Positions 1 to 64,000 of a DNA stretch of 64,000 bases are shown here, piece after piece; the first letter of the stretch is position 1; each line of letters opens with the position of its first letter. Origin of the DNA: Rhizobium glycinendophyticum (GTDB lineage: Bacteria; Pseudomonadota; Alphaproteobacteria; Rhizobiales; Rhizobiaceae). The stretch lies in the NCBI RefSeq assembly GCF_006443685.1, contig NZ_VFYP01000001.1:2666001-2730000 (forward strand). The letters run 5' to 3'. Both the position numbers and the translations under genes were made by a program. Under the pieces are notes generated by a model. It ran no database searches, was not told where the DNA came from, and saw nothing but the letters and a program-made list of their open reading frames with translations.

Positions 1-123
1 CGACAGGAAACTGGCGACGAGCTTTTCCGCGAGAAACTGCAACGGCGTCGCCTCACCGTCGAGTGCGCCATGCGCCTACTCGTAGCTGGTGCCGAAAGTG
101 GTGCCGCCCGAAACGGCGCCGAT

Positions 124-2718
124 TCACGCCGCCTGGTGCCAATGGCCGTAATCGAGCCGTTTGGCGAGGCTGGTGACGGCGACATAGCCACCGACGATGA
201 CGAGCGTTGCGAGGAACTCACCCCCGCACAGCGGAACGAAGCCGAAGGGGGTGGCGGCGGGGCCGAGATAGGGAATGGCGAGGGTGACGAGCGTAACGGC
301 CAGCGTCGACCACAGCAGCACTCCGCTCGGGCTGGTCTTGCCAAGCGGCTTTCGGCTGCGCAACACGAGCACGACCAGAAGCTCGGTCATCAGCGAGATC
401 ACGAACCAGGCCGTCTGGAAACTCTGCTCGCCGGCATGGAAGATTTTCAGGAGAACCGTAAAGGTGATGAGATCGAAAAGCGAACTGATCAGCCCGAAGA
501 CGATCATGAAGCGCTGGATCTCCGTAATGCTCCAGTGCTGCGGCCGGGCGAGATCCTCCTCATCCACATTGTCGCTCGATATTGCGATCGAGGGGAAATC
601 GGAGAGGAAATTGTTGAGCAGGATCTGTTTGGCCAGAAGCGGCAGGAAAGGCAGGAGCGGTGCCGCGAGTGCCATGCTGATCATGTTGCCGAAATTGGCG
701 CTCGTGGTGATGGAGATATATTTGAGCGTGTTGGCAAAGGTGCGTCGCCCCTGCCGGACGCCCGCGATCAGCACGCCGAGATCCTGCCGGAGCAGGATGA
801 CGTCGGCGCTTTCGCGCGCGACATCGACCGCGCCGTCAACCGATATGCCGACATCGGCCGCATGCAGCGAGGGCGCATCATTGATGCCGTCGCCCATATA
901 GCCGACGCATTCGCCGAGTTTCTGCAGCGCTCGCACGATGCGCTCCTTCTGCTGCGGATCGATCTCGGCAAAAAGATCGGTGCGCGGCGCCAGATGCCAG
1001 AGCGCGGCATCGTCAAGCCTTGCCAGATCCTCCCCGGTCAGGATCGACGTCGGATCGAGCCCGACACTTTCCGCAACATGGGCTGTCACATAGCGATTGT
1101 CGCCGGAGATCACCTTGACCCGGACGCCGAGTTGAGCGAGCTGGCTGAGGGTATCGCGAGCGTCGCGCTTGGGCGGATCTGAAAACAGCAGCAGGCCGGC
1201 AAAAACCATGCCCTCCTCCGCCTCGCGCTCGTGTCGAGGCTCGGCCGCAACCCGTTTGGTCGCAAGCGCGAGCACACGGAAGCCCTTTGCGCTTTCGGTC
1301 TGAAACATCGTCTCGATCGCGGCCCGGGACGCGGGATCGAGCGGCACCTCCCCCTTATCCGTCGCGATACCGGTGCAGACGTCGACAACATTGGCGAAGG
1401 CGCCCTTCGTCACGAGCAGATGCGAGGCGGGATCGGCTTGCTCTTCGACGACGATCGTCAGTCGCCGCCGCACGAAGTCGTAAGGGATTTCGTCGACCTT
1501 CCGATAGCCGCCGGTCGTCAACCCTGCCGCCTCCCCCGCAGCAACGATCGCTGCATCGAGCGGGTTTTCGATACCGCTTTCGAAGGCCGCATTGAGGAAG
1601 GCGAGTTGCCGCACGACGTCCGACGACACGCCCTGCGGTGACACCGCGCCCGTCATCACGATCTGCCCTTCCGTCAGCGTACCCGTCTTGTCGGTGCAGA
1701 GCACGCTCATGCTTCCAAGGTTTTCGATTGCATCGAGCCGTCTGACGATCACGCCCTGCCTGCTCATGCTGCGAGCGCCGGCCGAAAGCGTGACGGAGAT
1801 AATCGCCGGCAACAATTCGGGGGACAGCCCGACGGCAAGCGCCACGGCAAAAAGCAAGGATTCGATCACCGGCCGGCCGAGCAGCAGGTTGACCGTCAGC
1901 ACGAAGAGCACGATCACCACCATCACCCGGATCAACAGATAGCCGAAGCGGCGGACCCCGCGATTGAAGTCGGTTTCCGCCTCTCTGGTGGAAAGCTGCG
2001 CCGCGATCTCGCCAAAAGCAGTGTCGCGACCTGTGCGGGTGATGAGGATACGGGCGGTGCCGCTGCGCACGGAAGAGCCGAGAAAGACGCTGTTGCTGCG
2101 CTTGGCGAGCGGCGCATCGGCGGCGACGAGACCGGCGGTCTTTTCGACCGGAAACGTTTCTCCGGTCATGCTGGCTTCGACCACCAGGAAATCCTGCGCT
2201 TCCAGCACCAGCCCGTCGGCCGGCACCAGCTTGCCCGCCGACAGGAGCACGACATCGCCGGGCACGAGGCCGCTCGTCGGCACGCTGACCGGTGCGCCGT
2301 CGCGCATGACGCTGCTGGTGAGCGTCAGCTGCTTCTTGAGCTCGGCCACGGCAGAGGACGCGCGATATTCCTGGAAAAAGCTGAGGAGCGAGCTGCCGAG
2401 CACAATCGCAAAGACGATGGCCGCATCGATCCACTGCTGAAGGGCAAGGGAGATGGCAACCGCAAAGGCGAGGATCAGGACCAGCGGGCTTTCGAACTGC
2501 CGAAGCAAGAGACGCAAAGCCGAGTGGCGCTCGCTCTCCTCGACACTGTTGGGGCCGAGGGTGGACAGAAGCATCGCCGCCGCCGCGGAGGTGAGGCCGT
2601 CCGGCCCCGATCCGAGCGCGGTAAAAAGCGTCTCCGGCCTTTCCGCCCAATAGGCGACTTCGGAACGGCTTTCCGTCTCTTCCACGATCCTCGGCCTCCG
2701 CAATTCCATGACGAGCAT
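124..2718 (-). CDS. mgtA: Magnesium-type P-type ATPase (MgtA/MgtB, P3B class)
   Basis: About 864 residues, the usual length of P3B ATPases that import Mg2+ across the inner membrane. Visible motifs are MTGETFPVEK in the actuator domain, the phosphorylation motif CTDKTGTLTEG, the hinge GDGINDAPS, and GLSPELLPAI in the fourth membrane helix, which is the variant typical of MgtA rather than of heavy-metal or calcium pumps. Hydrophobic helices flank the cytoplasmic domains. An in-frame GTG lies one codon upstream of the chosen ATG, and another ATG three codons inside it; no strong ribosome site separates them. The GST gene lies about 115 bases upstream on the same strand. No mgtC and no leader resembling the enterobacterial Mg sensor was recognised. 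Substrate is inferred from family membership only. Confidence 0.88.
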   Translation of the reverse strand: MLVMELRRPRIVEETESRSEVAYWAERPETLFTALGSGPDGLTSAAAAMLLSTLGPNSVEESERHSALRLLLRQFESPLVLILAFAVAISLALQQWIDAAIVFAIVLGSSLLSFFQEYRASSAVAELKKQLTLTSSVMRDGAPVSVPTSGLVPGDVVLLSAGKLVPADGLVLEAQDFLVVEASMTGETFPVEKTAGLVAADAPLAKRSNSVFLGSSVRSGTARILITRTGRDTAFGEIAAQLSTREAETDFNRGVRRFGYLLIRVMVVIVLFVLTVNLLLGRPVIESLLFAVALAVGLSPELLPAIISVTLSAGARSMSRQGVIVRRLDAIENLGSMSVLCTDKTGTLTEGQIVMTGAVSPQGVSSDVVRQLAFLNAAFESGIENPLDAAIVAAGEAAGLTTGGYRKVDEIPYDFVRRRLTIVVEEQADPASHLLVTKGAFANVVDVCTGIATDKGEVPLDPASRAAIETMFQTESAKGFRVLALATKRVAAEPRHEREAEEGMVFAGLLLFSDPPKRDARDTLSQLAQLGVRVKVISGDNRYVTAHVAESVGLDPTSILTGEDLARLDDAALWHLAPRTDLFAEIDPQQKERIVRALQKLGECVGYMGDGINDAPSLHAADVGISVDGAVDVARESADVILLRQDLGVLIAGVRQGRRTFANTLKYISITTSANFGNMISMALAAPLLPFLPLLAKQILLNNFLSDFPSIAISSDNVDEEDLARPQHWSITEIQRFMIVFGLISSLFDLITFTVLLKIFHAGEQSFQTAWFVISLMTELLVVLVLRSRKPLGKTSPSGVLLWSTLAVTLVTLAIPYLGPAATPFGFVPLCGGEFLATLVIVGGYVAVTSLAKRLDYGHWHQAA

Positions 2719-2833
2719 CACCCGTCACGCGACCGGGAGCAACCGCCCATAGCAGGAGAAGGCCGCCCCGTCCTTGCGTCTGGCCAAGTGGGCGAGCCAA
2801 CTCATCGGCCAAGCGCGCTGAAAGACTCCGCTC

Positions 2834-3502
2834 TCAGGACTGGTTTCGCAAGCGCTCCCCGGCCAGCGGTGCGTACGGCAGAGCTGGCGCATCGAGACCT
2901 TCGAACGGATTTCGCCAGGCCGACAGTGTATCGAGACGATGATACCAGGCTTCGACTGCGGGATAATCTGAAAGCGGCAATCCGGCGACGTCATTGAAGG
3001 GCAGGAAGCTCGCCATGCGGAAATCGGCATAGGAGAGGCCGCTGTCGAGCAGGAAGGCGCGCGTTTCGAGATGGGCCTCGAGGATCGGTGAGGAGCGGTG
3101 GAAAAGGGCAAGCCCCTCCGCCACCTTGGCCGGATCGACCGGCCCGATCCCGTACCGCTGCTTGGTGCCATATTCGAAATGGACTTGATCGCAGGCCGTG
3201 ACAAAGTTTGCCTTGCCCCAGCTCAGCCACCGGATCATGTCCGGTTCGCCATCGTCATCCGTGCGCCAGAAATTCGAACCCGACAGGCGCGACAATCGAC
3301 AAGCGATCGCATCCGCCTCCCACAGCGGACCCCGCGCCTCCTCCAGGATCGGGATCGAAAGGCTGGGATTGAGCTGCCGGTAGGTCTCCGCCTGCCCCGG
3401 CGCAAACGGCGAGGCGAATTGAAAGGTGACGGCGGAACCGAGGTGGCGGGCCACGGCCACGGCCAGGCGCGGATTTGGATTGCGGCTGTAGTGCAGTTTC
3501 AT
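2834..3502 (-). CDS. Glutathione S-transferase family protein
   Basis: A 222-residue soluble protein of standard GST length. The N-terminal thioredoxin-like half starts MKLHYSRNPNPRLAV, with serine or tyrosine near residues 5-6 as candidate glutathione activators, followed by the cis-proline segment SLSIPILEE and the acidic E-A-D segment that binds the gamma-glutamyl group. The C-terminal half is helical, with LSYADFRMAS matching the conserved N-capping box region of GSTs. It would conjugate or reduce electrophiles in the cytoplasm; the substrate cannot be told. A GAGG sequence precedes the start. It is divergent from the lipoprotein gene, with about 180 bases between them. Confidence 0.85.
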   Translation of the reverse strand: MKLHYSRNPNPRLAVAVARHLGSAVTFQFASPFAPGQAETYRQLNPSLSIPILEEARGPLWEADAIACRLSRLSGSNFWRTDDDGEPDMIRWLSWGKANFVTACDQVHFEYGTKQRYGIGPVDPAKVAEGLALFHRSSPILEAHLETRAFLLDSGLSYADFRMASFLPFNDVAGLPLSDYPAVEAWYHRLDTLSAWRNPFEGLDAPALPYAPLAGERLRNQS

Positions 3503-3684
3503 ACATGCCTCGCGAAGATCGAACTTTCCGCATTGTGCTGGGAAGGCACGGCGCTGTCGAGGTGGGCGACAAGCCGTTGCTGCTGCCAGATTTGGACGCG
3601 GACAAATGGGGGCTCTTCGCCCGAACCGCTTGCGGGCCGGACCCGGGACGGGTTAGGATCACCCGGATCAATGAGGGGAAATCC

Positions 3685-4188
3685 ATGCGAATTCAACGCG
3701 CTTTCGCCGCCGGCCTGATGCTGGCATCGGCTCTGGTTCTGGCCGCCTGCACCACGACGGAAGACGCCAACAATGCCGCCCGATCGCGCTGGGTCGGGCA
3801 GCCGGTGGAGCAGTTTTTTGCCGCCTATGGTCCGCCGGTTGGCGACTATCCGCTCTCCTCGGGTAAGATCTACACCTGGCGCGGCGGCGACAAGACCCGC
3901 TACATCCCGCCAACTTACACAAACCCGGAACCGGCAAGTACCGTGGTGCGCACCCAGACCCGCACCGACGGCTCCGGCCAGACGGTGACCCAGACCCGCG
4001 TGATCACGCGCGATCCGTTCTGGCAGCCGCAGATGATCAGCCCGCCGCAATATCAGCAGCTGTTCTGCGAGCTGCAGATCAACACCGACAAGGCGGGCGT
4101 GATCACCGCCATCCGCGCCAGCAACGACACCGACGGCGACGGCCTGAGCTTGTCGCGCTGCGCCGAGGTGCTGGGCGTCACGAAGTAA
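3685..4188 (+). CDS. Small outer-membrane or periplasmic lipoprotein, unknown function
   Basis: The reading frame is open upstream, but the start at 3685 gives a clean lipoprotein signal: positively charged MRIQR, a hydrophobic core and the lipobox LVLAAC about 20 residues in. A GAGGGGAA ribosome site precedes this ATG. The mature part of about 145 residues has an N-terminal segment, WVGQPVEQFFAAYGPP, resembling small lipoproteins that monitor the envelope, then a Thr/Gln-rich stretch and a C-terminal cysteine pair (FCELQ and LSRCAEV) that could form a disulfide. No enzyme motif is visible. It ends about 55 bases before the convergent peptidase gene. Confidence 0.75.
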   Translation: MRIQRAFAAGLMLASALVLAACTTTEDANNAARSRWVGQPVEQFFAAYGPPVGDYPLSSGKIYTWRGGDKTRYIPPTYTNPEPASTVVRTQTRTDGSGQTVTQTRVITRDPFWQPQMISPPQYQQLFCELQINTDKAGVITAIRASNDTDGDGLSLSRCAEVLGVTK

Positions 4189-4242
4189 CCGGCCGCCGGC
4201 GCTGGCGGTGCCTGCGGGTGGAGTGGGTCTCGCCGCCCCTGT

Positions 4243-5925
4243 TCACTCGATCGCCTGGCCCAAGAAGTCTGTTGCAATCGCCATGACCAGATCCGGAAGT
4301 ACTCCGAAGGCATAGGGGCGGTGAACGCGTTCGAATTTCTGGTGAAACTCCCGGCCCCAGGGACCGAGATTGACCGCCGGAAAGGCGAGCGCGGATGCGG
4401 GCGGCACATCGACGAGCCGCGAAACCGGCGTGTTCTCCGCGACGACCGAACTCGCAGGCGCGGCCAGTCCGAGGAAGCTCATGTCGGAGATGCCCTGGAA
4501 GCAGGGTTTCCAGCCGATGCGGCGCTGAGGGTCGGCATTGAGGTTCAGACGCGCCCGCTCGATGGCACCGTGCAGAGCGCGGTCTGCGGGTCGGTCGAGA
4601 TCGAGGCGGCTCGCCGGATAATGCAGACCGGCAAAACCGATCACGACAGCCGGGCCGGAGACTTGCGCGGCATCGACCAGGAAGGTGGTCAATTGCCGGG
4701 ACGCGATCAGCGGGTTGTCGACCTGCGCCGCCTTCGCCTGTTCCGCCGCAAAGCGCGCCTCGAATTCGGCGCCCAGCATCGTCTCCGCAAGCCGCCGCAC
4801 CGCCGCCAGCGGCAGGATGCGGGGCATGGCCGGCAGGGCAGCTGGCGGACGCCCGGTCATGACGCTGTAGCTTCGTGCCTGGTCGGCAAAGCGCTTCACG
4901 GCCCCGGTCGCGCCCCGTTCGACGGCACTGCCGAAGCGGGAGAAGAGCGTCTCGGCAGTGATGGAATGATAGAGCCAGTTGAAGGCGATCCAGAACCGCT
5001 CGGGCGTCGTCACCTCGTAGCCGTCGCGCAGGTCTTTTGCTTCCAGGCAGATCGGCGGCGGGGAGATGTCGGCCGCATCCCGGTCGGCGAGTGCCGCATT
5101 GCCTTCCAGTTCCGCGAGAATCCCCGCCCCGATGGCCTGTGCGCTGACACCCTCGAAGGGATAGGCGGCATGCGAGCTCAGGCCAAGAACGAGGGCGAAG
5201 GGCAGGAGTTTGCCGATGGTCCCGGCAAAGACGGAGCGCCCCTCCCCTCCGTCGCCCTGATCGGAGGTGACGTCGAGGTTCAACGCACCGGCAATCTCGA
5301 TGTCCAGTTCCTTCGCCAGTTTCGGCAAGGCGTCGCGCAGCGAGCGCATTCCCCGGCTTTCGCGTTCCTCGTCGGGCGTGGCGAGGAAAAGGAGATTGCC
5401 CTGCCGATCGGGATCGTCGGCGAAACGCTCAAGACAGGCGATTGCCACCGCCAGCCCGCTCTTCATGTCGAGGAGACCGCGCCCGGGCAGGAAGTCCCCG
5501 CTCGTCAGATCGTTGAGCGCGCGTTCCTCCTGCTCCGAGCGCGTCTCCTGGGCCGACAGGGTGTCGATGAGAGCGCCCTTGAGGGCGAGACTGTCGCAGG
5601 CGAGCGGCTGCAGCGCGTGATAATTGTCGGTCGAAACCGTGTCGAAATGCCCGGCCAGGGCAAGGGTCCGCCGCCCCGCGCCGCGAACCAGCGCGACGAC
5701 GTTGCGGGTGAGCGGTTCGCCATGGCTGTCGATGAGCCTAAGATCCTCGGGATGGGACTGGAAATAGGGAATTTCCCTCAGAAGGCCGAGCAGATGACCG
5801 GCAAAGGCCGCTTCACCGGCACTGCCGGTCTCGCTGCCCCATGCGGTGAGACGCAGCGCGATGGCCTCGACGCGGGCCGGATCGATGCCGACATCTCCCG
5901 GGCTTGTGAAAGTGGCGTCCGTCAT
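4243..5925 (-). CDS. M20-family metallopeptidase, RocB-like (arginine-utilisation type)
   Basis: The start at 5925 was chosen over an upstream in-frame one because AGGAGA sits at the right distance and the extra 19 residues are basic and low in complexity. The protein is about 560 residues, longer than typical M20 amidohydrolases and like the RocB subfamily. Metal-binding motifs are visible: GHFDTVSTDNY (His and Asp ligands), DMKSGLAVA (bridging Asp) and TPDEERESRGM (catalytic Glu pair). It probably hydrolyses an amide bond in a small amino-acid derivative; RocB's own reaction is not well defined. A Lrp/AsnC gene is transcribed divergently about 160 bases away, a typical local-regulator arrangement. 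Confidence 0.8.
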   Translation of the reverse strand: MTDATFTSPGDVGIDPARVEAIALRLTAWGSETGSAGEAAFAGHLLGLLREIPYFQSHPEDLRLIDSHGEPLTRNVVALVRGAGRRTLALAGHFDTVSTDNYHALQPLACDSLALKGALIDTLSAQETRSEQEERALNDLTSGDFLPGRGLLDMKSGLAVAIACLERFADDPDRQGNLLFLATPDEERESRGMRSLRDALPKLAKELDIEIAGALNLDVTSDQGDGGEGRSVFAGTIGKLLPFALVLGLSSHAAYPFEGVSAQAIGAGILAELEGNAALADRDAADISPPPICLEAKDLRDGYEVTTPERFWIAFNWLYHSITAETLFSRFGSAVERGATGAVKRFADQARSYSVMTGRPPAALPAMPRILPLAAVRRLAETMLGAEFEARFAAEQAKAAQVDNPLIASRQLTTFLVDAAQVSGPAVVIGFAGLHYPASRLDLDRPADRALHGAIERARLNLNADPQRRIGWKPCFQGISDMSFLGLAAPASSVVAENTPVSRLVDVPPASALAFPAVNLGPWGREFHQKFERVHRPYAFGVLPDLVMAIATDFLGQAIE

Positions 5926-6083
5926 GCCTTTTCGTCTCCTCGTCTTCTTGCCCATGCGTCCGGTCCTGCCGCAGGCATGCACTGAAGTGCTAGCGGAGAG
6001 GGTAGGAAGAAAGAAGAAGACAAAGAGACGGAAAAGCGCAGATAATGCCGAATTAGGAAGTTGGCTGACGAAAGAGTAAGAGA

Positions 6084-6497
6084 ATGGACGATCTTGACCG
6101 GCGGCTGGTTGGCGAACTGCGCATCAACGGTCGGGCTTCCGTGCCGCAACTGGCGCAGATCCTCGGTGTCGCCCGCGCCACTGCCCAGAAGCGCCTGGAC
6201 CAGCTCATCGAGAAGGGAGACATCAAGGGCTTCACCGTCCGGCTGAAGGATGATCTCGCCAAGGACCGCATCAAGGCGATGATGATGATCGCCTTGCTCG
6301 GGCCGCCGAAACAGCCGGTAGCCACGATCAAGCGCCTGCCCGGTGTCGTGTCGCTTTCCAACACCAATGGCGTTTGGGACTTGATTGCGGAACTGGAAGT
6401 CTCTGCTATGCCCGACCTCAACGACCTGATCTCCACCATCCGGGCCGTGGACGGCGTGTCGAAGAGCGAGACGTTCATCCTGCTCGGACCGGCCTGA
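6084..6497 (+). CDS. Lrp/AsnC-family transcriptional regulator
   Basis: A 137-residue protein with the short Lrp layout: an N-terminal winged helix-turn-helix (LDRRLVGELRINGRASVPQ and following helix, residues 1-55) and a C-terminal RAM/ligand-sensing domain containing GVWDLIAELEV. Lrp proteins form octamers and bind amino acids or related effectors. It is divergent from the RocB-like peptidase, so it most likely controls that gene and itself through the shared 158-base intergenic region. The DoxX-like gene follows 89 bases downstream on the same strand and may be cotranscribed. Confidence 0.85.
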   Translation: MDDLDRRLVGELRINGRASVPQLAQILGVARATAQKRLDQLIEKGDIKGFTVRLKDDLAKDRIKAMMMIALLGPPKQPVATIKRLPGVVSLSNTNGVWDLIAELEVSAMPDLNDLISTIRAVDGVSKSETFILLGPA

Positions 6498-6586
6498 GGC
6501 TTTCTGACGTCACGACCTTGCCGCCGTGCCGCCCGGCGCCATCTCAAAGGAGCGATGCACAGCAAAGCGACGCTCCCGGAGACGAG

Positions 6587-6967
6587 ATGAAAGTGACCCG
6601 CCTGCTGACCGCCCTGATCGCCGTCGTGATGCTGGCGGGCGGCATCACGCATCTTGCCGCGCCCGAATTCTTCTTCCCGATTGTCCCGTCGATCTTCCCG
6701 GCGCGGCTGGCGGTGCTCGGAAGCGGCATTGTCGAGCTGGCGATCGGTCTTGCGGTTCTGGTCCCGCGGTTGCGTCCGCATGCTGGCCTCGCATTTGCGA
6801 TGCTCTGTGTCGCCTATCTGCCGCTGCACCTCTGGGACTTTGTCCGGCCCGACCCGATTTTCCGCCCCTGGCCGCTCGCCGTCTTGCGCCTTGGGCTGCA
6901 GTTGGGCTTCATCGCAGCCGGTCTGCGGCTGTGGCGCGGGCGGATCGGCAGTGTCACGCATTCGTAA
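6587..6967 (+). CDS. DoxX-like small integral membrane protein
   Basis: The start at 6587 gives a 126-residue protein beginning with a membrane segment; longer in-frame options run into the Lrp gene. Four hydrophobic segments are evident, roughly residues 5-25, 40-62, 67-87 and 100-118. The pattern HLAAPEFFFPIVP near residues 22-34 and the C-terminal LQLGFIAAGLRLWRG resemble small DoxX/DUF4267-like membrane proteins. No enzymatic residues are visible. Function is unknown; it may share a transcript with the upstream Lrp gene. Confidence 0.65.
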   Translation: MKVTRLLTALIAVVMLAGGITHLAAPEFFFPIVPSIFPARLAVLGSGIVELAIGLAVLVPRLRPHAGLAFAMLCVAYLPLHLWDFVRPDPIFRPWPLAVLRLGLQLGFIAAGLRLWRGRIGSVTHS

Positions 6968-7158
6968 GCCTGTCCTGGACGCGTCACGCCCTGCCGCAGC
7001 CATTCACGCCCACCCCCGGCAATCGACGTAGATTTGTCACGAGCTTTGCCGTGGACATGGACGAGAGGCTTACGTTAGTCTGCCGAATGACATAAGGGGA
7101 CGATCGGCGGGACCGAATTCCGGCCGCCATGAGTCGACCAAATTAGAGGGACCAAATC

Positions 7159-7731
7159 ATGCTGAAACGCCTTTCACTCACCGCCGCCGTGTTTGCTGCG
7201 GCAACCGCACCCGCTTTTGCGCACCTGGACCCGGCCGAGCACGGCTCGCTGATGGCCGGTATCTCGCATCCGCTGTTCGGTGCCGACCATATCCTCGCGA
7301 TGGTTGCCGTCGGCATCTGGGCGAGCCAGATCGGCGGCCGCGCGCTCTGGGCCGTGCCGGCCGCATTCGTTTCGATGATGGCCGTTGGTTTTGGCCTTGC
7401 TGTCGCGGGCGTGTCCCTCCCCTTCGTCGAGCCCGCCATCCTCGCCTCCGTCATCGGCCTTGGCCTGCTGGTTGCCGCTGCCGTGCGCCTGCCGGTCGCA
7501 GCCTCGGCTGCCGTTGTCGGCCTCTTTGCCCTCTTCCACGGCCACGCCCATGGTGGTGAGCTCGGCACAGCCGGCGCCCTCTCCTTCGGAGTCGGCTTCC
7601 TGATCGCGACCGCTGCCCTGCATGGCGTCGGCATCGCCCTCGGTATTGCCGTCTCCCGTCTTGGCCCCACGGTCGCCCGCATCCTCGGTCTTGCCACCGT
7701 GGTCGGTGGCGCTGCCATTGCTTTCGGCTGA
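7159..7731 (+). CDS. HupE/UreJ-family metal (nickel or cobalt) permease
   Basis: A 190-residue protein with a cleavable-looking signal segment ending at APAFA-HLDP, then about six hydrophobic helices. The family signature is present: HPLFGADHILAM near the N-terminus and FHGHAHG near residue 130, both histidine-rich helices thought to bind Ni2+ or Co2+. Family members commonly sit in hydrogenase, urease or cobalamin loci. Here none is nearby, so whether it brings in nickel or cobalt cannot be decided. An AGAGGGACC ribosome site precedes the start. No B12 riboswitch was recognised in the 190 bases upstream. Confidence 0.85.
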   Translation: MLKRLSLTAAVFAAATAPAFAHLDPAEHGSLMAGISHPLFGADHILAMVAVGIWASQIGGRALWAVPAAFVSMMAVGFGLAVAGVSLPFVEPAILASVIGLGLLVAAAVRLPVAASAAVVGLFALFHGHAHGGELGTAGALSFGVGFLIATAALHGVGIALGIAVSRLGPTVARILGLATVVGGAAIAFG

Positions 7732-7989
7732 GCGACTGCGGCGATCACGCCGCCTGAAAGCTTGAACTCTTTCGACGACCGCTCCGGCTGGAACAACCGG
7801 GGCGGTTTCGTGTTTCTGGAACACAGGCCGAGCCGAGATGCTTGGTCGCCAGCGGCGTGTGAGTAATTTTTTCTCAATTGCCCAAAAATTTCGCTCTTTT
7901 CTGTCATCCCAGCAAGATCTGGATCTGCGATGAAGAAGGCCTCCCAAGATACGGTCCGGTCCCGGGCCGTCCGCATGAAAGGAATACCC

Positions 7990-8763
7990 ATGAGCTGGCT
8001 CAAGACATTTGCCGCTGCCGCCGTTCTCCAGACGCTCGTCCTCACGCCCGCCATGGCCGGCGAGAACCTCGACCAGATCAAGAAGGCCGGTGTCATCAAG
8101 ATCGGCACCGAAGGCACCTATGCCCCCTTCACCTTCCACAATGCCGACAACAAGCTGGTCGGCTTCGACGTCGAGATCGGTCAGGCCGTCGCCGAGAAAC
8201 TGGGCGTGAAGGTAGAATTCGTCGAAGGCAAGTGGGACGGCCTGATCGCTGGCCTCGATGCCAATCGTTATGATGCCGTCATCAACCAGGTCGGCATCAC
8301 CGAAGCGCGCAAGCAGAAATATGACTTCTCCGATCCTTATATCGTCTCCAAGGCCGTGCTGATCGTGAAAGACGGCAACGAGGACATCAAGAGCTTCGAG
8401 GACCTCAAGGGCAAGACCTCGGCCCAGTCGCTGTCCAGCAACTTCGGCAAGATCGCGGAAGCCGCCGGCGCCGAACTCGTCGGCACGGACGGCTTCGACC
8501 AGTCGATCCAGCTGGTGCTGACCGGCCGCGCCGATGCGACGATCAATGACAGCCTGTCCTTCCTCGACTTCAAGAAGCAGAAGCCCGACGCGCCGGTAAA
8601 GATCGCCGCCGAGAAGGAAGAAGCCGTCGCCTCTGGCATTATCGTCCGCAAGGGCGATGCGGAACTGGTCGCTGCGATCAACAAGGCGCTGGCCGACATA
8701 AAGGCCGACGGCACCTACCAGAAGATCGCCGACACCTATTTCGGCCAGGACGTTTCGAAGTAA
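7990..8763 (+). CDS. Amino-acid ABC transporter, periplasmic binding protein (cystine/polar amino-acid type)
   Basis: The start at 7990 places a signal peptide (MSWLKTFAAAAVL, cleavage after AMA) directly at the N-terminus, with AAAGGAAT as ribosome site; an upstream in-frame start adds a non-signal extension. The mature domain is a family-3 solute-binding protein: IKIGTEGTYAPFTF, the GFDVEIGQAVAEKLG block, GKWDGLIAGLDANRYDAV, and the arginine-containing TEARKQKYDFSDPY that grips the amino-acid carboxylate. The wording is closest to cystine binding proteins (FliY/TcyA-like). The permease and ATPase genes follow on the same strand, separated by a palindromic repeat. Confidence 0.88.
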   Translation: MSWLKTFAAAAVLQTLVLTPAMAGENLDQIKKAGVIKIGTEGTYAPFTFHNADNKLVGFDVEIGQAVAEKLGVKVEFVEGKWDGLIAGLDANRYDAVINQVGITEARKQKYDFSDPYIVSKAVLIVKDGNEDIKSFEDLKGKTSAQSLSSNFGKIAEAAGAELVGTDGFDQSIQLVLTGRADATINDSLSFLDFKKQKPDAPVKIAAEKEEAVASGIIVRKGDAELVAAINKALADIKADGTYQKIADTYFGQDVSK

Positions 8764-8770
8764 CTGTTGG

Positions 8771-8900
8771 GAATTCCCCTCCCCAACCCCTCCCCACAAG
8801 GGGGAGGGGCTTTCCGCCAACGCCTCGCCTGATTTAGGACTGAGGCGCTGCCGCGGGCAGTCTCCCCTTCTGGGGAGATGGTCGGCAGGCCAGAGGGGGA
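8771..8900. repeat. Intergenic palindromic repeat (RIME-like)
   Basis: Between the binding-protein and permease genes lies a GC-rich mosaic of inverted repeats. CCCCTCCCC at 8787-8795 pairs with GGGGAGGGG at 8801-8809, and TCTCCCC at 8861-8867 pairs with GGGGAGA at 8872-8878. Similar C/G-rich palindromes recur at 24862-25017. This resembles the Rhizobium intergenic mosaic elements. In the transcript it may form hairpins that lower downstream expression relative to the binding protein. Confidence 0.6.
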
Positions 8901-8934
8901 CGTCACCCCCCGCCTGCAATTGAAAGAACACCCG

Positions 8935-9615
8935 ATGCCGCACTGGCTCCAACTGATGCTCGAATCGCTGCCGACCCTGCTTTGGGCCGGGGTGAAATTC
9001 ACCATACCGCTGACGATCCTGTCCTTCGCCTTTGGCCTGACGCTCGGGTTGCTGACGGCGGTCACGCGCCTGTTTGCCGCAAGACCGCTCGTCCTGCTGG
9101 CGCGCTTTTACGTCTGGGTGATCCGGGGAACGCCGCTGCTGGTCCAGCTCTTCGTCATCTTCTACGGCCTGCCGAGCGTCGGCATCCTGCTCGACGCCTT
9201 CACCGCCGCCCTGATCGGCTTCACGCTGAATGTCGGCGCCTATACCTCCGAGATCATCCGCGCGGCAATCTCCTCCGTGCCCAAGGGGCAGTGGGAAGCA
9301 GCCTATTCGACCGGCATGAACTGGAGCCAGGCGATGCGCCGCACCATCCTGCCCCAGGCCTCGCGCGTCGCCGTGCCGCCCCTGTCGAACACCTTCATCT
9401 CGCTGGTCAAGGACACCTCGCTGGCCGCGGCCATCACCGTTCCCGAACTCTTCCAGTCCGCCCAGCGCATTGTCGCGACCACCTATGAACCGCTGATCCT
9501 CTATATCGAGGCGGCGCTGATCTATCTCGCGCTGAGTTCGATCCTCTCCAACCTGCAGTCGAGGCTTGAGACCCGTTTCGGCCGCTATGGCGGCATGCTG
9601 GAGGCTAACCGATGA
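8935..9615 (+). CDS. Amino-acid ABC transporter permease (HisM/GlnP type)
   Basis: The start at 8935 begins the typical short N-terminus MPHWLQLMLES; a longer in-frame start would translate through the repeat. The 226-residue protein has about five membrane helices and the permease loop that docks the ATPase, EAAYSTGMNWSQAMRRTILPQA, reading as the EAA motif. VIRGTPLLVQLF is the family signature in helix 2. Its last four bases overlap the ATPase start (ATGA), so the two are translationally coupled. A single permease of this type usually works as a homodimer. Confidence 0.9.
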   Translation: MPHWLQLMLESLPTLLWAGVKFTIPLTILSFAFGLTLGLLTAVTRLFAARPLVLLARFYVWVIRGTPLLVQLFVIFYGLPSVGILLDAFTAALIGFTLNVGAYTSEIIRAAISSVPKGQWEAAYSTGMNWSQAMRRTILPQASRVAVPPLSNTFISLVKDTSLAAAITVPELFQSAQRIVATTYEPLILYIEAALIYLALSSILSNLQSRLETRFGRYGGMLEANR

Positions 9616-10367
9616 TCACGCTCAGCCACATCGTCAAGCGCTTCGGACAAGCGACCATCCTCAACGACATCTCGCTCACGCTACCGGAACGCAGCGTGAC
9701 CGCGCTCGTCGGCCCATCGGGCGGCGGCAAGAGCACCCTGCTGCGCTCGATCAACCTCCTGGAACAGCCGACCTCCGGCACAGTCCAGATCGGTGCCCAT
9801 GCGATCGAATTTGCCCCCAACCGCAAGGTCGCCTTTTCCGAGGTCCAGAAAATCCGCAGCGAGACCGGGATGGTCTTCCAGAACTTTCAGCTCTTTCCGC
9901 ATCGCACGGCGATCGAGAACGTGATGGAGGGGCTGATCACGGTGCAGAAGTGGTCGAAAGGCAAGGCCAAGGCGCGTGCGCTCGAACTTCTCGAAAAGGT
10001 CGGCATGGCGCATAAGGCCGATGCCTGGCCGGCAGAACTGTCGGGCGGCCAGCAGCAGCGCGTGGCAATCGCCCGCGCACTTGCCCCCTCGCCCAAGGTC
10101 CTGCTCTGCGACGAACCGACCTCGGCGCTCGATCCGGAACTGGCGGGCGAAGTGGTCGATGTGTTGAGCCGGCTGGCCAGCGAGGGCACGACCATGGTGA
10201 TCGCCACCCACGATCTGCGGCTCGCCTCGAAGATTGCTGGACAGGTGGTTTTTCTCGAAGCCGGTCAGGTGGTGGAAACGGGAAGCGCCGAGCAGATCTT
10301 CCGCGACCCGCAACGCGAGCGTACCCGGCGCTTCGTCTCATCGATCAGCGCCGCGCAGACGCTCTGA
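9612..10367 (+). CDS. Amino-acid ABC transporter ATP-binding protein (GlnQ/TcyC type)
   Basis: A 251-residue polar amino-acid uptake ATPase. Walker A GPSGGGKST lies near residue 36, the Q-loop near GMVFQNFQLFPH, the signature LSGGQQQRVAIARAL near residue 140, Walker B LLCDEPTSALDPE just after it, and the switch histidine in IATHDLRLA. It energises import by the upstream binding protein and permease. The start overlaps the permease stop by four bases. A strong intrinsic terminator follows 20 bases after the stop, closing the operon. Confidence 0.93.
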   Translation: MITLSHIVKRFGQATILNDISLTLPERSVTALVGPSGGGKSTLLRSINLLEQPTSGTVQIGAHAIEFAPNRKVAFSEVQKIRSETGMVFQNFQLFPHRTAIENVMEGLITVQKWSKGKAKARALELLEKVGMAHKADAWPAELSGGQQQRVAIARALAPSPKVLLCDEPTSALDPELAGEVVDVLSRLASEGTTMVIATHDLRLASKIAGQVVFLEAGQVVETGSAEQIFRDPQRERTRRFVSSISAAQTL

Positions 10368-10390
10368 TCGACCAGATCTCCGAACGAGAA

Positions 10391-10420
10391 AAGGGCGGCG
10401 CGATGACGCGCCGCCCTTTT
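10391..10420 (+). terminator. Intrinsic terminator of the amino-acid ABC operon
   Basis: A perfect 12-bp stem (10391-10402 with 10407-10418), loop ATGA, GC-rich core and trailing T residues on the plus strand. The A residues ahead of it give a T-run on the other strand too, so it may also stop transcription from the convergent chemoreceptor gene. Confidence 0.85.
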
Positions 10421-10451
10421 CAATTCATCGTCACGGTTCGGCCGGATCGCC

Positions 10452-12380
10452 TCAGAACTCTTCCCAGTCGCTGTTGACGGCGGCATTGCCTTGGAAGGAA
10501 GCGGCGAGCTTGCGGCCGAGCGCCTTGGCGGGCGACGGCTTCTGCGCGTCGTAGCCGGCAGCAGCACGCGGCCGCGAGGTGGCGACGGGGGCCGGTTGAT
10601 CCGCCATGCGGAACTGGGCGAGCAGCGCGTTCATGGCAGCGACTTCCTTCGCCAGGCCGTAGCTCGCAGCCGTCGTCTCTTCGACCATGGCAGCATTCTT
10701 CTGGGTATCCTGGTCCATCTGGTTCACCGCCGTATTGATCTGCTGCAGGCCGGACGACTGCTCCTGGGCGGATTCGACGATGGCAAGCACATGGCGGTTG
10801 ATTTCCTGCACTTCCGCGACGATGGTTTCCAGCGCCTTGCCGGTATGCCCCACGAGTTGCACGCCTTCCTGCACCTGCTCGTTGGAGGTCGTGATCAGCG
10901 ATTTGATCTCCTTGGCGGCGGTCGCCGACCGCTGGGCAAGCTCCCGAACCTCCTGCGCGACGACGGCAAAACCCTTGCCGGCCTCGCCGGCACGCGCCGC
11001 CTCGACGCCTGCGTTCAAGGCGAGAAGGTTGGTCTGGAAGGCGATTTCGTCGATGACGCCGATGATGTTGGAGATCGACTGCGAGGACTGCTCGATCTTT
11101 TCCATCGCAACGACCGCACGGCGCACGATATCTCCCGATTCTTCCGCACCCGCCTTGGCCTTCGACACCAGGTGGCCGGCCTCCTGCGCGCGCTTGGTCG
11201 AATCCTTGACGGTGGTGGTGATCTCCTCCAGCGCCGCGGCGGTCTCTTCGACGGCGGCGGCCTGCTGTTCGGTGCGCTTGGAGAGATCATCGGCCGCCGA
11301 CTTGATCTCGTTGGAGCCGGCATCGATGGCCCGGGCATTCGTCGCAACGCGCGACAGCGTGTCTTCGAGCTTCGAGGCGGAATTGTTGAAGTCCATGCGC
11401 ACGCCGTCGAGCGAGGCGACGAAGTGCTGCTGGATGCGGTAGGACAGGTCGCCTTCGGAGAGCTTCGACAGCGCCCGTGCGAGGTTGTCCACGGCAAACT
11501 TGACGTCTTCGGCTTCCTTCAGCGCCTGTTCCTGGCGCGTCAGGCGCTCCTGCTCGCTCATCGTGCGATTGGCTTCCGCCTCCCGCTCCAGGCGGACGCG
11601 ATCCTTGGCATTGGTGCGGAAGACTTCCGCTGCCTGGGCAATCTGGCCGATCTCGTCGGAACGGCCGATACCGGGAATTTCCGCCTCGACATTGCCGCCG
11701 GCAAGATCCGCCAGACGGGCGCGCAGACGCAGCATCGGCTGGGTGATACCGGCTTGCGAGATGTAGAGGGCAACGGCAAAGGCTATGACCAGACCGGCGG
11801 CCACACCGATGATGCTCGAGCGGGTGGCGGAGGTGACGGAAGCGCCGAGTGCGCCGGTGCCGTCGGTCAGCAGCGTCTGCATGGCCTGGTTCTGGTTGCC
11901 GCTGAGGGTGGAGAGCTGGGCGAAGAGATCGCCGTGCTTGGCCTGCAGGGCTGCAACCTCGTCCGCCTTGCCGGCTGCAGCGGCAGCAAGCATCTGGTCG
12001 AGATTTTGCTTCAGTTCAGCGATGAAGCCCGTGAGCTCGCCCAGGGCCTGCGCACGGCTCGGGATTTCCTTGACCACCCGATCATAGCGTTCATAGGCGG
12101 TCTTGAAATTCTTCTCGTAACGCTCGGCGAGAGACTTGTACTCTTCCGAGTTCGGATCCATGTCGGCCATGCGGAGCGACATCGCCACGGAAGTCCAGAT
12201 GGCGGCGGAGGCACGGGCGCCGAGGATGGTCAGATCCGCTTCCCGGGTGAGAATGGCCTGATACTGGCTATTGGTGGTGTTGAGGGTGACTGTCAGCCAG
12301 GCCGAGGTGGCGGTGGACATGATCGCCAGAACAAGCAGGGCGACCAACACCTTGCTTCTAATGGTCAGCTTTTCCAACAT
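10452..12380 (-). CDS. Methyl-accepting chemotaxis protein
   Basis: The start at 12380 (MLEKLTIRSK, with AAAGGAAC upstream) gives 642 residues. Layout: an N-terminal membrane helix (about 10-32), a periplasmic helical-bundle sensor of about 160 residues (four-helix MCP type), a second membrane helix near residues 190-212, a HAMP domain, a second HAMP-like region, and a long signalling coiled coil. The hairpin tip that contacts CheA/CheW reads IDEIAFQTNLLALNAGVEAA. The last five residues are DWEEF, the tethering pentapeptide used in rhizobial chemoreceptors to recruit CheR. No chemotaxis genes are nearby, so it is an orphan receptor. The ligand is unknown. Confidence 0.93.
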   Translation of the reverse strand: MLEKLTIRSKVLVALLVLAIMSTATSAWLTVTLNTTNSQYQAILTREADLTILGARASAAIWTSVAMSLRMADMDPNSEEYKSLAERYEKNFKTAYERYDRVVKEIPSRAQALGELTGFIAELKQNLDQMLAAAAAGKADEVAALQAKHGDLFAQLSTLSGNQNQAMQTLLTDGTGALGASVTSATRSSIIGVAAGLVIAFAVALYISQAGITQPMLRLRARLADLAGGNVEAEIPGIGRSDEIGQIAQAAEVFRTNAKDRVRLEREAEANRTMSEQERLTRQEQALKEAEDVKFAVDNLARALSKLSEGDLSYRIQQHFVASLDGVRMDFNNSASKLEDTLSRVATNARAIDAGSNEIKSAADDLSKRTEQQAAAVEETAAALEEITTTVKDSTKRAQEAGHLVSKAKAGAEESGDIVRRAVVAMEKIEQSSQSISNIIGVIDEIAFQTNLLALNAGVEAARAGEAGKGFAVVAQEVRELAQRSATAAKEIKSLITTSNEQVQEGVQLVGHTGKALETIVAEVQEINRHVLAIVESAQEQSSGLQQINTAVNQMDQDTQKNAAMVEETTAASYGLAKEVAAMNALLAQFRMADQPAPVATSRPRAAAGYDAQKPSPAKALGRKLAASFQGNAAVNSDWEEF

Positions 12381-12840
12381 GAAGTGTTCCTTTCGGGCGC
12401 GAGAAAAACCTGGCCGGGCGCACACGAGCCCACCGCCGGATGTCGCGCGTTCTCACGGCACCGGTGGGATCGTTGGCAGAAGGACGTAGCCTTTCGGATG
12501 CGTCCGGCCGCGATCTTTAAATTTTGAGAGGCGCCCATTCATTGGGCAGCAAGACGGGACTTGCGGAGGTCCGAAGGTCGGCCGATGCGGTCTGATCGGG
12601 GCGAATTCGATCACCGCCTTGGCGCGAACTTCAGCGATCGACCGCCGAGAACGAGGGCTGCGCGGATGAGGTTTCATTCACGACCATTTGCCGAAACTAC
12701 GAATATCGGCATATCGTCAATAAATGGTTATTCGCGATCTGTCGACGCGGTGTCGCGAGGCATGAACCGGCCCAAGTCTTCGCCATCACGAATGCCACCG
12801 CGGGGGCCACCGAGCGTCGCCGTGACCATAGGGAACGCCG
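12381..12840. other. Intergenic region upstream of the chemoreceptor, no gene seen
   Basis: About 460 bases between the chemoreceptor start and the end of the YciI-like gene. Frames open here on either strand lack ribosome sites and recognisable protein composition. The part around 12680-12740 is AT-richer than its surroundings and contains a minus-strand TTGACG that could serve as a -35 element for the chemoreceptor, but no convincing -10 partner was found. Confidence 0.4.
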
Positions 12841-13191
12841 TCAGACGCGCATCTCGGTGACGAAAGGCATGATGTCGATACTGTCGCCGGGAAAGACGGT
12901 GAGGTGCGGGTGGTCCTCGAAAAGCCGCGCCGCCGCTTCCGCCGAATCCGCCTCGACGACCAGATAGCCGCAGATCGTGTTGACGGCGGGGGCGATCCCG
13001 TCACGGGAGACGCGCGTGGTCTTTCCCACCATGCCGCCGCCATGGACGATCGCGGCCGCATGACGCTCTTCCCAGGCCATCCAGCGGGGCACCCCTTCGC
13101 TGTCGATGGCATCCTGCTCGGCCTTCGACAGGCTGCGGAAGCGCTGCAGAGCGTCGCCACCCATTGTGTAGACGGCGAGGAATTTCGGCAT
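12841..13191 (-). CDS. YciI-like / YCII-related domain protein
   Basis: The ATG at 13191 was chosen because GGAGG lies just upstream; a TTG two codons earlier is also in frame. The 116-residue protein has the ferredoxin-like YCII composition: PKFLAVYTM at the start, a central region with glycines (IVHGGGMVGKTT), and the C-terminal helix plus strand GYLVVEADSAEAAARLFEDHPHL ending in IDIMPF. Family members include dehalogenase-like and phosphotransfer-associated proteins, but the role of stand-alone copies is unclear. It follows queF on the same strand after about 80 bases. Confidence 0.7.
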   Translation of the reverse strand: MPKFLAVYTMGGDALQRFRSLSKAEQDAIDSEGVPRWMAWEERHAAAIVHGGGMVGKTTRVSRDGIAPAVNTICGYLVVEADSAEAAARLFEDHPHLTVFPGDSIDIMPFVTEMRV

Positions 13192-13269
13192 GGGCAAGCC
13201 TCCGGCTCGTGCTGAACGGCGCGGAGCTTAACCCAGGCCGGGAAGAGTGTCATCCCGGAGACCGGCTGC

Positions 13270-13734
13270 TCAGCCCCGGCCGCGATAGGTCGCGACACCC
13301 TGATCCGGCAACCAGACACCCTTCGGCGGCTCGCCCGTCTGCCAGAACACGTCGATGGGGATGCCGCCGCGCGGATACCAGTAGGCGCCGATCCTGAGCC
13401 ATTTCGGATCGAGCAGATCGATGATGCGCTTGGCGATATAGACCGAACAATCCTCGTGGAAGGCGCCGTGGTTGCGGAAGGCAAACAGGAAGAGTTTCAA
13501 GGACTTCGATTCCACCAGCCAGTCGCCGGGAATGTAGTCGATGACGATATGGGCGAAATCCGGCTGGCCGGTCATCGGGCAGAGCGACGTAAATTCCGGC
13601 GCCGTGAAGCGCACGACGTAGTCGGTTCCGGCATTGCCGTTCGGCACGCGCTCCATGACGGCGGTCTCGGGGCTGGTCGGGGCATCCACGGATTGGCCGA
13701 GCTGGGTCAGCCCGGAGACGTCAGTCTTGCTCAT
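13270..13734 (-). CDS. queF: NADPH-dependent preQ0 reductase QueF (short YkvM type)
   Basis: A 154-residue protein, the length of the unimodular QueF subfamily. It reduces preQ0 (7-cyano-7-deazaguanine) to preQ1 for queuosine in tRNA. The catalytic cysteine is in [12 protein letters not shown], the QueF signature is [10 protein letters not shown], and the catalytic Asp/His region is GAFHEDC. The start at 13734 is preceded by AGGAG; a longer in-frame option is not supported. The CDF transporter gene ends 28 bases upstream, so the two are probably cotranscribed. No preQ1 riboswitch was recognised. Confidence 0.94.
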
Positions 13735-13762
13735 GATTTTCTCCTGGAGTTCAGCGGCAGTA

Positions 13763-14665
13763 TCAAAGCTGCACGCCGGCGCCATGCGCCATTTCGTTTT
13801 CCGGCTCGACGTGAATGGTCACGCGTGTGCCCGGCAGGGCATTGTGCACCGCCATCTCCAGCCGGTCGCAGATCACATGCGCGTCGCGCACCGTCATCTT
13901 CGAGGGCACGACCAGATCGAAGGCGACGAAGGTGGCCGCCCCGGCCCGGCGCGAACGCAGGTAATGCACCCCGAGCGATCCCTCGGAATTGTCCTTGATC
14001 GCTTTACGGATCGCGTCTGCCTCTTCCGGAGAGACGGCGACGTCCATCAGCCCGGCAACCGAATGGGAAATGACCTTCCAGCCCTGCCAGATGATGTTGA
14101 GAGCGACGAGGATCGCCAGCGCCGGATCGAGGACTGCATACCCTGTGAAGAGCACGAGCACCAGGCCGATCAGAACGCCGCCCGAGGTGACGACGTCAGA
14201 CATGATGTGCTGGCCATCGGCCGACAGTGCCGGCGACCGGTGGCTCTTGCCGACGCGGATGAGAAGGGTCGCCCAGGCCGCATTGAAGACGGCGGCGAGC
14301 GCATTGATCGCAAGGCCGAGATACGGCGCCTCCGGCAGCGACGGCGCATAAAGCGCCGGCACGGCTTCGCGGATGATCAGGAGTGCTGCCACCACGATCA
14401 GCACGCCTTCCAGAACGGCCGAGAGATACTCCGCCTTGTGGTGACCATAGGGATGGTCGTCATCGGCCGGCTTCTGCGCATAGCGAATGACGAAATAGGC
14501 AAGGAAGGCGGCGATCACGTTCACCGTCGATTCCAGACCATCGGAGAGCAGCGCGACGGAGCCCGTCACCCACCAGGCGAGCAACTTCAGCCCCATCACT
14601 CCGAAGGCGAGCGGGATGCCCCAGAAGGCCAGCCGCCGCACCAGATTGTCGTCACCAGCCGCCAT
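13763..14665 (-). CDS. Cation diffusion facilitator (divalent metal exporter)
   Basis: The start at 14665 ([11 protein letters not shown]) is preferred; the open frame upstream runs through a terminator hairpin. About 300 residues with six membrane helices. Metal-site residues are visible: SDGLEST in helix 2 and the [11 protein letters not shown] block (H-x3-D) in helix 5, the tetrahedral site of CDF proteins. The cytoplasmic loop carries [13 protein letters not shown]. The C-terminal ferredoxin-like domain begins near residue 210 and includes [10 protein letters not shown] and VTIHVEPE. It would export Zn2+, Fe2+ or Mn2+ in exchange for protons; the metal cannot be assigned from sequence alone. 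Confidence 0.92.
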
Positions 14666-14710
14666 GGCCTTCTTCCCTGCAGATGCGAGTGAATTGCAGC
14701 AGCAATTCCA

Positions 14711-14744
14711 AAAACGACAAAACCGCCCGGCAAAGCGGGCGGTT
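14711..14744 (-). terminator. Intrinsic terminator between the TA locus and the CDF gene
   Basis: A 9-bp perfect stem (14721-14729 with 14736-14744), six-base loop, and on the minus strand a T-rich tail (TTGTCGTTTTTGG). It lies downstream of the antitoxin/RelE pair and upstream of the CDF start, so it probably insulates the two. Confidence 0.7.
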
Positions 14745-14829
14745 CGGTTCAATGTCGGCAGTGTAATGGCGAAGGGTTGAGGAAAGGTCAAGGCGGGAGA
14801 TGGGGGTGTGCACAGCTCTGACCGAAGCC

Positions 14830-15150
14830 TTACAGGTCCGCCAGGAACTTGCGCAGACCCTCGACGCTGCGCTGGCCGCGGGTGTCACGAACATCGATTA
14901 CCAACACCTGATCAGGAATGACCGTCTAGAGCAGCGAAAACGGCGTTCCACGGATGTGATATTCCCTTACAAGCTCGAAATCCTCGAAACGGGCTGCGCT
15001 TTCGGGGTGATCCGTGATTGTCTGTTCAGCGGTTGCGAGCGCCAAGGACACTGCCGCCATGTCGAGTTGGGGACGACTTCTGTAGTAGTTTCGCATCCAC
15101 CGAAGACCAGGTTCCGCAGTCGGCAGATAGCGGAGCCGCATGACCGTCAC
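14830..15150 (-). pseudogene. RelE/ParE-family toxin interrupted by an in-frame amber codon
   Basis: Translation from 15150 gives 74 residues ending GTPFSLL at a TAG (14926-14928). Reading on in the same frame gives TVIPDQVLVIDVRDTRG and then an Arg-Gln-Arg segment, ending at a TAA at 14830-14832. That is exactly the missing C-terminal strand pair and helix of a RelE-fold toxin of about 106 residues. In relatives this position is normally tyrosine (LLYTV), so TAC-to-TAG is the likely change. The truncated product lacks the final beta strands and is probably inactive. The gene overlaps its RHH antitoxin by four bases, as in a working TA operon. Confidence 0.8.
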
Positions 15151-15407
15151 CGCGCCTTCGGAAACGTGTCCTCGTCAGAGTTCAACCAGTCGTGCACCGC
15201 AGCGCTGTCCACGGCCCGGATATCGCCTGTGGCGACAAGATGGAGCCCGTGACGCAGAAGATCTCGTGTCGCAAGACGCTCCTCGACCAGATTGCGTATG
15301 GCCTGATCAGCAAGATCGGAAGCGGACCGGTTGTCGAAACGTGCGATCTCTTCCAGCGCCTGATTGAGACCGGAATCAATGTGAGTGGTGAGGACGACCT
15401 TGTTCAT
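15147..15407 (-). CDS. Ribbon-helix-helix antitoxin
   Basis: The start at 15407 (MNKVVLTTHIDSGLNQ) gives 86 residues. The N-terminal strand plus two helices (IDSGLNQALEEIARFDNRSASDL and on) form a CopG/Arc-like DNA-binding domain; the acidic C-terminal part (VHDWLNSDEDTFPKA) would wrap the toxin. Its stop overlaps the toxin start by four bases. With the toxin carrying an amber codon, the antitoxin may be retained only as an autoregulator. An alternative start eight codons upstream is possible. Confidence 0.75.
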   Translation of the reverse strand: MNKVVLTTHIDSGLNQALEEIARFDNRSASDLADQAIRNLVEERLATRDLLRHGLHLVATGDIRAVDSAAVHDWLNSDEDTFPKAR

Positions 15408-15492
15408 CGGACCGAGTTCCCTTTCTGCCAAACCAGAGCATGTGACAAGGTCGCGATGCTGTCAAATGTCGTCTGAGCCGGCGGTTGCTCTT

Positions 15493-15511
15493 TATAACGC
15501 GACGCGTTATA
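15493..15511. promoter_or_regulatory. Palindromic operator of higBA
   Basis: A perfect 9-bp inverted repeat, TATAACGCG-A-CGCGTTATA, eight bases before the higB start. TA operons of this type are autorepressed by HigA binding such a palindrome over the promoter. The TATAAC half could double as a -10 element. Confidence 0.75.
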
Positions 15512-15518
15512 CTCAGCC

Positions 15519-15803
15519 ATGATCCAGAGTTTCGCAGATGCCGAAACCGAGCGCATCTGGTCCGGCCAGCGAAGCCGAAAGCTTCCGCCGGATATACAGG
15601 CTGTGGCCCTCAGAAAGCTTCGCTTGATGAACAGCGCTCGCCAGTTGACTGACCTGCGCGTACCGCCTGGAAATCGGCTGGAGGCCCTCAAGGGTGATAG
15701 GCTCGGGCAGCACAGTATCCGGATCAACGACCAGTGGCGCATCTGCTTTACCTGGAATGATGGAGGACCAAGCGATGTCGGGATCGTCGACGACCATGAC
15801 TGA
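15519..15803 (+). CDS. higB: HigB-family toxin (RelE superfamily mRNA interferase)
   Basis: A complete 94-residue toxin. The N-terminus IQSFADAETERIWSG and the core LRVPPGNRLEALKGDR, then GQHSIRINDQWRICFTW, are the standard HigB/RelE host-inhibition fold; the conserved RINDQWRICF strand carries the arginine involved in mRNA cleavage on the ribosome. It is followed by higA with an eight-base overlap, the toxin-first order typical of higBA. It appears intact, unlike its two neighbours. Confidence 0.9.
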   Translation: MIQSFADAETERIWSGQRSRKLPPDIQAVALRKLRLMNSARQLTDLRVPPGNRLEALKGDRLGQHSIRINDQWRICFTWNDGGPSDVGIVDDHD

Positions 15804-16089
15804 CCTCATACCCAATCCCCATCCGGGCGATATCCTGCACGAGGATTTTCTGAAGCCGATGGGACTGAGCCAGAATGCTCTTGCGCGGGCGGTCAATGTC
15901 CCGCCCCGCAGGATCAATGAGATCGTGCTCGGCAAGCGGTCGCTGACCGCCGATACCGACCTGCGGCTGTCGCGCTATTTCGGGGTCTCGGAGGGCTTTT
16001 TCCTCGGTCTGCAGGCTGATTACGACCTCATGCAGCGGCGGCGCGAGATTGAGGACGAGTTGAAACGGATCGAACCCCGGGCGGCGTGA
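15796..16089 (+). CDS. higA: HigA-family antitoxin (XRE helix-turn-helix)
   Basis: The start at 15796 gives 97 residues beginning MTDLIPNPHPGDILHEDF, the classic HigA N-terminus. The helix-turn-helix reads LSQNALARAVNVPPRRINEIV followed by GKRSLTADTDLRLSRYFG. It neutralises HigB and binds the palindrome upstream of higB. The frame is open further upstream inside higB, but that extension is not protein-like. Confidence 0.92.
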   Translation: MTDLIPNPHPGDILHEDFLKPMGLSQNALARAVNVPPRRINEIVLGKRSLTADTDLRLSRYFGVSEGFFLGLQADYDLMQRRREIEDELKRIEPRAA

Positions 16090-16139
16090 TAATCCCCTTG
16101 CTGCATTGCCTGCCGCCGCGTTGAGGATTGGAAACCGAA

Positions 16140-16373
16140 ATGCCGGGCATCACCATCGAACTTCCGGACGATCTGAAAGATTGGGTCAGCAGGAAAGCCG
16201 AAAGCGGCGAATACGCCAATCCGAGTGACTATGTTTCTGGCCTGATACGCCGAGATCAGGAACGCGCAGCGAAGATCTCCGCGATGCAGACGGCTGTCGA
16301 CGCGGGCTTAGCAAGTGGAGTCGGCAACCGAACCGCGGATGAGTTGTTCGAGATCGCAAAGCGCATCTCGTGA
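16140..16373 (+). CDS. ParD-family antitoxin without an intact partner
   Basis: A 77-residue ribbon-helix-helix protein: MPGITIELPDDLKDWV forms the DNA-contacting strand, and GEYANPSDYVSGLIRRDQE is the ParD signature; the C-terminal part DELFEIAKRIS would bind the toxin. A TTG four codons upstream is in frame but weaker. Only the last 26 codons of a ParE toxin follow, so this antitoxin is an orphan. Confidence 0.85.
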   Translation: MPGITIELPDDLKDWVSRKAESGEYANPSDYVSGLIRRDQERAAKISAMQTAVDAGLASGVGNRTADELFEIAKRIS

Positions 16374-16450
16374 TCTACCTGATCGATGACGAGGGCGTCC
16401 TGATTGTCCGTGTCCGGCACGGCCGGGAAGATTGGCAAGAGGATCTTTAG
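16370..16450 (+). pseudogene. C-terminal remnant of a ParE toxin
   Basis: Directly after the ParD stop, a frame with a GTG overlapping it reads IYLIDDEGVLIVRVRHG then REDWQEDL and a stop. This matches the last strand and tail of ParE toxins, where V-x-R-V-L-H-G-x-R-D-W is characteristic. About 65-70 upstream residues are missing, so an internal deletion joined the parD end to the parE end. No function is expected for the fragment. Confidence 0.75.
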
Positions 16451-16493
16451 AGAAGACGCGCGGCCATGTTCAGCCGCGCCCCTTATTCGTTTC

Positions 16494-18683
16494 TCAGGCC
16501 GCCTTCACCTTCGCGCGTTTCGCCAGATGCGCCACCACGTTCTCGATCATGCGCATGCCGGCATCGCCGCCGAGCGTCATGATCGATTCCGGGTGGAACT
16601 GCACGGCGGCGACCGGTTCCTTGGCGTGTTCGATGCCCATTATGGTGCCGTCCTCGCTCTCAGCCGTGATCATGAAATCGCGGTGCAGGGACGAGGGATC
16701 GGCGAAGATCGAGTGGTAGCGACCGACGGTCACCTCCTTGCCGAGCCCCGAGAAGACGAGGCCCGGTTCGAGCACACGGATGCGCGACGGCTTGCCATGC
16801 ATCGGGATTGCCAGCTGGCGAAGCTCGCCGCCATAGGCTTCGGCGAGCGCCTGCAGGCCGAGGCACACACCGAAGATCGGCAGTTCCCGGGCGCGCGCCT
16901 TCTTGATCGTCGCCTTGCAGTCGAAATCCGTCGGTGAGCCCGGACCGGGCGACAGGACGACGAGGTCGGGATTGAGGCGATCGAAGATCTCTTCCGGCAC
17001 CGGCGTGCGAACCGTGTTCACCGTGGCACCCGTCTGGCGGAAATAGTTGGCGAGCGTGTGGACGAAACTGTCCTCGTGGTCGACGAGCAGGATGTTGACC
17101 CCCTCGCCCACCCGGGCCACGCCGCGCTTGGAAGACGCATCATTGCCGCTCTTGGCGTCACGGATCGCTGCAATCATAGCGGAGGCCTTCAGTTCGGTTT
17201 CGGCTTCTTCTTCCTGCGGGTCGCTGTCGTTCAAAAGTGTCGCGCCGGCGCGCACTTCGGCAATGCCGTCCTTAATACGGACCGTGCGCAGCGTAAGCCC
17301 CGTGTTCATGTCGCCGTTGAAGCCGACCATGCCGATTGCACCACCATACCAGGCGCGCGGGCTTTTTTCGTGCTTTTCGATGAAGCGCATGGCCCAGAGC
17401 TTCGGCGCACCTGTCACGGTGACCGCCCAGGCATGGCTGAGGAAGCCGTCAAAGGCGTCCATGCCGTCGCGCAGACGTCCTTCGATATGGTCCACGGTGT
17501 GGATGAGCCGCGAATACATCTCGATCTGGCGGCGGCCGATGACCTTGACCGAGCCCGGCTCGCAGACGCGGCTCTTGTCGTTGCGGTCGACATCCGAGCA
17601 CATGGTGAGCTCGCTCTCGTCCTTCTTGGAGTTGAGGAGCTTCAGGATCTGCGCCGAATCCTCGATCGGATCGGCACCTCGGCGGATGGTGCCGGAGATC
17701 GGGCATGTCTCGATGCGCCGGCCGTTCACCCGTACGAACATCTCCGGCGAGGCGCCGACGAGATATTCCTGGTTTCCGAGATTGATGAAGAAGGAATACG
17801 GCGACGGATTGATTTCCTTCAGCCGCTTCGAGATCTGCGAGGGCTTGCTATCGCAGCGTTCCATGAACTTCTGCCCCGGCACGACCTCGAACAGATCGCC
17901 CTTGCGGAAGCTCTCCTTCGCCTTTGTCACCAGTTCGGCATATTCGCCGGGACGATGATCGCCGCGCGGCGGGATCGTATCGGTATGCTTGAACGGGTCG
18001 GCCGGGATTTCCTCCGATTGGCCGACCGTCGTCACATCGCCCTTGGTGAAGTCGTAGCGGTCGATCCAGGCCTTGGCCGAGTAATGGTCGACGACAAGGA
18101 TCTCGTCCGGCAGAAAGAGCACCATGTCGCGCTGATCGTCGGGACGGACAAGCTTCAGGTCGATCGCGTCGAACTGGAAAGCGAGATCGTAGCCGAAAGC
18201 GCCAAAGAGGCCGATGGCGCTGTCTTCCTCGGAGTGAAACAGCGCGGTGATGGCGCGAAGGACCGTGAAGACGGTCGGCATCTTCGAGCGCTCTTCTTCG
18301 GTGAAGACGCGGGACGGCAGCTTGACGTCGAGATCGAGACGCGTGGCTGTGCGGGCACCGAGCGCCAGATCTTCGACTGAGGCAAGCGTGTCGGCGATCA
18401 TCGTCAAAAGCGCTTCGCCGCGTCCGTTATAGGCCTCGATCCAGACCTTGCGACCGAAGGAAGAGATACCGAGCGGCGGATCGACGATGGCCGTGTCCCA
18501 GCGGGTATAGCGGCCCGGATATTCGTAGTTGGACGAGAAGACCGCACCGCGACGTTCGTCGAGCTTGTCGACATAGGTGGAGATGGCATCGCCATAGGGT
18601 GTCGGCCGGCGCTTGCGCGTGACGGTCACGCCGCCGCGCGTCTGATAGGCTTCCGAGCCGTCTTCCTGCAAAATCGTCGACAT
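16494..18683 (-). CDS. trpE(G): Anthranilate synthase, fused TrpE-TrpG
   Basis: A 729-residue fusion of both subunits of anthranilate synthase, the first committed step from chorismate to tryptophan. Residues 1 to about 515 are the chorismate-binding part, with [17 protein letters not shown], the [13 protein letters not shown] block and [16 protein letters not shown]. From about residue 530 the glutamine amidotransferase part follows: [19 protein letters not shown], the nucleophile in [15 protein letters not shown], and HPESI with the catalytic His/Glu. The fusion is characteristic of Rhizobiaceae and a few other alphaproteobacteria. A leader peptide and attenuator lie upstream, so expression follows tryptophan supply. 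Confidence 0.97.
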
Positions 18684-18734
18684 GTCTGTCCTTTTCCGTT
18701 CTTCGAGGCCCTCTCCCGGCGCCTTGAATACAAA

Positions 18735-18767
18735 AAAGCCGCCTCAGGAGATTTTCCGGGCGGCTTT
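18735..18767 (-). terminator. Attenuator terminator of trpE(G)
   Basis: A 9-bp perfect stem (18735-18743 with 18759-18767) followed on the minus strand by six T residues, lying between the Trp-rich leader and the trpE(G) start. It should form when the ribosome reads through the leader with ample charged tRNA-Trp, ending transcription. Confidence 0.88.
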
Positions 18768-18806
18768 GGGTCATTCGTCGAGAAGACATGACTGGTCAAG
18801 GCCGCG

Positions 18807-18851
18807 TCAGCGAGCCCACCACCAAGCCATGTTGTTCAAGACGATCTTCAT
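18807..18851 (-). CDS. trpL: Tryptophan leader peptide TrpL
   Basis: A 14-codon frame MKIVLNNMAWWWAR with three consecutive tryptophan codons (18816-18824), ending about 40 bases before the terminator hairpin and about 125 bases upstream of trpE(G). The length and the WWWAR ending match the Sinorhizobium leader as known to me. Ribosome stalling at the Trp codons would favour an antiterminator. It is far too short for normal gene calling but is well supported by position and composition. A second ATG inside the frame could also start it. Confidence 0.9.
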   Translation of the reverse strand: MKIVLNNMAWWWAR

Positions 18852-18967
18852 GGGCGATTTGATAACCCGAGGCGAAGCGGCGCGCAAGCGGGATTTGCGC
18901 GGACCCCGCCATCGAACCTTTTGCGGCCCCCGTCGTTTCCGCCCCGGGGCGAACGACAGGAGCGGCC

Positions 18968-19966
18968 ATGAGACATGCAACGGGCTTGATGCTGATCTGG
19001 CTGGCGGCGACGGGTGTAACATTGCCCGAGATCGGCCCGCCGGCGCCACCCAAGCCAGCCCAGTCCGTCACGCAAGACGAAGCCGCCGCCCCGGCGGAGG
19101 AGAAAGGCGCTGCCGACAGCTCTCAGACTCCGCCGACGCCACCCCTCCCCTCCGGTACGCCGCCAACGCCCTCGCCCGATCCGCGCGACACGCCCGATGC
19201 CACGTCCGCTCCCTCCGAGGTCCCGGCCGGGAAACCGGAGGCACCGGAGGCGCCCGTCGACGCGGAGAAGGCCGGGCAGCCGAAGACGGGGCCTTCGAAG
19301 CCCGACGATGGCGCGGCTCCGACAACGGAGGGCAAGCAGGAGCAAGCCGACAAACCGGAGCCGACCGCGCCGCCGCCGCCGCCCGATCCGGCACCGGTGT
19401 CAGAGAAGCCGGAAGAACTCGCCATGTGCCTGCGGGACCTGAAGGCCATAGGCGCCGATTTCACCGAAGATGCGATGATCGACGACGAGACGGGCTGCGG
19501 CATCGCTCACCCCGTTACCGTCCGCCGGATCCTGCCTTCGGTCACGCTGGAGCCGGAAGCCACCATTCGATGCGAGACGGCGCTGAGCCTCGCCCGCATG
19601 ACCCGCGACATGCTGATCCCGGCCGCCGCCCGCGCCTTCCCCGACCGACCTGCTCTCTCCGGCATTTCCCAGGCCTCCGGCTATGTCTGCCGCAACCGCA
19701 ACAGCGCCGAAACCGGCAAGATTTCCGAGCATGCCCATGGCAACGCCATCGACATCGCCGCCCTGCGCTTCAGCAAGGAAAGCGTGCCGCTGATGATCGC
19801 GAAACAGGACGACGGCACGGCAGAGGCTGCATTTCAGCGGGCGCTCAACGCCATCGCCTGTCTCTATTTCACCACCGTCCTCTCACCCGGCAGCGATGCG
19901 GCCCACCAGGACCACCTGCATCTGGACGTGATCGAGCGGAAGAGCGGGTTCCGCTATTGCCGCTGA
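18968..19966 (+). CDS. Extensin-like C-terminal domain protein (secreted, M15-peptidase-like fold)
   Basis: A 332-residue protein. After a short hydrophobic N-terminus comes a low-complexity linker rich in Pro, Ala, Glu and Lys to about residue 148. The C-terminal domain holds the extensin-like signature: CLRDLKAIGADF, GCGIAHPVTV, SEHAHGNAIDIAAL and AHQDHLHLDV, with four or more cysteines likely paired in the periplasm. The His/Asp pattern resembles D,D-carboxypeptidase-type zinc sites, so a cell-wall role is plausible but unproven. GGAGCGG precedes the start. Confidence 0.85.
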   Translation: MRHATGLMLIWLAATGVTLPEIGPPAPPKPAQSVTQDEAAAPAEEKGAADSSQTPPTPPLPSGTPPTPSPDPRDTPDATSAPSEVPAGKPEAPEAPVDAEKAGQPKTGPSKPDDGAAPTTEGKQEQADKPEPTAPPPPPDPAPVSEKPEELAMCLRDLKAIGADFTEDAMIDDETGCGIAHPVTVRRILPSVTLEPEATIRCETALSLARMTRDMLIPAAARAFPDRPALSGISQASGYVCRNRNSAETGKISEHAHGNAIDIAALRFSKESVPLMIAKQDDGTAEAAFQRALNAIACLYFTTVLSPGSDAAHQDHLHLDVIERKSGFRYCR

Positions 19967-19975
19967 ACGAAAGAC

Positions 19976-20001
19976 GGCGGCGCCCCGGATGGGACGCCGC
20001 C
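19976..20001 (-). terminator. Hairpin between the extensin-like and heme-receptor genes
   Basis: An 11-bp stem with one G-U pair (19976-19986 with 19991-20001) in the 60 bases separating two convergent genes. The minus-strand tail GTCTTTCGTT has few T residues, so termination efficiency is uncertain. Confidence 0.5.
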
Positions 20002-20027
20002 GCAGGCGGTGGAAGGGGCTGTGGGGG

Positions 20028-22214
20028 TTAGAATTTCTGAGAAATCGCAACCTTGAAGTAACGTCCGGCTTCCGAATAGATGTCGGAGGCGTTAGACACG
20101 TTCTTGACTTCGAGCGCATCGAAATACTTCTTGTCGAAGAGGTTGTAGACCCCTGCCTGGACGCGGAGCCCCTTAAACTGTTCAGGCTCCCACCATCCTG
20201 TCAGGTTCACAACTCCGTATCCGTCCGGCTTGGTCAGCGCAGCCGAGTCGTCCGGGACGGCGCTGGCCGCAACCAGGCTGACATCGGTTCCCCAGGCTTC
20301 CTGTTCATAACCGAACCCGACAATGGCCTTGAGCGGCGGGACGGATGCGAGCAGTTCGTCGCTGTCCAGATCGGTCCCGCGGGCATAGGCCAGCGAGCCA
20401 TGCAGGTTGAAGCCATTCGCGAAGGTCTTGTGCGCTTCCAGCTCGACACCGCTGATCCGGACATTGTCGCGGTTGATGAACTGATAGGTGCCGAGGGCGT
20501 ATCCCGATGTGGCGATGATATCAGATGTATCGATAAAGTTGTTGTACCGGGTGCTGAAGGCGCTGACGCGTCCACCAAAATCGTCTTCCCCGAGATTGGC
20601 ACCGACGTCAAAGCCCCAGCTGGTTTCCGGCTTCAGGTCCGGATTGCCGATCGAACGATAGAGCGGCGCATTGTCGTAGTCGACATAGAGCTGGTAGGCG
20701 TTCGGAGCCTTAAAGGCCGTAACGAACTGTGCGTAGAGCTCGATGTCCGGCTTCACCTGCCACGCCGCACGAAGCTTTGGCGAGAAACGTGTGCCGCTCT
20801 GCCCTTCGGGCATATCTCCTTCAAAGGTATCGGTGGATTGCGGGTCTTCCTTGTACCAGTCAAAACGAAGGCCGGGTGTCACGGAAACCGCGCTATTGCC
20901 AAGGGTGATCTTGTCTTCGGCATAGGCGCCGAACCTGTAGGAATTCACGTCCGGCGAGTAGGACTGGTTGGTGTGGTAATAGGCGCAGCCGGGAACCCAG
21001 GTGACAGAGCAACTGTCGACACCGGACAGGTAGTAGCTGCTCTGTGTGAACCGGAAATCGGCTCCGAAGGTCAGTTGGTGGTTGAGGCTGCCCGTCGCAA
21101 AATCCGAATTGGCGTAGCCTGAAAAACCGATGTCACGCTGCTCGCTCTCCATCAGTCGGTCGTATTCGCCGATCGGCGCCGTCAAACGATAGGAGTCCTG
21201 CCCTTCCGTACGCGCCGAGCGCTGCCAGTAGACGGTCGCAGCCGCGCTGTCGATTAGGCTGTCATCGCCCACGGATTCGAACTCGTAGTCCAGAGAGACG
21301 CGATCGCGATCCTTTTCCTGGACCAGATCATAATCCCCGGCACGGTATGTTGTACCGTATGTACTGGAGGACATGTAGTCCTTACGGGAATTGTAGCCGT
21401 AGTGCTCAGCCGTCAGGCCGATACGGTGACCGCCCTCCAGATCCTGACGGATCTTGAAGAGGAAATTGCGCTGATTGTAATCCAACGGATCGGCTTCGGT
21501 CCGCGTGCTGCGCGTGCCACCGACATCGCCCTTTGTCTCGGTTTCCTGGCCCTTCTTGTAGGACGACTGAAACATCACCGATGTGTTCTCGATCTTTTTG
21601 GCAATGGCGCCCGAGGCGGTGAAAGATTTGTCGGAACCGTCGTAACCCAATTTGCCGATGCCACCGAACGTCGCACCATCCGCCAGCAGATCGTCCGGTT
21701 CAAGCGTGTTCAACAGGAGCGCGCCGCCCAGCGCGCCTGATCCGGCACGACTGGAGTCGGCGCTGTGCAAGACATCAACGGAGGACAGGGAGTTGAAGTC
21801 ATAGGTATCGGCGCCGCCGCCGTAATTGTAGACCGTGTCGAAGAAATACGGCACCGGGATCCCGTCGATCGTCGTCAGAACCCGATCGGCCTCGAGGCCA
21901 CGAATGTTTACGCTCTTCGACTGTCGGACATAGGTAACGCTCGGTTCGACTGTGTTGCCGAGATCGTCGACATCATCAACCTGCTTCTTTTGCAGCGTTT
22001 TGGAATCCGTTGTTGTCGACACGGGGGTATCCGCCACGGAACCGGCCGGCACGCGTTTGCCTTTCACCACGATCGTCTGCAACTGCGTCTCGTCGGCATC
22101 GGACGTCGTGGTCGATGGCGTTGCGCTGTCCTGAGCATGGGCCGGATGGATGGCGGAGACCGCCACGAGGGCGGTGCAGGCGAGCAGAAGAGGTCTGGCG
22201 GACCGGGAGCGCAT
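20028..22214 (-). CDS. TonB-dependent heme/hemoglobin receptor
   Basis: 728 residues with a signal peptide (cleavage after AHA), a plug domain (TIVVKGKRVPAGSVADTP as TonB-box region, NIRGLEADRVLTTIDGIPVPYF, then GSGALGGALLLNTL) and a beta-barrel ending in VAISQKF, with the terminal Phe needed for outer-membrane insertion. The layout fits the hemoglobin/transferrin/lactoferrin receptor family, such as ShmR/HmuR in rhizobia. The canonical FRAP and NPNL heme motifs were not clearly seen, so the ligand stays provisional. Two iron-responsive boxes precede the gene. No heme ABC genes are adjacent. Confidence 0.85.
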   Translation of the reverse strand: MRSRSARPLLLACTALVAVSAIHPAHAQDSATPSTTTSDADETQLQTIVVKGKRVPAGSVADTPVSTTTDSKTLQKKQVDDVDDLGNTVEPSVTYVRQSKSVNIRGLEADRVLTTIDGIPVPYFFDTVYNYGGGADTYDFNSLSSVDVLHSADSSRAGSGALGGALLLNTLEPDDLLADGATFGGIGKLGYDGSDKSFTASGAIAKKIENTSVMFQSSYKKGQETETKGDVGGTRSTRTEADPLDYNQRNFLFKIRQDLEGGHRIGLTAEHYGYNSRKDYMSSSTYGTTYRAGDYDLVQEKDRDRVSLDYEFESVGDDSLIDSAAATVYWQRSARTEGQDSYRLTAPIGEYDRLMESEQRDIGFSGYANSDFATGSLNHQLTFGADFRFTQSSYYLSGVDSCSVTWVPGCAYYHTNQSYSPDVNSYRFGAYAEDKITLGNSAVSVTPGLRFDWYKEDPQSTDTFEGDMPEGQSGTRFSPKLRAAWQVKPDIELYAQFVTAFKAPNAYQLYVDYDNAPLYRSIGNPDLKPETSWGFDVGANLGEDDFGGRVSAFSTRYNNFIDTSDIIATSGYALGTYQFINRDNVRISGVELEAHKTFANGFNLHGSLAYARGTDLDSDELLASVPPLKAIVGFGYEQEAWGTDVSLVAASAVPDDSAALTKPDGYGVVNLTGWWEPEQFKGLRVQAGVYNLFDKKYFDALEVKNVSNASDIYSEAGRYFKVAISQKF

Positions 22215-22344
22215 GCGAATGTCCTTTCGATGGCCAGAAAGATGCGATCCCGAACCCGAAAGACGGGCGCAGGCTGGCCAAATGTGTTTGCGTCAAAACC
22301 GGGGCGAGGCCGAAACCTTCGCCTTAATCACGCCGTATAAAACA

Positions 22345-22386
22345 TGATTATCTGAGTCAACATATAAAACATGATTCTTTTAATCA
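22345..22386 (-). promoter_or_regulatory. Two iron-responsive operator boxes (TGA-N9-TCA)
   Basis: TGATTATCTGAGTCA at 22345-22359 and TGATTCTTTTAATCA at 22372-22386 both fit the rhizobial iron-responsive consensus TGA-N9-TCA bound by RirA. Each lies at the end of a 14-base direct repeat (22336-22349 and 22363-22376), 27 bases apart. The area is strikingly AT-rich. It sits about 130-170 bases upstream of the receptor start, so iron repression is the natural inference. Confidence 0.75.
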
Positions 22387-22461
22387 TGAATTGTGATCAC
22401 CGTCACCGTGGCGGAAATATCACAAATCGCCGATCAGTTCTGAGGGCGGGATGAGCCGGGG

Positions 22462-24135
<1,674 letters not shown>

Positions 24136-24335
24136 GCTGTCCCCCCTTTGTTTCATCGCTGTTTTGCAGCGGAGGATCGGCCGCCAAGACGATGCTGGCA
24201 AGGCGTCGGCCGGACTTTTTTCGACGATGCGCCACAGCGGCCGGCCCTGGCCGGGAAAGACGCCGCGACACCTCTTGTCGCCGCCCGCGGCCGTGTATTA
24301 TGTGCAGTGCAAACATGCCGCCGAAGGAGAAGCCG

Positions 24336-24857
24336 ATGAAATCGCTGGAACTGCTCATCGAAAAAATCATCCTGTCGAGCCGTTGGATCCTGGTCGCCTT
24401 CTATCTCGGCCTGGTCGCGGCGCTCGCCGTCTACGCGGTCGCCTTCGGCTACAAATTCCTGAAGGTCGCGCAAAACGTCTTCGTCTATGAAGACTTCCAG
24501 ATGATCCTGGCCATGCTGGGCCTGATCGACGCCGCGCTGGTGGCGAGCCTGATCGTCATGGTGATGATCTCCGGCTACGAAAACTTCGTCAGCCGTTTCG
24601 ACGAAGCCGACGACCAGGTGTCCTTCCTCGGCAAGCTCGACGCCGGCAGCCTCAAGATCAAGGTCGCCTCCTCGATCGTCGCGATCTCCTCGATCCATCT
24701 CTTGCAGGTCTTCCTCAACGCCAACCAGTACACCTCCGACAAGCTGATGTGGCTGACCCTCATCCACCTCGCCTTCGTCGTTTCGGCGGTGATGCTGGGC
24801 TATCTGGAGGTGATGATGAACGGCAAGAAGAAGGGTGGAGACGCGGACAAGATTTGA
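24336..24857 (+). CDS. UPF0114 (YqhA-like) inner-membrane protein
   Basis: 173 residues with an AAGGAGAA ribosome site. Begins LELLIEKIILSSRWILVAFYLGL, the UPF0114/TIGR00645 signature, then three more membrane segments. MVMISGYENFVSRFDEADD and the SSIVAISSIHLLQVFLN segment are conserved in the family. Function is unknown; it is widespread in proteobacteria. The gene is divergent from fhs and is followed by a palindromic repeat. Confidence 0.88.
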   Translation: MKSLELLIEKIILSSRWILVAFYLGLVAALAVYAVAFGYKFLKVAQNVFVYEDFQMILAMLGLIDAALVASLIVMVMISGYENFVSRFDEADDQVSFLGKLDAGSLKIKVASSIVAISSIHLLQVFLNANQYTSDKLMWLTLIHLAFVVSAVMLGYLEVMMNGKKKGGDADKI

Positions 24858-24861
24858 GGGG

Positions 24862-25017
24862 ATGCACCCTCCCCTCGAGGGGGAGGGTCGGAGCGCAGCT
24901 CCGGGGTGGGGTGATGGCTGGGACGCCAGCGCCGGATCACAAGCCTCGCACTCGTGAAGGTTCACCCCCACCCGCCGCTTCGCGGCGACCTCCCCCCTCG
25001 AGGGGGAGGTGGGTATT
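24862..25017. repeat. Intergenic palindromic repeat (RIME-like)
   Basis: Between the convergent UPF0114 and putA genes. CCTCCCCTCGAGGGGGAGG-type inverted repeats occur at both ends (near 24870-24887 and 24990-25010), with further self-complementary segments between. It shares the C/G-rich motif style of the element at 8771-8900. Such elements are common in rhizobial intergenic regions; here it may also act as a bidirectional transcription stop. Confidence 0.6.
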
Positions 25018-28000
25018 TCACCCCTCCCCGATCGCAATCAGGCTGGCATTGCCGCCGGCGGCGGCCGTGTTGACCGAGATCACCTGCTCCAGTGCAAATC
25101 GGCTGAGGTAAGCCGGGCCGCCCGCCTTGAAGCCGGTGCCGGACATGCCGGAGCCACCGAAGGGCTGGGTGCCGACGACCGCGCCGATCATGTTGCGGTT
25201 GACATAGATATTGCCGGTATCGAGCGCCTCGGTGACGGTGCGGATCGTCGCTTCGATGCGGCTGTGGACGCCGAGTGTGAGGCCATACCCCGTTGCGTCG
25301 ATCGAACCGATCACCTTGTCGAGTTCCTTGGCCTTCCAGCGCACGACATGCAGAACCGGGCCAAAGATTTCCTTGGTCAGCGCCTCGGGACGATTGAGTT
25401 CGATGATATGCGGGGCGAAGAAATTGCCGGTCGCGGGCACCTGGCCCGCATAACGCACCTTCTGGGTCCGCTTCATCTCGGCGACATGACCTTCGAGCAT
25501 CGCCTTCTGCTTCTCATCGATGACGGGGCCGATATCGGTGGTGATCTCGAGCGGATTGCCGAGATTGAGTTCGCGGGCGGCACCCTCGATCATCTCGAGC
25601 ATGCCGTCGGCAATGTCTTCCTGCAGATAAAGAATGCGGAGCGCCGAGCAGCGCTGGCCGGCCGAGCGGAAGGCGGACATGACGACATCGTCGGCCACCT
25701 GTTCGGCAAGCGCGGTGGCATCGACGATCATCGCATTCATGCCGCCGGTTTCTGCAATCAGCGGCACGATCGGGCCGTTCTTGGCGGCGAGCGTGCGGTT
25801 GATGGCCTGGGCCGTCGCGGTCGAGCCGGTGAAGGCGATACCGGCGAGCTGCGGATGGGCGGCGATCGCCGCACCGACATCGCCGGCGCCCGGCAGCAGC
25901 ATCAGCACATCTTCGGGCACGCCCGCCTTGTGGAAGAGCTTCACCGCTTCAAAGGCAATCAGCGGGGTTTGGGGTGCTGGCTTGGCGACAACCGCATTTC
26001 CGGCGACGAGTGCCGCCGAGACCTGGCCGAGGAAGATCGCCAGCGGAAAGTTCCACGGCGAGATGCAGGCAAAGACGCCGCGACCGCGCCAAGAGAGACG
26101 GTTGAGCTCACCGGTCGGGCCGGGCATGACTTCGGCTTCACTGAACTGCTTGCGGGCCTGGTTGGCATAATAGCGGCAGAAGTCGACAGCCTCCCGGATT
26201 TCGGCCACGCCGTCATCCAGCGTCTTGCCGGCTTCCAGCGCGAGCAGGGTCAGGAGACGGTCGCGATCGGCCTCAAGGAGGTCGGCCAGCTTGTCGAGGG
26301 TTGCTGCGCGCTCCTCGACGGAAACGCGTGACCAGCGGGCAAAGCCCTTGCGGCCGGCAGCAAAGGCGCGATCAACATCGGCGGGCGTGGCGTTGCGCAC
26401 GGTTCCGACCTTCTTGCTGCGATCGGCGGGCGACAGAACCGCGTCCTCGGCGGTGGCGCCGGTTGCACCCGGCACCAGCGGCCGAGCCGCGATCTCCGAG
26501 AGGGGAACGGAGATGCGTGCCATCAGCCGTTCCAGATTGTCACGATATCCGAATTCGAAGCCGGCGCTGTTCTTGCGATCGCCATAGAGGCCAAGCGGCA
26601 TCGGGATCTGGCTGTGGCGGGCGCTCTGGCCATTGCCAAGCCCGAGCTTTTCGGTCGGCCGCTCCAGAAGTGCCGTGACCGGAATGTTCTTGTCTCCGGC
26701 AACGGCGACGAAGGAGGAGTTCGCGCCGTTTTCGAGCAGACGGCGAACGAGATAGGCGAGCAGATCGCGATAGCCACCGACCGGTGCATAGATGCGGCAG
26801 GCGATCCGGTCATTGCCCGACAGCAGCGTGTCGTAGAGGGCCTCGCCCATGCCATGCAGGCGCTGGAATTCGAAACCGGAGCGATCGGCACCGGCAAGCT
26901 CGATGATGGTCGAGACGGTCAGCGCATTGTGGGTGGCGAACTGCGGGAAGATGCGTGCGCGCTTTTCCATGAGCTTGGCCGCACAATGCAGATAGGAAAG
27001 GTCGGTCGCCGGCTTGCGGGTCCAGACCGGGTAGTCGTCGAGACCACGCTCCTGGGCGCGCTTCACTTCCGTGTCCCAATAGGCGCCCTTGACGAGGCGC
27101 ACCATCATCCGGCGACCATATTGCTGGCAGAGGCTGTCGATATAGTCGATCACCTGCGGCGCGCGCTTCTGATAGGCCTGGATGGCCAGACCAAAACCGT
27201 CCCAGCCGGCAAGCGACGGATCGGCAAAGACGGCCGCGATCACGTCGAGGGAGAGTTCGAGACGGTCGGCCTCTTCGGCATCGACGGTGAAATTGAGCTG
27301 ATGCGCCTTGGCCATCTGCGCGAGCTTCAGGAGATCCGGCACAAGTTCGCGCATCACCCGATCACGATGGGTCGCGAGATAACGCGGATGCAGCGCCGAG
27401 AGCTTGACCGAGATGCCCATGCGGTTCGGCAGTTGCTGGCTCTTGCCATGTTTGGCCATATGCGCGCCGATCGCCTCGATGGCCATGGCGTAGGACTGGA
27501 AGTAGCGCTTTGCGTCTTCGGCCGTGCGGGCCCCCTCGCCGAGCATGTCGAAGGAATGGCGATAGCCGCGCTCCTCGCTCTTGGCAGCGCGCGACAGCGC
27601 ATCCTTGATGGTTTCGCCGAGCACGAAATGATGGCCGAGGAAGCGCATCGCCTGCTTGGTGGCGGAGCGCACGGTGGGCAGGCCGAGCCGCTTGACGAGG
27701 CCGCGCATGACACCCTCGGGCGTCTCGCCCGGGCGGATGACGCGGGCCGACAGGCCGAGGGCCCAGGCAGAGGCCGAGACGAACCAGCTGTCGCCATGCG
27801 CCTCGTGTTCGCTCCAGCCCCCCTCTTTCAGCTTGTCCTCGATCAGCCGATCCTGGGTGAGCGCATCCGGCACGCGCAAGAGCGCCTCGGCGAGCACCAT
27901 CAGCGCCAGACCTTCGCGCGTGGACAGGCCATATTCGCGCAGAAAATCCTCAACACCGCCGACCGAGCCGGAATTGTTGCGGATCGCCTCGATATAGGTC

Positions 28001-28137
28001 GTTGCGCGGCGGTCGATGGCGCTATTCTGGCTCGCCGAGAGCGACAGACGCGATGCAAAGTGGCGAATGAGCTGGTCATCGTCGCCGGCATAGGGGGCTT
28101 CGAAACGCGGGAAATCTGTCGTGGCTGGCTTGATCAT
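25018..28137 (-). CDS. putA: Bifunctional proline dehydrogenase / glutamate-semialdehyde dehydrogenase
   Basis: About 1039 residues from the ATG at 28137, which follows GGAGG; a GTG two codons earlier is in frame. The FAD-dependent proline dehydrogenase barrel spans about residues 130-470, with MVRLVKGAYWDTEVK and RIYAPVGGYRDLLAYLVRRLLEN. The aldehyde dehydrogenase half follows: FTGSTATAQ, the general-base Glu in ETGGMNAM (about 795) and the nucleophile Cys in GQRCSALR (about 830). There is no N-terminal ribbon-helix-helix domain, so it is not self-regulating; the divergent putR fills that role. It oxidises proline to glutamate in two channelled steps. Confidence 0.97.
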   Translation of the reverse strand: MIKPATTDFPRFEAPYAGDDDQLIRHFASRLSLSASQNSAIDRRATTYIEAIRNNSGSVGGVEDFLREYGLSTREGLALMVLAEALLRVPDALTQDRLIEDKLKEGGWSEHEAHGDSWFVSASAWALGLSARVIRPGETPEGVMRGLVKRLGLPTVRSATKQAMRFLGHHFVLGETIKDALSRAAKSEERGYRHSFDMLGEGARTAEDAKRYFQSYAMAIEAIGAHMAKHGKSQQLPNRMGISVKLSALHPRYLATHRDRVMRELVPDLLKLAQMAKAHQLNFTVDAEEADRLELSLDVIAAVFADPSLAGWDGFGLAIQAYQKRAPQVIDYIDSLCQQYGRRMMVRLVKGAYWDTEVKRAQERGLDDYPVWTRKPATDLSYLHCAAKLMEKRARIFPQFATHNALTVSTIIELAGADRSGFEFQRLHGMGEALYDTLLSGNDRIACRIYAPVGGYRDLLAYLVRRLLENGANSSFVAVAGDKNIPVTALLERPTEKLGLGNGQSARHSQIPMPLGLYGDRKNSAGFEFGYRDNLERLMARISVPLSEIAARPLVPGATGATAEDAVLSPADRSKKVGTVRNATPADVDRAFAAGRKGFARWSRVSVEERAATLDKLADLLEADRDRLLTLLALEAGKTLDDGVAEIREAVDFCRYYANQARKQFSEAEVMPGPTGELNRLSWRGRGVFACISPWNFPLAIFLGQVSAALVAGNAVVAKPAPQTPLIAFEAVKLFHKAGVPEDVLMLLPGAGDVGAAIAAHPQLAGIAFTGSTATAQAINRTLAAKNGPIVPLIAETGGMNAMIVDATALAEQVADDVVMSAFRSAGQRCSALRILYLQEDIADGMLEMIEGAARELNLGNPLEITTDIGPVIDEKQKAMLEGHVAEMKRTQKVRYAGQVPATGNFFAPHIIELNRPEALTKEIFGPVLHVVRWKAKELDKVIGSIDATGYGLTLGVHSRIEATIRTVTEALDTGNIYVNRNMIGAVVGTQPFGGSGMSGTGFKAGGPAYLSRFALEQVISVNTAAAGGNASLIAIGEG

Positions 28138-28245
28138 TGTCACCTCCGTGGTATGCGCAACATATCTTTAGTTTTGCAGGATTTCCCGCTATTCTTCAGT
28201 CAAATTTCCGCAACAAACACTACCAAGATGGAGTTTCGTAGAGAG

Positions 28246-28710
28246 ATGAGCAAGGAAATCGATCGTCTTGATCGCAAGATTCTCCGCGCGCTTCAGACCG
28301 AGGGACGCCTGACCAATATCGAGCTTGCCGAGCGAGTAAATCTGTCCCCGACGGCGACCGCTGAACGGGTGCGGCGATTGACGCGGGAGGGCTATATTAC
28401 CGGCTACGCCGCGATCCTGTCGCCACAGAAGCTCGGCCGCAACCTGTTGGTCTTCATAGAGGTGAAACTGGATCGGACGACGGCGGACGTTTTCGACACG
28501 TTCGCGGCGGCGGTCAAACGCTCGGACGACGTGATGGAATGCCATATGGTGGCCGGCGGCTTCGACTATCTGGTCAAGGCGCGAGTCGCAGGCATGGATG
28601 CCTATCGGCAATTCCTGTCAGAGGTGATTCTGCCGCTTCCTGGAGTCCGCGAGACCCATACCTATGCAGTGATGGAGGAGGTAAAGGCGGGCTCTGCCCT
28701 GCCGGTATGA
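28246..28710 (+). CDS. putR: Lrp/AsnC-family activator of putA (PutR-like)
   Basis: 154 residues from MSKEIDRLDRKILRAL; an ATG six codons earlier at 28228 is equally possible. Winged helix-turn-helix at residues 1-60 (TNIELAERVNLSPTATAERV) and a RAM domain with MECHMVAGGFDYLVKARV. It is divergent from putA across about 110 bases, the arrangement known for PutR, which activates putA when proline is present. Confidence 0.9.
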   Translation: MSKEIDRLDRKILRALQTEGRLTNIELAERVNLSPTATAERVRRLTREGYITGYAAILSPQKLGRNLLVFIEVKLDRTTADVFDTFAAAVKRSDDVMECHMVAGGFDYLVKARVAGMDAYRQFLSEVILPLPGVRETHTYAVMEEVKAGSALPV

Positions 28711-28864
28711 ATATGGAGGTAACGGGCACCTGCTATTTTGAGTGGCACCGCTCAGGAATTAGTCATATTAATGGTGGTCAGGGCCGAAAAAGCGCTAGCT
28801 TTTCGTTCTGACTGATATAATTGTTCAAACTTACAGTTAGTTCTCAACTTTCGAAACAAGAAAA

Positions 28865-29581
28865 ATGCTGCCACAACGACAGACGCTCTTGAGCCAGGAA
28901 ATCGGGAGCTGCCAAAGCCGTGCGGATCTGTTGGAATGCTGGAAGCAGGCGGCGCGCGGATACGGTCTCGAGCATGTGACCCTAGCCACGGCCCCGACGG
29001 CTCAGGACAAGATTTTCGGGCCGCTGGTGCGCGAAACCACGCTTCCCGTCGACTACTGCCGCGAATTCGACCGTCAGGGTTTCCTGCGCTACTGCCCGAC
29101 GGTGCCGCATATCACCCGCACGATCATGCACGCCACCTGGTGGCTGGGTCCCGATGGCCACAGCCCGGATTTCGAGTGCCCTTTGCCGCTCGCCGAGCTG
29201 ATGCGCAAGCACGACCTGCTCTCCGGCATTCTGTTTTCGCTGACCGCCATCGACGGGACCCGCTACGTGGTCCGCTACGACGGCAGCCGGACACCCCTGC
29301 CGCAGCAGGACATCAATGAATTGTCCATGCTGACGACCCAGGCCTTCGACGTGTTCGACCGGCTGCGCCGCACGACCAGCAACGTCAATGTTCTGTCAGC
29401 GCGCGAACTGGAAGTGCTGCGCTGGACCGCGCAGGGCAAGACCTCGCTGGAGATCGGCCAGATCCTGTCGCTCTCCGACCACACGGTAAACGCCTATATG
29501 ACCAATGCCATCCGCAAGCTCGATTGCGTCAACCGCACCCAGCTGGTCGCCAAGGCCATCCGGATGAAGATCATCAGCTGA
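28865..29581 (+). CDS. LuxR-type regulator with an autoinducer-domain-like N-terminus
   Basis: 238 residues. The N-terminal two thirds resemble the acyl-homoserine-lactone-binding domain in length and in the WWLGPDGHSPDF region. The C-terminal LuxR helix-turn-helix is clear: LSARELEVLRWTAQGKTSLEIGQILSLSDHTVNAYMTNAIRKLD. No luxI-type synthase is nearby, so it is a solo. Rhizobial relatives include VisN/VisR-type motility regulators and quorum solos; I cannot choose between them. The region before it is AT-rich. A strong terminator follows. Confidence 0.83.
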   Translation: MLPQRQTLLSQEIGSCQSRADLLECWKQAARGYGLEHVTLATAPTAQDKIFGPLVRETTLPVDYCREFDRQGFLRYCPTVPHITRTIMHATWWLGPDGHSPDFECPLPLAELMRKHDLLSGILFSLTAIDGTRYVVRYDGSRTPLPQQDINELSMLTTQAFDVFDRLRRTTSNVNVLSARELEVLRWTAQGKTSLEIGQILSLSDHTVNAYMTNAIRKLDCVNRTQLVAKAIRMKIIS

Positions 29582-29600
29582 CCGTGCCAAGCCTTTGAAA

Positions 29601-29640
29601 AGCAAAAGGCCCGATCTAGCCGATCGGGCCTTTTGCTTTG
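29601..29640. terminator. Strong bidirectional intrinsic terminator
   Basis: A perfect 16-bp stem (29601-29616 with 29622-29637) with a five-base loop. It contains a run of A on one arm and T on the other. It lies between the convergent LuxR-type gene and the DUF2333 gene and should stop transcripts from both sides. Confidence 0.9.
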
Positions 29641-29655
29641 AAGAGGAACCTGCCA

Positions 29656-30771
29656 TCAACGATCGAGAATTGCCCGGATCTCTACCATGTTGGAGCGTAC
29701 CCGCAGCGTGTAGAAGCCCATGGTGGTCAGATGGGTTGGCATGATCCAGCCATCTTCGCTGCCATTCGAGATGATCGCCGGCTGGATCTTCAGGGCACCC
29801 TGCAACTGACGATCCATCTCGGCCCAGATGGCAGTGAGGTTGCGCTCACGGATCACATCGCCGAAATCGGCATGGGCAGCTTTCAAGAGCGCATATTGTG
29901 CATAGAGCTGGCCGAAGGCGAACCAGTAGCGGTCGTCGGCGCGGGTATCGAACCAGCCAGCATTGAACTCCTCCGAGCGGCGGCGAAGAATGTCAGAGGT
30001 ATTGCCGAGATCACTTGCCATGCCGTCGAGAAGCTGTAGCAGGTTATCGGCCCGGCTGTCGAAGACGGCATCGCAACTGGCAAGTGACGTGTTGAAGCGG
30101 TTCCAGCTGTCCACGGCTGCGCGATAATAGCTCGGGGTGGGCGTCTTGAAGCCGAAGGGATCGACGCCGAAATACCAGGTGCCTTCGTCAAACTGGATAT
30201 TGCCGCGCGCATTCTGCAGATCGTTGTTGATGCCGGATGTTCCGCGAACGCGGCCAAGGTTGTCGGCAAGCTGGATGGCGGTGCGCCGCACCACCTGATT
30301 CACGCCGCGCTGGAAAGAGGCCTTGTTGTCGAAGAAGGGCGTGTTGTCCCAATCGATGCCGAAGAAGCCGAGCTTGTAGAGAAGCGTCGACGATATCCAG
30401 GTGTTCTGGTTGACATTCTGATCGGTGAGAGCGGCGGCGAGCGTGACGATGGCCGAATCCTGGCAACGATTGGCCTGGTCCGGGATTGCCGCACCCGCAG
30501 GTACCGTTCGCGTGTCGAGCTTGTAGCTCGTCACGAAAGCCGGGTCGAAGCCGTTCCAGATCTGGGTGCGATAGAAGAACTGGCCATAGGCGAGGATCAG
30601 CAGCACGAGGATGCCGAGGATCGGTCCCTTGATGATCCATGTACGGTCGCGGTACCAGCCATGGGCGGCGAGAAACGGCCAGAGCAGCCAGGCAACCACC
30701 AACCCGACGCCGCGGCCGATCGCTGCAAAGACGCGCTGGAAGAACGCGATGATCGGATCAAGCATGGTCAT
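29656..30771 (-). CDS. DUF2333-family membrane-anchored protein
   Basis: 371 residues. An amphipathic/hydrophobic N-terminus (residues 8-32) and a clear membrane helix near 45-65 (IIKGPILGILVLLILAYG) precede a large domain, likely periplasmic, with W/Y-rich motifs such as NTWISSTLLYKLGFFGIDWDN and GTWYFGVDPFG. DUF2333 has no assigned function. An AGGAG precedes the start, which overlaps the previous gene's end by 14 bases, so it is the last gene of the AAA+ operon and probably its membrane anchor. A terminator follows. Confidence 0.8.
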   Translation of the reverse strand: MTMLDPIIAFFQRVFAAIGRGVGLVVAWLLWPFLAAHGWYRDRTWIIKGPILGILVLLILAYGQFFYRTQIWNGFDPAFVTSYKLDTRTVPAGAAIPDQANRCQDSAIVTLAAALTDQNVNQNTWISSTLLYKLGFFGIDWDNTPFFDNKASFQRGVNQVVRRTAIQLADNLGRVRGTSGINNDLQNARGNIQFDEGTWYFGVDPFGFKTPTPSYYRAAVDSWNRFNTSLASCDAVFDSRADNLLQLLDGMASDLGNTSDILRRRSEEFNAGWFDTRADDRYWFAFGQLYAQYALLKAAHADFGDVIRERNLTAIWAEMDRQLQGALKIQPAIISNGSEDGWIMPTHLTTMGFYTLRVRSNMVEIRAILDR

Positions 30772-32053
30772 CTCCTATGCCGTAGAGGCGTCTGCGAAAC
30801 TGGGCCTTGTCCTGCAGATAGGTCTGCGTCAGGCGGGATACAACATAATCGCCATAAGGCGAAGGATAGGACTGGTAGTCGCGGTAGAAACCCTGCTTGT
30901 CGAAGACGAAGCGGGAGACGAAGTCTTCGGGCGTCAGATGCGCAATCAGCCGGTTGGTCAGCCACTGGTCGGCATGCCCCGGCTGGGCACGGACAAGCCA
31001 GTGGCGAAGCCTCGGATCGAAATCGGCAAGGCTGAGCGTGCCGGACCGCGCCAGCATCCGCATCGCCTCCTGCAGGAAAGGATAGACGCCGTGTTCGGCA
31101 ATCGCCCGCCCATGGGTGTGCTGGAACGTCTGCTGCCAGACCACGTCCACCCGCGACAGATCCGGCAGTGGCAGCTGGGCCGCAGCAACCGACAGCAGCA
31201 CCATCTCCGCCCGGTGCGCGAGCAGGCCCGAGGCCTCTACCCAGCTTGCCCGCGGCAGCTCGATGCGGCCGGTGCGGGCGAGAAAATCAAAGATCTGCGC
31301 CCGGTCTTTGATGGAGATATAACTGACCTGCCAAGGCCGCGAGCGCCGGAAACCCGGGGCCTCCGGGTCACAGATCACCGTTGCCTGCTTATCGTCGGTA
31401 AAGACGAAGACGCCGCTGAAATGATCCGCCCAGAAGGCGTCGTGGCGAAAGATCACCTTGTCCGGCACCAGCGTGTTTTGCCGGATGTCGCCGGTCTGGC
31501 GCGATAGCTCGACCATGCGGTTGAGCATTGTATCGCCGCGCCAGGCATCCTGGCTGGTGAGCAACTGATCGCAGAGCTGGCGCAGTTCACCGGCTTTGCC
31601 GAGCAGGTCTTCGGCCGAAAGCACGCGAAATTTCACCTCGTTGATCGACAAGAGGTCTTCAAGCGTCTTCACCTCGGCAACCGAATCCTCGATCTCTCCG
31701 TAAAGCGCATCCTTCAGCGTGATCGCGTGAATGGCGCGGGCATTGGCCGCAAAGAACTCGTGCATCAGGCCGGCCGTATTGGAGAAGCTCGTATGCACGA
31801 CCGGCAGATCATTCTGCTCCGGCGTCAGGATGATAAAACGACGATTGACCTTCTGCGGATCGAGATAGTCGGGGTCACCGAACTCCGTCGCCACCTGCGG
31901 CGAAAACCCGGTGATGTCGATGTCGAATTCGGCAAGCTTGGTTTCCGGCAGGCCGAAGCCTTTGAGCGCCTTGTTGTAACGGGCGATCAGATGCGGCTCG
32001 CGGATGGTGAGGAGGCGACCGTAGATGAGTTCGGCTTCGAGGAGGCGGTTCAT
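30758..32053 (-). CDS. DUF6638-like protein, unknown function
   Basis: 431 residues, no signal peptide and no membrane helix. N-terminus MNRLLEAELIYGRLLTIREP, then a middle region with VFVFTDDKQATVICDPEAPG, and a C-terminal helical part. I recognise no catalytic motif; the length and context fit the family annotated as DUF6638 in rhizobia. Its start overlaps the stop of the upstream XRE antitoxin by four bases and its end overlaps the DUF2333 gene, so translation is coupled on both sides. Confidence 0.65.
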   Translation of the reverse strand: MNRLLEAELIYGRLLTIREPHLIARYNKALKGFGLPETKLAEFDIDITGFSPQVATEFGDPDYLDPQKVNRRFIILTPEQNDLPVVHTSFSNTAGLMHEFFAANARAIHAITLKDALYGEIEDSVAEVKTLEDLLSINEVKFRVLSAEDLLGKAGELRQLCDQLLTSQDAWRGDTMLNRMVELSRQTGDIRQNTLVPDKVIFRHDAFWADHFSGVFVFTDDKQATVICDPEAPGFRRSRPWQVSYISIKDRAQIFDFLARTGRIELPRASWVEASGLLAHRAEMVLLSVAAAQLPLPDLSRVDVVWQQTFQHTHGRAIAEHGVYPFLQEAMRMLARSGTLSLADFDPRLRHWLVRAQPGHADQWLTNRLIAHLTPEDFVSRFVFDKQGFYRDYQSYPSPYGDYVVSRLTQTYLQDKAQFRRRLYGIGDDHA

Positions 32054-32460
32054 GCGGTATCTGCGACCTTCCTGTCCTCGTGCCGCCAGTAAAGGTCGTC
32101 GAGGTCGAGTTTCAAGACATCGGCGATAGCCTTAAGCGTAGCAACACTGCCATCCTTCTTGCCGGTTTCGATTTCTGATAGATAAGCGGTGCTGATTCCG
32201 GCGGCGGCAGCGAGGTCTTTGGCCGCCATACCACGAAAATTGCGCCACACACGGATCGGGCTTTCGCCTTCACTCATACGATTGACGTACTCGGCAGGGA
32301 TCAGTTCTTCCTCGCCGGCCGCAAGCTTGCGTTCGAAATCCGCGATTGTGAGGCTGTCTTCCAAATCCTCGATGCGTTGAATCAGCGCCTCGTAGTTCTT
32401 GCGGCTGAGCACGATCATCTCTTCGCCATCCGGCGCAGTGAATGATGATGCGATCGTCAT
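32050..32460 (-). CDS. XRE-family antitoxin of a RelE-type TA pair
   Basis: 136 residues. The C-terminal half holds a helix-turn-helix: MAAKDLAAAAGISTAYLSEIETGKK followed by TLKAIADVLKLDLDDLYW. The N-terminal half includes MIVLSRKNYEALIQRIEDLEDSL, resembling Phd/YefM-style toxin-binding segments, so this is a two-part antitoxin. It follows the RelE toxin with a one-base overlap, and its stop overlaps the DUF6638 start. Probably autorepresses from the palindrome at 32752. Confidence 0.85.
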   Translation of the reverse strand: MTIASSFTAPDGEEMIVLSRKNYEALIQRIEDLEDSLTIADFERKLAAGEEELIPAEYVNRMSEGESPIRVWRNFRGMAAKDLAAAAGISTAYLSEIETGKKDGSVATLKAIADVLKLDLDDLYWRHEDRKVADTA

Positions 32461-32720
32461 CAGAGTTCTCCCTCATAGGCTTCACCGCGAGCGGCGACAC
32501 GCACCACGTCAACGACGGTTCCGTCTTCACGAAAGATCACCCGCCAGTCACCGACCCGAAGGCGATGATAGCGGCTGTCACGCAACTTCTTGACATTGTT
32601 AGCGAGTGAAGCCGGGTCGGTAGCATACTGGAGAACCTTGGACCGGATACGTCGCGCTTCGTTCGCCGGCATCCGGTTCAAGGTCCGTATGGCATCCTTG
32701 CTGTAGACAATGTCCGGCAC
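32460..32720 (-). CDS. RelE-family toxin
   Basis: 86 residues, an intact small RelE/HigB-type ribosome-dependent mRNA interferase: MPDIVYSKDAIRTLNRMP, then NNVKKLRDSRYHRLRVGDWRVIFREDG, the typical R-x-R-x-G-D-W-R-V-I/V-F core, ending in VVDVVRVAARGEAY. Stop and antitoxin start overlap by one base. It lies inside the AAA+ operon, 51 bases after the ATPase stop. Confidence 0.9.
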   Translation of the reverse strand: MPDIVYSKDAIRTLNRMPANEARRIRSKVLQYATDPASLANNVKKLRDSRYHRLRVGDWRVIFREDGTVVDVVRVAARGEAYEGEL

Positions 32721-32751
32721 ATCCTAATCCTCAACCCCGATCCCGACAACC

Positions 32752-32772
32752 AAATTCGCAAATAGCGAATTT
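32752..32772. promoter_or_regulatory. Palindromic operator of the embedded TA pair
   Basis: An 8-bp perfect inverted repeat, AAATTCGC-N5-GCGAATTT, in the gap between the AAA+ ATPase stop and the toxin start. Its AT-rich arms stand out from the GC-rich surroundings. Position and symmetry fit an autoregulated TA promoter, which would also feed the two downstream genes. Confidence 0.65.
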
Positions 32773-34688
32773 CACCACATCCCCTCCCCCTTCAAGCGCT
32801 CGATCTCCCCGATCGCCCGCTCCCGCTGCCGTTCCCGCCTGACAATCTCCTCCACCGCAGCCTCGTCCGACTTGTCGGCATAGCGGAATTCGCTGTCGGC
32901 GTAGCGGTTGATCTCTTGGCAGATCATCTCCATCGTCACGGGACCACGCAGCTCCGCGATCATCGCCTTCTTCTCGTCGTAGCTCTTGTGGACGAAAGCG
33001 TCAGGCTTTTCGAACCAGGCGTCGGGCAGTTCGACATCCATCGCCCTCATCTTGATCGCATCGGTGATGTTCTTGATCGCACGACCGGTGAATCGCGGCT
33101 CGGCGAGCTTGATCGCATGCAGATAGCCGCCGACATCGGCGAGCGTCTGGATCTTGCCGTTCTCCGTCTCGTAGCGCTCCCAGACGGCCACGAGCCCGTC
33201 CTCCTTTGGCCGGTCGTGCTCGCCATAGGAGCGGCTAACGGCCTTCTGGATCTCCTGGCCGGCAAACAGCTGGTGGTCTCCGAGCGGGATAGAGTGGTTC
33301 TTGCCGACGAGCAGCGAGAAGATGTCGATATAGTCCTCGCGCGTCTGCGGCCCGTCGACCAGCCAGCGGGCGCCGGCGCGCTGGCGCAGCGCATCGTCGA
33401 CATTCTCGGGATAGTTGGAGAACATGCCGAAGGTGGCATTGCCCCGGACCACAGTCGAAGCACCGGCAAAGCTCTCCATCAGCACCGCAGTGACCTCGTG
33501 CTGACCAGATGACGCCCGGTCGTCCGAGCGCTTGGCCGTCACCTGGTCGACATCGTCGATCGTGCCGAAACCGATGACGCGCGGATTGAGCACGTTGTTG
33601 ACGAAGCTCTTGGCATTCTGGCCCGACTTGCCCTGATAGGACGAGATCTGGTCGACGCCGAAATTCTCGTAGTGGAAGGCATAACCCGCCATCTTGCAGT
33701 AGTCGTTCAGGAGACCTGCCAGCATCTGGATCAGGATCGTCTTGCCCGTGCCCGGCATGCCGTCGCCGATGAAGGTGAAGAGGAAGCCGCCGAGCTCGAC
33801 GAAGGGGTTCATCTGCCGGTCGAAATCATAGGCCATCAGCATCTTGGCAAGCTTCAGCGCCTGATACTTGGCGATGTGATTGCCGATGATTTCTTCCGGC
33901 TTCTTGAAGCTCATCGTGAGCGGCTTGGACTTGGCGCTCGGCACGGCGTCGAAACCGTCGAGTGTGAAATCGTCCTGATCGACGCGGATATGGGCGTTCT
34001 CGAAGGCACCGAGATGCTCGAAGCGCGCCTTGCGGGTCAATAGCCCCTGCAGAGCCAGTTCGGCGAAGGCACGGGTGCGGCCGATCACGGTCGCGTCGTC
34101 GCCGGCCCCATGCAGGGCCGCATCCAGCCCGCCGACCAGGCTTTTGAGCGCATCCTGGGCAGTATCGAACAGGAAATCCGGCTCGCGCTGCCCGTCGAGC
34201 TGAGCGCTCTCGCCCGCAATTGTCGACAGCAGATAGGCGGAGAAAGCGAAGGCCGAGATATAGGATGCCGATGCCAGAAGCCCCTTGAACCGCGCAGCCT
34301 CCTCGCCCTGCAAGGGGGCAGTGATATTGCGGGCCTGCAGGCTTTCGAGCTCGGTCTGCCGGGCGAACACATCGGTGACCGCCAGCGCCACCTGTGCTCC
34401 GCGCCGGACACGATAAAGCACCGTGTGCTGGGCAGGCGTCAGGAGCGGATCGCCCTGCCCGCTCGCCTGGATCGTTTTTGTCAGCTCCACCTCGCGGGTC
34501 TTGCGCACGGACCCGGTCGACACCGTCGAAACGAAGCGGCGGCTCGTCCCGGCGAGTGCCGCCCCGTCGCTGCCGCCGCCGCCGGCATCCAGCATGACGA
34601 AGCGCGTGACCAGCCCCTGGGCGACAACGAGATGTTTGGCGATATCCGCCTCGTGCAGCGTGGTGAGCCCGGCCGTCAATTCGCTCAT
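32772..34688 (-). CDS. Classic-clade AAA+ ATPase of an uncharacterised operon
   Basis: 638 residues. The N-terminal ~260 residues are a separate helical domain of unknown fold. The AAA+ module follows: Walker A GDGMPGTGKT (308-317), a pore-loop-like SSYQGKSGQNAKSF with aromatic Tyr351, Walker B VIGFGTIDDVD (371-381) with Asp in place of the usual Asp-Glu order, sensor-1 Asn in FSNYPENVDD (425), and arginine-finger candidates in LRQRAGARW (435-441). The pore-loop tyrosine suggests substrate threading or remodelling by a hexamer. It starts three bases after the upstream gene's stop. It is soluble; no protease domain is attached. Confidence 0.85.
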   Translation of the reverse strand: MSELTAGLTTLHEADIAKHLVVAQGLVTRFVMLDAGGGGSDGAALAGTSRRFVSTVSTGSVRKTREVELTKTIQASGQGDPLLTPAQHTVLYRVRRGAQVALAVTDVFARQTELESLQARNITAPLQGEEAARFKGLLASASYISAFAFSAYLLSTIAGESAQLDGQREPDFLFDTAQDALKSLVGGLDAALHGAGDDATVIGRTRAFAELALQGLLTRKARFEHLGAFENAHIRVDQDDFTLDGFDAVPSAKSKPLTMSFKKPEEIIGNHIAKYQALKLAKMLMAYDFDRQMNPFVELGGFLFTFIGDGMPGTGKTILIQMLAGLLNDYCKMAGYAFHYENFGVDQISSYQGKSGQNAKSFVNNVLNPRVIGFGTIDDVDQVTAKRSDDRASSGQHEVTAVLMESFAGASTVVRGNATFGMFSNYPENVDDALRQRAGARWLVDGPQTREDYIDIFSLLVGKNHSIPLGDHQLFAGQEIQKAVSRSYGEHDRPKEDGLVAVWERYETENGKIQTLADVGGYLHAIKLAEPRFTGRAIKNITDAIKMRAMDVELPDAWFEKPDAFVHKSYDEKKAMIAELRGPVTMEMICQEINRYADSEFRYADKSDEAAVEEIVRRERQRERAIGEIERLKGEGMW

Positions 34689-34691
34689 CTC

Positions 34692-35867
34692 TTAGACCTC
34701 GCTGACGATCTGGTCGCCGGAAATGACGTGAACCTTGTAATTGCCGAAGACGGCGGCCACCTCGCCGGCGGCATAGAGGGCCTGATAGGCGTCATGCGGC
34801 ACCAGCGCGTGTTTCTCGTAAGCCGAAACACCCATGCGCGCGGCCTCGAGATCATGCGTCTCGATATGGAATTCCTGGATCGCCGGCGTCGAGGAGAAAA
34901 AGCCTTTGGTTGCCGGCTGCTCGCGCTTGGAAAACACTTCCTGCACCGTCCAGGTCATCACCCAGGCGTTTTCCGGCTTGCGCACGCGGCTCAGAATCTC
35001 GTTCACCCGGCCCGTGTTCTCGGTGATCCCCGTCGAATAGAGCGGCCCGAGCACGACGCGCCGGATTGATTTCGGATGCAGTGTCGGAAAATCCCGGTCC
35101 AGATTGGTGGCAATCGTTGCGGGTGTCAGCGAGAAGGCCGAGTTCTTGGCGCAGAAATCGTCGAAGCTGCGGGCGAGCTCCGGATTGAGCAGCCCGCCGA
35201 CCGGCAGCGGGATCTCGACCGTCTCGTCGAGCCGGCCATCCGGTGTCACCAGGATCTTCGTCACGCCTTCGGACGAGTCCTCGATGGTCGCGAGATAGAT
35301 CATCGGCAACGTGCTGGTCCCGTCGAAGGCTGCCCAGGAGACGAGGCAACTTGGACGTTTCGTCTGCGGATTGACGCTGACGGCGACCGTGGTCGGCAAC
35401 ACGAAGGGCGAGAACACCTCGCCGGCACTCACCTGCTCCAGATAGAGCCGTTCCGCCATCTGCCGCTGCAGGGCGGCCGGAAACTCTTTCTGCCGCAGGA
35501 TGAAATCGACCATTTCCTCGCGCAGTGCCGGAGCCGCCGGGATCGCCGCCAGCCGCTGGGTCGCGCCCGCCCGGTCGTTTTCCAGCTCCAGCACATTCTG
35601 GTACACCGGAAGGCCGCTTTCCGCCCGCGAGATCCGGAACTGTTCGCTGAAAGCCACCCGGTTGCGCCAGGAGGCAAAGGAATTGCGCAGCCGGTCGAGA
35701 TAGGGCAGCAGGTGCAGCCCCGACGGCCCGTTCTGAAGGATGCGCCGCTCCGGTTGGCCGAAAAACAGCTCAAGCCCGGCGAGCGCCGCCGAGATGGTGG
35801 CGAAATAGGACGTAACGGCGCTGTTGCGATCGATGACGTTCAAGGCTGGCCCCCGAGCCGGTAGCAT
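34692..35867 (-). CDS. Unknown protein of the AAA+ operon
   Basis: 391 residues; I do not recognise it. N-terminal third is helical (TSYFATISAALAGLELFFG, NSFASWRNRVAFSEQF). The C-terminal two thirds are beta-rich, with RPSCLVSWAAFDGTSTLPM, IEDSSEGVTKILVTPDGR and a final VFGNYKVHVISGDQIV. No signal peptide or membrane helix. It starts seven bases after the coiled-coil gene and ends three bases before the ATPase, so it is firmly inside the operon. It could be an adaptor or substrate-recognition partner. Confidence 0.7.
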   Translation of the reverse strand: MLPARGPALNVIDRNSAVTSYFATISAALAGLELFFGQPERRILQNGPSGLHLLPYLDRLRNSFASWRNRVAFSEQFRISRAESGLPVYQNVLELENDRAGATQRLAAIPAAPALREEMVDFILRQKEFPAALQRQMAERLYLEQVSAGEVFSPFVLPTTVAVSVNPQTKRPSCLVSWAAFDGTSTLPMIYLATIEDSSEGVTKILVTPDGRLDETVEIPLPVGGLLNPELARSFDDFCAKNSAFSLTPATIATNLDRDFPTLHPKSIRRVVLGPLYSTGITENTGRVNEILSRVRKPENAWVMTWTVQEVFSKREQPATKGFFSSTPAIQEFHIETHDLEAARMGVSAYEKHALVPHDAYQALYAAGEVAAVFGNYKVHVISGDQIVSEV

Positions 35868-35874
35868 CCCGTCA

Positions 35875-36963
35875 TCACGGCTTCACGTAATTGGCCGCGT
35901 TGTGCTTGTCGAGCACGCCCTGGAAGCGCCGGGCGAAAGCCTCGTCGGCGAGCTTCTTGCGCCGCTGGATGTCCTGCGTCGACAGCATGTTCTTCTCGTG
36001 CAGTTCCAGGAGATCGCCGATATGGCGCTGGGCGGCAGCGCCGATGCCGGCCATGGTCTCTTCCGCGGCGGTGTCGACCTGGCTGCCGAGCGTATTGATC
36101 CGGTGGGCGACCTCCTGCTGGGCGGCGGTCTTCAGCGAATCCTCCAGCGCCTTGTAGAGCACGATGCGCTGCTCGGTATCGATGGTCAGCTTGTTGATCA
36201 GCGTGTTCTGCGCGGCAATCTGGTTGTTGAGGCTGTCGACGAAGGTCTGGAACATCGAGGTATAGCGTTCCAGCGTCTGGCTTTCGGCCAGGAGCTCCTG
36301 TTCGCGGGCCTGGGCCTGATTGTATTCGGTGGCGAGCCTCGAACGTTCGGCTTCGAGATCGGTGCGCTCACCGGTATCGGTGGACGCGGCGATCTTGTTT
36401 TCGATGTCGAGCAGCGCCGGGTTGAGCTGTTCGATGCGCTTCTGGGTTTCCTCCAGATTGGCGATCGTCTGCTTGCGCCGCTCGATCACCTGGATGAGGC
36501 TCGCCTCGGAGCTCTTGTAGCGCTCGTCGAGAACCGATTTCTGCTCCTTCAGGATGCCGACAATGCTGTCGGATTTGGCGAGCAGTTCCTGCAGATTGCC
36601 GGCGAGCGACATGTTGCGCACGCGCTCGGTGCGCATCCGCTGCGCCTTCTGCTTCGAAAAGATGCCGATGAATTTTTCCATGCCGGAAAAGCTCTTCATG
36701 CTCTCGAATTCGGAGCCGAAGACATTGGTCGCGTCCTCCAGCCCGATGATCAGGTCGGCGATATTCGCCTCCATCACCTTCTGCTGGTTGAGGACATCGG
36801 AAATCCGGGCATTCTCGATATCGAAGTTAGGGTCGGTGAGCTTGCTGTCGCTCTTGGCCAGCGTGTCGAGAACGCTGCCCGACTGTTCGATCTTGCCGCG
36901 CATCTCGGCCACGATCTGCCGTGTCTTCTCGATGTCGCTGTCGAAGGATTGCAAAGTCGCCAT
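35875..36963 (-). CDS. Long coiled-coil protein, first gene of the AAA+ operon
   Basis: The start at 36963 (MATLQSFDSDIEKTRQ) has an AGGGGA upstream; a longer open frame is not protein-like. 362 residues, almost entirely helical with heptad patterning: LNQQKVMEANIADLIIGLED, the segment ANLEETQKRIEQLNPALLD, and RSRLATEYNQAQAREQELL. It somewhat resembles TelA-type (toxic anion resistance) helical proteins, but that similarity is only general. No membrane helix. It may scaffold the ATPase or the membrane component. Confidence 0.72.
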   Translation of the reverse strand: MATLQSFDSDIEKTRQIVAEMRGKIEQSGSVLDTLAKSDSKLTDPNFDIENARISDVLNQQKVMEANIADLIIGLEDATNVFGSEFESMKSFSGMEKFIGIFSKQKAQRMRTERVRNMSLAGNLQELLAKSDSIVGILKEQKSVLDERYKSSEASLIQVIERRKQTIANLEETQKRIEQLNPALLDIENKIAASTDTGERTDLEAERSRLATEYNQAQAREQELLAESQTLERYTSMFQTFVDSLNNQIAAQNTLINKLTIDTEQRIVLYKALEDSLKTAAQQEVAHRINTLGSQVDTAAEETMAGIGAAAQRHIGDLLELHEKNMLSTQDIQRRKKLADEAFARRFQGVLDKHNAANYVKP

Positions 36964-37164
36964 GTCGTCCCCTGTCTCTCCTGCCGGCGATCGCCGACCT
37001 CTCCACTGCCAGCATAGCGGGATTCTCACCCGGCGGAAGCGATGCTTCGCACAATGCGCCCGCTCATTCGATATGGATGGCGCGCCGGGCAACACAAGGG
37101 GCTATGGCAGAGAAATGCGACAGCCGTTCCGTGGCTGTCGCAATCCAGGGGCGAACCGCAGCCT

Positions 37165-37551
37165 TTACTGGCCGCCGGCGGCCGGGTCCTTGAGATAGGC
37201 GATGATGTTGGCGAGATCATCGTCCTTTTTCACGCCAGCAAAGGCCATCTTTGTGCCCTTGACCACCGCCTTGGGAGCCTTGAGATATTCCGTCAGCAGA
37301 GCCTCGTCCCACACTTTGCCCTGGCCGAATTCGGTCATGGCGGTGGAGTATTTGTAATCGGCGATCGAGGCCACCGGACGACCGACGACGCCCTGCAGCG
37401 TTGGGCCGACCTTGTTCTTGGCTTCGGTCGCGATGTGACAGGCGGAACAGACCTTGAAGGCCTTGGCGCCGGCGACCGGGTCGCCCTCGGCCAGCGCCGG
37501 GAGCGGGAGGGCAAGCGAGGACAAAAGCATGAGCATGGAAGACGTCTTCAT
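37165..37551 (-). CDS. Periplasmic class I cytochrome c (c2 type)
   Basis: 128 residues with a signal peptide cleaved near LPALA-EGD. Heme is attached at CSACH (35-39), the histidine being one axial ligand; the methionine ligand is in GTKMAFAG near residue 100. VGPTLQGVVGRP and DDDLANIIAYLKDP are typical of soluble cytochrome c2/c550. It would shuttle electrons in the periplasm. GGAG precedes the start. It is monocistronic and divergent from choX. Confidence 0.93.
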   Translation of the reverse strand: MKTSSMLMLLSSLALPLPALAEGDPVAGAKAFKVCSACHIATEAKNKVGPTLQGVVGRPVASIADYKYSTAMTEFGQGKVWDEALLTEYLKAPKAVVKGTKMAFAGVKKDDDLANIIAYLKDPAAGGQ

Positions 37552-37819
37552 CGGGACTCCTCTTGAACCTATTCGAAAAGCGCCTGAGGCGCCGCCCATC
37601 AAGATACCCGTTCGCACGACAGGGCAACGGCGCGCATTGACGCGCCTCAGGAGAGCGACGTTTTTTTAACATTCGCGACATGGTCGTCGTATTGCGACGT
37701 ATCATGGGCATGGAGGTCGCAAACGGGGGGCATGCCGCGGCGCAAACGCACGGGCATCCTTGCAATTCTTCGGTATTGATTGTTGACTTGGGAACTTAAT
37801 TAAAAAACGGGAGCCTATA

Positions 37820-38776
37820 ATGCATAATTTCCTCGCCTGTCGCCGCACCCTCGTTGCCACCGTTTCGCTGCTGGCACTCTCCGCCATGCCGCTCGCGGCC
37901 GCAGAAGCCGAGAGCTGCTCCACGGTTCGCTTCTCCGACGTCGGCTGGACCGACATCACGGCGACGACGGCCACCGCCTCTGTCATCCTGAAAGCGCTCG
38001 GCTACGAGCCGACCACCACGGTGCTCTCCGTTCCGGTCACCTATTCCTCTCTGAAAAACAAGGACATCGATGTCTTCCTCGGCAACTGGATGCCGACCAT
38101 GGAAGGTGACCTTGCTCCCTATCGCGACGACAAGTCGGTCGAAATCTTCGGCCCGAACCTTGAAGGCGCGAAATACACGCTCGCCACCAATGCCAAGGGC
38201 GCCGAACTCGGCATCAAGGATTTTGCCGATATCGCCAAGAACGCCGATGCGCTGGGCGGCAAGATCTACGGCATCGAGCCGGGCAATGACGGCAACCGCC
38301 TGATCCTCGACATGATCGACGCCAACAAGTTCGACCTCGGCAAGTTTGAAGTGGTCGAATCCTCCGAACAGGGCATGCTGGCCCAGGTGGCCCGTGCCGA
38401 AAAGGATGGCGAACCGGTCGTCTTCCTCGGCTGGGAACCGCATCCGATGAACGCCAACTTCAAGCTGACCTATCTCTCGGGCGGCGATGATGTCTTCGGA
38501 CCGAACTTCGGCGGCGCCACCATCTTCACCAACACCCGGGCCGGCTACACCACCGAATGCCCGAATGTCGGCAAGTTCGTCACCAACCTCAAGTTCTCGC
38601 TCCAGATGGAAAACGAGATCATGGGCAAGATCCTCAATGACGGCGCCGACGCCGAAGCCGCAGCGACCGACTGGCTGAAAGCCAACCCGGCCGTGATCGA
38701 CCCCTGGCTTGCCGGCGTCACCACCAAAGACGGCGCCGAAGGCCTCCCGGCAGTGAAGGCGGCCCTCGGCCTCTGA
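37820..38776 (+). CDS. choX: Choline ABC transporter, periplasmic binding protein
   Basis: 318 residues with a signal peptide cleaved near LAAAEA. All ligand-box residues known for Sinorhizobium ChoX are at identical positions: Trp43 and Asp45 in DVGWTDI, Trp90 in LGNWMP, Tyr119 in AKYTLAT, Asn156 in GNDGN and Trp205 in LGWEPHPM. These form the aromatic cage for the trimethylammonium group, so choline (with weaker acetylcholine/betaine) is a confident substrate. First gene of choXWV. The upstream AT-rich region contains a TTGACT that may be a -35 element. Confidence 0.97.
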   Translation: MHNFLACRRTLVATVSLLALSAMPLAAAEAESCSTVRFSDVGWTDITATTATASVILKALGYEPTTTVLSVPVTYSSLKNKDIDVFLGNWMPTMEGDLAPYRDDKSVEIFGPNLEGAKYTLATNAKGAELGIKDFADIAKNADALGGKIYGIEPGNDGNRLILDMIDANKFDLGKFEVVESSEQGMLAQVARAEKDGEPVVFLGWEPHPMNANFKLTYLSGGDDVFGPNFGGATIFTNTRAGYTTECPNVGKFVTNLKFSLQMENEIMGKILNDGADAEAAATDWLKANPAVIDPWLAGVTTKDGAEGLPAVKAALGL

Positions 38777-38797
38777 CCGCAGTCCGTCGACTAGGGA

Positions 38798-38831
38798 ACC
38801 GCGCGAAAGGAGGGGGAGCCTTTCGCGCGGT
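38798..38831 (+). terminator. Intercistronic hairpin between choX and choW
   Basis: A 13-bp perfect stem (38798-38810 with 38819-38831) with an AGGGGGAG loop and no T-run. It probably stabilises the choX message or stops some transcripts, giving more binding protein than permease. Confidence 0.65.
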
Positions 38832-38868
38832 CTCCAGGCAATACAATTGAGCCTGCTCGGGGACATCC

Positions 38869-39740
38869 ATGAATTTTCTGACCGACTACAAGTTGCCCAT
38901 CGGGGCTCTCTCGAAGAGTTTTGTCGACTGGTTGACCACCAATCTCGACGTGCTGTTCGATCTGATCGCCACCATCCTCAGCGCCTCGATCAATGCGATG
39001 CTGTTCGTCCTGCAGGGCCCGTTCCTGAAAGCGACCGCGCTTGAGCCCTTTTATCCGCTCTTGATGATCGCGCTGTTTTCGCTCTTTGCCTGGTTCATGC
39101 GCCGGTCGATCGGCGTTGTGATCTTCACTTTCCTCGGCCTGCTTCTGATCTACAACCAGGGCTATTGGAAGGAGACCATGGAGACGCTGGCGCTGGTATT
39201 GGCCGCAGCCGGTGTATCGATGGTGATCGGCGTTCCCGTCGGCATCGCCTGCGCCCGCCGTCCCTGGCTCTACACGGCTGTGCGCCCCGTACTCGACCTC
39301 ATGCAGACCATCCCCACCTTCGTCTACCTCATCCCGGCGCTCATCCTGTTTGGCCTCGGCATGGTGCCGGGTCTGATCGCGACAGTCATCTTCGCCATCC
39401 CCGCCCCGATCCGCCTCACGCGCCTCGGCATTATCTCCACCCCGCCATCCCTGGTCGAAGCCGCCGTTGCCTTCGGCGCAACGCCCTCCCAAGTGCTGCG
39501 CAAGGTGGAACTGCCCTTCGCCACGCCGCAGATCATGGCAGGCCTTACCCAGACGATCATGCTGTCGCTTTCGATGGTCGTGATCGCGGCGCTGGTTGGC
39601 GCAAGCGGCCTCGGCGTTCCCGTTGTCCGGGCGCTCAACACCGTCAACATCGCCCGTGGTTTCGAGGCAGGTCTCTGCATCGTCATCCTCGCCATCATTC
39701 TCGACCGGATCTTCCGCATCCCCGGCATGGGAGACGACGC

Positions 39741-39744
<4 letters not shown>
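38869..39744 (+). CDS. choW: Choline ABC transporter permease
   Basis: 291 residues with about six membrane helices. The EAA docking loop reads LVEAAVAFGATPSQVLRKVELP, and MQTIPTFVYLIPALILFGLG is typical of ProW/ChoW/OpuAB permeases of quaternary amine importers. Forms a homodimer with two ChoV subunits. Its stop overlaps the choV start in ATGA. Confidence 0.95.
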
Positions 39745-40784
<1,040 letters not shown>

Positions 40785-40835
40785 CGCCCGGCCTGACATC
40801 CGCAAGACCAAGGGGCGGATGCCGGAGACGAGGAC

Positions 40836-41582
40836 ATGAACGACAAACCGAAGGTGATTCGTGACACCGACGACGATGCGCGCCGTCAGGCGCGCATTTT
40901 GCTGCGCGGCGCGCGCTTTGCCGCAATCGGGGTTATCGACCCGGAAACGGGTTTCCCGTCGGTCAGCCGCGTATTGCTCGGCACCGATATCGATGGCGCC
41001 GCCGTCATCCTGGTTTCCAACCTGTCGGCCCATACCACGGCACTGCTCGCCGATCCCCGTGCCTCGCTGCTCACAGGGGAACCGGCCAAGGGCGATCCGC
41101 TCGCCCATCCACGACTGACGCTGCAATGCCTGGCCGAAAGCGTCGAACGCGACAGTTCATCACACACCCGCCTGCGCTTCCGCTTTCTCGCCCGCCATCC
41201 AAAATCGCAGCTCTATATCGACTTTCCCGATTTCCGCTTTTTCCGCCTTGTTCCTGAACGGGCAAGCCTGAACGGGGGCTTCGGGCGCGCCTATCATTTG
41301 GGCAAAGAGGACTTTCTGATCCCGATTCCCACTGACAATTTTTGGGAGGATCAGCAGAGCCTCATACGAGATTTAGGGGTACGAGACCCAGACCTGGCGA
41401 GCCGGATTGCCACCAAAATTCATCACGGCCCCAGCGGAGACTGGGCTGTTTGTGGGATTGATTCGCATGGATTAGACATTAATTTCAAAGACATGCTGAT
41501 TAGGCACGAATTTGTGACGCCCGTCACAGAAAAATCCAAACTCGAATTAGAGTTACCTAAATCAGAATACGCAGTACCTTAA
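40836..41582 (+). CDS. HugZ/PNPOx-like split-barrel protein
   Basis: 248 residues. N-terminal split barrel (RGARFAAIGVIDPETGFPSVSRVLLG, then VSNLSAHTTALLADPRASLL) is the PNPOx-like/HugZ fold; the C-terminal part follows the DUF2470 layout (GDWAVCGIDSHGLDINFKD). In most relatives this part contains an NxDHxDAL-type motif; here that spot reads IATKIHHGPSG, so a key heme-side motif looks changed. The last ~250 bases are visibly AT-richer than the rest, with codons such as TTA and ATT. It may bind heme or flavin; activity is doubtful. Located just after choV on the same strand. Confidence 0.7.
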   Translation: MNDKPKVIRDTDDDARRQARILLRGARFAAIGVIDPETGFPSVSRVLLGTDIDGAAVILVSNLSAHTTALLADPRASLLTGEPAKGDPLAHPRLTLQCLAESVERDSSSHTRLRFRFLARHPKSQLYIDFPDFRFFRLVPERASLNGGFGRAYHLGKEDFLIPIPTDNFWEDQQSLIRDLGVRDPDLASRIATKIHHGPSGDWAVCGIDSHGLDINFKDMLIRHEFVTPVTEKSKLELELPKSEYAVP

Positions 41583-41694
41583 ATTTAGGCATATACAATT
41601 TTGTTGTGATCGATAAACTTGACGGCATATCTAAGGCACGGATTTTTTACGACTGCCCCTCCCCCAAGGCGCTCGACCAAGGAAAGTTGAACCG

Positions 41695-42015
41695 ATGAAA
41701 ACCAAAGCTTTGTCTGAACAATCAACCGTTGCTGCCGGCTTGCTGTCCGCCATGGCAAACCCGAAGCGTCTGATGATCCTCTGCAGCCTTGTTGAGGGTG
41801 AAGTCCCGGTTGGCGTTCTGGCGGCCCAGGTGGGCCTGAGCCAGTCGGCTCTGTCCCAGCACCTGTCCAAGCTGCGCGCGCAGAAGCTGGTGAAGACCCG
41901 CCGCGACGCCCAGACCATCTACTACTCCTCGACGTCTGAATCGGTCATCAAGATCCTTTCGACGCTGGAAAGCATCTACTGCGCACCCGTCGCGGCGAGC
42001 AAAACTGCCGCCTGA
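41695..42015 (+). CDS. nolR: NolR-like ArsR-family repressor
   Basis: 106 residues with the ArsR winged helix. LLSAMANPKRLMILCSLVEGE, then VGLSQSALSQHLSKLRAQKLV and TRRDAQTIYYSS are nearly the same wording as Sinorhizobium NolR, which represses nodulation and other genes by binding A-T-T-A-G-N9-A-(T)-A-type sites. No metal-binding cysteines are visible. The upstream region is AT-rich. A terminator follows about 120 bases downstream. Orthology is likely but not proven; symbol is therefore tentative. Confidence 0.82.
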   Translation: MKTKALSEQSTVAAGLLSAMANPKRLMILCSLVEGEVPVGVLAAQVGLSQSALSQHLSKLRAQKLVKTRRDAQTIYYSSTSESVIKILSTLESIYCAPVAASKTAA

Positions 42016-42132
42016 TGACAGCGCTGCCAAAGCCCGCCCAATGGCCTTGGGAGGAGCCACACCTGATCTCTCGACGATCGGTGCGGTACCGTTAGGCTGT
42101 GCCACGGCAACACGACATCTGATCTTCAGAAG

Positions 42133-42160
42133 CCCCGGCCGCGACAGCGCCGGGGTTTTC
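42133..42160 (+). terminator. Intrinsic terminator downstream of the NolR-like gene
   Basis: A 7-bp GC stem (42133-42139 with 42149-42155) followed by TTTTC on the plus strand. Confidence 0.7.
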
Positions 42161-42177
42161 TCATTGATGCCGAATGA

Positions 42178-42363
42178 TCAGATCATCACGTCGCCTCCCG
42201 AGGCGCTGTCATCAAGAGCGGGGCTTTCCTGCTGCGGCTCTGCGCCCTCATCGCCGAAGACGCCCGGATCCTCCTCGTCAACGTCGGCTTCATCAAGCAA
42301 ACTGCCTGATCCATGACCTTTGTTGATGCGGCCCGCGGTGGCTTGACCATGCTTCTCGCCCTG
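42178..42363 (-). other. Short acidic reading frame without a proper start
   Basis: On the minus strand a frame from a TAG (42364-42366) to a TGA (42178-42180) reads like a real protein: a basic start KHGQATAGRINKGHG, then SLLDEADVDEEDPGVFGDE and an acidic Gln/Glu/Asp tail ending GGDVMI. There is no ATG or GTG near the beginning; only a TTG after about 20 codons. It could be a small gene whose start was lost, or chance. I do not recognise the family. Confidence 0.3.
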
Positions 42364-42453
42364 CTAACGTGACGGCGCAAACGACAGCCGCGGCGACAGA
42401 GCCGATGGCCGGGAGAATGGCCGCCCGCGACCGAAAGGGCCATGGAGAACACG

Positions 42454-43782
42454 ATGTCGAACCGCCTCAATTCCACGCCGAACGACCTGCGCGCCTTCTG
42501 GATGCCGTTCACCGCGAACCGCCAGTACAAGAAGGAGCCGCGCCTCTTCGTCGGCGCCAAGGACATGCACTATACCACCCATGACGGCCGCCAGGTGCTC
42601 GACGGCACCGCAGGCCTCTGGTGTGTCAACGCCGGCCACTGCCGCCCGAAGATCACCGAAGCGATTCGCGAACAGGCCGGCGAACTCGATTATGCGCCGG
42701 CCTTCCAGCTCGGCCATCCCAAGGCTTTTGAACTGGCGAACCGCCTGATCGATCTCGCGCCCGACAACATGGCGCACGTGCTCTACACCAATTCCGGTTC
42801 GGAATCGGTCGAGACGGCGCTCAAGGTGGCGCTCGCCTATCAGCGCGTGAAGGGGCAAGGGTCGCGCACCCGCCTGATCGGTCGCGAGCGCGGCTATCAC
42901 GGCGTCAATTTCGGCGGCATCTCCGTTGGCGGCATCGTCTCCAACCGTAAGATGTTCGGCACGCTGCTCACCGGCGTCGACCACATGCCGCACACTCACC
43001 TGCCGGCCCAGAATGCCTTCACCAAGGGCATGCCCGAGCACGGCGGCGATCTCGCCGACGAGCTGGAACGTATCGTCACGCTGCATGACGCCTCGACCAT
43101 TGCCGCCGTCATCGTCGAGCCGGTCTCCGGCTCCACCGGCGTGCTGATCCCGCCGAAGGGCTATCTGCAGCGTCTGCGCGAGATCTGCACCAAACACGGC
43201 ATCCTGTTGATCTTCGATGAAGTCATCACCGGTTTCGGCCGCCTCGGCGCGCCCTTCGCCGCACAATATTTCGACGTGAAGCCGGATATCATGGTCACCG
43301 CCAAGGGCCTGACCAATGGGGTTATCCCGATGGGGGCAGTCTTCGTGACGGCCGAAATTCATGACGCCTTCATGGCCGGACCCGAGCACATGATCGAGTT
43401 CTTCCACGGCTATACCTACTCGGGGAACCCGATCGCCTCGGCCGCAGCCCTCGGGACGCTCGACACCTACAAGGAAGAGGGCTTGCTCACCCGCGCCGCC
43501 GAGATTGCGCCTTACTGGGAAGAGAAGCTGCACTCTCTACGCGATTGCCCGAATGTGATCGACATCCGAAACCTCGGCCTGATCGGCGCGATCGAGCTGA
43601 AACCGATCGACGGCGAACCGACCAAGCGCGCCTTCAACGCCTTCCTCAACGCCTATAATGACGGCCTCTTGATCCGCACCACCGGCGACATCATCGCGCT
43701 GTCGCCGCCGCTGATCATCTCGCACGCTGAGATCGACGAACTCTTCGACAAGCTGCGCAAGGTGCTGATGAACAACATCTGA
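42454..43782 (+). CDS. Class III omega-aminotransferase (beta-alanine:pyruvate type)
   Basis: The ATG at 42454 has GGAG at good spacing; one four codons earlier is possible. About 442 residues, PLP-dependent. FWMPFTANRQYKKEPRLF and AGLWCVNAGHCRPKI are typical of omega-amino acid:pyruvate aminotransferases; the PLP lysine is in TAKGLTNG, the Asp that protonates PLP nitrogen in LIFDEVITGFGRLG, and TNSGSESVETALK binds phosphate. Likely substrates are beta-alanine or related omega-amines with pyruvate as acceptor. Monocistronic. Confidence 0.9.
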   Translation: MSNRLNSTPNDLRAFWMPFTANRQYKKEPRLFVGAKDMHYTTHDGRQVLDGTAGLWCVNAGHCRPKITEAIREQAGELDYAPAFQLGHPKAFELANRLIDLAPDNMAHVLYTNSGSESVETALKVALAYQRVKGQGSRTRLIGRERGYHGVNFGGISVGGIVSNRKMFGTLLTGVDHMPHTHLPAQNAFTKGMPEHGGDLADELERIVTLHDASTIAAVIVEPVSGSTGVLIPPKGYLQRLREICTKHGILLIFDEVITGFGRLGAPFAAQYFDVKPDIMVTAKGLTNGVIPMGAVFVTAEIHDAFMAGPEHMIEFFHGYTYSGNPIASAAALGTLDTYKEEGLLTRAAEIAPYWEEKLHSLRDCPNVIDIRNLGLIGAIELKPIDGEPTKRAFNAFLNAYNDGLLIRTTGDIIALSPPLIISHAEIDELFDKLRKVLMNNI

Positions 43783-44036
43783 GCCTCGTCTCGGTTGATC
43801 CCGGAAGAAGCGGCCCACGTGGCCGCTTTTTTCATGCCTTGCCCAAAGCTTGCGGCCTCGGTTCCGCCCAGCTTGTTCCGGCCGCCCCCTTCCCTTATTG
43901 TTGAGAGAATCGCACGTTCGATCCCGACGCAGATGACCGCGAGGGCCCGACCGACGACTTTAGCAGCCCCGGCCGTCTCCGCCTCCGACATCAGGTCCGG
44001 GGCGATCTGACCGGGTCAGGTCCCGGGAGGAAATCC

Positions 44037-44312
44037 GTGGTCGACCTCTTCAAGCGTTTGTTCGGCAAAGACACTTCATCCACGACCGTACCGGCGGATG
44101 CTGGCGAACCCATGCCCCAGCCGACGCCTCAAAACCGCGTCGACGAAGCGCGACTCGCCGCCCGCCGCGCCCAGATCAGCAATGATCTGTTCGAACTGCA
44201 GCAGATCGCCATGGCCGAGCTGGCGCTGCGCAAGGAGCAGGACGCCGCCGCCGCCAAGGCAGGCTTCGAGGCCGACGAAAAGGACACGACCGGCCGCGTT
44301 CTGATCGTCTGA
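44037..44312 (+). CDS. Small conserved hypothetical protein (GTG start)
   Basis: 91 residues from a GTG preceded by GGGAGGAAA. Begins VDLFKRLFGK, an amphipathic helix, then a Pro/Thr linker and a predicted helix rich in Ala, Arg and Gln (ARLAARRAQISNDLFELQQ). Charged and soluble; no known motif. The codon pattern and ribosome site support expression. Confidence 0.6.
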   Translation: MVDLFKRLFGKDTSSTTVPADAGEPMPQPTPQNRVDEARLAARRAQISNDLFELQQIAMAELALRKEQDAAAAKAGFEADEKDTTGRVLIV

Positions 44313-44481
44313 GGCGAACTTGCGCTGTTTCCCGCAGAAACCTGTGGTGTGACATCGCACCCCTTTGGTCGGGCTTTTGCCGCTTCCCGAATTTGTCTAA
44401 AGACGAGCCGGGGAGCAACAAAAGAACCCTCATGGCGTTGAAGCTGACACAGATCGGTCGCGCCGACCCAAGGAGACGGAC

Positions 44482-45588
44482 ATGAAATTTCAATATCTCG
44501 CCAGTGCGGCCCTCGCCGCCCTGATTGCCACCGCACCTGCAGCCCGTGCCGAAATTGTGCTCGGTCTGATGGCGCCGCTCACCGGCCCGCTGGCCGCCGT
44601 CGGCGCCCAGGTCAAGAACGGCGCCGAAACGGCTGTTGAGGAAATCAACAAGAAGGGCGGCGTCAACGGCGAACAGCTGAGCTTGAAGATCGCCGACGAT
44701 GCCGCCGAACCCAAGCAGGGCGTGTCGGCTGCCAACCAGCTCGTCGGTGAAGGCGTGCGTTTCGTCGTCGGCCCCGTCACCTCGGGTGTCGCCGTCCCGG
44801 CCTCAAGCGTTCTCGCCGAAAACGGCGTGCTGATGGTCACCCCGACCGCGACCGCACCGGATCTGACTGCCCGTGGGCTGACCACGGTGTTGCGCACCTG
44901 CGGCCGCGACGACCAGCAGGCCGATGTCGCTGCTAAGTTTGTGCTGTCAGCCTACAAGGACAAGAAGATCGCCATCCTCGACGACAAGGGCCAGTACGGC
45001 AAGGGTCTGGCGGATGCCTTCAAGGCAGCGCTCAATGCCGGCGGCGTGACCGAAGTCTTCAAGGATTCGCTGACCGCGGGCGAAAAGGACTTTGGCGCCC
45101 TCGTGACGCGTCTGAAGTCGGAAGGCGTCGAAGTCATCTATTTCGGCGGCTACCACCCGGAAGCCGGCCTGCTCGTGCGCCAGATGCAGGATTCCGGCCT
45201 GAAGGCCCAGCTGATCGCCGGTGACGGTCTGTCGAACAATGAATATGTGACGATCGGTGGCGACGCTGCCGAAGGCACGATCTTCACCAACGCCGCCGAT
45301 GCGCTGAAGAACGAAGACAGCAAGGCCGCCGTCGCCGCCCTGCAGGCGAAGAACATCCCCGCCGAAGCCTTCACCCTCAACGCCTATGCCGCGGTCGAAG
45401 TGATCGCCGCCGGCATCGCCAAGGCCGGCAGCGCCGAAGATGCCGAAGCGGTCGCGACAGCCCTGAAGGACGGCTCGGAAATCCCGACCGCCATCGGCAA
45501 GCTGACCTATGGTGAAACCGGCGACCTTACCTCCCAGAGCTTCGCCGTCTACAAGTGGGAAGGCGGCAAGACGGTTTCGGCCGAATAA
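44482..45588 (+). CDS. Branched-chain amino-acid-type periplasmic binding protein
   Basis: 368 residues with a signal peptide (cleavage after ARA). The family-1/Peripla_BP_6 fold starts [20 protein letters not shown], then [34 protein letters not shown], the hinge FRLEGD-like [16 protein letters not shown], and GDGLSNNEY. Binds leucine, isoleucine, valine or a related amino acid. It stands alone; the permease and ATPase genes must be elsewhere. A terminator follows. Confidence 0.9.
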
Positions 45589-45610
45589 GGCACGAGCACC
45601 GAAAACGACG

Positions 45611-45639
45611 AAGGCGGCCGGCAACGGTCGCCTTTTTTT
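45611..45639 (+). terminator. Intrinsic terminator after the branched-chain binding protein
   Basis: A 10-bp stem with one G-U pair (45611-45620 with 45625-45634), four-base loop GCAA, followed by seven T residues. Confidence 0.88.
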
Positions 45640-45718
45640 GTCGGTCATCCCCAGGGAATGCGAAAAAACCCGCATGTCCGGCACGCCGGACGGTTTCCTT
45701 TGCCGGTCCGGCCTTTTA

Positions 45719-45736
45719 TGACAGCCGCATGACATT
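45719..45736. promoter_or_regulatory. Pho-box-like site upstream of DUF47-pit
   Basis: TGACAGCCGCATGACATT contains two TGACA repeats 11 bases apart (45719 and 45730), the spacing bound by PhoB dimers, in the orientation that reads as the reverse complement of the usual CTGTCAT repeats. It ends 23 bases before the DUF47 start, so a PhoB dimer there would block transcription, in line with PhoB repression of orfA-pit in Sinorhizobium. Confidence 0.65.
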
Positions 45737-45758
45737 TCCGTGAAAGGGTCCGGAACCC

Positions 45759-46402
45759 ATGCTCAGCCTGTTTCGTAAAATGCTCCCGCGCGAAGACCGC
45801 TTCTTCGACATGTTCGCTGCCCATGCAAAGAAGGTGGTCGGCGCCGCCGAGGCGCTGAGCGCACTGCTTGATGGCAAGGATGTGGAGACCAATTGCGCGC
45901 TTATCGTCACGCTGGAAGACCAGGCGGACAACATCACGCGTGATGTTCTCCAGGCCGTGCGCCGCAGCTTCATCACGCCCTTTGACCGGGGCGACATCAA
46001 GGATCTCATCCAGTCGATGGACGATGCGATCGACATGATGCACAAGACGGTGAAGACGGTTCGCCTGTACGAGCAGACCGAATTCGACCCACGCATGCAG
46101 GAAATGGGTCGCGCTGTTGTCGAAGCAGCGCGGCTCATCGCCGAAGCCATCCCGCTGCTCGACAAGATCGGCCAGAACCACCAGCGCCTGACACAGATTG
46201 CCGAGGAGGTGACGCGCGTAGAGGGCCGCTCGGATGAACTGCACGACCAGGGCCTGAAGGCGCTCTACCGCATTCATCGCGACAGCGGCAACGCCATGGC
46301 CTATCTCATCGGGACCGAAATCTACGGCGAACTGGAGAAAGTTCTCGACCGTTTCGAGGACGTCGCCAACGAAATCAGCGGCATCGTGATCGAGAACGTC
46401 TG

Positions 46403-46403
<1 letters not shown>
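45759..46403 (+). CDS. DUF47-family Pit accessory protein
   Basis: 214 residues, PhoU-like helical bundle. MLPREDRFFDMFAAHAKKV, DGKDVETNCALIVTLEDQADNITRDV and FDRGDIKDLIQSMDDAIDMM are DUF47 signatures, with acidic residues that may bind metals. The gene overlaps pit by one base, as in the rhizobial orfA-pit operon, and probably controls Pit activity. A Pho-box-like site lies just upstream. Confidence 0.92.
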
Positions 46404-47407
<1,004 letters not shown>

Positions 47408-47500
47408 GTGCTTTGCGCAAGCGCGCGCGAAGTCTATGATAGGGCGGCGATGAGGAGCCATATTGGCACGGGCTCCACGAGACATGATCGGGAGGCTGGC

Positions 47501-47902
47501 ATGCGCAAGGGCTACAAGGACCTTCTGGCGGAAGCCGATGCACTCGTGGAGGCCGTGAACGTATCGGAAGCGGCCAGGTTGCACGGCGCGAGCAACGTCG
47601 TCTTCGTCGATCTGCGCGACCCACGTGAGCGCGAGCGCGAAGGCACGATTGCTCACGCCTTCTCCTGTCCGCGCGGCATGCTCGAATTCTGGATCGATCC
47701 GGAAAGCCCCTATCACAAGCCCATTTTCGCGGACGACAAGCTCTTCCTCTTTTTCTGCGCCAGCGGCTGGCGCTCGGCCTTGGCGACGAAGACGGCGCTT
47801 GAGATGGGACTTGAGAATGTCTGCCATCTCGAAGGCGGTTTTTCGGCTTGGCGCAATGCCGGGCTAGCGGTGGAACAGCTGCCGGCAAAGGCGAAGGAAT
47901 GA
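47501..47902 (+). CDS. Rhodanese-like sulfurtransferase
   Basis: The start at 47501 has GGAGG upstream. 133 residues, single rhodanese domain: VVFVDLRDPREREREGTIAHAF and the catalytic loop FFCASGWRSALA, with the cysteine followed by the usual serine/glycine/arginine pattern. It transfers sulfane sulfur to a cytoplasmic acceptor. Located 90 bases after pit. Confidence 0.9.
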   Translation: MRKGYKDLLAEADALVEAVNVSEAARLHGASNVVFVDLRDPREREREGTIAHAFSCPRGMLEFWIDPESPYHKPIFADDKLFLFFCASGWRSALATKTALEMGLENVCHLEGGFSAWRNAGLAVEQLPAKAKE

Positions 47903-48028
47903 GCGGCCGTACCGCTCTCTTCATGGGGATACTCCCATCAAAGCACCGCACCGGTCAGCAGCAGTCATTTCCCGTCGCGATCCCTCCCTTATCTCCGTAA
48001 GATGGCGGAACGCGCAAAAGGAGTCCCC

Positions 48029-48898
48029 ATGTCCGAGACGATTCGCATCGCCAACGCAGACCTGTCCGTCGAAATCGCCTCGCTCGGCGCCGAGATGCAG
48101 TCGCTGAAGACGGCGGATGGCCGGGACTGGCTGTGGAATGGCGATACTGCCTGGTGGACGGGGCGCTCGCCGATCCTCTTTCCCATCGTCGGCAAGGCGC
48201 CGGGAGACATGCTGGCCGTCAACGGCAAGACCTATCCGATGGCCCAGCACGGGATTGCGAGGCGTCGCGACTTTGCCCTGATCGAGCAGACGGCAACGGC
48301 CTGCCGGCACGAACTCGTCTCGTCCTCCGAGACGCGCGAGGTCTATCCCTTCGACTTCCGCCTGACACTTGAGCACAGCCTGCACGGCCGCACACTGTCG
48401 GTGACCGCCACCGTCGAGAACACCGGCGCTGGCCCGCTGCCCTTCGGCATAGGCTTCCACCCGGCCTTTCTTTGGCCGCTGCCGGGTGCCGAGAGCAAAC
48501 CGCATGCGGTGATCCTCGACAACGGGGCCGAACCCGGCGTCATCCAGCTCGAAGGCGGCCTGATCGGCAAGACGCTGCCGACCTCGCCCTTCAAGGCGGG
48601 CCGATTGGAGCTCTCGCACGACCTGTTCGCCAACGACGCCCTGATCTTCCCCGAAGGTGCCGGCACCGGCCTCACATTTGCGGCAGAAGGCGGCCCATCG
48701 CTCGCCTTCACCTTCGACAACCTGCCGAACATCGCGCTGTGGCAGAAACCCGGCGCGCCGTTCCTCTGCATCGAGCCCTGGCACGGCATGGCGGCACACG
48801 CGGGCGGCACGGCGGAACTGGTGGAGCGGCCGTATACCGTTGCGCTTCCCGAAGGTGGAACAATGCGGTTTGGCTTCAGCGTTGAGGTCAAAGGATAG
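48029..48898 (+). CDS. Aldose 1-epimerase (galactose mutarotase) family protein
   Basis: The start at 48029 has AAAGGAG upstream. 289 residues; beta-sandwich sugar epimerase of the LacX-like type. Active-site residues: HGIARRR (about 75), [11 protein letters not shown] (catalytic histidine) and CIEPWHG (catalytic glutamate). Substrate sugar unknown. Confidence 0.88.
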
Positions 48899-48966
48899 GC
48901 ACATCATTTGCCGCTCGGCTTCCAGCCGCTAAACTGCTGCACGAACAACAGAATCGGAGAGCCTGC

Positions 48967-50661
48967 ATGACCGACCTCGCACGCCGCATCGACCAGGGCA
49001 CCGGCCGCGAGCTCGCGGATATCGTCTTGAAGGGCGGGCGCTTCTTCGATCTGGTCACGGGCGAGCTGGTCGCCTCCGACATCGCCATCTGTGGCGAAAC
49101 GATCATCGGCACGGTCGAGAGCTATGAAGGCCGCGAGGTTATCGACATCTCCGGCAAGATCGTCGTGCCCGGCTTCATCGACACGCATCTGCATATCGAA
49201 AGCTCGCTGGTCACGCCGCATGAATTCGACCGCTGCGTGCTGCCCTATGGCGTGACGACCGTGATCTGCGATCCGCATGAGATCGCCAATGTGCTCGGCA
49301 CCGAAGGCATCCAGTTCTTCCTGGATTCGGCCGAACAGACGATCATGGACATCCGCGTCCAGCTCTCTTCCTGCGTGCCGGCAACGCATCTCGAAACCTC
49401 CGGCGCCGATCTGCCGATCGAGCGCCTCGTTCCCTTCCGCAACCATCCGAAGGTCATCGGCTTGGCGGAATTCATGAATTTCCCCGGCGTGATCCACAAG
49501 GATCCGATCTGCATGGCGAAACTCGAGGCCTTCCAGGACGGCCATATCGACGGCCATTCGCCGCTCCTGTCAGGCAGGGATCTGAACGGCTATCTCGCAG
49601 CCCGCATCCGCACCGACCACGAATGTACGACGGCGGCGGAAGCCCTGGAGAAGATTCGCAAGGGAATGCACATCCTCGTGCGCGAAGGCTCGGTGTCGAA
49701 GGACCTGCATGCGCTGATGCCGATCCTGACCGAGCGGCTCTCGCCTTTCCTCGCGCTCTGCACCGATGACCGCAACCCCCTCGACATCGCCGAACAGGGC
49801 CATCTCGACTACCTCATTCGTGAGGCGATCAAAAACGGCGTCGAACCAATCGCCGTCTACCGCGCCGCCTCGGTTTCAGCCGCGCGCGCCTTTGGCCTGC
49901 GCGATCGCGGCCTCGTCGCACCTGGCTGGCGGGCCGATCTCGTGGTCGTCGACAGCCTGGAAAACTGTAAGGCCGAGATGGTCTTCTGTGCCGGTCGCCG
50001 CGTGACCAACGAACTCTTCGCCAGCCGCAAGCCGGTTGCCCCCGTCGGTCTCGACAGCGTCAAGGCGCGGGAAGTGAAGGCAGCCGATTTCGGCGTGCCG
50101 GTGGCGGAAGGTGAGACACCCGTGATCGGCGTGTTGCCAGGAAAAATCATCACCGAACACCGGCGCTACCGCCTGCCGACCTCCGGCAACCAGACCGCAG
50201 TCGATCTGGCAAACGACGTGATCAAGGTCGCCGTCATCGAGCGGCACGGCAAGAACGGCAACCACGCCAATGGCTTCGTCCAGGGTTTCGGTCTGAAGAA
50301 AGGCGCGATCGCCTCGACCGTCGGCCATGACAGCCACAACATCTGCGTCGTCGGCGTCTCAGAGGAAGACATGGCGCTCGCCGCCAATAGACTCGGCGAA
50401 ATCAAGGGCGGCTTCGTGGTGGTCGAGGACGGCAAGGTGACCGGCGAGATCCCGCTCCCCGTCGCCGGCCTGATGAGCCTCGAGCCTTACGAGAGCGTGC
50501 GCGACACGCTGCACCACTTGAGAAAAGCGGCCTATGCCCTTGGAACGACTCTGGAAGAACCCTTCCTGCAAGTCGCTTTCCTGCCGCTGCCGGTCATCCC
50601 GCATCTGAAGATTTCCGACAAGGGCATGGTGGATGTCGATCAGTTCAGGTTGATTGGGTAA
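48967..50661 (+). CDS. ade: Adenine deaminase
   Basis: 564 residues, the standard length. Converts adenine to hypoxanthine in purine salvage. Amidohydrolase-type metal motifs: [12 protein letters not shown] near residue 70, [10 protein letters not shown], and DGHSPLLSG; the C-terminal half, with [11 protein letters not shown], is the additional Ade domain. Monocistronic; 66 bases after the epimerase. Confidence 0.95.
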
Positions 50662-50718
50662 TCGGCATTGCTTGATTGTCCTACTTGTACCATATTCGGG
50701 ACAACTCGAGGATCAATC

Positions 50719-50982
50719 ATGGACACCATCTTTTTCTCGAAGGCACGGGCCGAACTTGCCGGCCTGCTCGACAAGGTCAATGATGACGCCGCCCCCATTG
50801 AGATTGTCAGGCGGGACAAACCTTCGGCGGTCCTGATGGGCAAGGATGAATACGACAGTCTCGTTGAAACAATCCATCTGCTCTCCTCGCCGACCAATGC
50901 GGCCCGCCTGCTGAAGGCGAAGGATGATCTGGCGGCGGGTCGCTTCACGGAACGATCATTAATAGCGGATCTGGAACGCTGA
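50719..50982 (+). CDS. yefM: YefM-family antitoxin (Phd/YefM)
   Basis: 87 residues from the ATG at 50719; a longer frame is not supported. MDTIFFSKARAELAGLLDKV and DKPSAVLMGKDEYDSLVET are YefM hallmarks. It represses its own operon and neutralises YoeB, which follows three bases later. The promoter region contains a loosely spaced TTGTCC/GGACAA inverted repeat. Confidence 0.92.
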   Translation: MDTIFFSKARAELAGLLDKVNDDAAPIEIVRRDKPSAVLMGKDEYDSLVETIHLLSSPTNAARLLKAKDDLAAGRFTERSLIADLER

Positions 50983-50985
50983 ACC

Positions 50986-51252
50986 ATGCGGATCGCCTTC
51001 GCGCCGGATGGATGGGCTGACTACATTCACTGGCAAGAAACCGATCGAAAGATACTGGTCCGCATCAACGATCTGATCCGCGAGATGGTAAGGCACCCGT
51101 TCGAGGGCATTGGCAAACCGGAGCCTTTGAAAGGGACGCTGGAAGGCATGTGGTCCCGTCGTATCACACAGGAACATCGGATTGTCTACGCCGTTGTCGG
51201 CACGGGTGAGGATCAGACACTCGTCATCCTGCAATGCCGCTACCACTACTGA
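50986..51252 (+). CDS. yoeB: YoeB-family toxin (ribosome-dependent mRNA interferase)
   Basis: 88 residues, intact. Ends in the family-typical CRYHY with the catalytic histidine; RRITQEHRIVYAV contains the active-site arginine, and KPEPLKGTLEGMWSR the preceding strand with glutamate. It cleaves mRNA in the ribosomal A site. Confidence 0.95.
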   Translation: MRIAFAPDGWADYIHWQETDRKILVRINDLIREMVRHPFEGIGKPEPLKGTLEGMWSRRITQEHRIVYAVVGTGEDQTLVILQCRYHY

Positions 51253-51261
51253 TGAGGCCCC

Positions 51262-52050
51262 ATGGCATCCGAAACTGACGGCACATCATCAACCCCTCTC
51301 CGCCAGCGGCTCGCCCGCCTCTACTACGGCCGCGACACCGCCGCCATCCGCTTCCAGTTCGCCCTGATGGTGATCGATATGGCGATCATCGCCTTCTTCC
51401 TGGCGGGCCCCTATCTGCGCGACCGGCCGAGTTATCTGATCCTCGACTATGCCATCGCCGCCTGGATCGCAGTCGAGATCTCGGCGCAATGGGCGGCGTC
51501 GCGCACGACGCGCGGCTTCCTGATGCGGCCGATGACGTGGGTCGATCTCTTCGTGCTCGGCACGCTGCTCTTTCCGCAATGGCTGTTCAACTTCGCCTTC
51601 CTGCGCGTGGCGCGGATCTGGGCCGTCGCCCAGAGACCGGTCTTCAAGCTGATGTTGAAAAGACTGGGGCTGAAGGAACAGACGGATGTCGTCACGGCCT
51701 TCATCAACCTCTTTGTCTTCCTCTTCCTGGTGACCGGTTTCGTCTACAGCTTCTTCTTCTACCGCGAAGACGCCGGCACCGGCTTTATCGATGCGTTGTA
51801 TTTCACCGTAGCGACGGTGACGACGACAGGCTTCGGCGACATCACGCTTCCCGGCACCTTCGGCAAGCTCACCTCGATCGTCACCATGATCATCGGCATC
51901 TCGCTCTTCGTCCGTCTCGCCCAGGCGATCGTGCGTCCCTACAAGGTCACATTTCCCTGTCCCGAATGCGGGTTGCAGCGCCACGACGCCGACGCTGTGC
52001 ACTGCAAGGCCTGCGGCCATGTTCTGAACATCCCTGACGACGGATTGTGA
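51262..52050 (+). CDS. Potassium-channel-like protein with C-terminal zinc ribbon
   Basis: 262 residues. Several N-terminal membrane segments (about 28-50, 58-75, 88-112) form a voltage-sensor-like part, then a pore module: helix FLFLVTGFVYSFFFY, pore helix and filter TVATVTTTGFGDITLPG (TTTGFGD for the K+ filter) and inner helix IVTMIIGISLFVRLAQAI. The cytoplasmic tail is a short zinc ribbon with CPECG and CKACG. It starts ten bases after yoeB. Probably a K+ channel gated or assembled via zinc; the tail is unusual. Confidence 0.82.
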   Translation: MASETDGTSSTPLRQRLARLYYGRDTAAIRFQFALMVIDMAIIAFFLAGPYLRDRPSYLILDYAIAAWIAVEISAQWAASRTTRGFLMRPMTWVDLFVLGTLLFPQWLFNFAFLRVARIWAVAQRPVFKLMLKRLGLKEQTDVVTAFINLFVFLFLVTGFVYSFFFYREDAGTGFIDALYFTVATVTTTGFGDITLPGTFGKLTSIVTMIIGISLFVRLAQAIVRPYKVTFPCPECGLQRHDADAVHCKACGHVLNIPDDGL

Positions 52051-52056
52051 CGGCGG

Positions 52057-52509
52057 TTATAGCGGTCGACGGAAATAGACGACCCGCTGGGTCTCCTCGA
52101 AACCGAGCGCTTCGTGCATCGCATGAGAGGCGGAGTTACCGATATCGGCGTCGGACGCGATTTCGCGCACTCCCTTGGATCGCGCCCAGTCACAGACGGC
52201 GGAAGTCAACGCCCGCGCGATACCCTGCCGCCTGAGGGCGGGAGCGACGACGATCCCCTCCAGAAAGGCAACCGGCGAGGTCTCGCAGCCGTTCACATAA
52301 TCGGAACGCAAACTTGCCTCGGCCAATCCCACCGCCTGACCGGCGCCATCGAAACAAAGGAAGGCGACAAGCCTGTCAGGCTCTGCAAGTGCAGCCTCGA
52401 CTTCCTCGCGATGGCCATCGGGCGAAAGATGCGGCCACAGACTGTGGCGCAGGGATCCCCAGCCGTCGAGATCCGCAGCACCTGCCACGCGCACCAGCCA
52501 CCTCGTCAT
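52057..52509 (-). CDS. GNAT acetyltransferase resembling aminoglycoside 6'-N-acetyltransferase
   Basis: 150 residues from the ATG at 52509, which has GAGGGT upstream. Wording is close to chromosomal AAC(6') enzymes: WGSLRHSLWPHLSPDGHREE, EASLRSDYVNGCETSPVAFLEGI, the acetyl-CoA motif VVAPALRRQGIARALTSAV, and HEALGFEETQRVVYFR. Whether it acts on aminoglycosides or another amine is not known. Starts within the last four bases of the alpha-glucosidase gene (overlap TCAT). Confidence 0.82.
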   Translation of the reverse strand: MTRWLVRVAGAADLDGWGSLRHSLWPHLSPDGHREEVEAALAEPDRLVAFLCFDGAGQAVGLAEASLRSDYVNGCETSPVAFLEGIVVAPALRRQGIARALTSAVCDWARSKGVREIASDADIGNSASHAMHEALGFEETQRVVYFRRPL

Positions 52510-54167
52510 GTTACCCTCGCGCAAAATCCGTCGAGCAGGCCGAGCCGGATATCGCCGTCCACCAATTGTCCGCTCAAGCCCGGCATGGGGATCGCCTCCC
52601 GGACGGTCATGCCGTGCGGCAGGGCGATCTCCTGCGGACCACGCCTCAGATTGAAGACGAAAAGCAGTTGCTCTTCCCCCTTCTTGCGGGTGAAGGCGAG
52701 CACGTCCTCGTTGGTGGCAAGAAAATGCATATCGCCGTCGATCAGGGCCGGATGCTGTTTTCGGAAGGCGAGCACCGCCCGATAATGGGCGAGGACCGAG
52801 GACTTGTCCTTCTCCTGCGCGTCGACGGCCAGCCCCCCATGCTCCTTCGGCACCGGCAGCCAGGGTTTGCCGCTCGAAAAGCCCGCCTGCGCCTTGGCCC
52901 TCTCCCAAACCATCGGCGTGCGGCACCCGTCCCGCCCCTTGAAGGCCGGCCAGAAGCGGATGCCGTAGGGGTCGCGCAGATCCTCGAAGGCGAGTTCTGC
53001 TTCCGGCAGGCCGAGCTCCTCGCCCTGATAGAGGCAGATAGACCCCCGAAGCGTGGCGAGCACCGAGATCGCGAGCTTGGCGACGGCCACCCGTTCCTCC
53101 GGCTTGTCGATGAAACGGCTGACATGGCGGGTCACGTCATGGTTCGAAAAGGCCCAGCAGACCCAGCCATCCTTCACCTGTTTCTGAAAACTCTCGACAC
53201 AGTGGCGGATATGGCTCGGGGTGAAATCCGGCCCCAGCAGGTCAAAGGTGTAGCACATATGCAGCTTGTCGCCGCCGGAGGTATAGGCAGCGACCGTCTT
53301 CAGCGAGCGCGCCCCGTCGCCCACTTCGCCAACAGTCGTGCGATCCTCGTACTGGTCGAGCAGCGCCCGGAACCGCTTCAGGAACTCGATATTCTCCGGC
53401 TGGGTCTTGTCATAGAGATGGCTCTGCATGCCGTAGGGATTGACGTCGGGCGCGTCGAGGCCTGCATCGTCGCTGTCAGGCATGTGCGGCGGATTATCCC
53501 TCAGTTCCTTGTCGTGGAAATAGTAGTTCACTGTATCGAGGCGGAAGCCGTCAACGCCCCGGTCGAGCCAGAACTTGACCGCATCCAGCACCGCGTCCTG
53601 GACCTCGCGATTGTGGAAATTGAGGTCCGGCTGCGAGGCTAGAAAGTTATGCATGTAATACTGCTTGCGCACCCCGTCCCATTCCCAAGCGGGACCGCCG
53701 AAGACCGAGAGCCAGTTGTTGGGCGCGGTCCCGTCGGGTTTGGCGGCGGCCCAGACGAACCAGTCGGCTTTGGCATTGTCGCGGCTGGTCCGGCTCTCCT
53801 TGAACCACGGATGCTGGTCCGAGGTGTGCGAGATCACCTGGTCAATGATCACCTTCAGCCCCAGCCGCTTCGCCTCTGCCATCATCGCATCGAAATCGGC
53901 AAGCGTGCCGAACATCGGGTCGACATCGCAGTAATCAGACACGTCGTAGCCCATGTCGGCCTGAGGTGAGGTGAAGAAGGGTGAGAGCCAGATCGCATCC
54001 ACACCCAGCGAAGCAATGTAAGGCAGCCGCGCGATGATGCCCTTGATGTCGCCGATCCCGTCGCCGTCTGTATCCTGGAAAGAGCGCGGGTAGACCTGAT
54101 AGATCACGGCACCCCGCCACCAGTTGGAAGAACTCGGGCGGAGAGATTTCGCGGCGGCTTTGGCCAT
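52506..54167 (-). CDS. GH13 alpha-glucosidase (AglA-like)
   Basis: The start at 54167 follows AAGGA. 553 residues. (beta/alpha)8 barrel: VIYQVYPRSFQDTDGDGIGD, DQVISHTSDQHPWF, nucleophile Asp in DGFRLDTVNYYF, acid Glu in TVGEVGD, and third Asp in FSNHDVTRH. Fits rhizobial AglA, hydrolysing sucrose, trehalulose or maltose-type sugars in the cytoplasm. No agl transport genes are adjacent. Confidence 0.92.
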   Translation of the reverse strand: MAKAAAKSLRPSSSNWWRGAVIYQVYPRSFQDTDGDGIGDIKGIIARLPYIASLGVDAIWLSPFFTSPQADMGYDVSDYCDVDPMFGTLADFDAMMAEAKRLGLKVIIDQVISHTSDQHPWFKESRTSRDNAKADWFVWAAAKPDGTAPNNWLSVFGGPAWEWDGVRKQYYMHNFLASQPDLNFHNREVQDAVLDAVKFWLDRGVDGFRLDTVNYYFHDKELRDNPPHMPDSDDAGLDAPDVNPYGMQSHLYDKTQPENIEFLKRFRALLDQYEDRTTVGEVGDGARSLKTVAAYTSGGDKLHMCYTFDLLGPDFTPSHIRHCVESFQKQVKDGWVCWAFSNHDVTRHVSRFIDKPEERVAVAKLAISVLATLRGSICLYQGEELGLPEAELAFEDLRDPYGIRFWPAFKGRDGCRTPMVWERAKAQAGFSSGKPWLPVPKEHGGLAVDAQEKDKSSVLAHYRAVLAFRKQHPALIDGDMHFLATNEDVLAFTRKKGEEQLLFVFNLRRGPQEIALPHGMTVREAIPMPGLSGQLVDGDIRLGLLDGFCARVT

Positions 54168-54347
54168 GGCACGTCCTTTGCGGGAATCGGGATGGAGGTT
54201 CAGGCAACCCCCTTGCGGGGTGAATGTCAAACAAGACAAAGCCTAGACTGACATGCGGCTGTAATGTTCCGGTCGCATAAGGCCTTGTCACGACACTTGC
54301 AGGATGAGCGCCAAGTCCATGGGGTGATTCCGAAATCGAGCGGCCCC

Positions 54348-55448
54348 ATGTCGATGCCCATGCAAAGCCTCGCCCCATCCAGACTGACCATCGTCACCGA
54401 TGCCTGGCACCCGCAGGTGAACGGCGTCGTCCGCTCGATCGAGACGACCAATCGCGAACTGAAGACAATGGGCGTCGAGGTTTCGATGGTGACGCCCGAG
54501 CACTTCGCCAGCTTCCCGATGCCGACATACCCGGAAATCCGCCTGTCGCTCGCTTGGCCGGGTCAGGTCGGGCGGATGATCGCAGCCCAGCGCCCGGACT
54601 ATGTCCACATCGCAACCGAAGGCCCGCTCGGCCTGATGGCCCGCCGCTGGTGCCTGAAAAATGGCCAGCCCTTCTCGACCAGCTATCACACCCGTTTTCC
54701 CGAATATGTCGCCGCCCGCCTGCCGGTCCCTCTGACCTGGCTCTATGCCTATGTGCGCTGGTTCCACAACCGCGGCGGCGCCTGCATGGTGGCAACCGAA
54801 AGCCTGCGCCGCGAACTGACAGCACGCGGCATCAAGAACCTCAGCCTCTGGAGCCGCGGCATCGACACGACGCTGTTTCGCCCGCGCGACAAGACGGAGA
54901 AGCCTTTCGGCTTGGCACGCCCGATCTTCATGACGGTCGGTCGCGTTGCCGTGGAAAAGAACCTGCCGGCCTTCCTCGATCTTGACCTGCCTGGCTCGAA
55001 GGTCGTGGTGGGCGACGGCCCCGCGCGCGCCGAACTGCAGGCGCGGTACCCGAATGTGCATTTCACCGGCATGTTGCATGGCGAGGCACTGGCAGAAACC
55101 TATGCGCAGGCAGACGTCTTCGTCTTTCCGTCGAAGACTGACACCTTCGGCAACACCATCCTGGAAGCGCTCGCCTCCGGCGTGCCGGTCGCCGCCTATC
55201 CGGTGACGGGGCCGATCGACATCATCCCGGCAGGCTCAAACGCCGGTGCCTTGAACCACGACCTGCAAATCGCCTGCATCGCAGCCCTGCAGGCTTCACC
55301 CGAAAGCGCCCGCAGACTGGCAGAGACCTATTCCTGGAAGGCCGCGACCGAGCAGTTTTTCGACAACGTTGTTGAAGCCAAGGAGCAGCGCCGCAAGCGG
55401 GGCTTGCGTGCCCGCTTCGGCACACGGCCGGCCGATCTCACCGGCTGA
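54348..55448 (+). CDS. GT4-family glycosyltransferase
   Basis: 366 residues from the ATG at 54348 (two further ATGs lie two and four codons on). GT-B fold: IVTDAWHPQVNGVVRSIET at the N-terminus, then SLWSRGIDTTLFRP, GRVAVEKNLPAFL and the C-terminal FVFPSKTDTFGNTILEALASG. The pattern is shared by alpha-mannosyl-/glucosyltransferases acting on diacylglycerol lipids, as in Agrobacterium glycolipid synthases and MgtA-type enzymes; the acceptor is not certain. Divergent from the alpha-glucosidase. Confidence 0.82.
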   Translation: MSMPMQSLAPSRLTIVTDAWHPQVNGVVRSIETTNRELKTMGVEVSMVTPEHFASFPMPTYPEIRLSLAWPGQVGRMIAAQRPDYVHIATEGPLGLMARRWCLKNGQPFSTSYHTRFPEYVAARLPVPLTWLYAYVRWFHNRGGACMVATESLRRELTARGIKNLSLWSRGIDTTLFRPRDKTEKPFGLARPIFMTVGRVAVEKNLPAFLDLDLPGSKVVVGDGPARAELQARYPNVHFTGMLHGEALAETYAQADVFVFPSKTDTFGNTILEALASGVPVAAYPVTGPIDIIPAGSNAGALNHDLQIACIAALQASPESARRLAETYSWKAATEQFFDNVVEAKEQRRKRGLRARFGTRPADLTG

Positions 55449-55457
55449 GAAACGAAG

Positions 55458-56882
55458 TCAGCGCTTGCGCTTGCGGTTCTCGAACGGGTTTTCCCCCGCC
55501 TTGAAATGGATGCGGATCGGCACGCCCGGCATCTGGAAATCGGCGCGTAGACCATTGGTCAGGTAACGGATATAGCTTTCCGGCAGGGCGTCGGGTCGCG
55601 TGCAGGAAATCATGAAGGCCGGCGGGCGGGCCTTGACCTGCGTCATGTATTTGAGCTTCAGGCGGCGGCCCGAGACTGCCGGCGGCGGATGCTGCGTCTG
55701 CACGGCATCGAGCCAGCGGTTGAGCTTGGCGGTCGAAATGCGCTTGTTCCACACCTTGTCGGTGTCGACGATGTTCTGCATGAGCTTGTCCAGCCCATAG
55801 CCCGTCTGGCCGGAGATCGGCACGGCACGGATGCCGCGCGCCTGGGGCAGAAGACGCTCGGTCTTTTCGCGCAGATCGGCGAGAACCGCCTGCTGGTCTT
55901 CGACCAGATCCCACTTGTTGAAGGCAAGCACGGCGGCGCGCCCTTCGCGCAGCACGAAGTCGACGATCTGCAGATCCTGCTTCTCGAACGGAATGGTCGC
56001 GTCGAAGACGATGACGACCGTTTCGGCGAAACGCACGGCACGCAGGGTGTCGGCGACCGAGAGCTTTTCGAGCTTTTCCTGCACGCGCGCCTTGCGGCGC
56101 ATGCCGGCGGTGTCGAACATCTTGATGGTACGGCCGCGCCAGTCCCATTCAACCGAGATCGAATCGCGGGTAATGCCGGCTTCGGGTCCGGTCAGCAGAC
56201 GGTCTTCGCCGAGAAAGCGGTTGATCAGCGTCGACTTGCCGGCATTCGGACGGCCGACGATTGCCACGCGCAGCGGCTTGCTGTCGTCGTATTCCGGCTC
56301 GAACTCCTCGTCCTCGCCATCCTCGTCGGTGGCACTCAGAACGACGTCGGTTTCTGCCTCGTCGTCCGGCTCCGGGAAGGCGCGCTCCTCGCCGATCGCC
56401 TCGACGATGGCGTCGCGCAGGTCGATCATGCCCTGGCCGTGTTCGGCCGAGATCGGCACGGGTTCGCCGAGCCCCAGCGTATAGGCATCGTAGAAACCGC
56501 TGTCCGAACCACGGGCTTCCGACTTGTTGGCGACCAGCACGACCGGCTTGCCGCGCCGACGCAGCATTTCGGCGAGCGTCTGGTCGACCGGAGTCAGGCC
56601 GAACTTGGCATCGACGACGAAGAGCGACAGATCCGCCTCGTCGATCGCCGCTTCCGTCTGGGCGCGCATGCGGCCTTCGAGCGTATCGGCGCCTGCCTCT
56701 TCGAGACCGGCGGTATCGATGATGGTGAAACGCAGGTCCACGAGCTTGGCATCACCCGGGCGGCGGTCGCGGGTCACGCCCGGGGTATCATCGACGAGCG
56801 CCAGCTTCTTTCCGACCAGACGGTTGAAAAGCGTGGACTTGCCGACATTCGGACGACCGACGATGGCAACGGTGAAACTCAT
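55458..56882 (-). CDS. der: Ribosome-assembly GTPase Der (EngA)
   Basis: 474 residues with two tandem GTPase domains. First: [25 protein letters not shown] and NKSE. Second: [28 protein letters not shown] and NKWD. A KH-like C-terminal domain ends PFENRKRKR. Between the G domains is an acidic linker. Acts in 50S subunit maturation. Downstream of the TPR gene with about 35 bases between. Confidence 0.97.
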
Positions 56883-56918
56883 GGAACACTAGCTTTCCGA
56901 CCCTTCTGGGCCTTGTTG

Positions 56919-57590
56919 TTACGGCGCCTTGCCGGACGCCTTGATGTTGTCGAGCATCATCTGGGCGCGGGCCGAGGTGTTGCGCGGGGTTTCCGCGTCT
57001 TCCGTGATCTGCTCGAACCATTCGCGGGCGCGCACCATGTCGCCGGCCTTGTATGCGGCGAGGCCGAGTGCTTCGCGGGCGGCGTGACGCATAGCATTGG
57101 ACGGCGTCGCCATGGCTTCGACTTCCGCCGAGACCTGCTCATAGGTGCCGGTATCAACCATCAGCCAGGCAGCACGAACGCGTGCCGCGTTGCGCACGGC
57201 TTCCGGCACGTCATTGTCATCGGCGATCGTCTTGAAGGCAGCGATTGCGCCCGCCGGATCACCCTTCTCGGCCAGAACCGAAGCGCCACGGAAGCGAGCG
57301 AGGACGCCGTAAGCGCCGTAGCCATCTTTCTCGAGTGCCTGAAGGGCGGCTTCCGCCTCGTCGCGCTTGCCTTCGTCGGCGAGCTTGAGGGCCGCGAGGA
57401 ACTGGTCGCCGGCACCCGAGGCCTGGGTGGAGTTCCAGTGATCCCAGAGCCTGTGGCCGGCCGTGCCGACGACGATCAGAACCGCAACGCCGATGATGAT
57501 GCGGCTATAGCGTTTCCAGGCATTGCGCACCTGATCGGAGCGAAGCTCTTCGTTGACTTCGCGGATAAAGCTGTCGTTCTGGTCAACCAT
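56919..57590 (-). CDS. YfgM-like TPR membrane protein
   Basis: 223 residues. N-terminal cytoplasmic segment, one membrane helix (residues 30-48, YSRIIIGVAVLIVVGTAGH), then TPR-like helices (LKLADEGKRDEAEAALQAL, LMVDTGTYEQVSAEVEAM, ARAQMMLDNIKASG). Domain of the YfgM/tetratricopeptide (DUF2133-type) family, commonly just upstream of der. Likely an envelope chaperone-like partner. Confidence 0.85.
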   Translation of the reverse strand: MVDQNDSFIREVNEELRSDQVRNAWKRYSRIIIGVAVLIVVGTAGHRLWDHWNSTQASGAGDQFLAALKLADEGKRDEAEAALQALEKDGYGAYGVLARFRGASVLAEKGDPAGAIAAFKTIADDNDVPEAVRNAARVRAAWLMVDTGTYEQVSAEVEAMATPSNAMRHAAREALGLAAYKAGDMVRAREWFEQITEDAETPRNTSARAQMMLDNIKASGKAP

Positions 57591-57696
57591 TCATACCCCC
57601 GGCAGCGCCGGCCTTTCCATGCAATCTCATGCGTGAGCGGCCTTCTAGCCGATTTTTGTCCGCTTGTAAGGGGAAAACCGCGAAAAGCCAGCGGCC

Positions 57697-58275
57697 TCAC
57701 ATCGGCAGCGGCGCAACCCCGATCAACAACTCGTGCAGCTTGAAGGTGATCAGCGCCCAGACGACGAGACCGACGACCACGGCAATGGCGTCGAAACGCG
57801 CCGAAACGAAGGGCCGCAGCACCAGATCGCCAGCCCGGACACGGCGCTTGTAGTTGATCCGGAGCACCACGCCCCAGGCGAGCAGCGCACCGAACAACAG
57901 GATTGAGGCAAGATCGCCGTTAGCCAGAAGATGGGCCGCCGCCCAGATCTTGATCGACAGCACGATCGGATGCTTGGTCTTGGTCGCGATATGCCCGGCC
58001 GGCAGGAAACCGGCAACCAGACAGATCATCGCAATCAGCATCAGCGTGATGGTCAGGTGGTTCATGCCCATGGGAGGGAACCAGACATTGACGAAGGGCG
58101 CCGTGGCATATCCCCAAATCAGCACCACCAGCGACAGGAGGCTGAGGATGGAGTTGATCACGCGCCAGCCGGTCTCGCCGAAGCGCTCGATCATCGACAG
58201 GCGAAAGCCCGGCGCGACGACGCGGATCAGATGGGTGGCGAGAAACAGGATGATGCCGAGAATGAGAAGCGTCAT
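57697..58275 (-). CDS. NnrU-family membrane protein
   Basis: 192 residues, about five membrane helices. MTLLILGIILFLATHLIR, GMNHLTITLMLIAM and AGHIATKTKHPIVLSIKIWAAAHLL are NnrU/isoprenylcysteine-methyltransferase-like motifs. NnrU is linked to denitrification in some species, but no such genes are nearby here; function unclear. Confidence 0.85.
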   Translation of the reverse strand: MTLLILGIILFLATHLIRVVAPGFRLSMIERFGETGWRVINSILSLLSLVVLIWGYATAPFVNVWFPPMGMNHLTITLMLIAMICLVAGFLPAGHIATKTKHPIVLSIKIWAAAHLLANGDLASILLFGALLAWGVVLRINYKRRVRAGDLVLRPFVSARFDAIAVVVGLVVWALITFKLHELLIGVAPLPM

Positions 58276-58402
58276 GGCGAAAACCTTTCAGGTCGTGTTG
58301 TCAAAAGCCTTACTGGTACGCCGCTCGAATATCCAGCCTGTTCAAAGCTTCGCCGCATTTGGATGACACCCAGCCCCCTTGTTGATGACCGGGTGTTTGC
58401 CG

Positions 58403-59419
58403 ATGTTTCGTTCCCTGATGGCCATTTCCCTTGCCTTGACCGCCACGACGGCGCTCTCCGGAGAGCCGGCCCCTGCGGCAATAAGTGCGGGCGAGACAAG
58501 GCCGAAACAGATCCTGATGATCTCCTTCGACGGCGCACATGACAACAAGCTGTGGAAGCGCAGCCGCGACATCGCGAGGCGCGCCAACGCCCATTTCACC
58601 TATTTCCTCTCTTGCGCCACGCTGATCCCGCGCGAGCGGGCGAGCGACTACAAGGCGCCGGGCATCAAGGCCGGGCGCTCCAATATCGGCTTTGCCCAGA
58701 CGGTGGACGAGGTCGCGACGCGCCTCGACAACATCTGGAGCGCGCACGAGGAAGGTCACGAAATCGCCAGCCACACCTGCGGCCACTTCGATGGCAAGGA
58801 CTGGACCAAGGATCAGTGGCTAACAGAATTCGAGAGCTTTGACCGCGGGCTGGCCGGCGCCTGGAAGGACAACGGCCTGGGCGACCGGGAACCGCAGGGA
58901 TGGGCGGACTTCGTCACATCCGGCATCACCGGCTTCCGCGCGCCTTATCTCTCCGCTCCCGACAGTCTCTATGACGCCGAGCGCGAACACGGCTATCGTT
59001 ACGATGCGAGCCTCGTGACCCACGACCCGGCCCCGCCGCGTAAAGAGGATGGGCTGATCCGCTTTGGCCTGCCCTTGATCCCCGAAGGACCGGAGAACCG
59101 CCGCATCATCGCCATGGACTACAACCTCTTCATCCGCCATTCCGGCGGCATTGACCACCCGTCCAAGGGCGACGAATTCGCCGAACGCAGCTACAAGGCC
59201 TTCAAGACCGCCTTCGAAACCCAGTACAACGGCGACCGCATGCCGCTGCAGATCGGCCTGCACTTCGTCACGATGAACGGCGGCGCCTATTGGGCGGCGA
59301 TGGAGCGGCTGGTGGCCGAAGTCTGCCCGAAGCCGGATGTCGCCTGCGTCACCTATTCGGAGGCGCTGGAGATGCTGGGCAAGGATGGTGGCGCGAAGTC
59401 GGGAACAGGCGAGATGTGA
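58403..59419 (+). CDS. Polysaccharide deacetylase (NodB-homology) family protein
   Basis: About 338 residues from the ATG at 58403; in-frame ATG and TTG codons a few residues earlier are also possible. A signal peptide ends near ALSGEP. NodB domain: ILMISFDGAHDNK (first metal Asp), SHTCGHFDG (H-x3-H), GFRAPYLSAP and IGLHFVTMNG. It would remove acetyl groups from a periplasmic polysaccharide or peptidoglycan-like substrate; the motif spacing is atypical of chitin deacetylases. Confidence 0.8.
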   Translation: MFRSLMAISLALTATTALSGEPAPAAISAGETRPKQILMISFDGAHDNKLWKRSRDIARRANAHFTYFLSCATLIPRERASDYKAPGIKAGRSNIGFAQTVDEVATRLDNIWSAHEEGHEIASHTCGHFDGKDWTKDQWLTEFESFDRGLAGAWKDNGLGDREPQGWADFVTSGITGFRAPYLSAPDSLYDAEREHGYRYDASLVTHDPAPPRKEDGLIRFGLPLIPEGPENRRIIAMDYNLFIRHSGGIDHPSKGDEFAERSYKAFKTAFETQYNGDRMPLQIGLHFVTMNGGAYWAAMERLVAEVCPKPDVACVTYSEALEMLGKDGGAKSGTGEM

Positions 59420-59436
59420 CGGTTCGTTCAGACAGA

Positions 59437-59473
59437 TAACAAAAGGCCGCGCTGGCTTGCCGGGCGCGACCTT
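59437..59473 (-). terminator. Hairpin at the 3' end of bacA
   Basis: A 10-bp stem with one mismatch (59443-59452 with 59464-59473) between convergent genes. The minus strand reads TTTTGTTATC after it, so it best fits termination of bacA. Confidence 0.6.
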
Positions 59474-59499
59474 GTGTATTTGATCTGATCTTCAGCGCC

Positions 59500-60771
59500 T
59501 CAGGTTGGCTTGTCCGCAGCAACCTCTCCAGCAACGGCCTCCCGCTCCAGATAGCGCTGGTCTATTTCCGGCAAAGGCTCGTCGTCGATCGCCGCCTCGA
59601 AGGCCTTGAGGCGCTTGTGGATCGACAGAAGCTCGATGATCGTCGTCCAGGAATTGACCAGATACTGGAACGAATTCGAGACCTGCCCGAAGGCGGTCGC
59701 GATCTGCTGATAGATGCCATAGGTGATCTTGCCCGCGACGATAGTCGGCACCAGCACGATCAGCAGGAAGATCGCATCAGCCTGCATGTAGAAATAACGG
59801 GCGACGTTGAAATAGAGGTAGTGGAAGTACAGCGTGAAATAGTTGACCCGGACGTTATTGTAGAGTTCCTTGACGGTCGCTGGCTGCGCGCGATCCGCAT
59901 GGTCTTCGCCGTAGACGAGCTCCTTGCGATAGGCGGCCTCCACACGCTGGTTGCGGAAGTTGAGACCCGGCAGCCGGATACCGGCAACCGCCAGCAGGAT
60001 CGTGCCGAAAGCAGACCAGAAGATCGCCAGCCAGAACAGCGCATGTGGCACTTCGCCGATGATCGGCAGCTCGCTGACGTAACCCGACAGCGAAAACAGG
60101 ATCGGCAGGAAGACGATCAGAGTCATCACTGCATTGATGAGCGAAATGCCGAGCCCTTCCAGCGTCGAGGAGAACCGCATCGTATCTTCCTGCACGCGCT
60201 GCGAGGCACCTTCGATATGCCGGACCTTCTCCCATCTGGACATGTAGAAGTCGTTCATCGCCGTACGCCAGCGGAAGATGTAGTGGCTGGTGAAGAAGTC
60301 GGTCACGATCGAGATCGCCATGCTGACGAAGACGATCTTCGCGAACACGATCTGCAGGCTGTAGAAGTCCCACACGGTGATGCCCGGCTGCTTCGAGAGC
60401 GCGTTCTGCAGCAGATCACCGAAGGGGCGGCGGAAATTGTTGATGACGACCGAAACCTGCACGCCGAAATAGACCGCCGCGATGATGAACAGCGATCCCC
60501 ATATCGACCAGATCTTCCAAGGGTGATCCTTGGCGAGAAGCGTCCAGACCCCACCGAAAGCGACCATGCACAAGAGGAAGTAGGCGTAGAAGTACAGGTT
60601 CGACGGAAGAGCGAAGAAGCTCAGGTCGAACGGCTCGGTCTCCGGGTGCACATAACCCAGGCTGTTGCCGAGTTCCTGGACCCCGAAGTACCAGGCCAGA
60701 ACGCAGACGAAGGTGAAGATGACGGCTGATGTGAAGAACAGCTTGGGCCGGGGGAAGAAGGAATGAAACAC
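59500..60771 (-). CDS. bacA: Peptide transporter BacA (SbmA/BacA family)
   Basis: The GTG at 60771 is chosen: it follows GAAGG and gives VFHSFFPRPKLFF, the same N-terminus as Sinorhizobium BacA. About 423 residues, seven or eight membrane helices, no ATP-binding domain. FRWRTAMNDFYMSRW is the SbmA/BacA signature. Proton-driven importer of peptides, including NCR-type host peptides in symbiotic species. The upstream in-frame extension has no ribosome site. Confidence 0.9.
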   Translation of the reverse strand: MFHSFFPRPKLFFTSAVIFTFVCVLAWYFGVQELGNSLGYVHPETEPFDLSFFALPSNLYFYAYFLLCMVAFGGVWTLLAKDHPWKIWSIWGSLFIIAAVYFGVQVSVVINNFRRPFGDLLQNALSKQPGITVWDFYSLQIVFAKIVFVSMAISIVTDFFTSHYIFRWRTAMNDFYMSRWEKVRHIEGASQRVQEDTMRFSSTLEGLGISLINAVMTLIVFLPILFSLSGYVSELPIIGEVPHALFWLAIFWSAFGTILLAVAGIRLPGLNFRNQRVEAAYRKELVYGEDHADRAQPATVKELYNNVRVNYFTLYFHYLYFNVARYFYMQADAIFLLIVLVPTIVAGKITYGIYQQIATAFGQVSNSFQYLVNSWTTIIELLSIHKRLKAFEAAIDDEPLPEIDQRYLEREAVAGEVAADKPT

Positions 60772-60930
60772 GCGGAAAACCTTCGTGTGGGAGAAGTCAT
60801 GTCGATCGCGTTGAAACCTATGGCACAGGCTGCAACGCGGCAACAGCATCGCCAAATTGTGGCGGAATTACCCCCGCAATAATTACAGGTTCGCAAGGAT
60901 CGGCCGGCGGGCGTTCACCCATTGCAAGCG

Positions 60931-61308
60931 TCAGGCGGCCGCACCCCGCAAAACGAAATCAGCTTCGATCTCGTCAAAAGGCACAAACACCTTGGAGGCC
61001 GCGTCCTTCTCGACCAGACCCCACTCGACCAAAACGCTTACATCCTCATGCACACGCTTAACATCACGCTCCAGTGCCCGGGCAAGGCCCCGGATGGTGG
61101 ACGGTCCGAGCGTCTGCAGGCGTTCAATGAGCTCCCAACGTTTGGGAGACAGGATCGAGAACAGTTGAGCCGGCGAGGAAAATGTCAGGACCGTGGAGTG
61201 GGGCGCTGCTTCGCCAGTCTTCCACACGCCCACAAAGCGGGAAGCCATGGCCTCGACCTGGGCCATCACATCTGCTGCACGTCGGATCTGAATGACTGCT
61301 TTTTTCAT
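60931..61308 (-). CDS. TumA-like antitoxin (HVO_A0114-type helix-turn-helix)
   Basis: 125 residues. Winged helix reading LSPKRWELIERLQTLGPSTIRGLARALERDVKRVHEDVSVLVEWGLVEKD. This is the DNA-binding protein paired with DUF6516/TumE toxins. Overlaps the toxin gene by four bases and follows it. Confidence 0.82.
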   Translation of the reverse strand: MKKAVIQIRRAADVMAQVEAMASRFVGVWKTGEAAPHSTVLTFSSPAQLFSILSPKRWELIERLQTLGPSTIRGLARALERDVKRVHEDVSVLVEWGLVEKDAASKVFVPFDEIEADFVLRGAAA

Positions 61309-61589
61309 TGTCTCAGCCTCATTCTCACTTCGTCCATGAAGTCGGCGACCAGCCGATCGACATCCCTGAATTCGTAAGGCATCTCCAGGCCATCGATATG
61401 TCGGTGATCGCCCTTGCCGCGCTCGTTGTCGAAGCAGACGATCCTCGAACCGTCTCGGCCGAAATAAAGCCTGTATTTATAGTCGTGTTTGCTACCGACA
61501 ACTGGCCTGGGAACGCTCCAGATCACCATCTCAATGATCGAACCGTCCTCAAGAACAAGCTTTTCATGCATCAGCTTTGTCGCTCGCAT
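61305..61589 (-). CDS. TumE-family toxin (DUF6516)
   Basis: 94 residues beginning MRATKLMHEKLVLEDGSIIE, then SKHDYKYRLYFGRDGSRIVCFDNERGKGDHRH and ending DVDRLVADFMDEVRMRL. The strand-rich core plus the KGDHRHIDG segment is the DUF6516 signature. Intact; toxic mechanism is not established. A palindrome just before the start probably serves as operator. Confidence 0.82.
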   Translation of the reverse strand: MRATKLMHEKLVLEDGSIIEMVIWSVPRPVVGSKHDYKYRLYFGRDGSRIVCFDNERGKGDHRHIDGLEMPYEFRDVDRLVADFMDEVRMRLRQ

Positions 61590-61608
61590 GTTGGCATAAT
61601 TGCCAACA
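61589..61608. promoter_or_regulatory. Palindromic operator of the TumE/TumA pair
   Basis: A perfect 8-bp inverted repeat, TGTTGGCA-TAAT-TGCCAACA, touching the toxin start codon. Fits an autoregulated TA promoter. Confidence 0.7.
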
Positions 61609-61718
61609 CATCAAATTTTGTCAAGGAAATGCCGTCCGGGAAGCGCTGCCCTAAGCTCCCTTGCCTCCCGGCCAAAAATCGCTAGGGAAGTCGCAAAGCT
61701 TTTTTTCAGGAGTGCCCC

Positions 61719-61955
61719 ATGAGCGATCTCAGCCTGCAGCAGGCCATCGACAACATCTACACCTCGCTGAACAACGACAACGAGGACATCGACCTGCACA
61801 TTGCCGCCCTGAAGGCAGCGATGGCCAAGGAAGGGGTGAAGGAAGCCGTGTTCGAGCCGGGCAAGCTGGCGCAGTCGAACCGCCAGGGCCGCAAGATCAT
61901 GCAGTCCTATTTCAAGAAAAAGGGCGTCGCCGTCGCCTTTTCCAAGTCCGAATAA
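61719..61955 (+). CDS. Small conserved hypothetical protein
   Basis: 78 residues, charged and helical: MSDLSLQQAIDNIYTSLNND and IAALKAAMAKEGVKEAVFEP, then GRKIMQSYFKKKGVAVAF. No known motif, no signal. Positioned between the TumE/TumA pair and map; the codon use looks native. A ribosome site (CAGGAGTG) precedes the start. Confidence 0.65.
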   Translation: MSDLSLQQAIDNIYTSLNNDNEDIDLHIAALKAAMAKEGVKEAVFEPGKLAQSNRQGRKIMQSYFKKKGVAVAFSKSE

Positions 61956-61985
61956 GGCTTCCGACGAGAGGCGAAAACGCTCGCC

Positions 61986-62738
61986 TTAGTCGGCGAGCGT
62001 CAGAACCAACGGCCCATTCTTCGTCACCACGATCGTGTGTTCGAACTGGACGGTCGGCGCCGGCGGATCGCTGTAGAGCGTCCAGGCATCCTTGTCGCCG
62101 TCCTCCGCCCAATGGCCGCCGAGCGAGAGAAACGGCTCGACGGTAAAGACCAGCCCCTCCTCCATGATCCGGGTTTCGTCCGGATCCGGCCAGGTCGACA
62201 ATTCCTTCGGCTCTTCGTGCAGCGAGCGACCGACGCCGTGGCTGGCGAGATTGGTGATCAGCGTATAGCGGTTCTTGCGAGCAAAAGCGCCGATGGAATT
62301 GCCAATATCGGCCATCGGCCTCCCGGTCTTCACTTGATTGAGGCCCACCCAGAGCGCCCGCTTGCCGTCGCGCAGCAACCGTTCCTGCTTCGCCGTGCCC
62401 GGCGGCACGATGAAGGACTGGCCGGTATCGCCGAAATAGCCGAGCTTTTCCGCCGACACGTCGATATTGACGAGGTCACCCGCCTTGATCACCCGGTCGC
62501 CCGGAATGCCATGGGCGATTTCTTCATTGACCGAGATGCAGGTGGCACCCGGAAACTGATAACAGAGTTCCGGTGCGGATTGCGCGCCGTTGTCTTCGAG
62601 AACCTTGCGGCCAATCAGATCGAGTTCACGCGTCGTGATCCCCGGCTCGAGCGCCGCCGCCATCACCTTGACGGCCGTGGCGCAGATCCGCCCGATATCT
62701 TTCAGACGGACGAGGTCCTCTTCGGTTTCAACGATCAT
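61986..62738 (-). CDS. map: Methionine aminopeptidase type I
   Basis: 250 residues. Metal-binding residues are in CISVNEEIAHGIPGDRVI, VNIDVSAEKLGYFGDTGQSF, SHGVGRSLHEEP, FTVEPF and VQFEHTIVVTKNGP. Removes the initiator methionine from new proteins. Closest to type I (MetAP1). Confidence 0.93.
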   Translation of the reverse strand: MIVETEEDLVRLKDIGRICATAVKVMAAALEPGITTRELDLIGRKVLEDNGAQSAPELCYQFPGATCISVNEEIAHGIPGDRVIKAGDLVNIDVSAEKLGYFGDTGQSFIVPPGTAKQERLLRDGKRALWVGLNQVKTGRPMADIGNSIGAFARKNRYTLITNLASHGVGRSLHEEPKELSTWPDPDETRIMEEGLVFTVEPFLSLGGHWAEDGDKDAWTLYSDPPAPTVQFEHTIVVTKNGPLVLTLAD

Positions 62739-62802
62739 CAGGGGTCCTCGCAGGCTTCAGGGCGCCGGTCCTCGGGGCCGTCGCCCCTGGCACGGTCGCT
62801 GC

Positions 62803-63849
62803 TTACGCAGCCGACGCCTTCTCCGTCAACGCCTTCCGAACCAGCGGCGCGACTTTTGTTCCGAAGAGTTCGATCCCGCGCATGATTTCCTTGTGCGGCA
62901 TCGGCCCGATCGCCATCTGCAGCAGGAAGCGGTCGTTCTTGAAGATGCCGTGCATGGCGACGATCTTTTCGGCGACCGTCTCGGGATCGCCGACGAAGAG
63001 CGCGCCGCGCGGACCGCGCGAGGCATCGAACTGCGCCCGGTTGGTCGGCCCCCAGCCGCGCTCCCGGCCGATCCGGTCCATCACCACCGCCTGCGGCGCA
63101 TAGAAGATGTCGGCGGCCGACTGGGTCGTGTCATGGATGAAACCGTGCACGTTGATCGAGGTCTGGAGCGTCGCGGGATCGACGCCGGCCTTCGCCGCAC
63201 TCTGGCGGTAGAGATCGAAGAAGGGCGCAAAGCGATGCGGCTCGCCGCCGATGATGGCGAGCGCCAGCGGCAGTCCGAGATAACCGGCACGTGCCGCCGA
63301 CTGCGGCGTGCCGCCAATCGCGATCCACAGCGGCAGAAGCTCCTGCAGCGGACGCGGATAGACGCCCCGCGCTTGGATGGGCTTGCGGGTCTGGCCTTCC
63401 CAGGTCACCACTTCGTTTTCGCGGATTTCCATCAAGAGCTGCAGCTTTTCGGCAAAGAGCAGGTCGTAGTCCTCAAGGTCATAGCCAAACAGCGGGAAGC
63501 TCTCGATGAAGGAGCCGCGCCCGACCATCAGTTCCGTGCGCCCGCCGGAGAGCAGATCGACCGTCGCATATTGCTGGAAGACGCGGACCGGATCGTCCGA
63601 CGAGAGCACCGAAACGGCGCTGGTCAGCCGGATGTTCTTGGTCTGCACGGCAGCGGCCGCAAGGATCGTCGCCGGCGACGAGGCCATGTAGTCAGGGCGA
63701 TGATGTTCGCCGAGACCGAAGACATCGAGCCCCACCTCGTCGGCAAGCTTGATCTCGGCCAGCAACTCGTCGACCCGCCGCTTGGCTTCCGCCCCCTTGT
63801 TGGCGGCATTGGGATCGACGTCGGCGAAGGTGTAGAGACCGAGTTCCAT
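62803..63849 (-). CDS. LLM-class flavin-dependent oxidoreductase
   Basis: 348 residues from the ATG at 63849, which has GGAG upstream; an ATG 12 codons earlier is possible. Luciferase-like barrel: VFGLGEHHRPDYMASSPATIL, TKNIRLTSAVSVLSSDDPVRVFQQYATVDLLSGGRTELMVGRG, wherein the GRG binds flavin phosphate, and IAIGGTPQSAARA. Substrate unknown. Confidence 0.88.
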   Translation of the reverse strand: MELGLYTFADVDPNAANKGAEAKRRVDELLAEIKLADEVGLDVFGLGEHHRPDYMASSPATILAAAAVQTKNIRLTSAVSVLSSDDPVRVFQQYATVDLLSGGRTELMVGRGSFIESFPLFGYDLEDYDLLFAEKLQLLMEIRENEVVTWEGQTRKPIQARGVYPRPLQELLPLWIAIGGTPQSAARAGYLGLPLALAIIGGEPHRFAPFFDLYRQSAAKAGVDPATLQTSINVHGFIHDTTQSAADIFYAPQAVVMDRIGRERGWGPTNRAQFDASRGPRGALFVGDPETVAEKIVAMHGIFKNDRFLLQMAIGPMPHKEIMRGIELFGTKVAPLVRKALTEKASAA

Positions 63850-64000
63850 GACATTGCTCCGCTGGTAAGCTGTTTCGTCTGACATAGCGATTATGCCGGT
63901 GGTGGCAAAGTCCCCTCCATCGAACAGTGTGTCACGCCTGGTTCTTCTCCCGCCCTCTCCGCAACAAGCCCTCTGCCCGGCCTTTACTGCACCGCAGTAA

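Follow-up and report, generated by a model that had tools for sequence, protein, structure and literature searches.

Four adjacent genes in Rhizobium glycinendophyticum, encoding COIL (a coiled-coil-like protein), P391, an AAA ATPase and a DUF6638 protein, form a conserved core, and we propose, with confidence and doubt in equal parts, that this core is an AAA+ remodelling machine acting on membrane-linked COIL through a block in its C-terminal part. The core is present in 87 of 151 genomes of the same family (Rhizobiaceae) and in distant Proteobacteria, and the searches made returned no described function for it. If the proposal is true, bacteria supply an example of an AAA motor devoted to a coiled-coil assembly that is linked to the membrane.

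Layout of the locus

The window, i.e. the whole analysed stretch of 64,000 nucleotides from contig NZ_VFYP01000001.1, contains the following features:

37116..37142, minus strand, terminator-like hairpin 3' of the upstream cytochrome c gene
35875..36963, minus strand, COIL, 362 aa, ATG start at 36963
36013..36147, minus strand, COIL residues 273-317, putative handle for the AAA subcomplex, proposed from its loss together with AAA
34692..35867, minus strand, P391, 391 aa, belonging to no family
32772..34688, minus strand, AAA ATPase, 638 aa, PF00004
33738..33767, minus strand, Walker A of AAA, residues 308-317 (GDGMPGTGKT), from invariance in alignments
33636..33638, minus strand, presumed pore-loop-1 aromatic Y351 of AAA (SYQGKS), invariant in the alignment
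32753..32771, no strand assigned, palindrome AATTCGC-TATTT-GCGAATT directly 3' of the AAA stop codon
32460..32720, minus strand, ParE-like toxin, PF05016, slot cargo
32050..32460, minus strand, HTH antitoxin, PF01381, slot cargo
30758..32053, minus strand, DUF6638 protein, 431 aa, PF20343
29656..30771, minus strand, DUF2333 protein, 371 aa, PF10095, with an N-terminal membrane segment
29592..29646, no strand assigned, strong bidirectional terminator-like hairpin 3' of DUF2333 that closes the operon (-34.6 kcal/mol, z -5.4)

The first-pass annotation had described five tightly packed minus-strand genes apart from a toxin–antitoxin (TA) pair, and all five ORFs are found at these positions and on that strand. 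COIL and P391 are separated by 7 bases, P391 and AAA by 3 bases, and the DUF6638 and DUF2333 genes overlap by 14 bases. Between AAA and DUF6638 comes the TA pair, whose antitoxin gene overlaps the DUF6638 start by 4 bases. The two terminator-like hairpins flank the five-gene unit. In the ORF list, the mechanical COIL ORF begins at a GTG upstream of the ATG at 36963 and comprises 406 aa.

A conserved core of four genes

The order COIL-P391-AAA-DUF6638 on one strand is found in 20 of 20 loci from whole genomes (chosen by an AAA or DUF6638 match) and is kept in all 79 untruncated named loci (chosen by AAA). All 12 loci outside the family share it, as do the two Vibrio megaplasmids examined, where identity to the window proteins is 39% for COIL, 27% for P391, 39% for AAA and 23% for DUF6638. 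The first-pass annotation had put forward neighbourhood conservation across relatives as a check, and gene order is indeed kept, distant relatives included. Its five-protein unit has to be redrawn: the constant unit consists of the four genes COIL, P391, AAA and DUF6638, and DUF2333 is replaceable. The four core proteins show no sequence homology when compared with each other.

Presence lists for the 151 same-family genomes, compared by eye and with at most eight candidates scored per genome in the AAA search, place AAA in 88, P391 in 88, DUF6638 in 89 and COIL in 95. All four occur together in the 87 genomes mentioned above, and 61 genomes have none of P391, AAA and DUF6638. Partial sets are confined to three incomplete assemblies, namely G705, in which the contig begins inside AAA and P391 is missing, G800 (68% complete) and G833 (83% complete). 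P391, AAA and DUF6638 thus co-occur in an all-or-none manner. A divergent COIL is retained in 6 of the 61 genomes that lack these three genes, and all four core genes are missing from G797, the only genome of the same genus in the sample. Across the phylum, DUF6638 is found in 20 of 299 genomes.

For the alignments, family sets excluded sequences that deviated in length from the window protein by more than 60 aa or had no start or no stop within the locus; 102 rows were kept for COIL, 85 for P391, 89 for AAA, 103 for DUF6638 and 72 for DUF2333, including two Vibrio rows in each of the four core sets. Inter-gene gaps in relatives were taken between tblastn match ends and look larger beside divergent proteins.

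Replaceable membrane partners

The DUF2333 protein matches PF10095 with E 7.5e-20 (71.6 bits against a cut-off of 22) and has a membrane segment at residues 43-69 with a hydropathy peak of 2.03. The COIL, P391, AAA and DUF6638 proteins of the window have no segment above the hydropathy threshold of 1.6. In every one of the 12 loci outside the family, DUF1523 takes the downstream place of DUF2333, as counted with a profile built from 6 of the same 12 loci, and the four DUF1523 proteins tested have two hydrophobic segments. Like DUF2333, DUF1523 was assigned by a score exceeding its Pfam cut-off. The two families show no homology in our comparison, and the records searched describe no function for either. 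Neither is annotated beside the core in the two Vibrio loci. DUF2333 is present in 68 of 299 phylum genomes, compared to 20 for DUF6638, and persists with COIL where P391, AAA and DUF6638 are missing. The membrane-anchored member described in the first-pass annotation is confirmed; that the machine is envelope-associated is suggested by its replaceable membrane neighbours, not by the core proteins. A role of DUF2333 as a T6SS part was considered and dropped; in PMC5256989, the one paper found to name DUF2333, it appears as a neighbour of an orphan hcp gene.

The AAA ATPase

AAA matches PF00004 with E 1e-9 (39.4 bits against a cut-off of 21.2) and has a region of ~290 residues at its N terminus without a Pfam match. 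Median identity to the window protein is 53.6% in the 12 loci outside the family. Walker A is invariant except for residue 311, and Y351 is invariant, both in an alignment of 12 rows and in one of 5 rows that includes Vibrio. GDGxPGTGKT, Y351, the sensor-1 residue N425 and the arginine-finger candidates R435 and R437 are kept as far as Vibrio, and the Y stretch of the Vibrio protein aligns with SKYYGQS of a VCP-like ATPase. We assigned the motif roles by alignment with known AAA motifs, and presume Y351 to be the pore-loop aromatic. No protease domain was found on the AAA chain, which is matched only by AAA-type Pfam models at E 1 or better. The earlier description of an ATPase with Walker A, pore-loop tyrosine, sensor-1 and arginine-finger candidates and no protease domain is borne out, the motifs being kept to Vibrio.

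Walker B reads D378-D379 rather than the usual D-E in all 12 rows and in all 5 rows including Vibrio, so ATP turnover may be slow. This is a variation of the motif; PF00004 membership stands and only the expectation of canonical catalysis is lowered. A non-protease AAA motor with matches to AAA unfoldases agrees with the earlier suggestion of a remodelling or assembly motor. The closest sequence matches of the AAA module are the ATPase domains of VCP-like/Cdc48, AFG2, i-AAA and FIGNL1 proteins, the best being FIGNL1 for the window protein (E 0.0012), i-AAA for the profile (E 1e-4) and a VCP-like ATPase for the Vibrio homologue (E 9e-9). Unlike these proteins, AAA has a single AAA domain, the D-D Walker B and no detected protease domain. 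Two named assignments were rejected: CDC48 (17.5 bits against an NCBIfam cut-off of 802.65) and proteasome-activating nucleotidase (at most 14.9 bits against NCBIfam cut-offs of 500 or more).

Loss of a C-terminal COIL block

COIL is the most conserved member, with a median identity to the window protein of 83% in the 79 named loci. It reaches no Pfam or NCBIfam cut-off (best Pfam E 0.07, NCBIfam SMC E 0.02), and a solved-structure profile search returned only weak coiled-coil matches at E 0.03 or worse. Its composition, the weak SMC-type matches and the view of the first-pass annotation suggest a coiled coil; the hydropathy periodicity is weak.

In seven loci, from six of the 61 genomes and from G519, COIL lies beside DUF2333 with no P391, AAA or DUF6638 in the stretch. 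COIL residues 273-296 are 25-92% gapped in all seven of these rows and gap-free in each of the 102 rows that come from loci with AAA; residues 297-317 are also eroded. Compared to three far AAA-bearing relatives, the AAA-less rows have an identity of 0.06 versus 0.56 and a gap fraction of 0.64 versus 0 over 273-296, whereas the flanks are kept (0.42 versus 0.53 for 246-272 and 0.44 versus 0.44 for 318-347). The best conserved 24-residue stretch in 19 diverse rows, 265-288 (0.86), overlaps this block. Loss of the block where P391, AAA and DUF6638 are missing suggests that the AAA subcomplex grips COIL there. The motor is missing, the coil is kept and the putative grip site is lost, which amounts to a natural experiment and offers a 45-residue target for motor–substrate recognition.

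Other changes accompany this loss. Residues 47-80 are eroded too (0.15 versus 0.50, two rows being trimmed there), roughly residues 172-229 are absent as well from two of the seven AAA-less COILs, and where matching resumes towards the C terminus the matches are weak taken alone (E 0.002-1.3). All AAA-less COILs group in a single clade (97/96) with long branches and may reflect a single loss followed by general drift.

In the mechanism that we favour, COIL would polymerize into an elongated helical structure, tied to the inner membrane by a membrane protein that varies with the lineage (DUF2333 in rhizobia, DUF1523 in the 12 non-family loci). AAA, P391 and DUF6638 would make up one subcomplex, with P391 and DUF6638 as adaptors or regulators, which would bind COIL at the block around 273-317. 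An AAA hexamer could then thread COIL, its pore-loop aromatic pulling until the assembly is disassembled or reshaped in the service of some membrane process. A less probable but serious alternative is that COIL is an adaptor or scaffold, in which 273-317 docks P391/DUF6638 or the N-terminal region of AAA while the motor remodels another client, e.g. a membrane complex contacted by DUF2333 or DUF1523. The same co-loss data fit this arrangement, COIL is conserved along most of its length in the 19 diverse rows, and its survival without the motor implies a function independent of the motor. However, no other constant client gene lies beside the core, the membrane partners differ by lineage and the inserts are variable.

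P391 and DUF6638

P391 reaches no Pfam or NCBIfam cut-off (best Pfam E 0.25), none of nine relatives has a Pfam match at E 0.05, and a solved-structure profile search gave nothing at E 10. Structure comparison gives a weak lead that P391 may have a T-fold-like domain at its C terminus. The helical part (about 81-153) gives scattered structural matches, which were taken as common arrangements. P391 might be a small-molecule- or enzyme-binding subunit if the operon encoded a chaperone that assembles or matures an enzyme, following a MoxR/CbbX-like logic; we regard this as unlikely.

The DUF6638 protein matches PF20343 with E 3e-69 (234.4 bits against a cut-off of 27; 201.6 bits for the Vibrio protein). 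No naming paper was found for DUF6638 in the literature searched, nor a described function in the records. The same literature yielded no described function for the four-gene core and no report of an uncharacterised AAA operon, in line with the earlier statement that no role is known for the partners, which here applies to a conserved set.

Likeness to known systems

Vps4/ESCRT-III of eukaryotes and archaea resembles the present set in combining a pore-loop-aromatic AAA with a helical partner that has an ATPase-linked C-terminal stretch (for the Vps4 side, in part after PMC11746142). In contrast to that system, COIL has no profile similarity to PspA, a bacterial ESCRT-III relative, and AAA has its long N-terminal region and two constant extra partners. 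We consider it a rather speculative extension of our proposal that the core is a Proteobacterial counterpart of Vps4/ESCRT-III of separate origin, in which a non-ESCRT COIL polymer at the inner membrane would be disassembled via its C-terminal block by AAA with P391 and DUF6638, motor-less lineages would have lost the grip site, and P391 could form a tunnel-forming T-fold ring.

The PspF/PspA pair likewise combines an AAA+ ATPase with a helical membrane-linked protein, but PspF is an AAA+ protein of another type and the profile comparison of COIL with PspA is negative (hhalign probability 1.5, no hmmsearch match; 11 PspA rows, one of which, L215, is a broken fragment). According to PMC11746142, PspF is absent from some organisms with PspA. 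TelA (PF05816) is a helical protein similar in size to COIL; the profiles again do not match (hhalign probability 0.2, no hmmsearch match), and the TelA genes of relatives sit away from the operon, a TelA-like ORF in L118 lying ~5 kb off.

A recurrent insertion slot

The inserted toxin and antitoxin match PF05016 (34 bits) and PF01381 (41.4 bits), both against a cut-off of 23. The first-pass annotation took the TA pair for a simple insert, whereas the junction between AAA and DUF6638 is a recurrent insertion slot. Across loci it holds DUF559 nuclease, ParE/HTH or RHH modules, and a tree of 75 rows requires no fewer than 26 changes in its content (the slot trees comprise 88 and 75 AAA rows out of 100 loci).

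That nuclease and TA modules share one slot in the operon would suit a phage-defence or conflict system with these inserts as effectors, which we nevertheless judge very improbable. The slot is without an insert in 35 of 88 rows, and the PADLOC matches of the core are all weak (AAA to TRIP13, E 0.003; COIL to LmuB, E 0.002, and JetC, E 0.05), with no PADLOC match for P391 or DUF6638. No AAA relative was confirmed in viral contigs, where one COIL was seen near a contig end. Of 80 named loci, 72 retain a ProX-like neighbour gene, and most of the 151 same-family genomes have a single AAA copy, which suggests vertical inheritance. A phage origin was rejected separately, PHROGs giving only AAA-type matches and one COIL match at E 0.029.

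The inserted HTH antitoxin matches HTH models in PADLOC. The palindrome at 32753..32771 is perhaps a TA operator, and similar palindromes open several other TA inserts in the slot.

A conserved four-gene core

The first-pass annotation had described five minus-strand genes in the window as one set. ORF reading finds all of them, together with a toxin-antitoxin (TA) pair, and the operon lies between two hairpins:

36963 to 29656, minus strand: in this order, COIL (362-residue coiled-coil-like protein), P391 (391 residues, without family), AAA (638-residue ATPase), ParE toxin, HTH antitoxin, DUF6638 (431 residues) and DUF2333
Behind the cytochrome c gene, on one side of the operon: terminator-like hairpin
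29592-29646, the other operon boundary: strong bidirectional terminator-like hairpin

AAA, DUF6638 and DUF2333 meet Pfam cut-offs. COIL and P391 meet no Pfam or NCBIfam cut-off, and relatives of COIL gave seven scattered hits, each from a single member (best E 0.0014). The membrane anchor ascribed to DUF2333 corresponds to a hydrophobic segment at residues 43-69. The closest AAA relatives are those of Rhizobium sp. Root274 and AAP43.

COIL, P391, AAA and DUF6638 form a conserved core set. A single-sequence search with AAA matched 5 of 289 class genomes, own genome counted, and a DUF6638 search matched 20 of 299 phylum genomes. In all 20 loci fetched from these matches the four genes lie in the same order on one strand, with DUF2333 also present in all eight same-family loci. 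An AAA-alignment scan of named genomes gave at least 590 stretches, at least 564 of them relatives; among the best 80 of these relatives, the core order and DUF2333 are kept in all 79 untruncated loci (L148, cut by a contig end, was left out). The neighborhood conservation proposed as a check in the first-pass annotation is thus borne out. Median identities to the window in the 79 loci are 83% for COIL, 74% for AAA, 67% for P391, 64% for DUF6638 and 61% for DUF2333; the top rank of COIL fits a protein that makes contacts throughout its length. Plasmid records added 10 matches, four of them from Vibrio. Both Vibrio loci read encode proteins of 359, 371, 634 (AAA) and 412 (DUF6638) residues in the order of the window, followed by mfd, with identities of 39% for COIL, 27% for P391, 39% for AAA and 23% for DUF6638.

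Since loci were chosen via core members, the conserved order is partly ascertained. Co-occurrence is independent of that choice: four protein profiles were each run on 151 same-family genomes and the match lists compared by eye. AAA and P391 matched 88 genomes each, DUF6638 89 and COIL 95; all four occur together in 87 genomes, and P391, AAA and DUF6638 are all absent from 61. In six of these 61 (G322, G380, G711, G810, G531 and G829) a COIL match spans only part of the model. G705 lacks P391, and its contig begins inside AAA; G800 (68% complete) has P391 and COIL, and G833 (83% complete) DUF6638 only. None of the four profiles matched G797, the only genome of the window's genus among the 151. 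We found no publication naming DUF6638, and the papers listed by broader searches included none on the set, so the core appears to be undescribed.

The motor and its candidate substrate

The features ascribed to AAA were all recovered. Conservation out to Vibrio covers Walker A, the pore-loop tyrosine Y351, and the candidate sensor-1 and arginine-finger residues, and a Pfam scan found no protease domain. Walker B (window 33543-33575) ends in D-D in all AAA rows aligned, which places an aspartate where the catalytic glutamate is usual; active AAA ATPases seldom show this. The window protein aligns with FIGNL1, AFG2 and i-AAA domains (best E 0.0012), the AAA profile with i-AAA (E 1e-4), and the Vibrio homologue with a VCP-like ATPase (E 9e-9). 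The most likely mechanism is ATP-driven remodeling, in which AAA would act on a COIL assembly. COIL was rejected as a PspA relative, as it fails the sequence test for PspA, and the likeness to Vps4/ESCRT is therefore one of working principle only.

In seven loci from three genera (L190-L193, L244-L246) COIL adjoins DUF2333, with P391, AAA and DUF6638 missing from the stretch. In six cases no match to any of the three proteins was found elsewhere in the genome either; for G519 (L192) the genome-wide test covered DUF6638 only. Model coverage of these AAA-less COILs stops at residues 273-277 and restarts at 296-326, the restarted C-terminal matches being weak by themselves (E 0.002-1.3); two rows have an additional loss at about 172-229. 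Over COIL blocks 246-272, 273-296, 297-317 and 318-347 their identity to the window is 0.42, 0.06 (64% gaps), 0.14 and 0.44, compared to 0.53, 0.56, 0.40 and 0.44 in the far AAA-bearing relatives L026, L029 and L156. All 102 rows from AAA-bearing loci are free of gaps at 273-296, and the best conserved stretch of COIL is 265-288 (0.86; 19 diverse rows). We read the block at about 273-317 as a putative contact for an AAA-P391-DUF6638 subcomplex. The AAA-less COILs group in a single clade with long branches and are eroded at 47-80 too, so the loss of the block may be one event plus drift.

A recurrently filled insertion slot

Among 100 loci, gaps of more than 280 bases occur 61 times between AAA and DUF6638, 12 times between COIL and P391, five times between P391 and AAA, and never between DUF6638 and DUF2333 (a pair present in 88 loci). 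The AAA-DUF6638 slot (window 32054-32771) holds DUF559 nuclease genes in 30 loci, ParE in 14, HTH with ParE in 13 and an RHH antitoxin-like gene in eight, one of which is also counted under ParE; in other loci it holds none of these. Similarity matches to four insert reference proteins are confined to this gap in the 2.08 Mb of loci searched. On the AAA tree (75 same-family-type rows) the content of the slot must have changed at least 26 times, and the window carries ParE/HTH where its two closest relatives carry DUF559. The TA pair does sit between AAA and DUF6638 as an insert, but in a recurrent slot and not as a one-off, and such changeable content explains it as replaceable cargo.

Palindrome halves (CCTTCTCCCC/GGGGAGAAGG), which we take to be RIME-like, occur in 17 of the 30 DUF559-bearing gaps (e.g. 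L039, L045, L076, L077) and 0 of 21 TA gaps; their density is 1.65 per kb within gaps, compared to 0.016 per kb in the rest of the loci. A further 20 DUF559 regions were fetched, of which two are the slot itself; the motif is present in four, in three of them as a close pair.

Membrane partners and other genes

A DUF1523 gene lies downstream of DUF6638 in 12 of 12 loci outside the window's family (L026-L037), and a small membrane protein also in 10 of them. Each of four DUF1523 proteins tested has two hydrophobic segments. DUF2333 takes the place of DUF1523 in rhizobial loci; profile comparison gave no similarity between the two. DUF2333 has a wider distribution than the core (68 of 299 phylum genomes versus 20 for DUF6638). 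Seventeen of its loci were fetched from genomes outside the DUF6638 match list; 13 of these stretches are free of core proteins, and in the other four COIL is the only one.

In three relatives of the window (L077, L080, L118) a gene between COIL and P391 encodes what is presumably an SPFH/Band-7-like membrane protein. Other operon inserts are a Fic protein (L042:6803-7633) and a weak DUF4145/HEPN-like protein, below cut-off (L032:8103-8816). In G528 a PspA/IM30-family gene (L036:5402-6115, minus) lies downstream of the operon, past an opposite-strand gene that we take to be TetR-like; the PspA profile gave no match in the remaining operon loci searched. Sinorhizobium meliloti SMc02733 may be a gene of this operon, at a guess from the numbering of the neighboring choXWV genes. 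PMC3687685 lists a ChvI-bound fragment within SMc02733.
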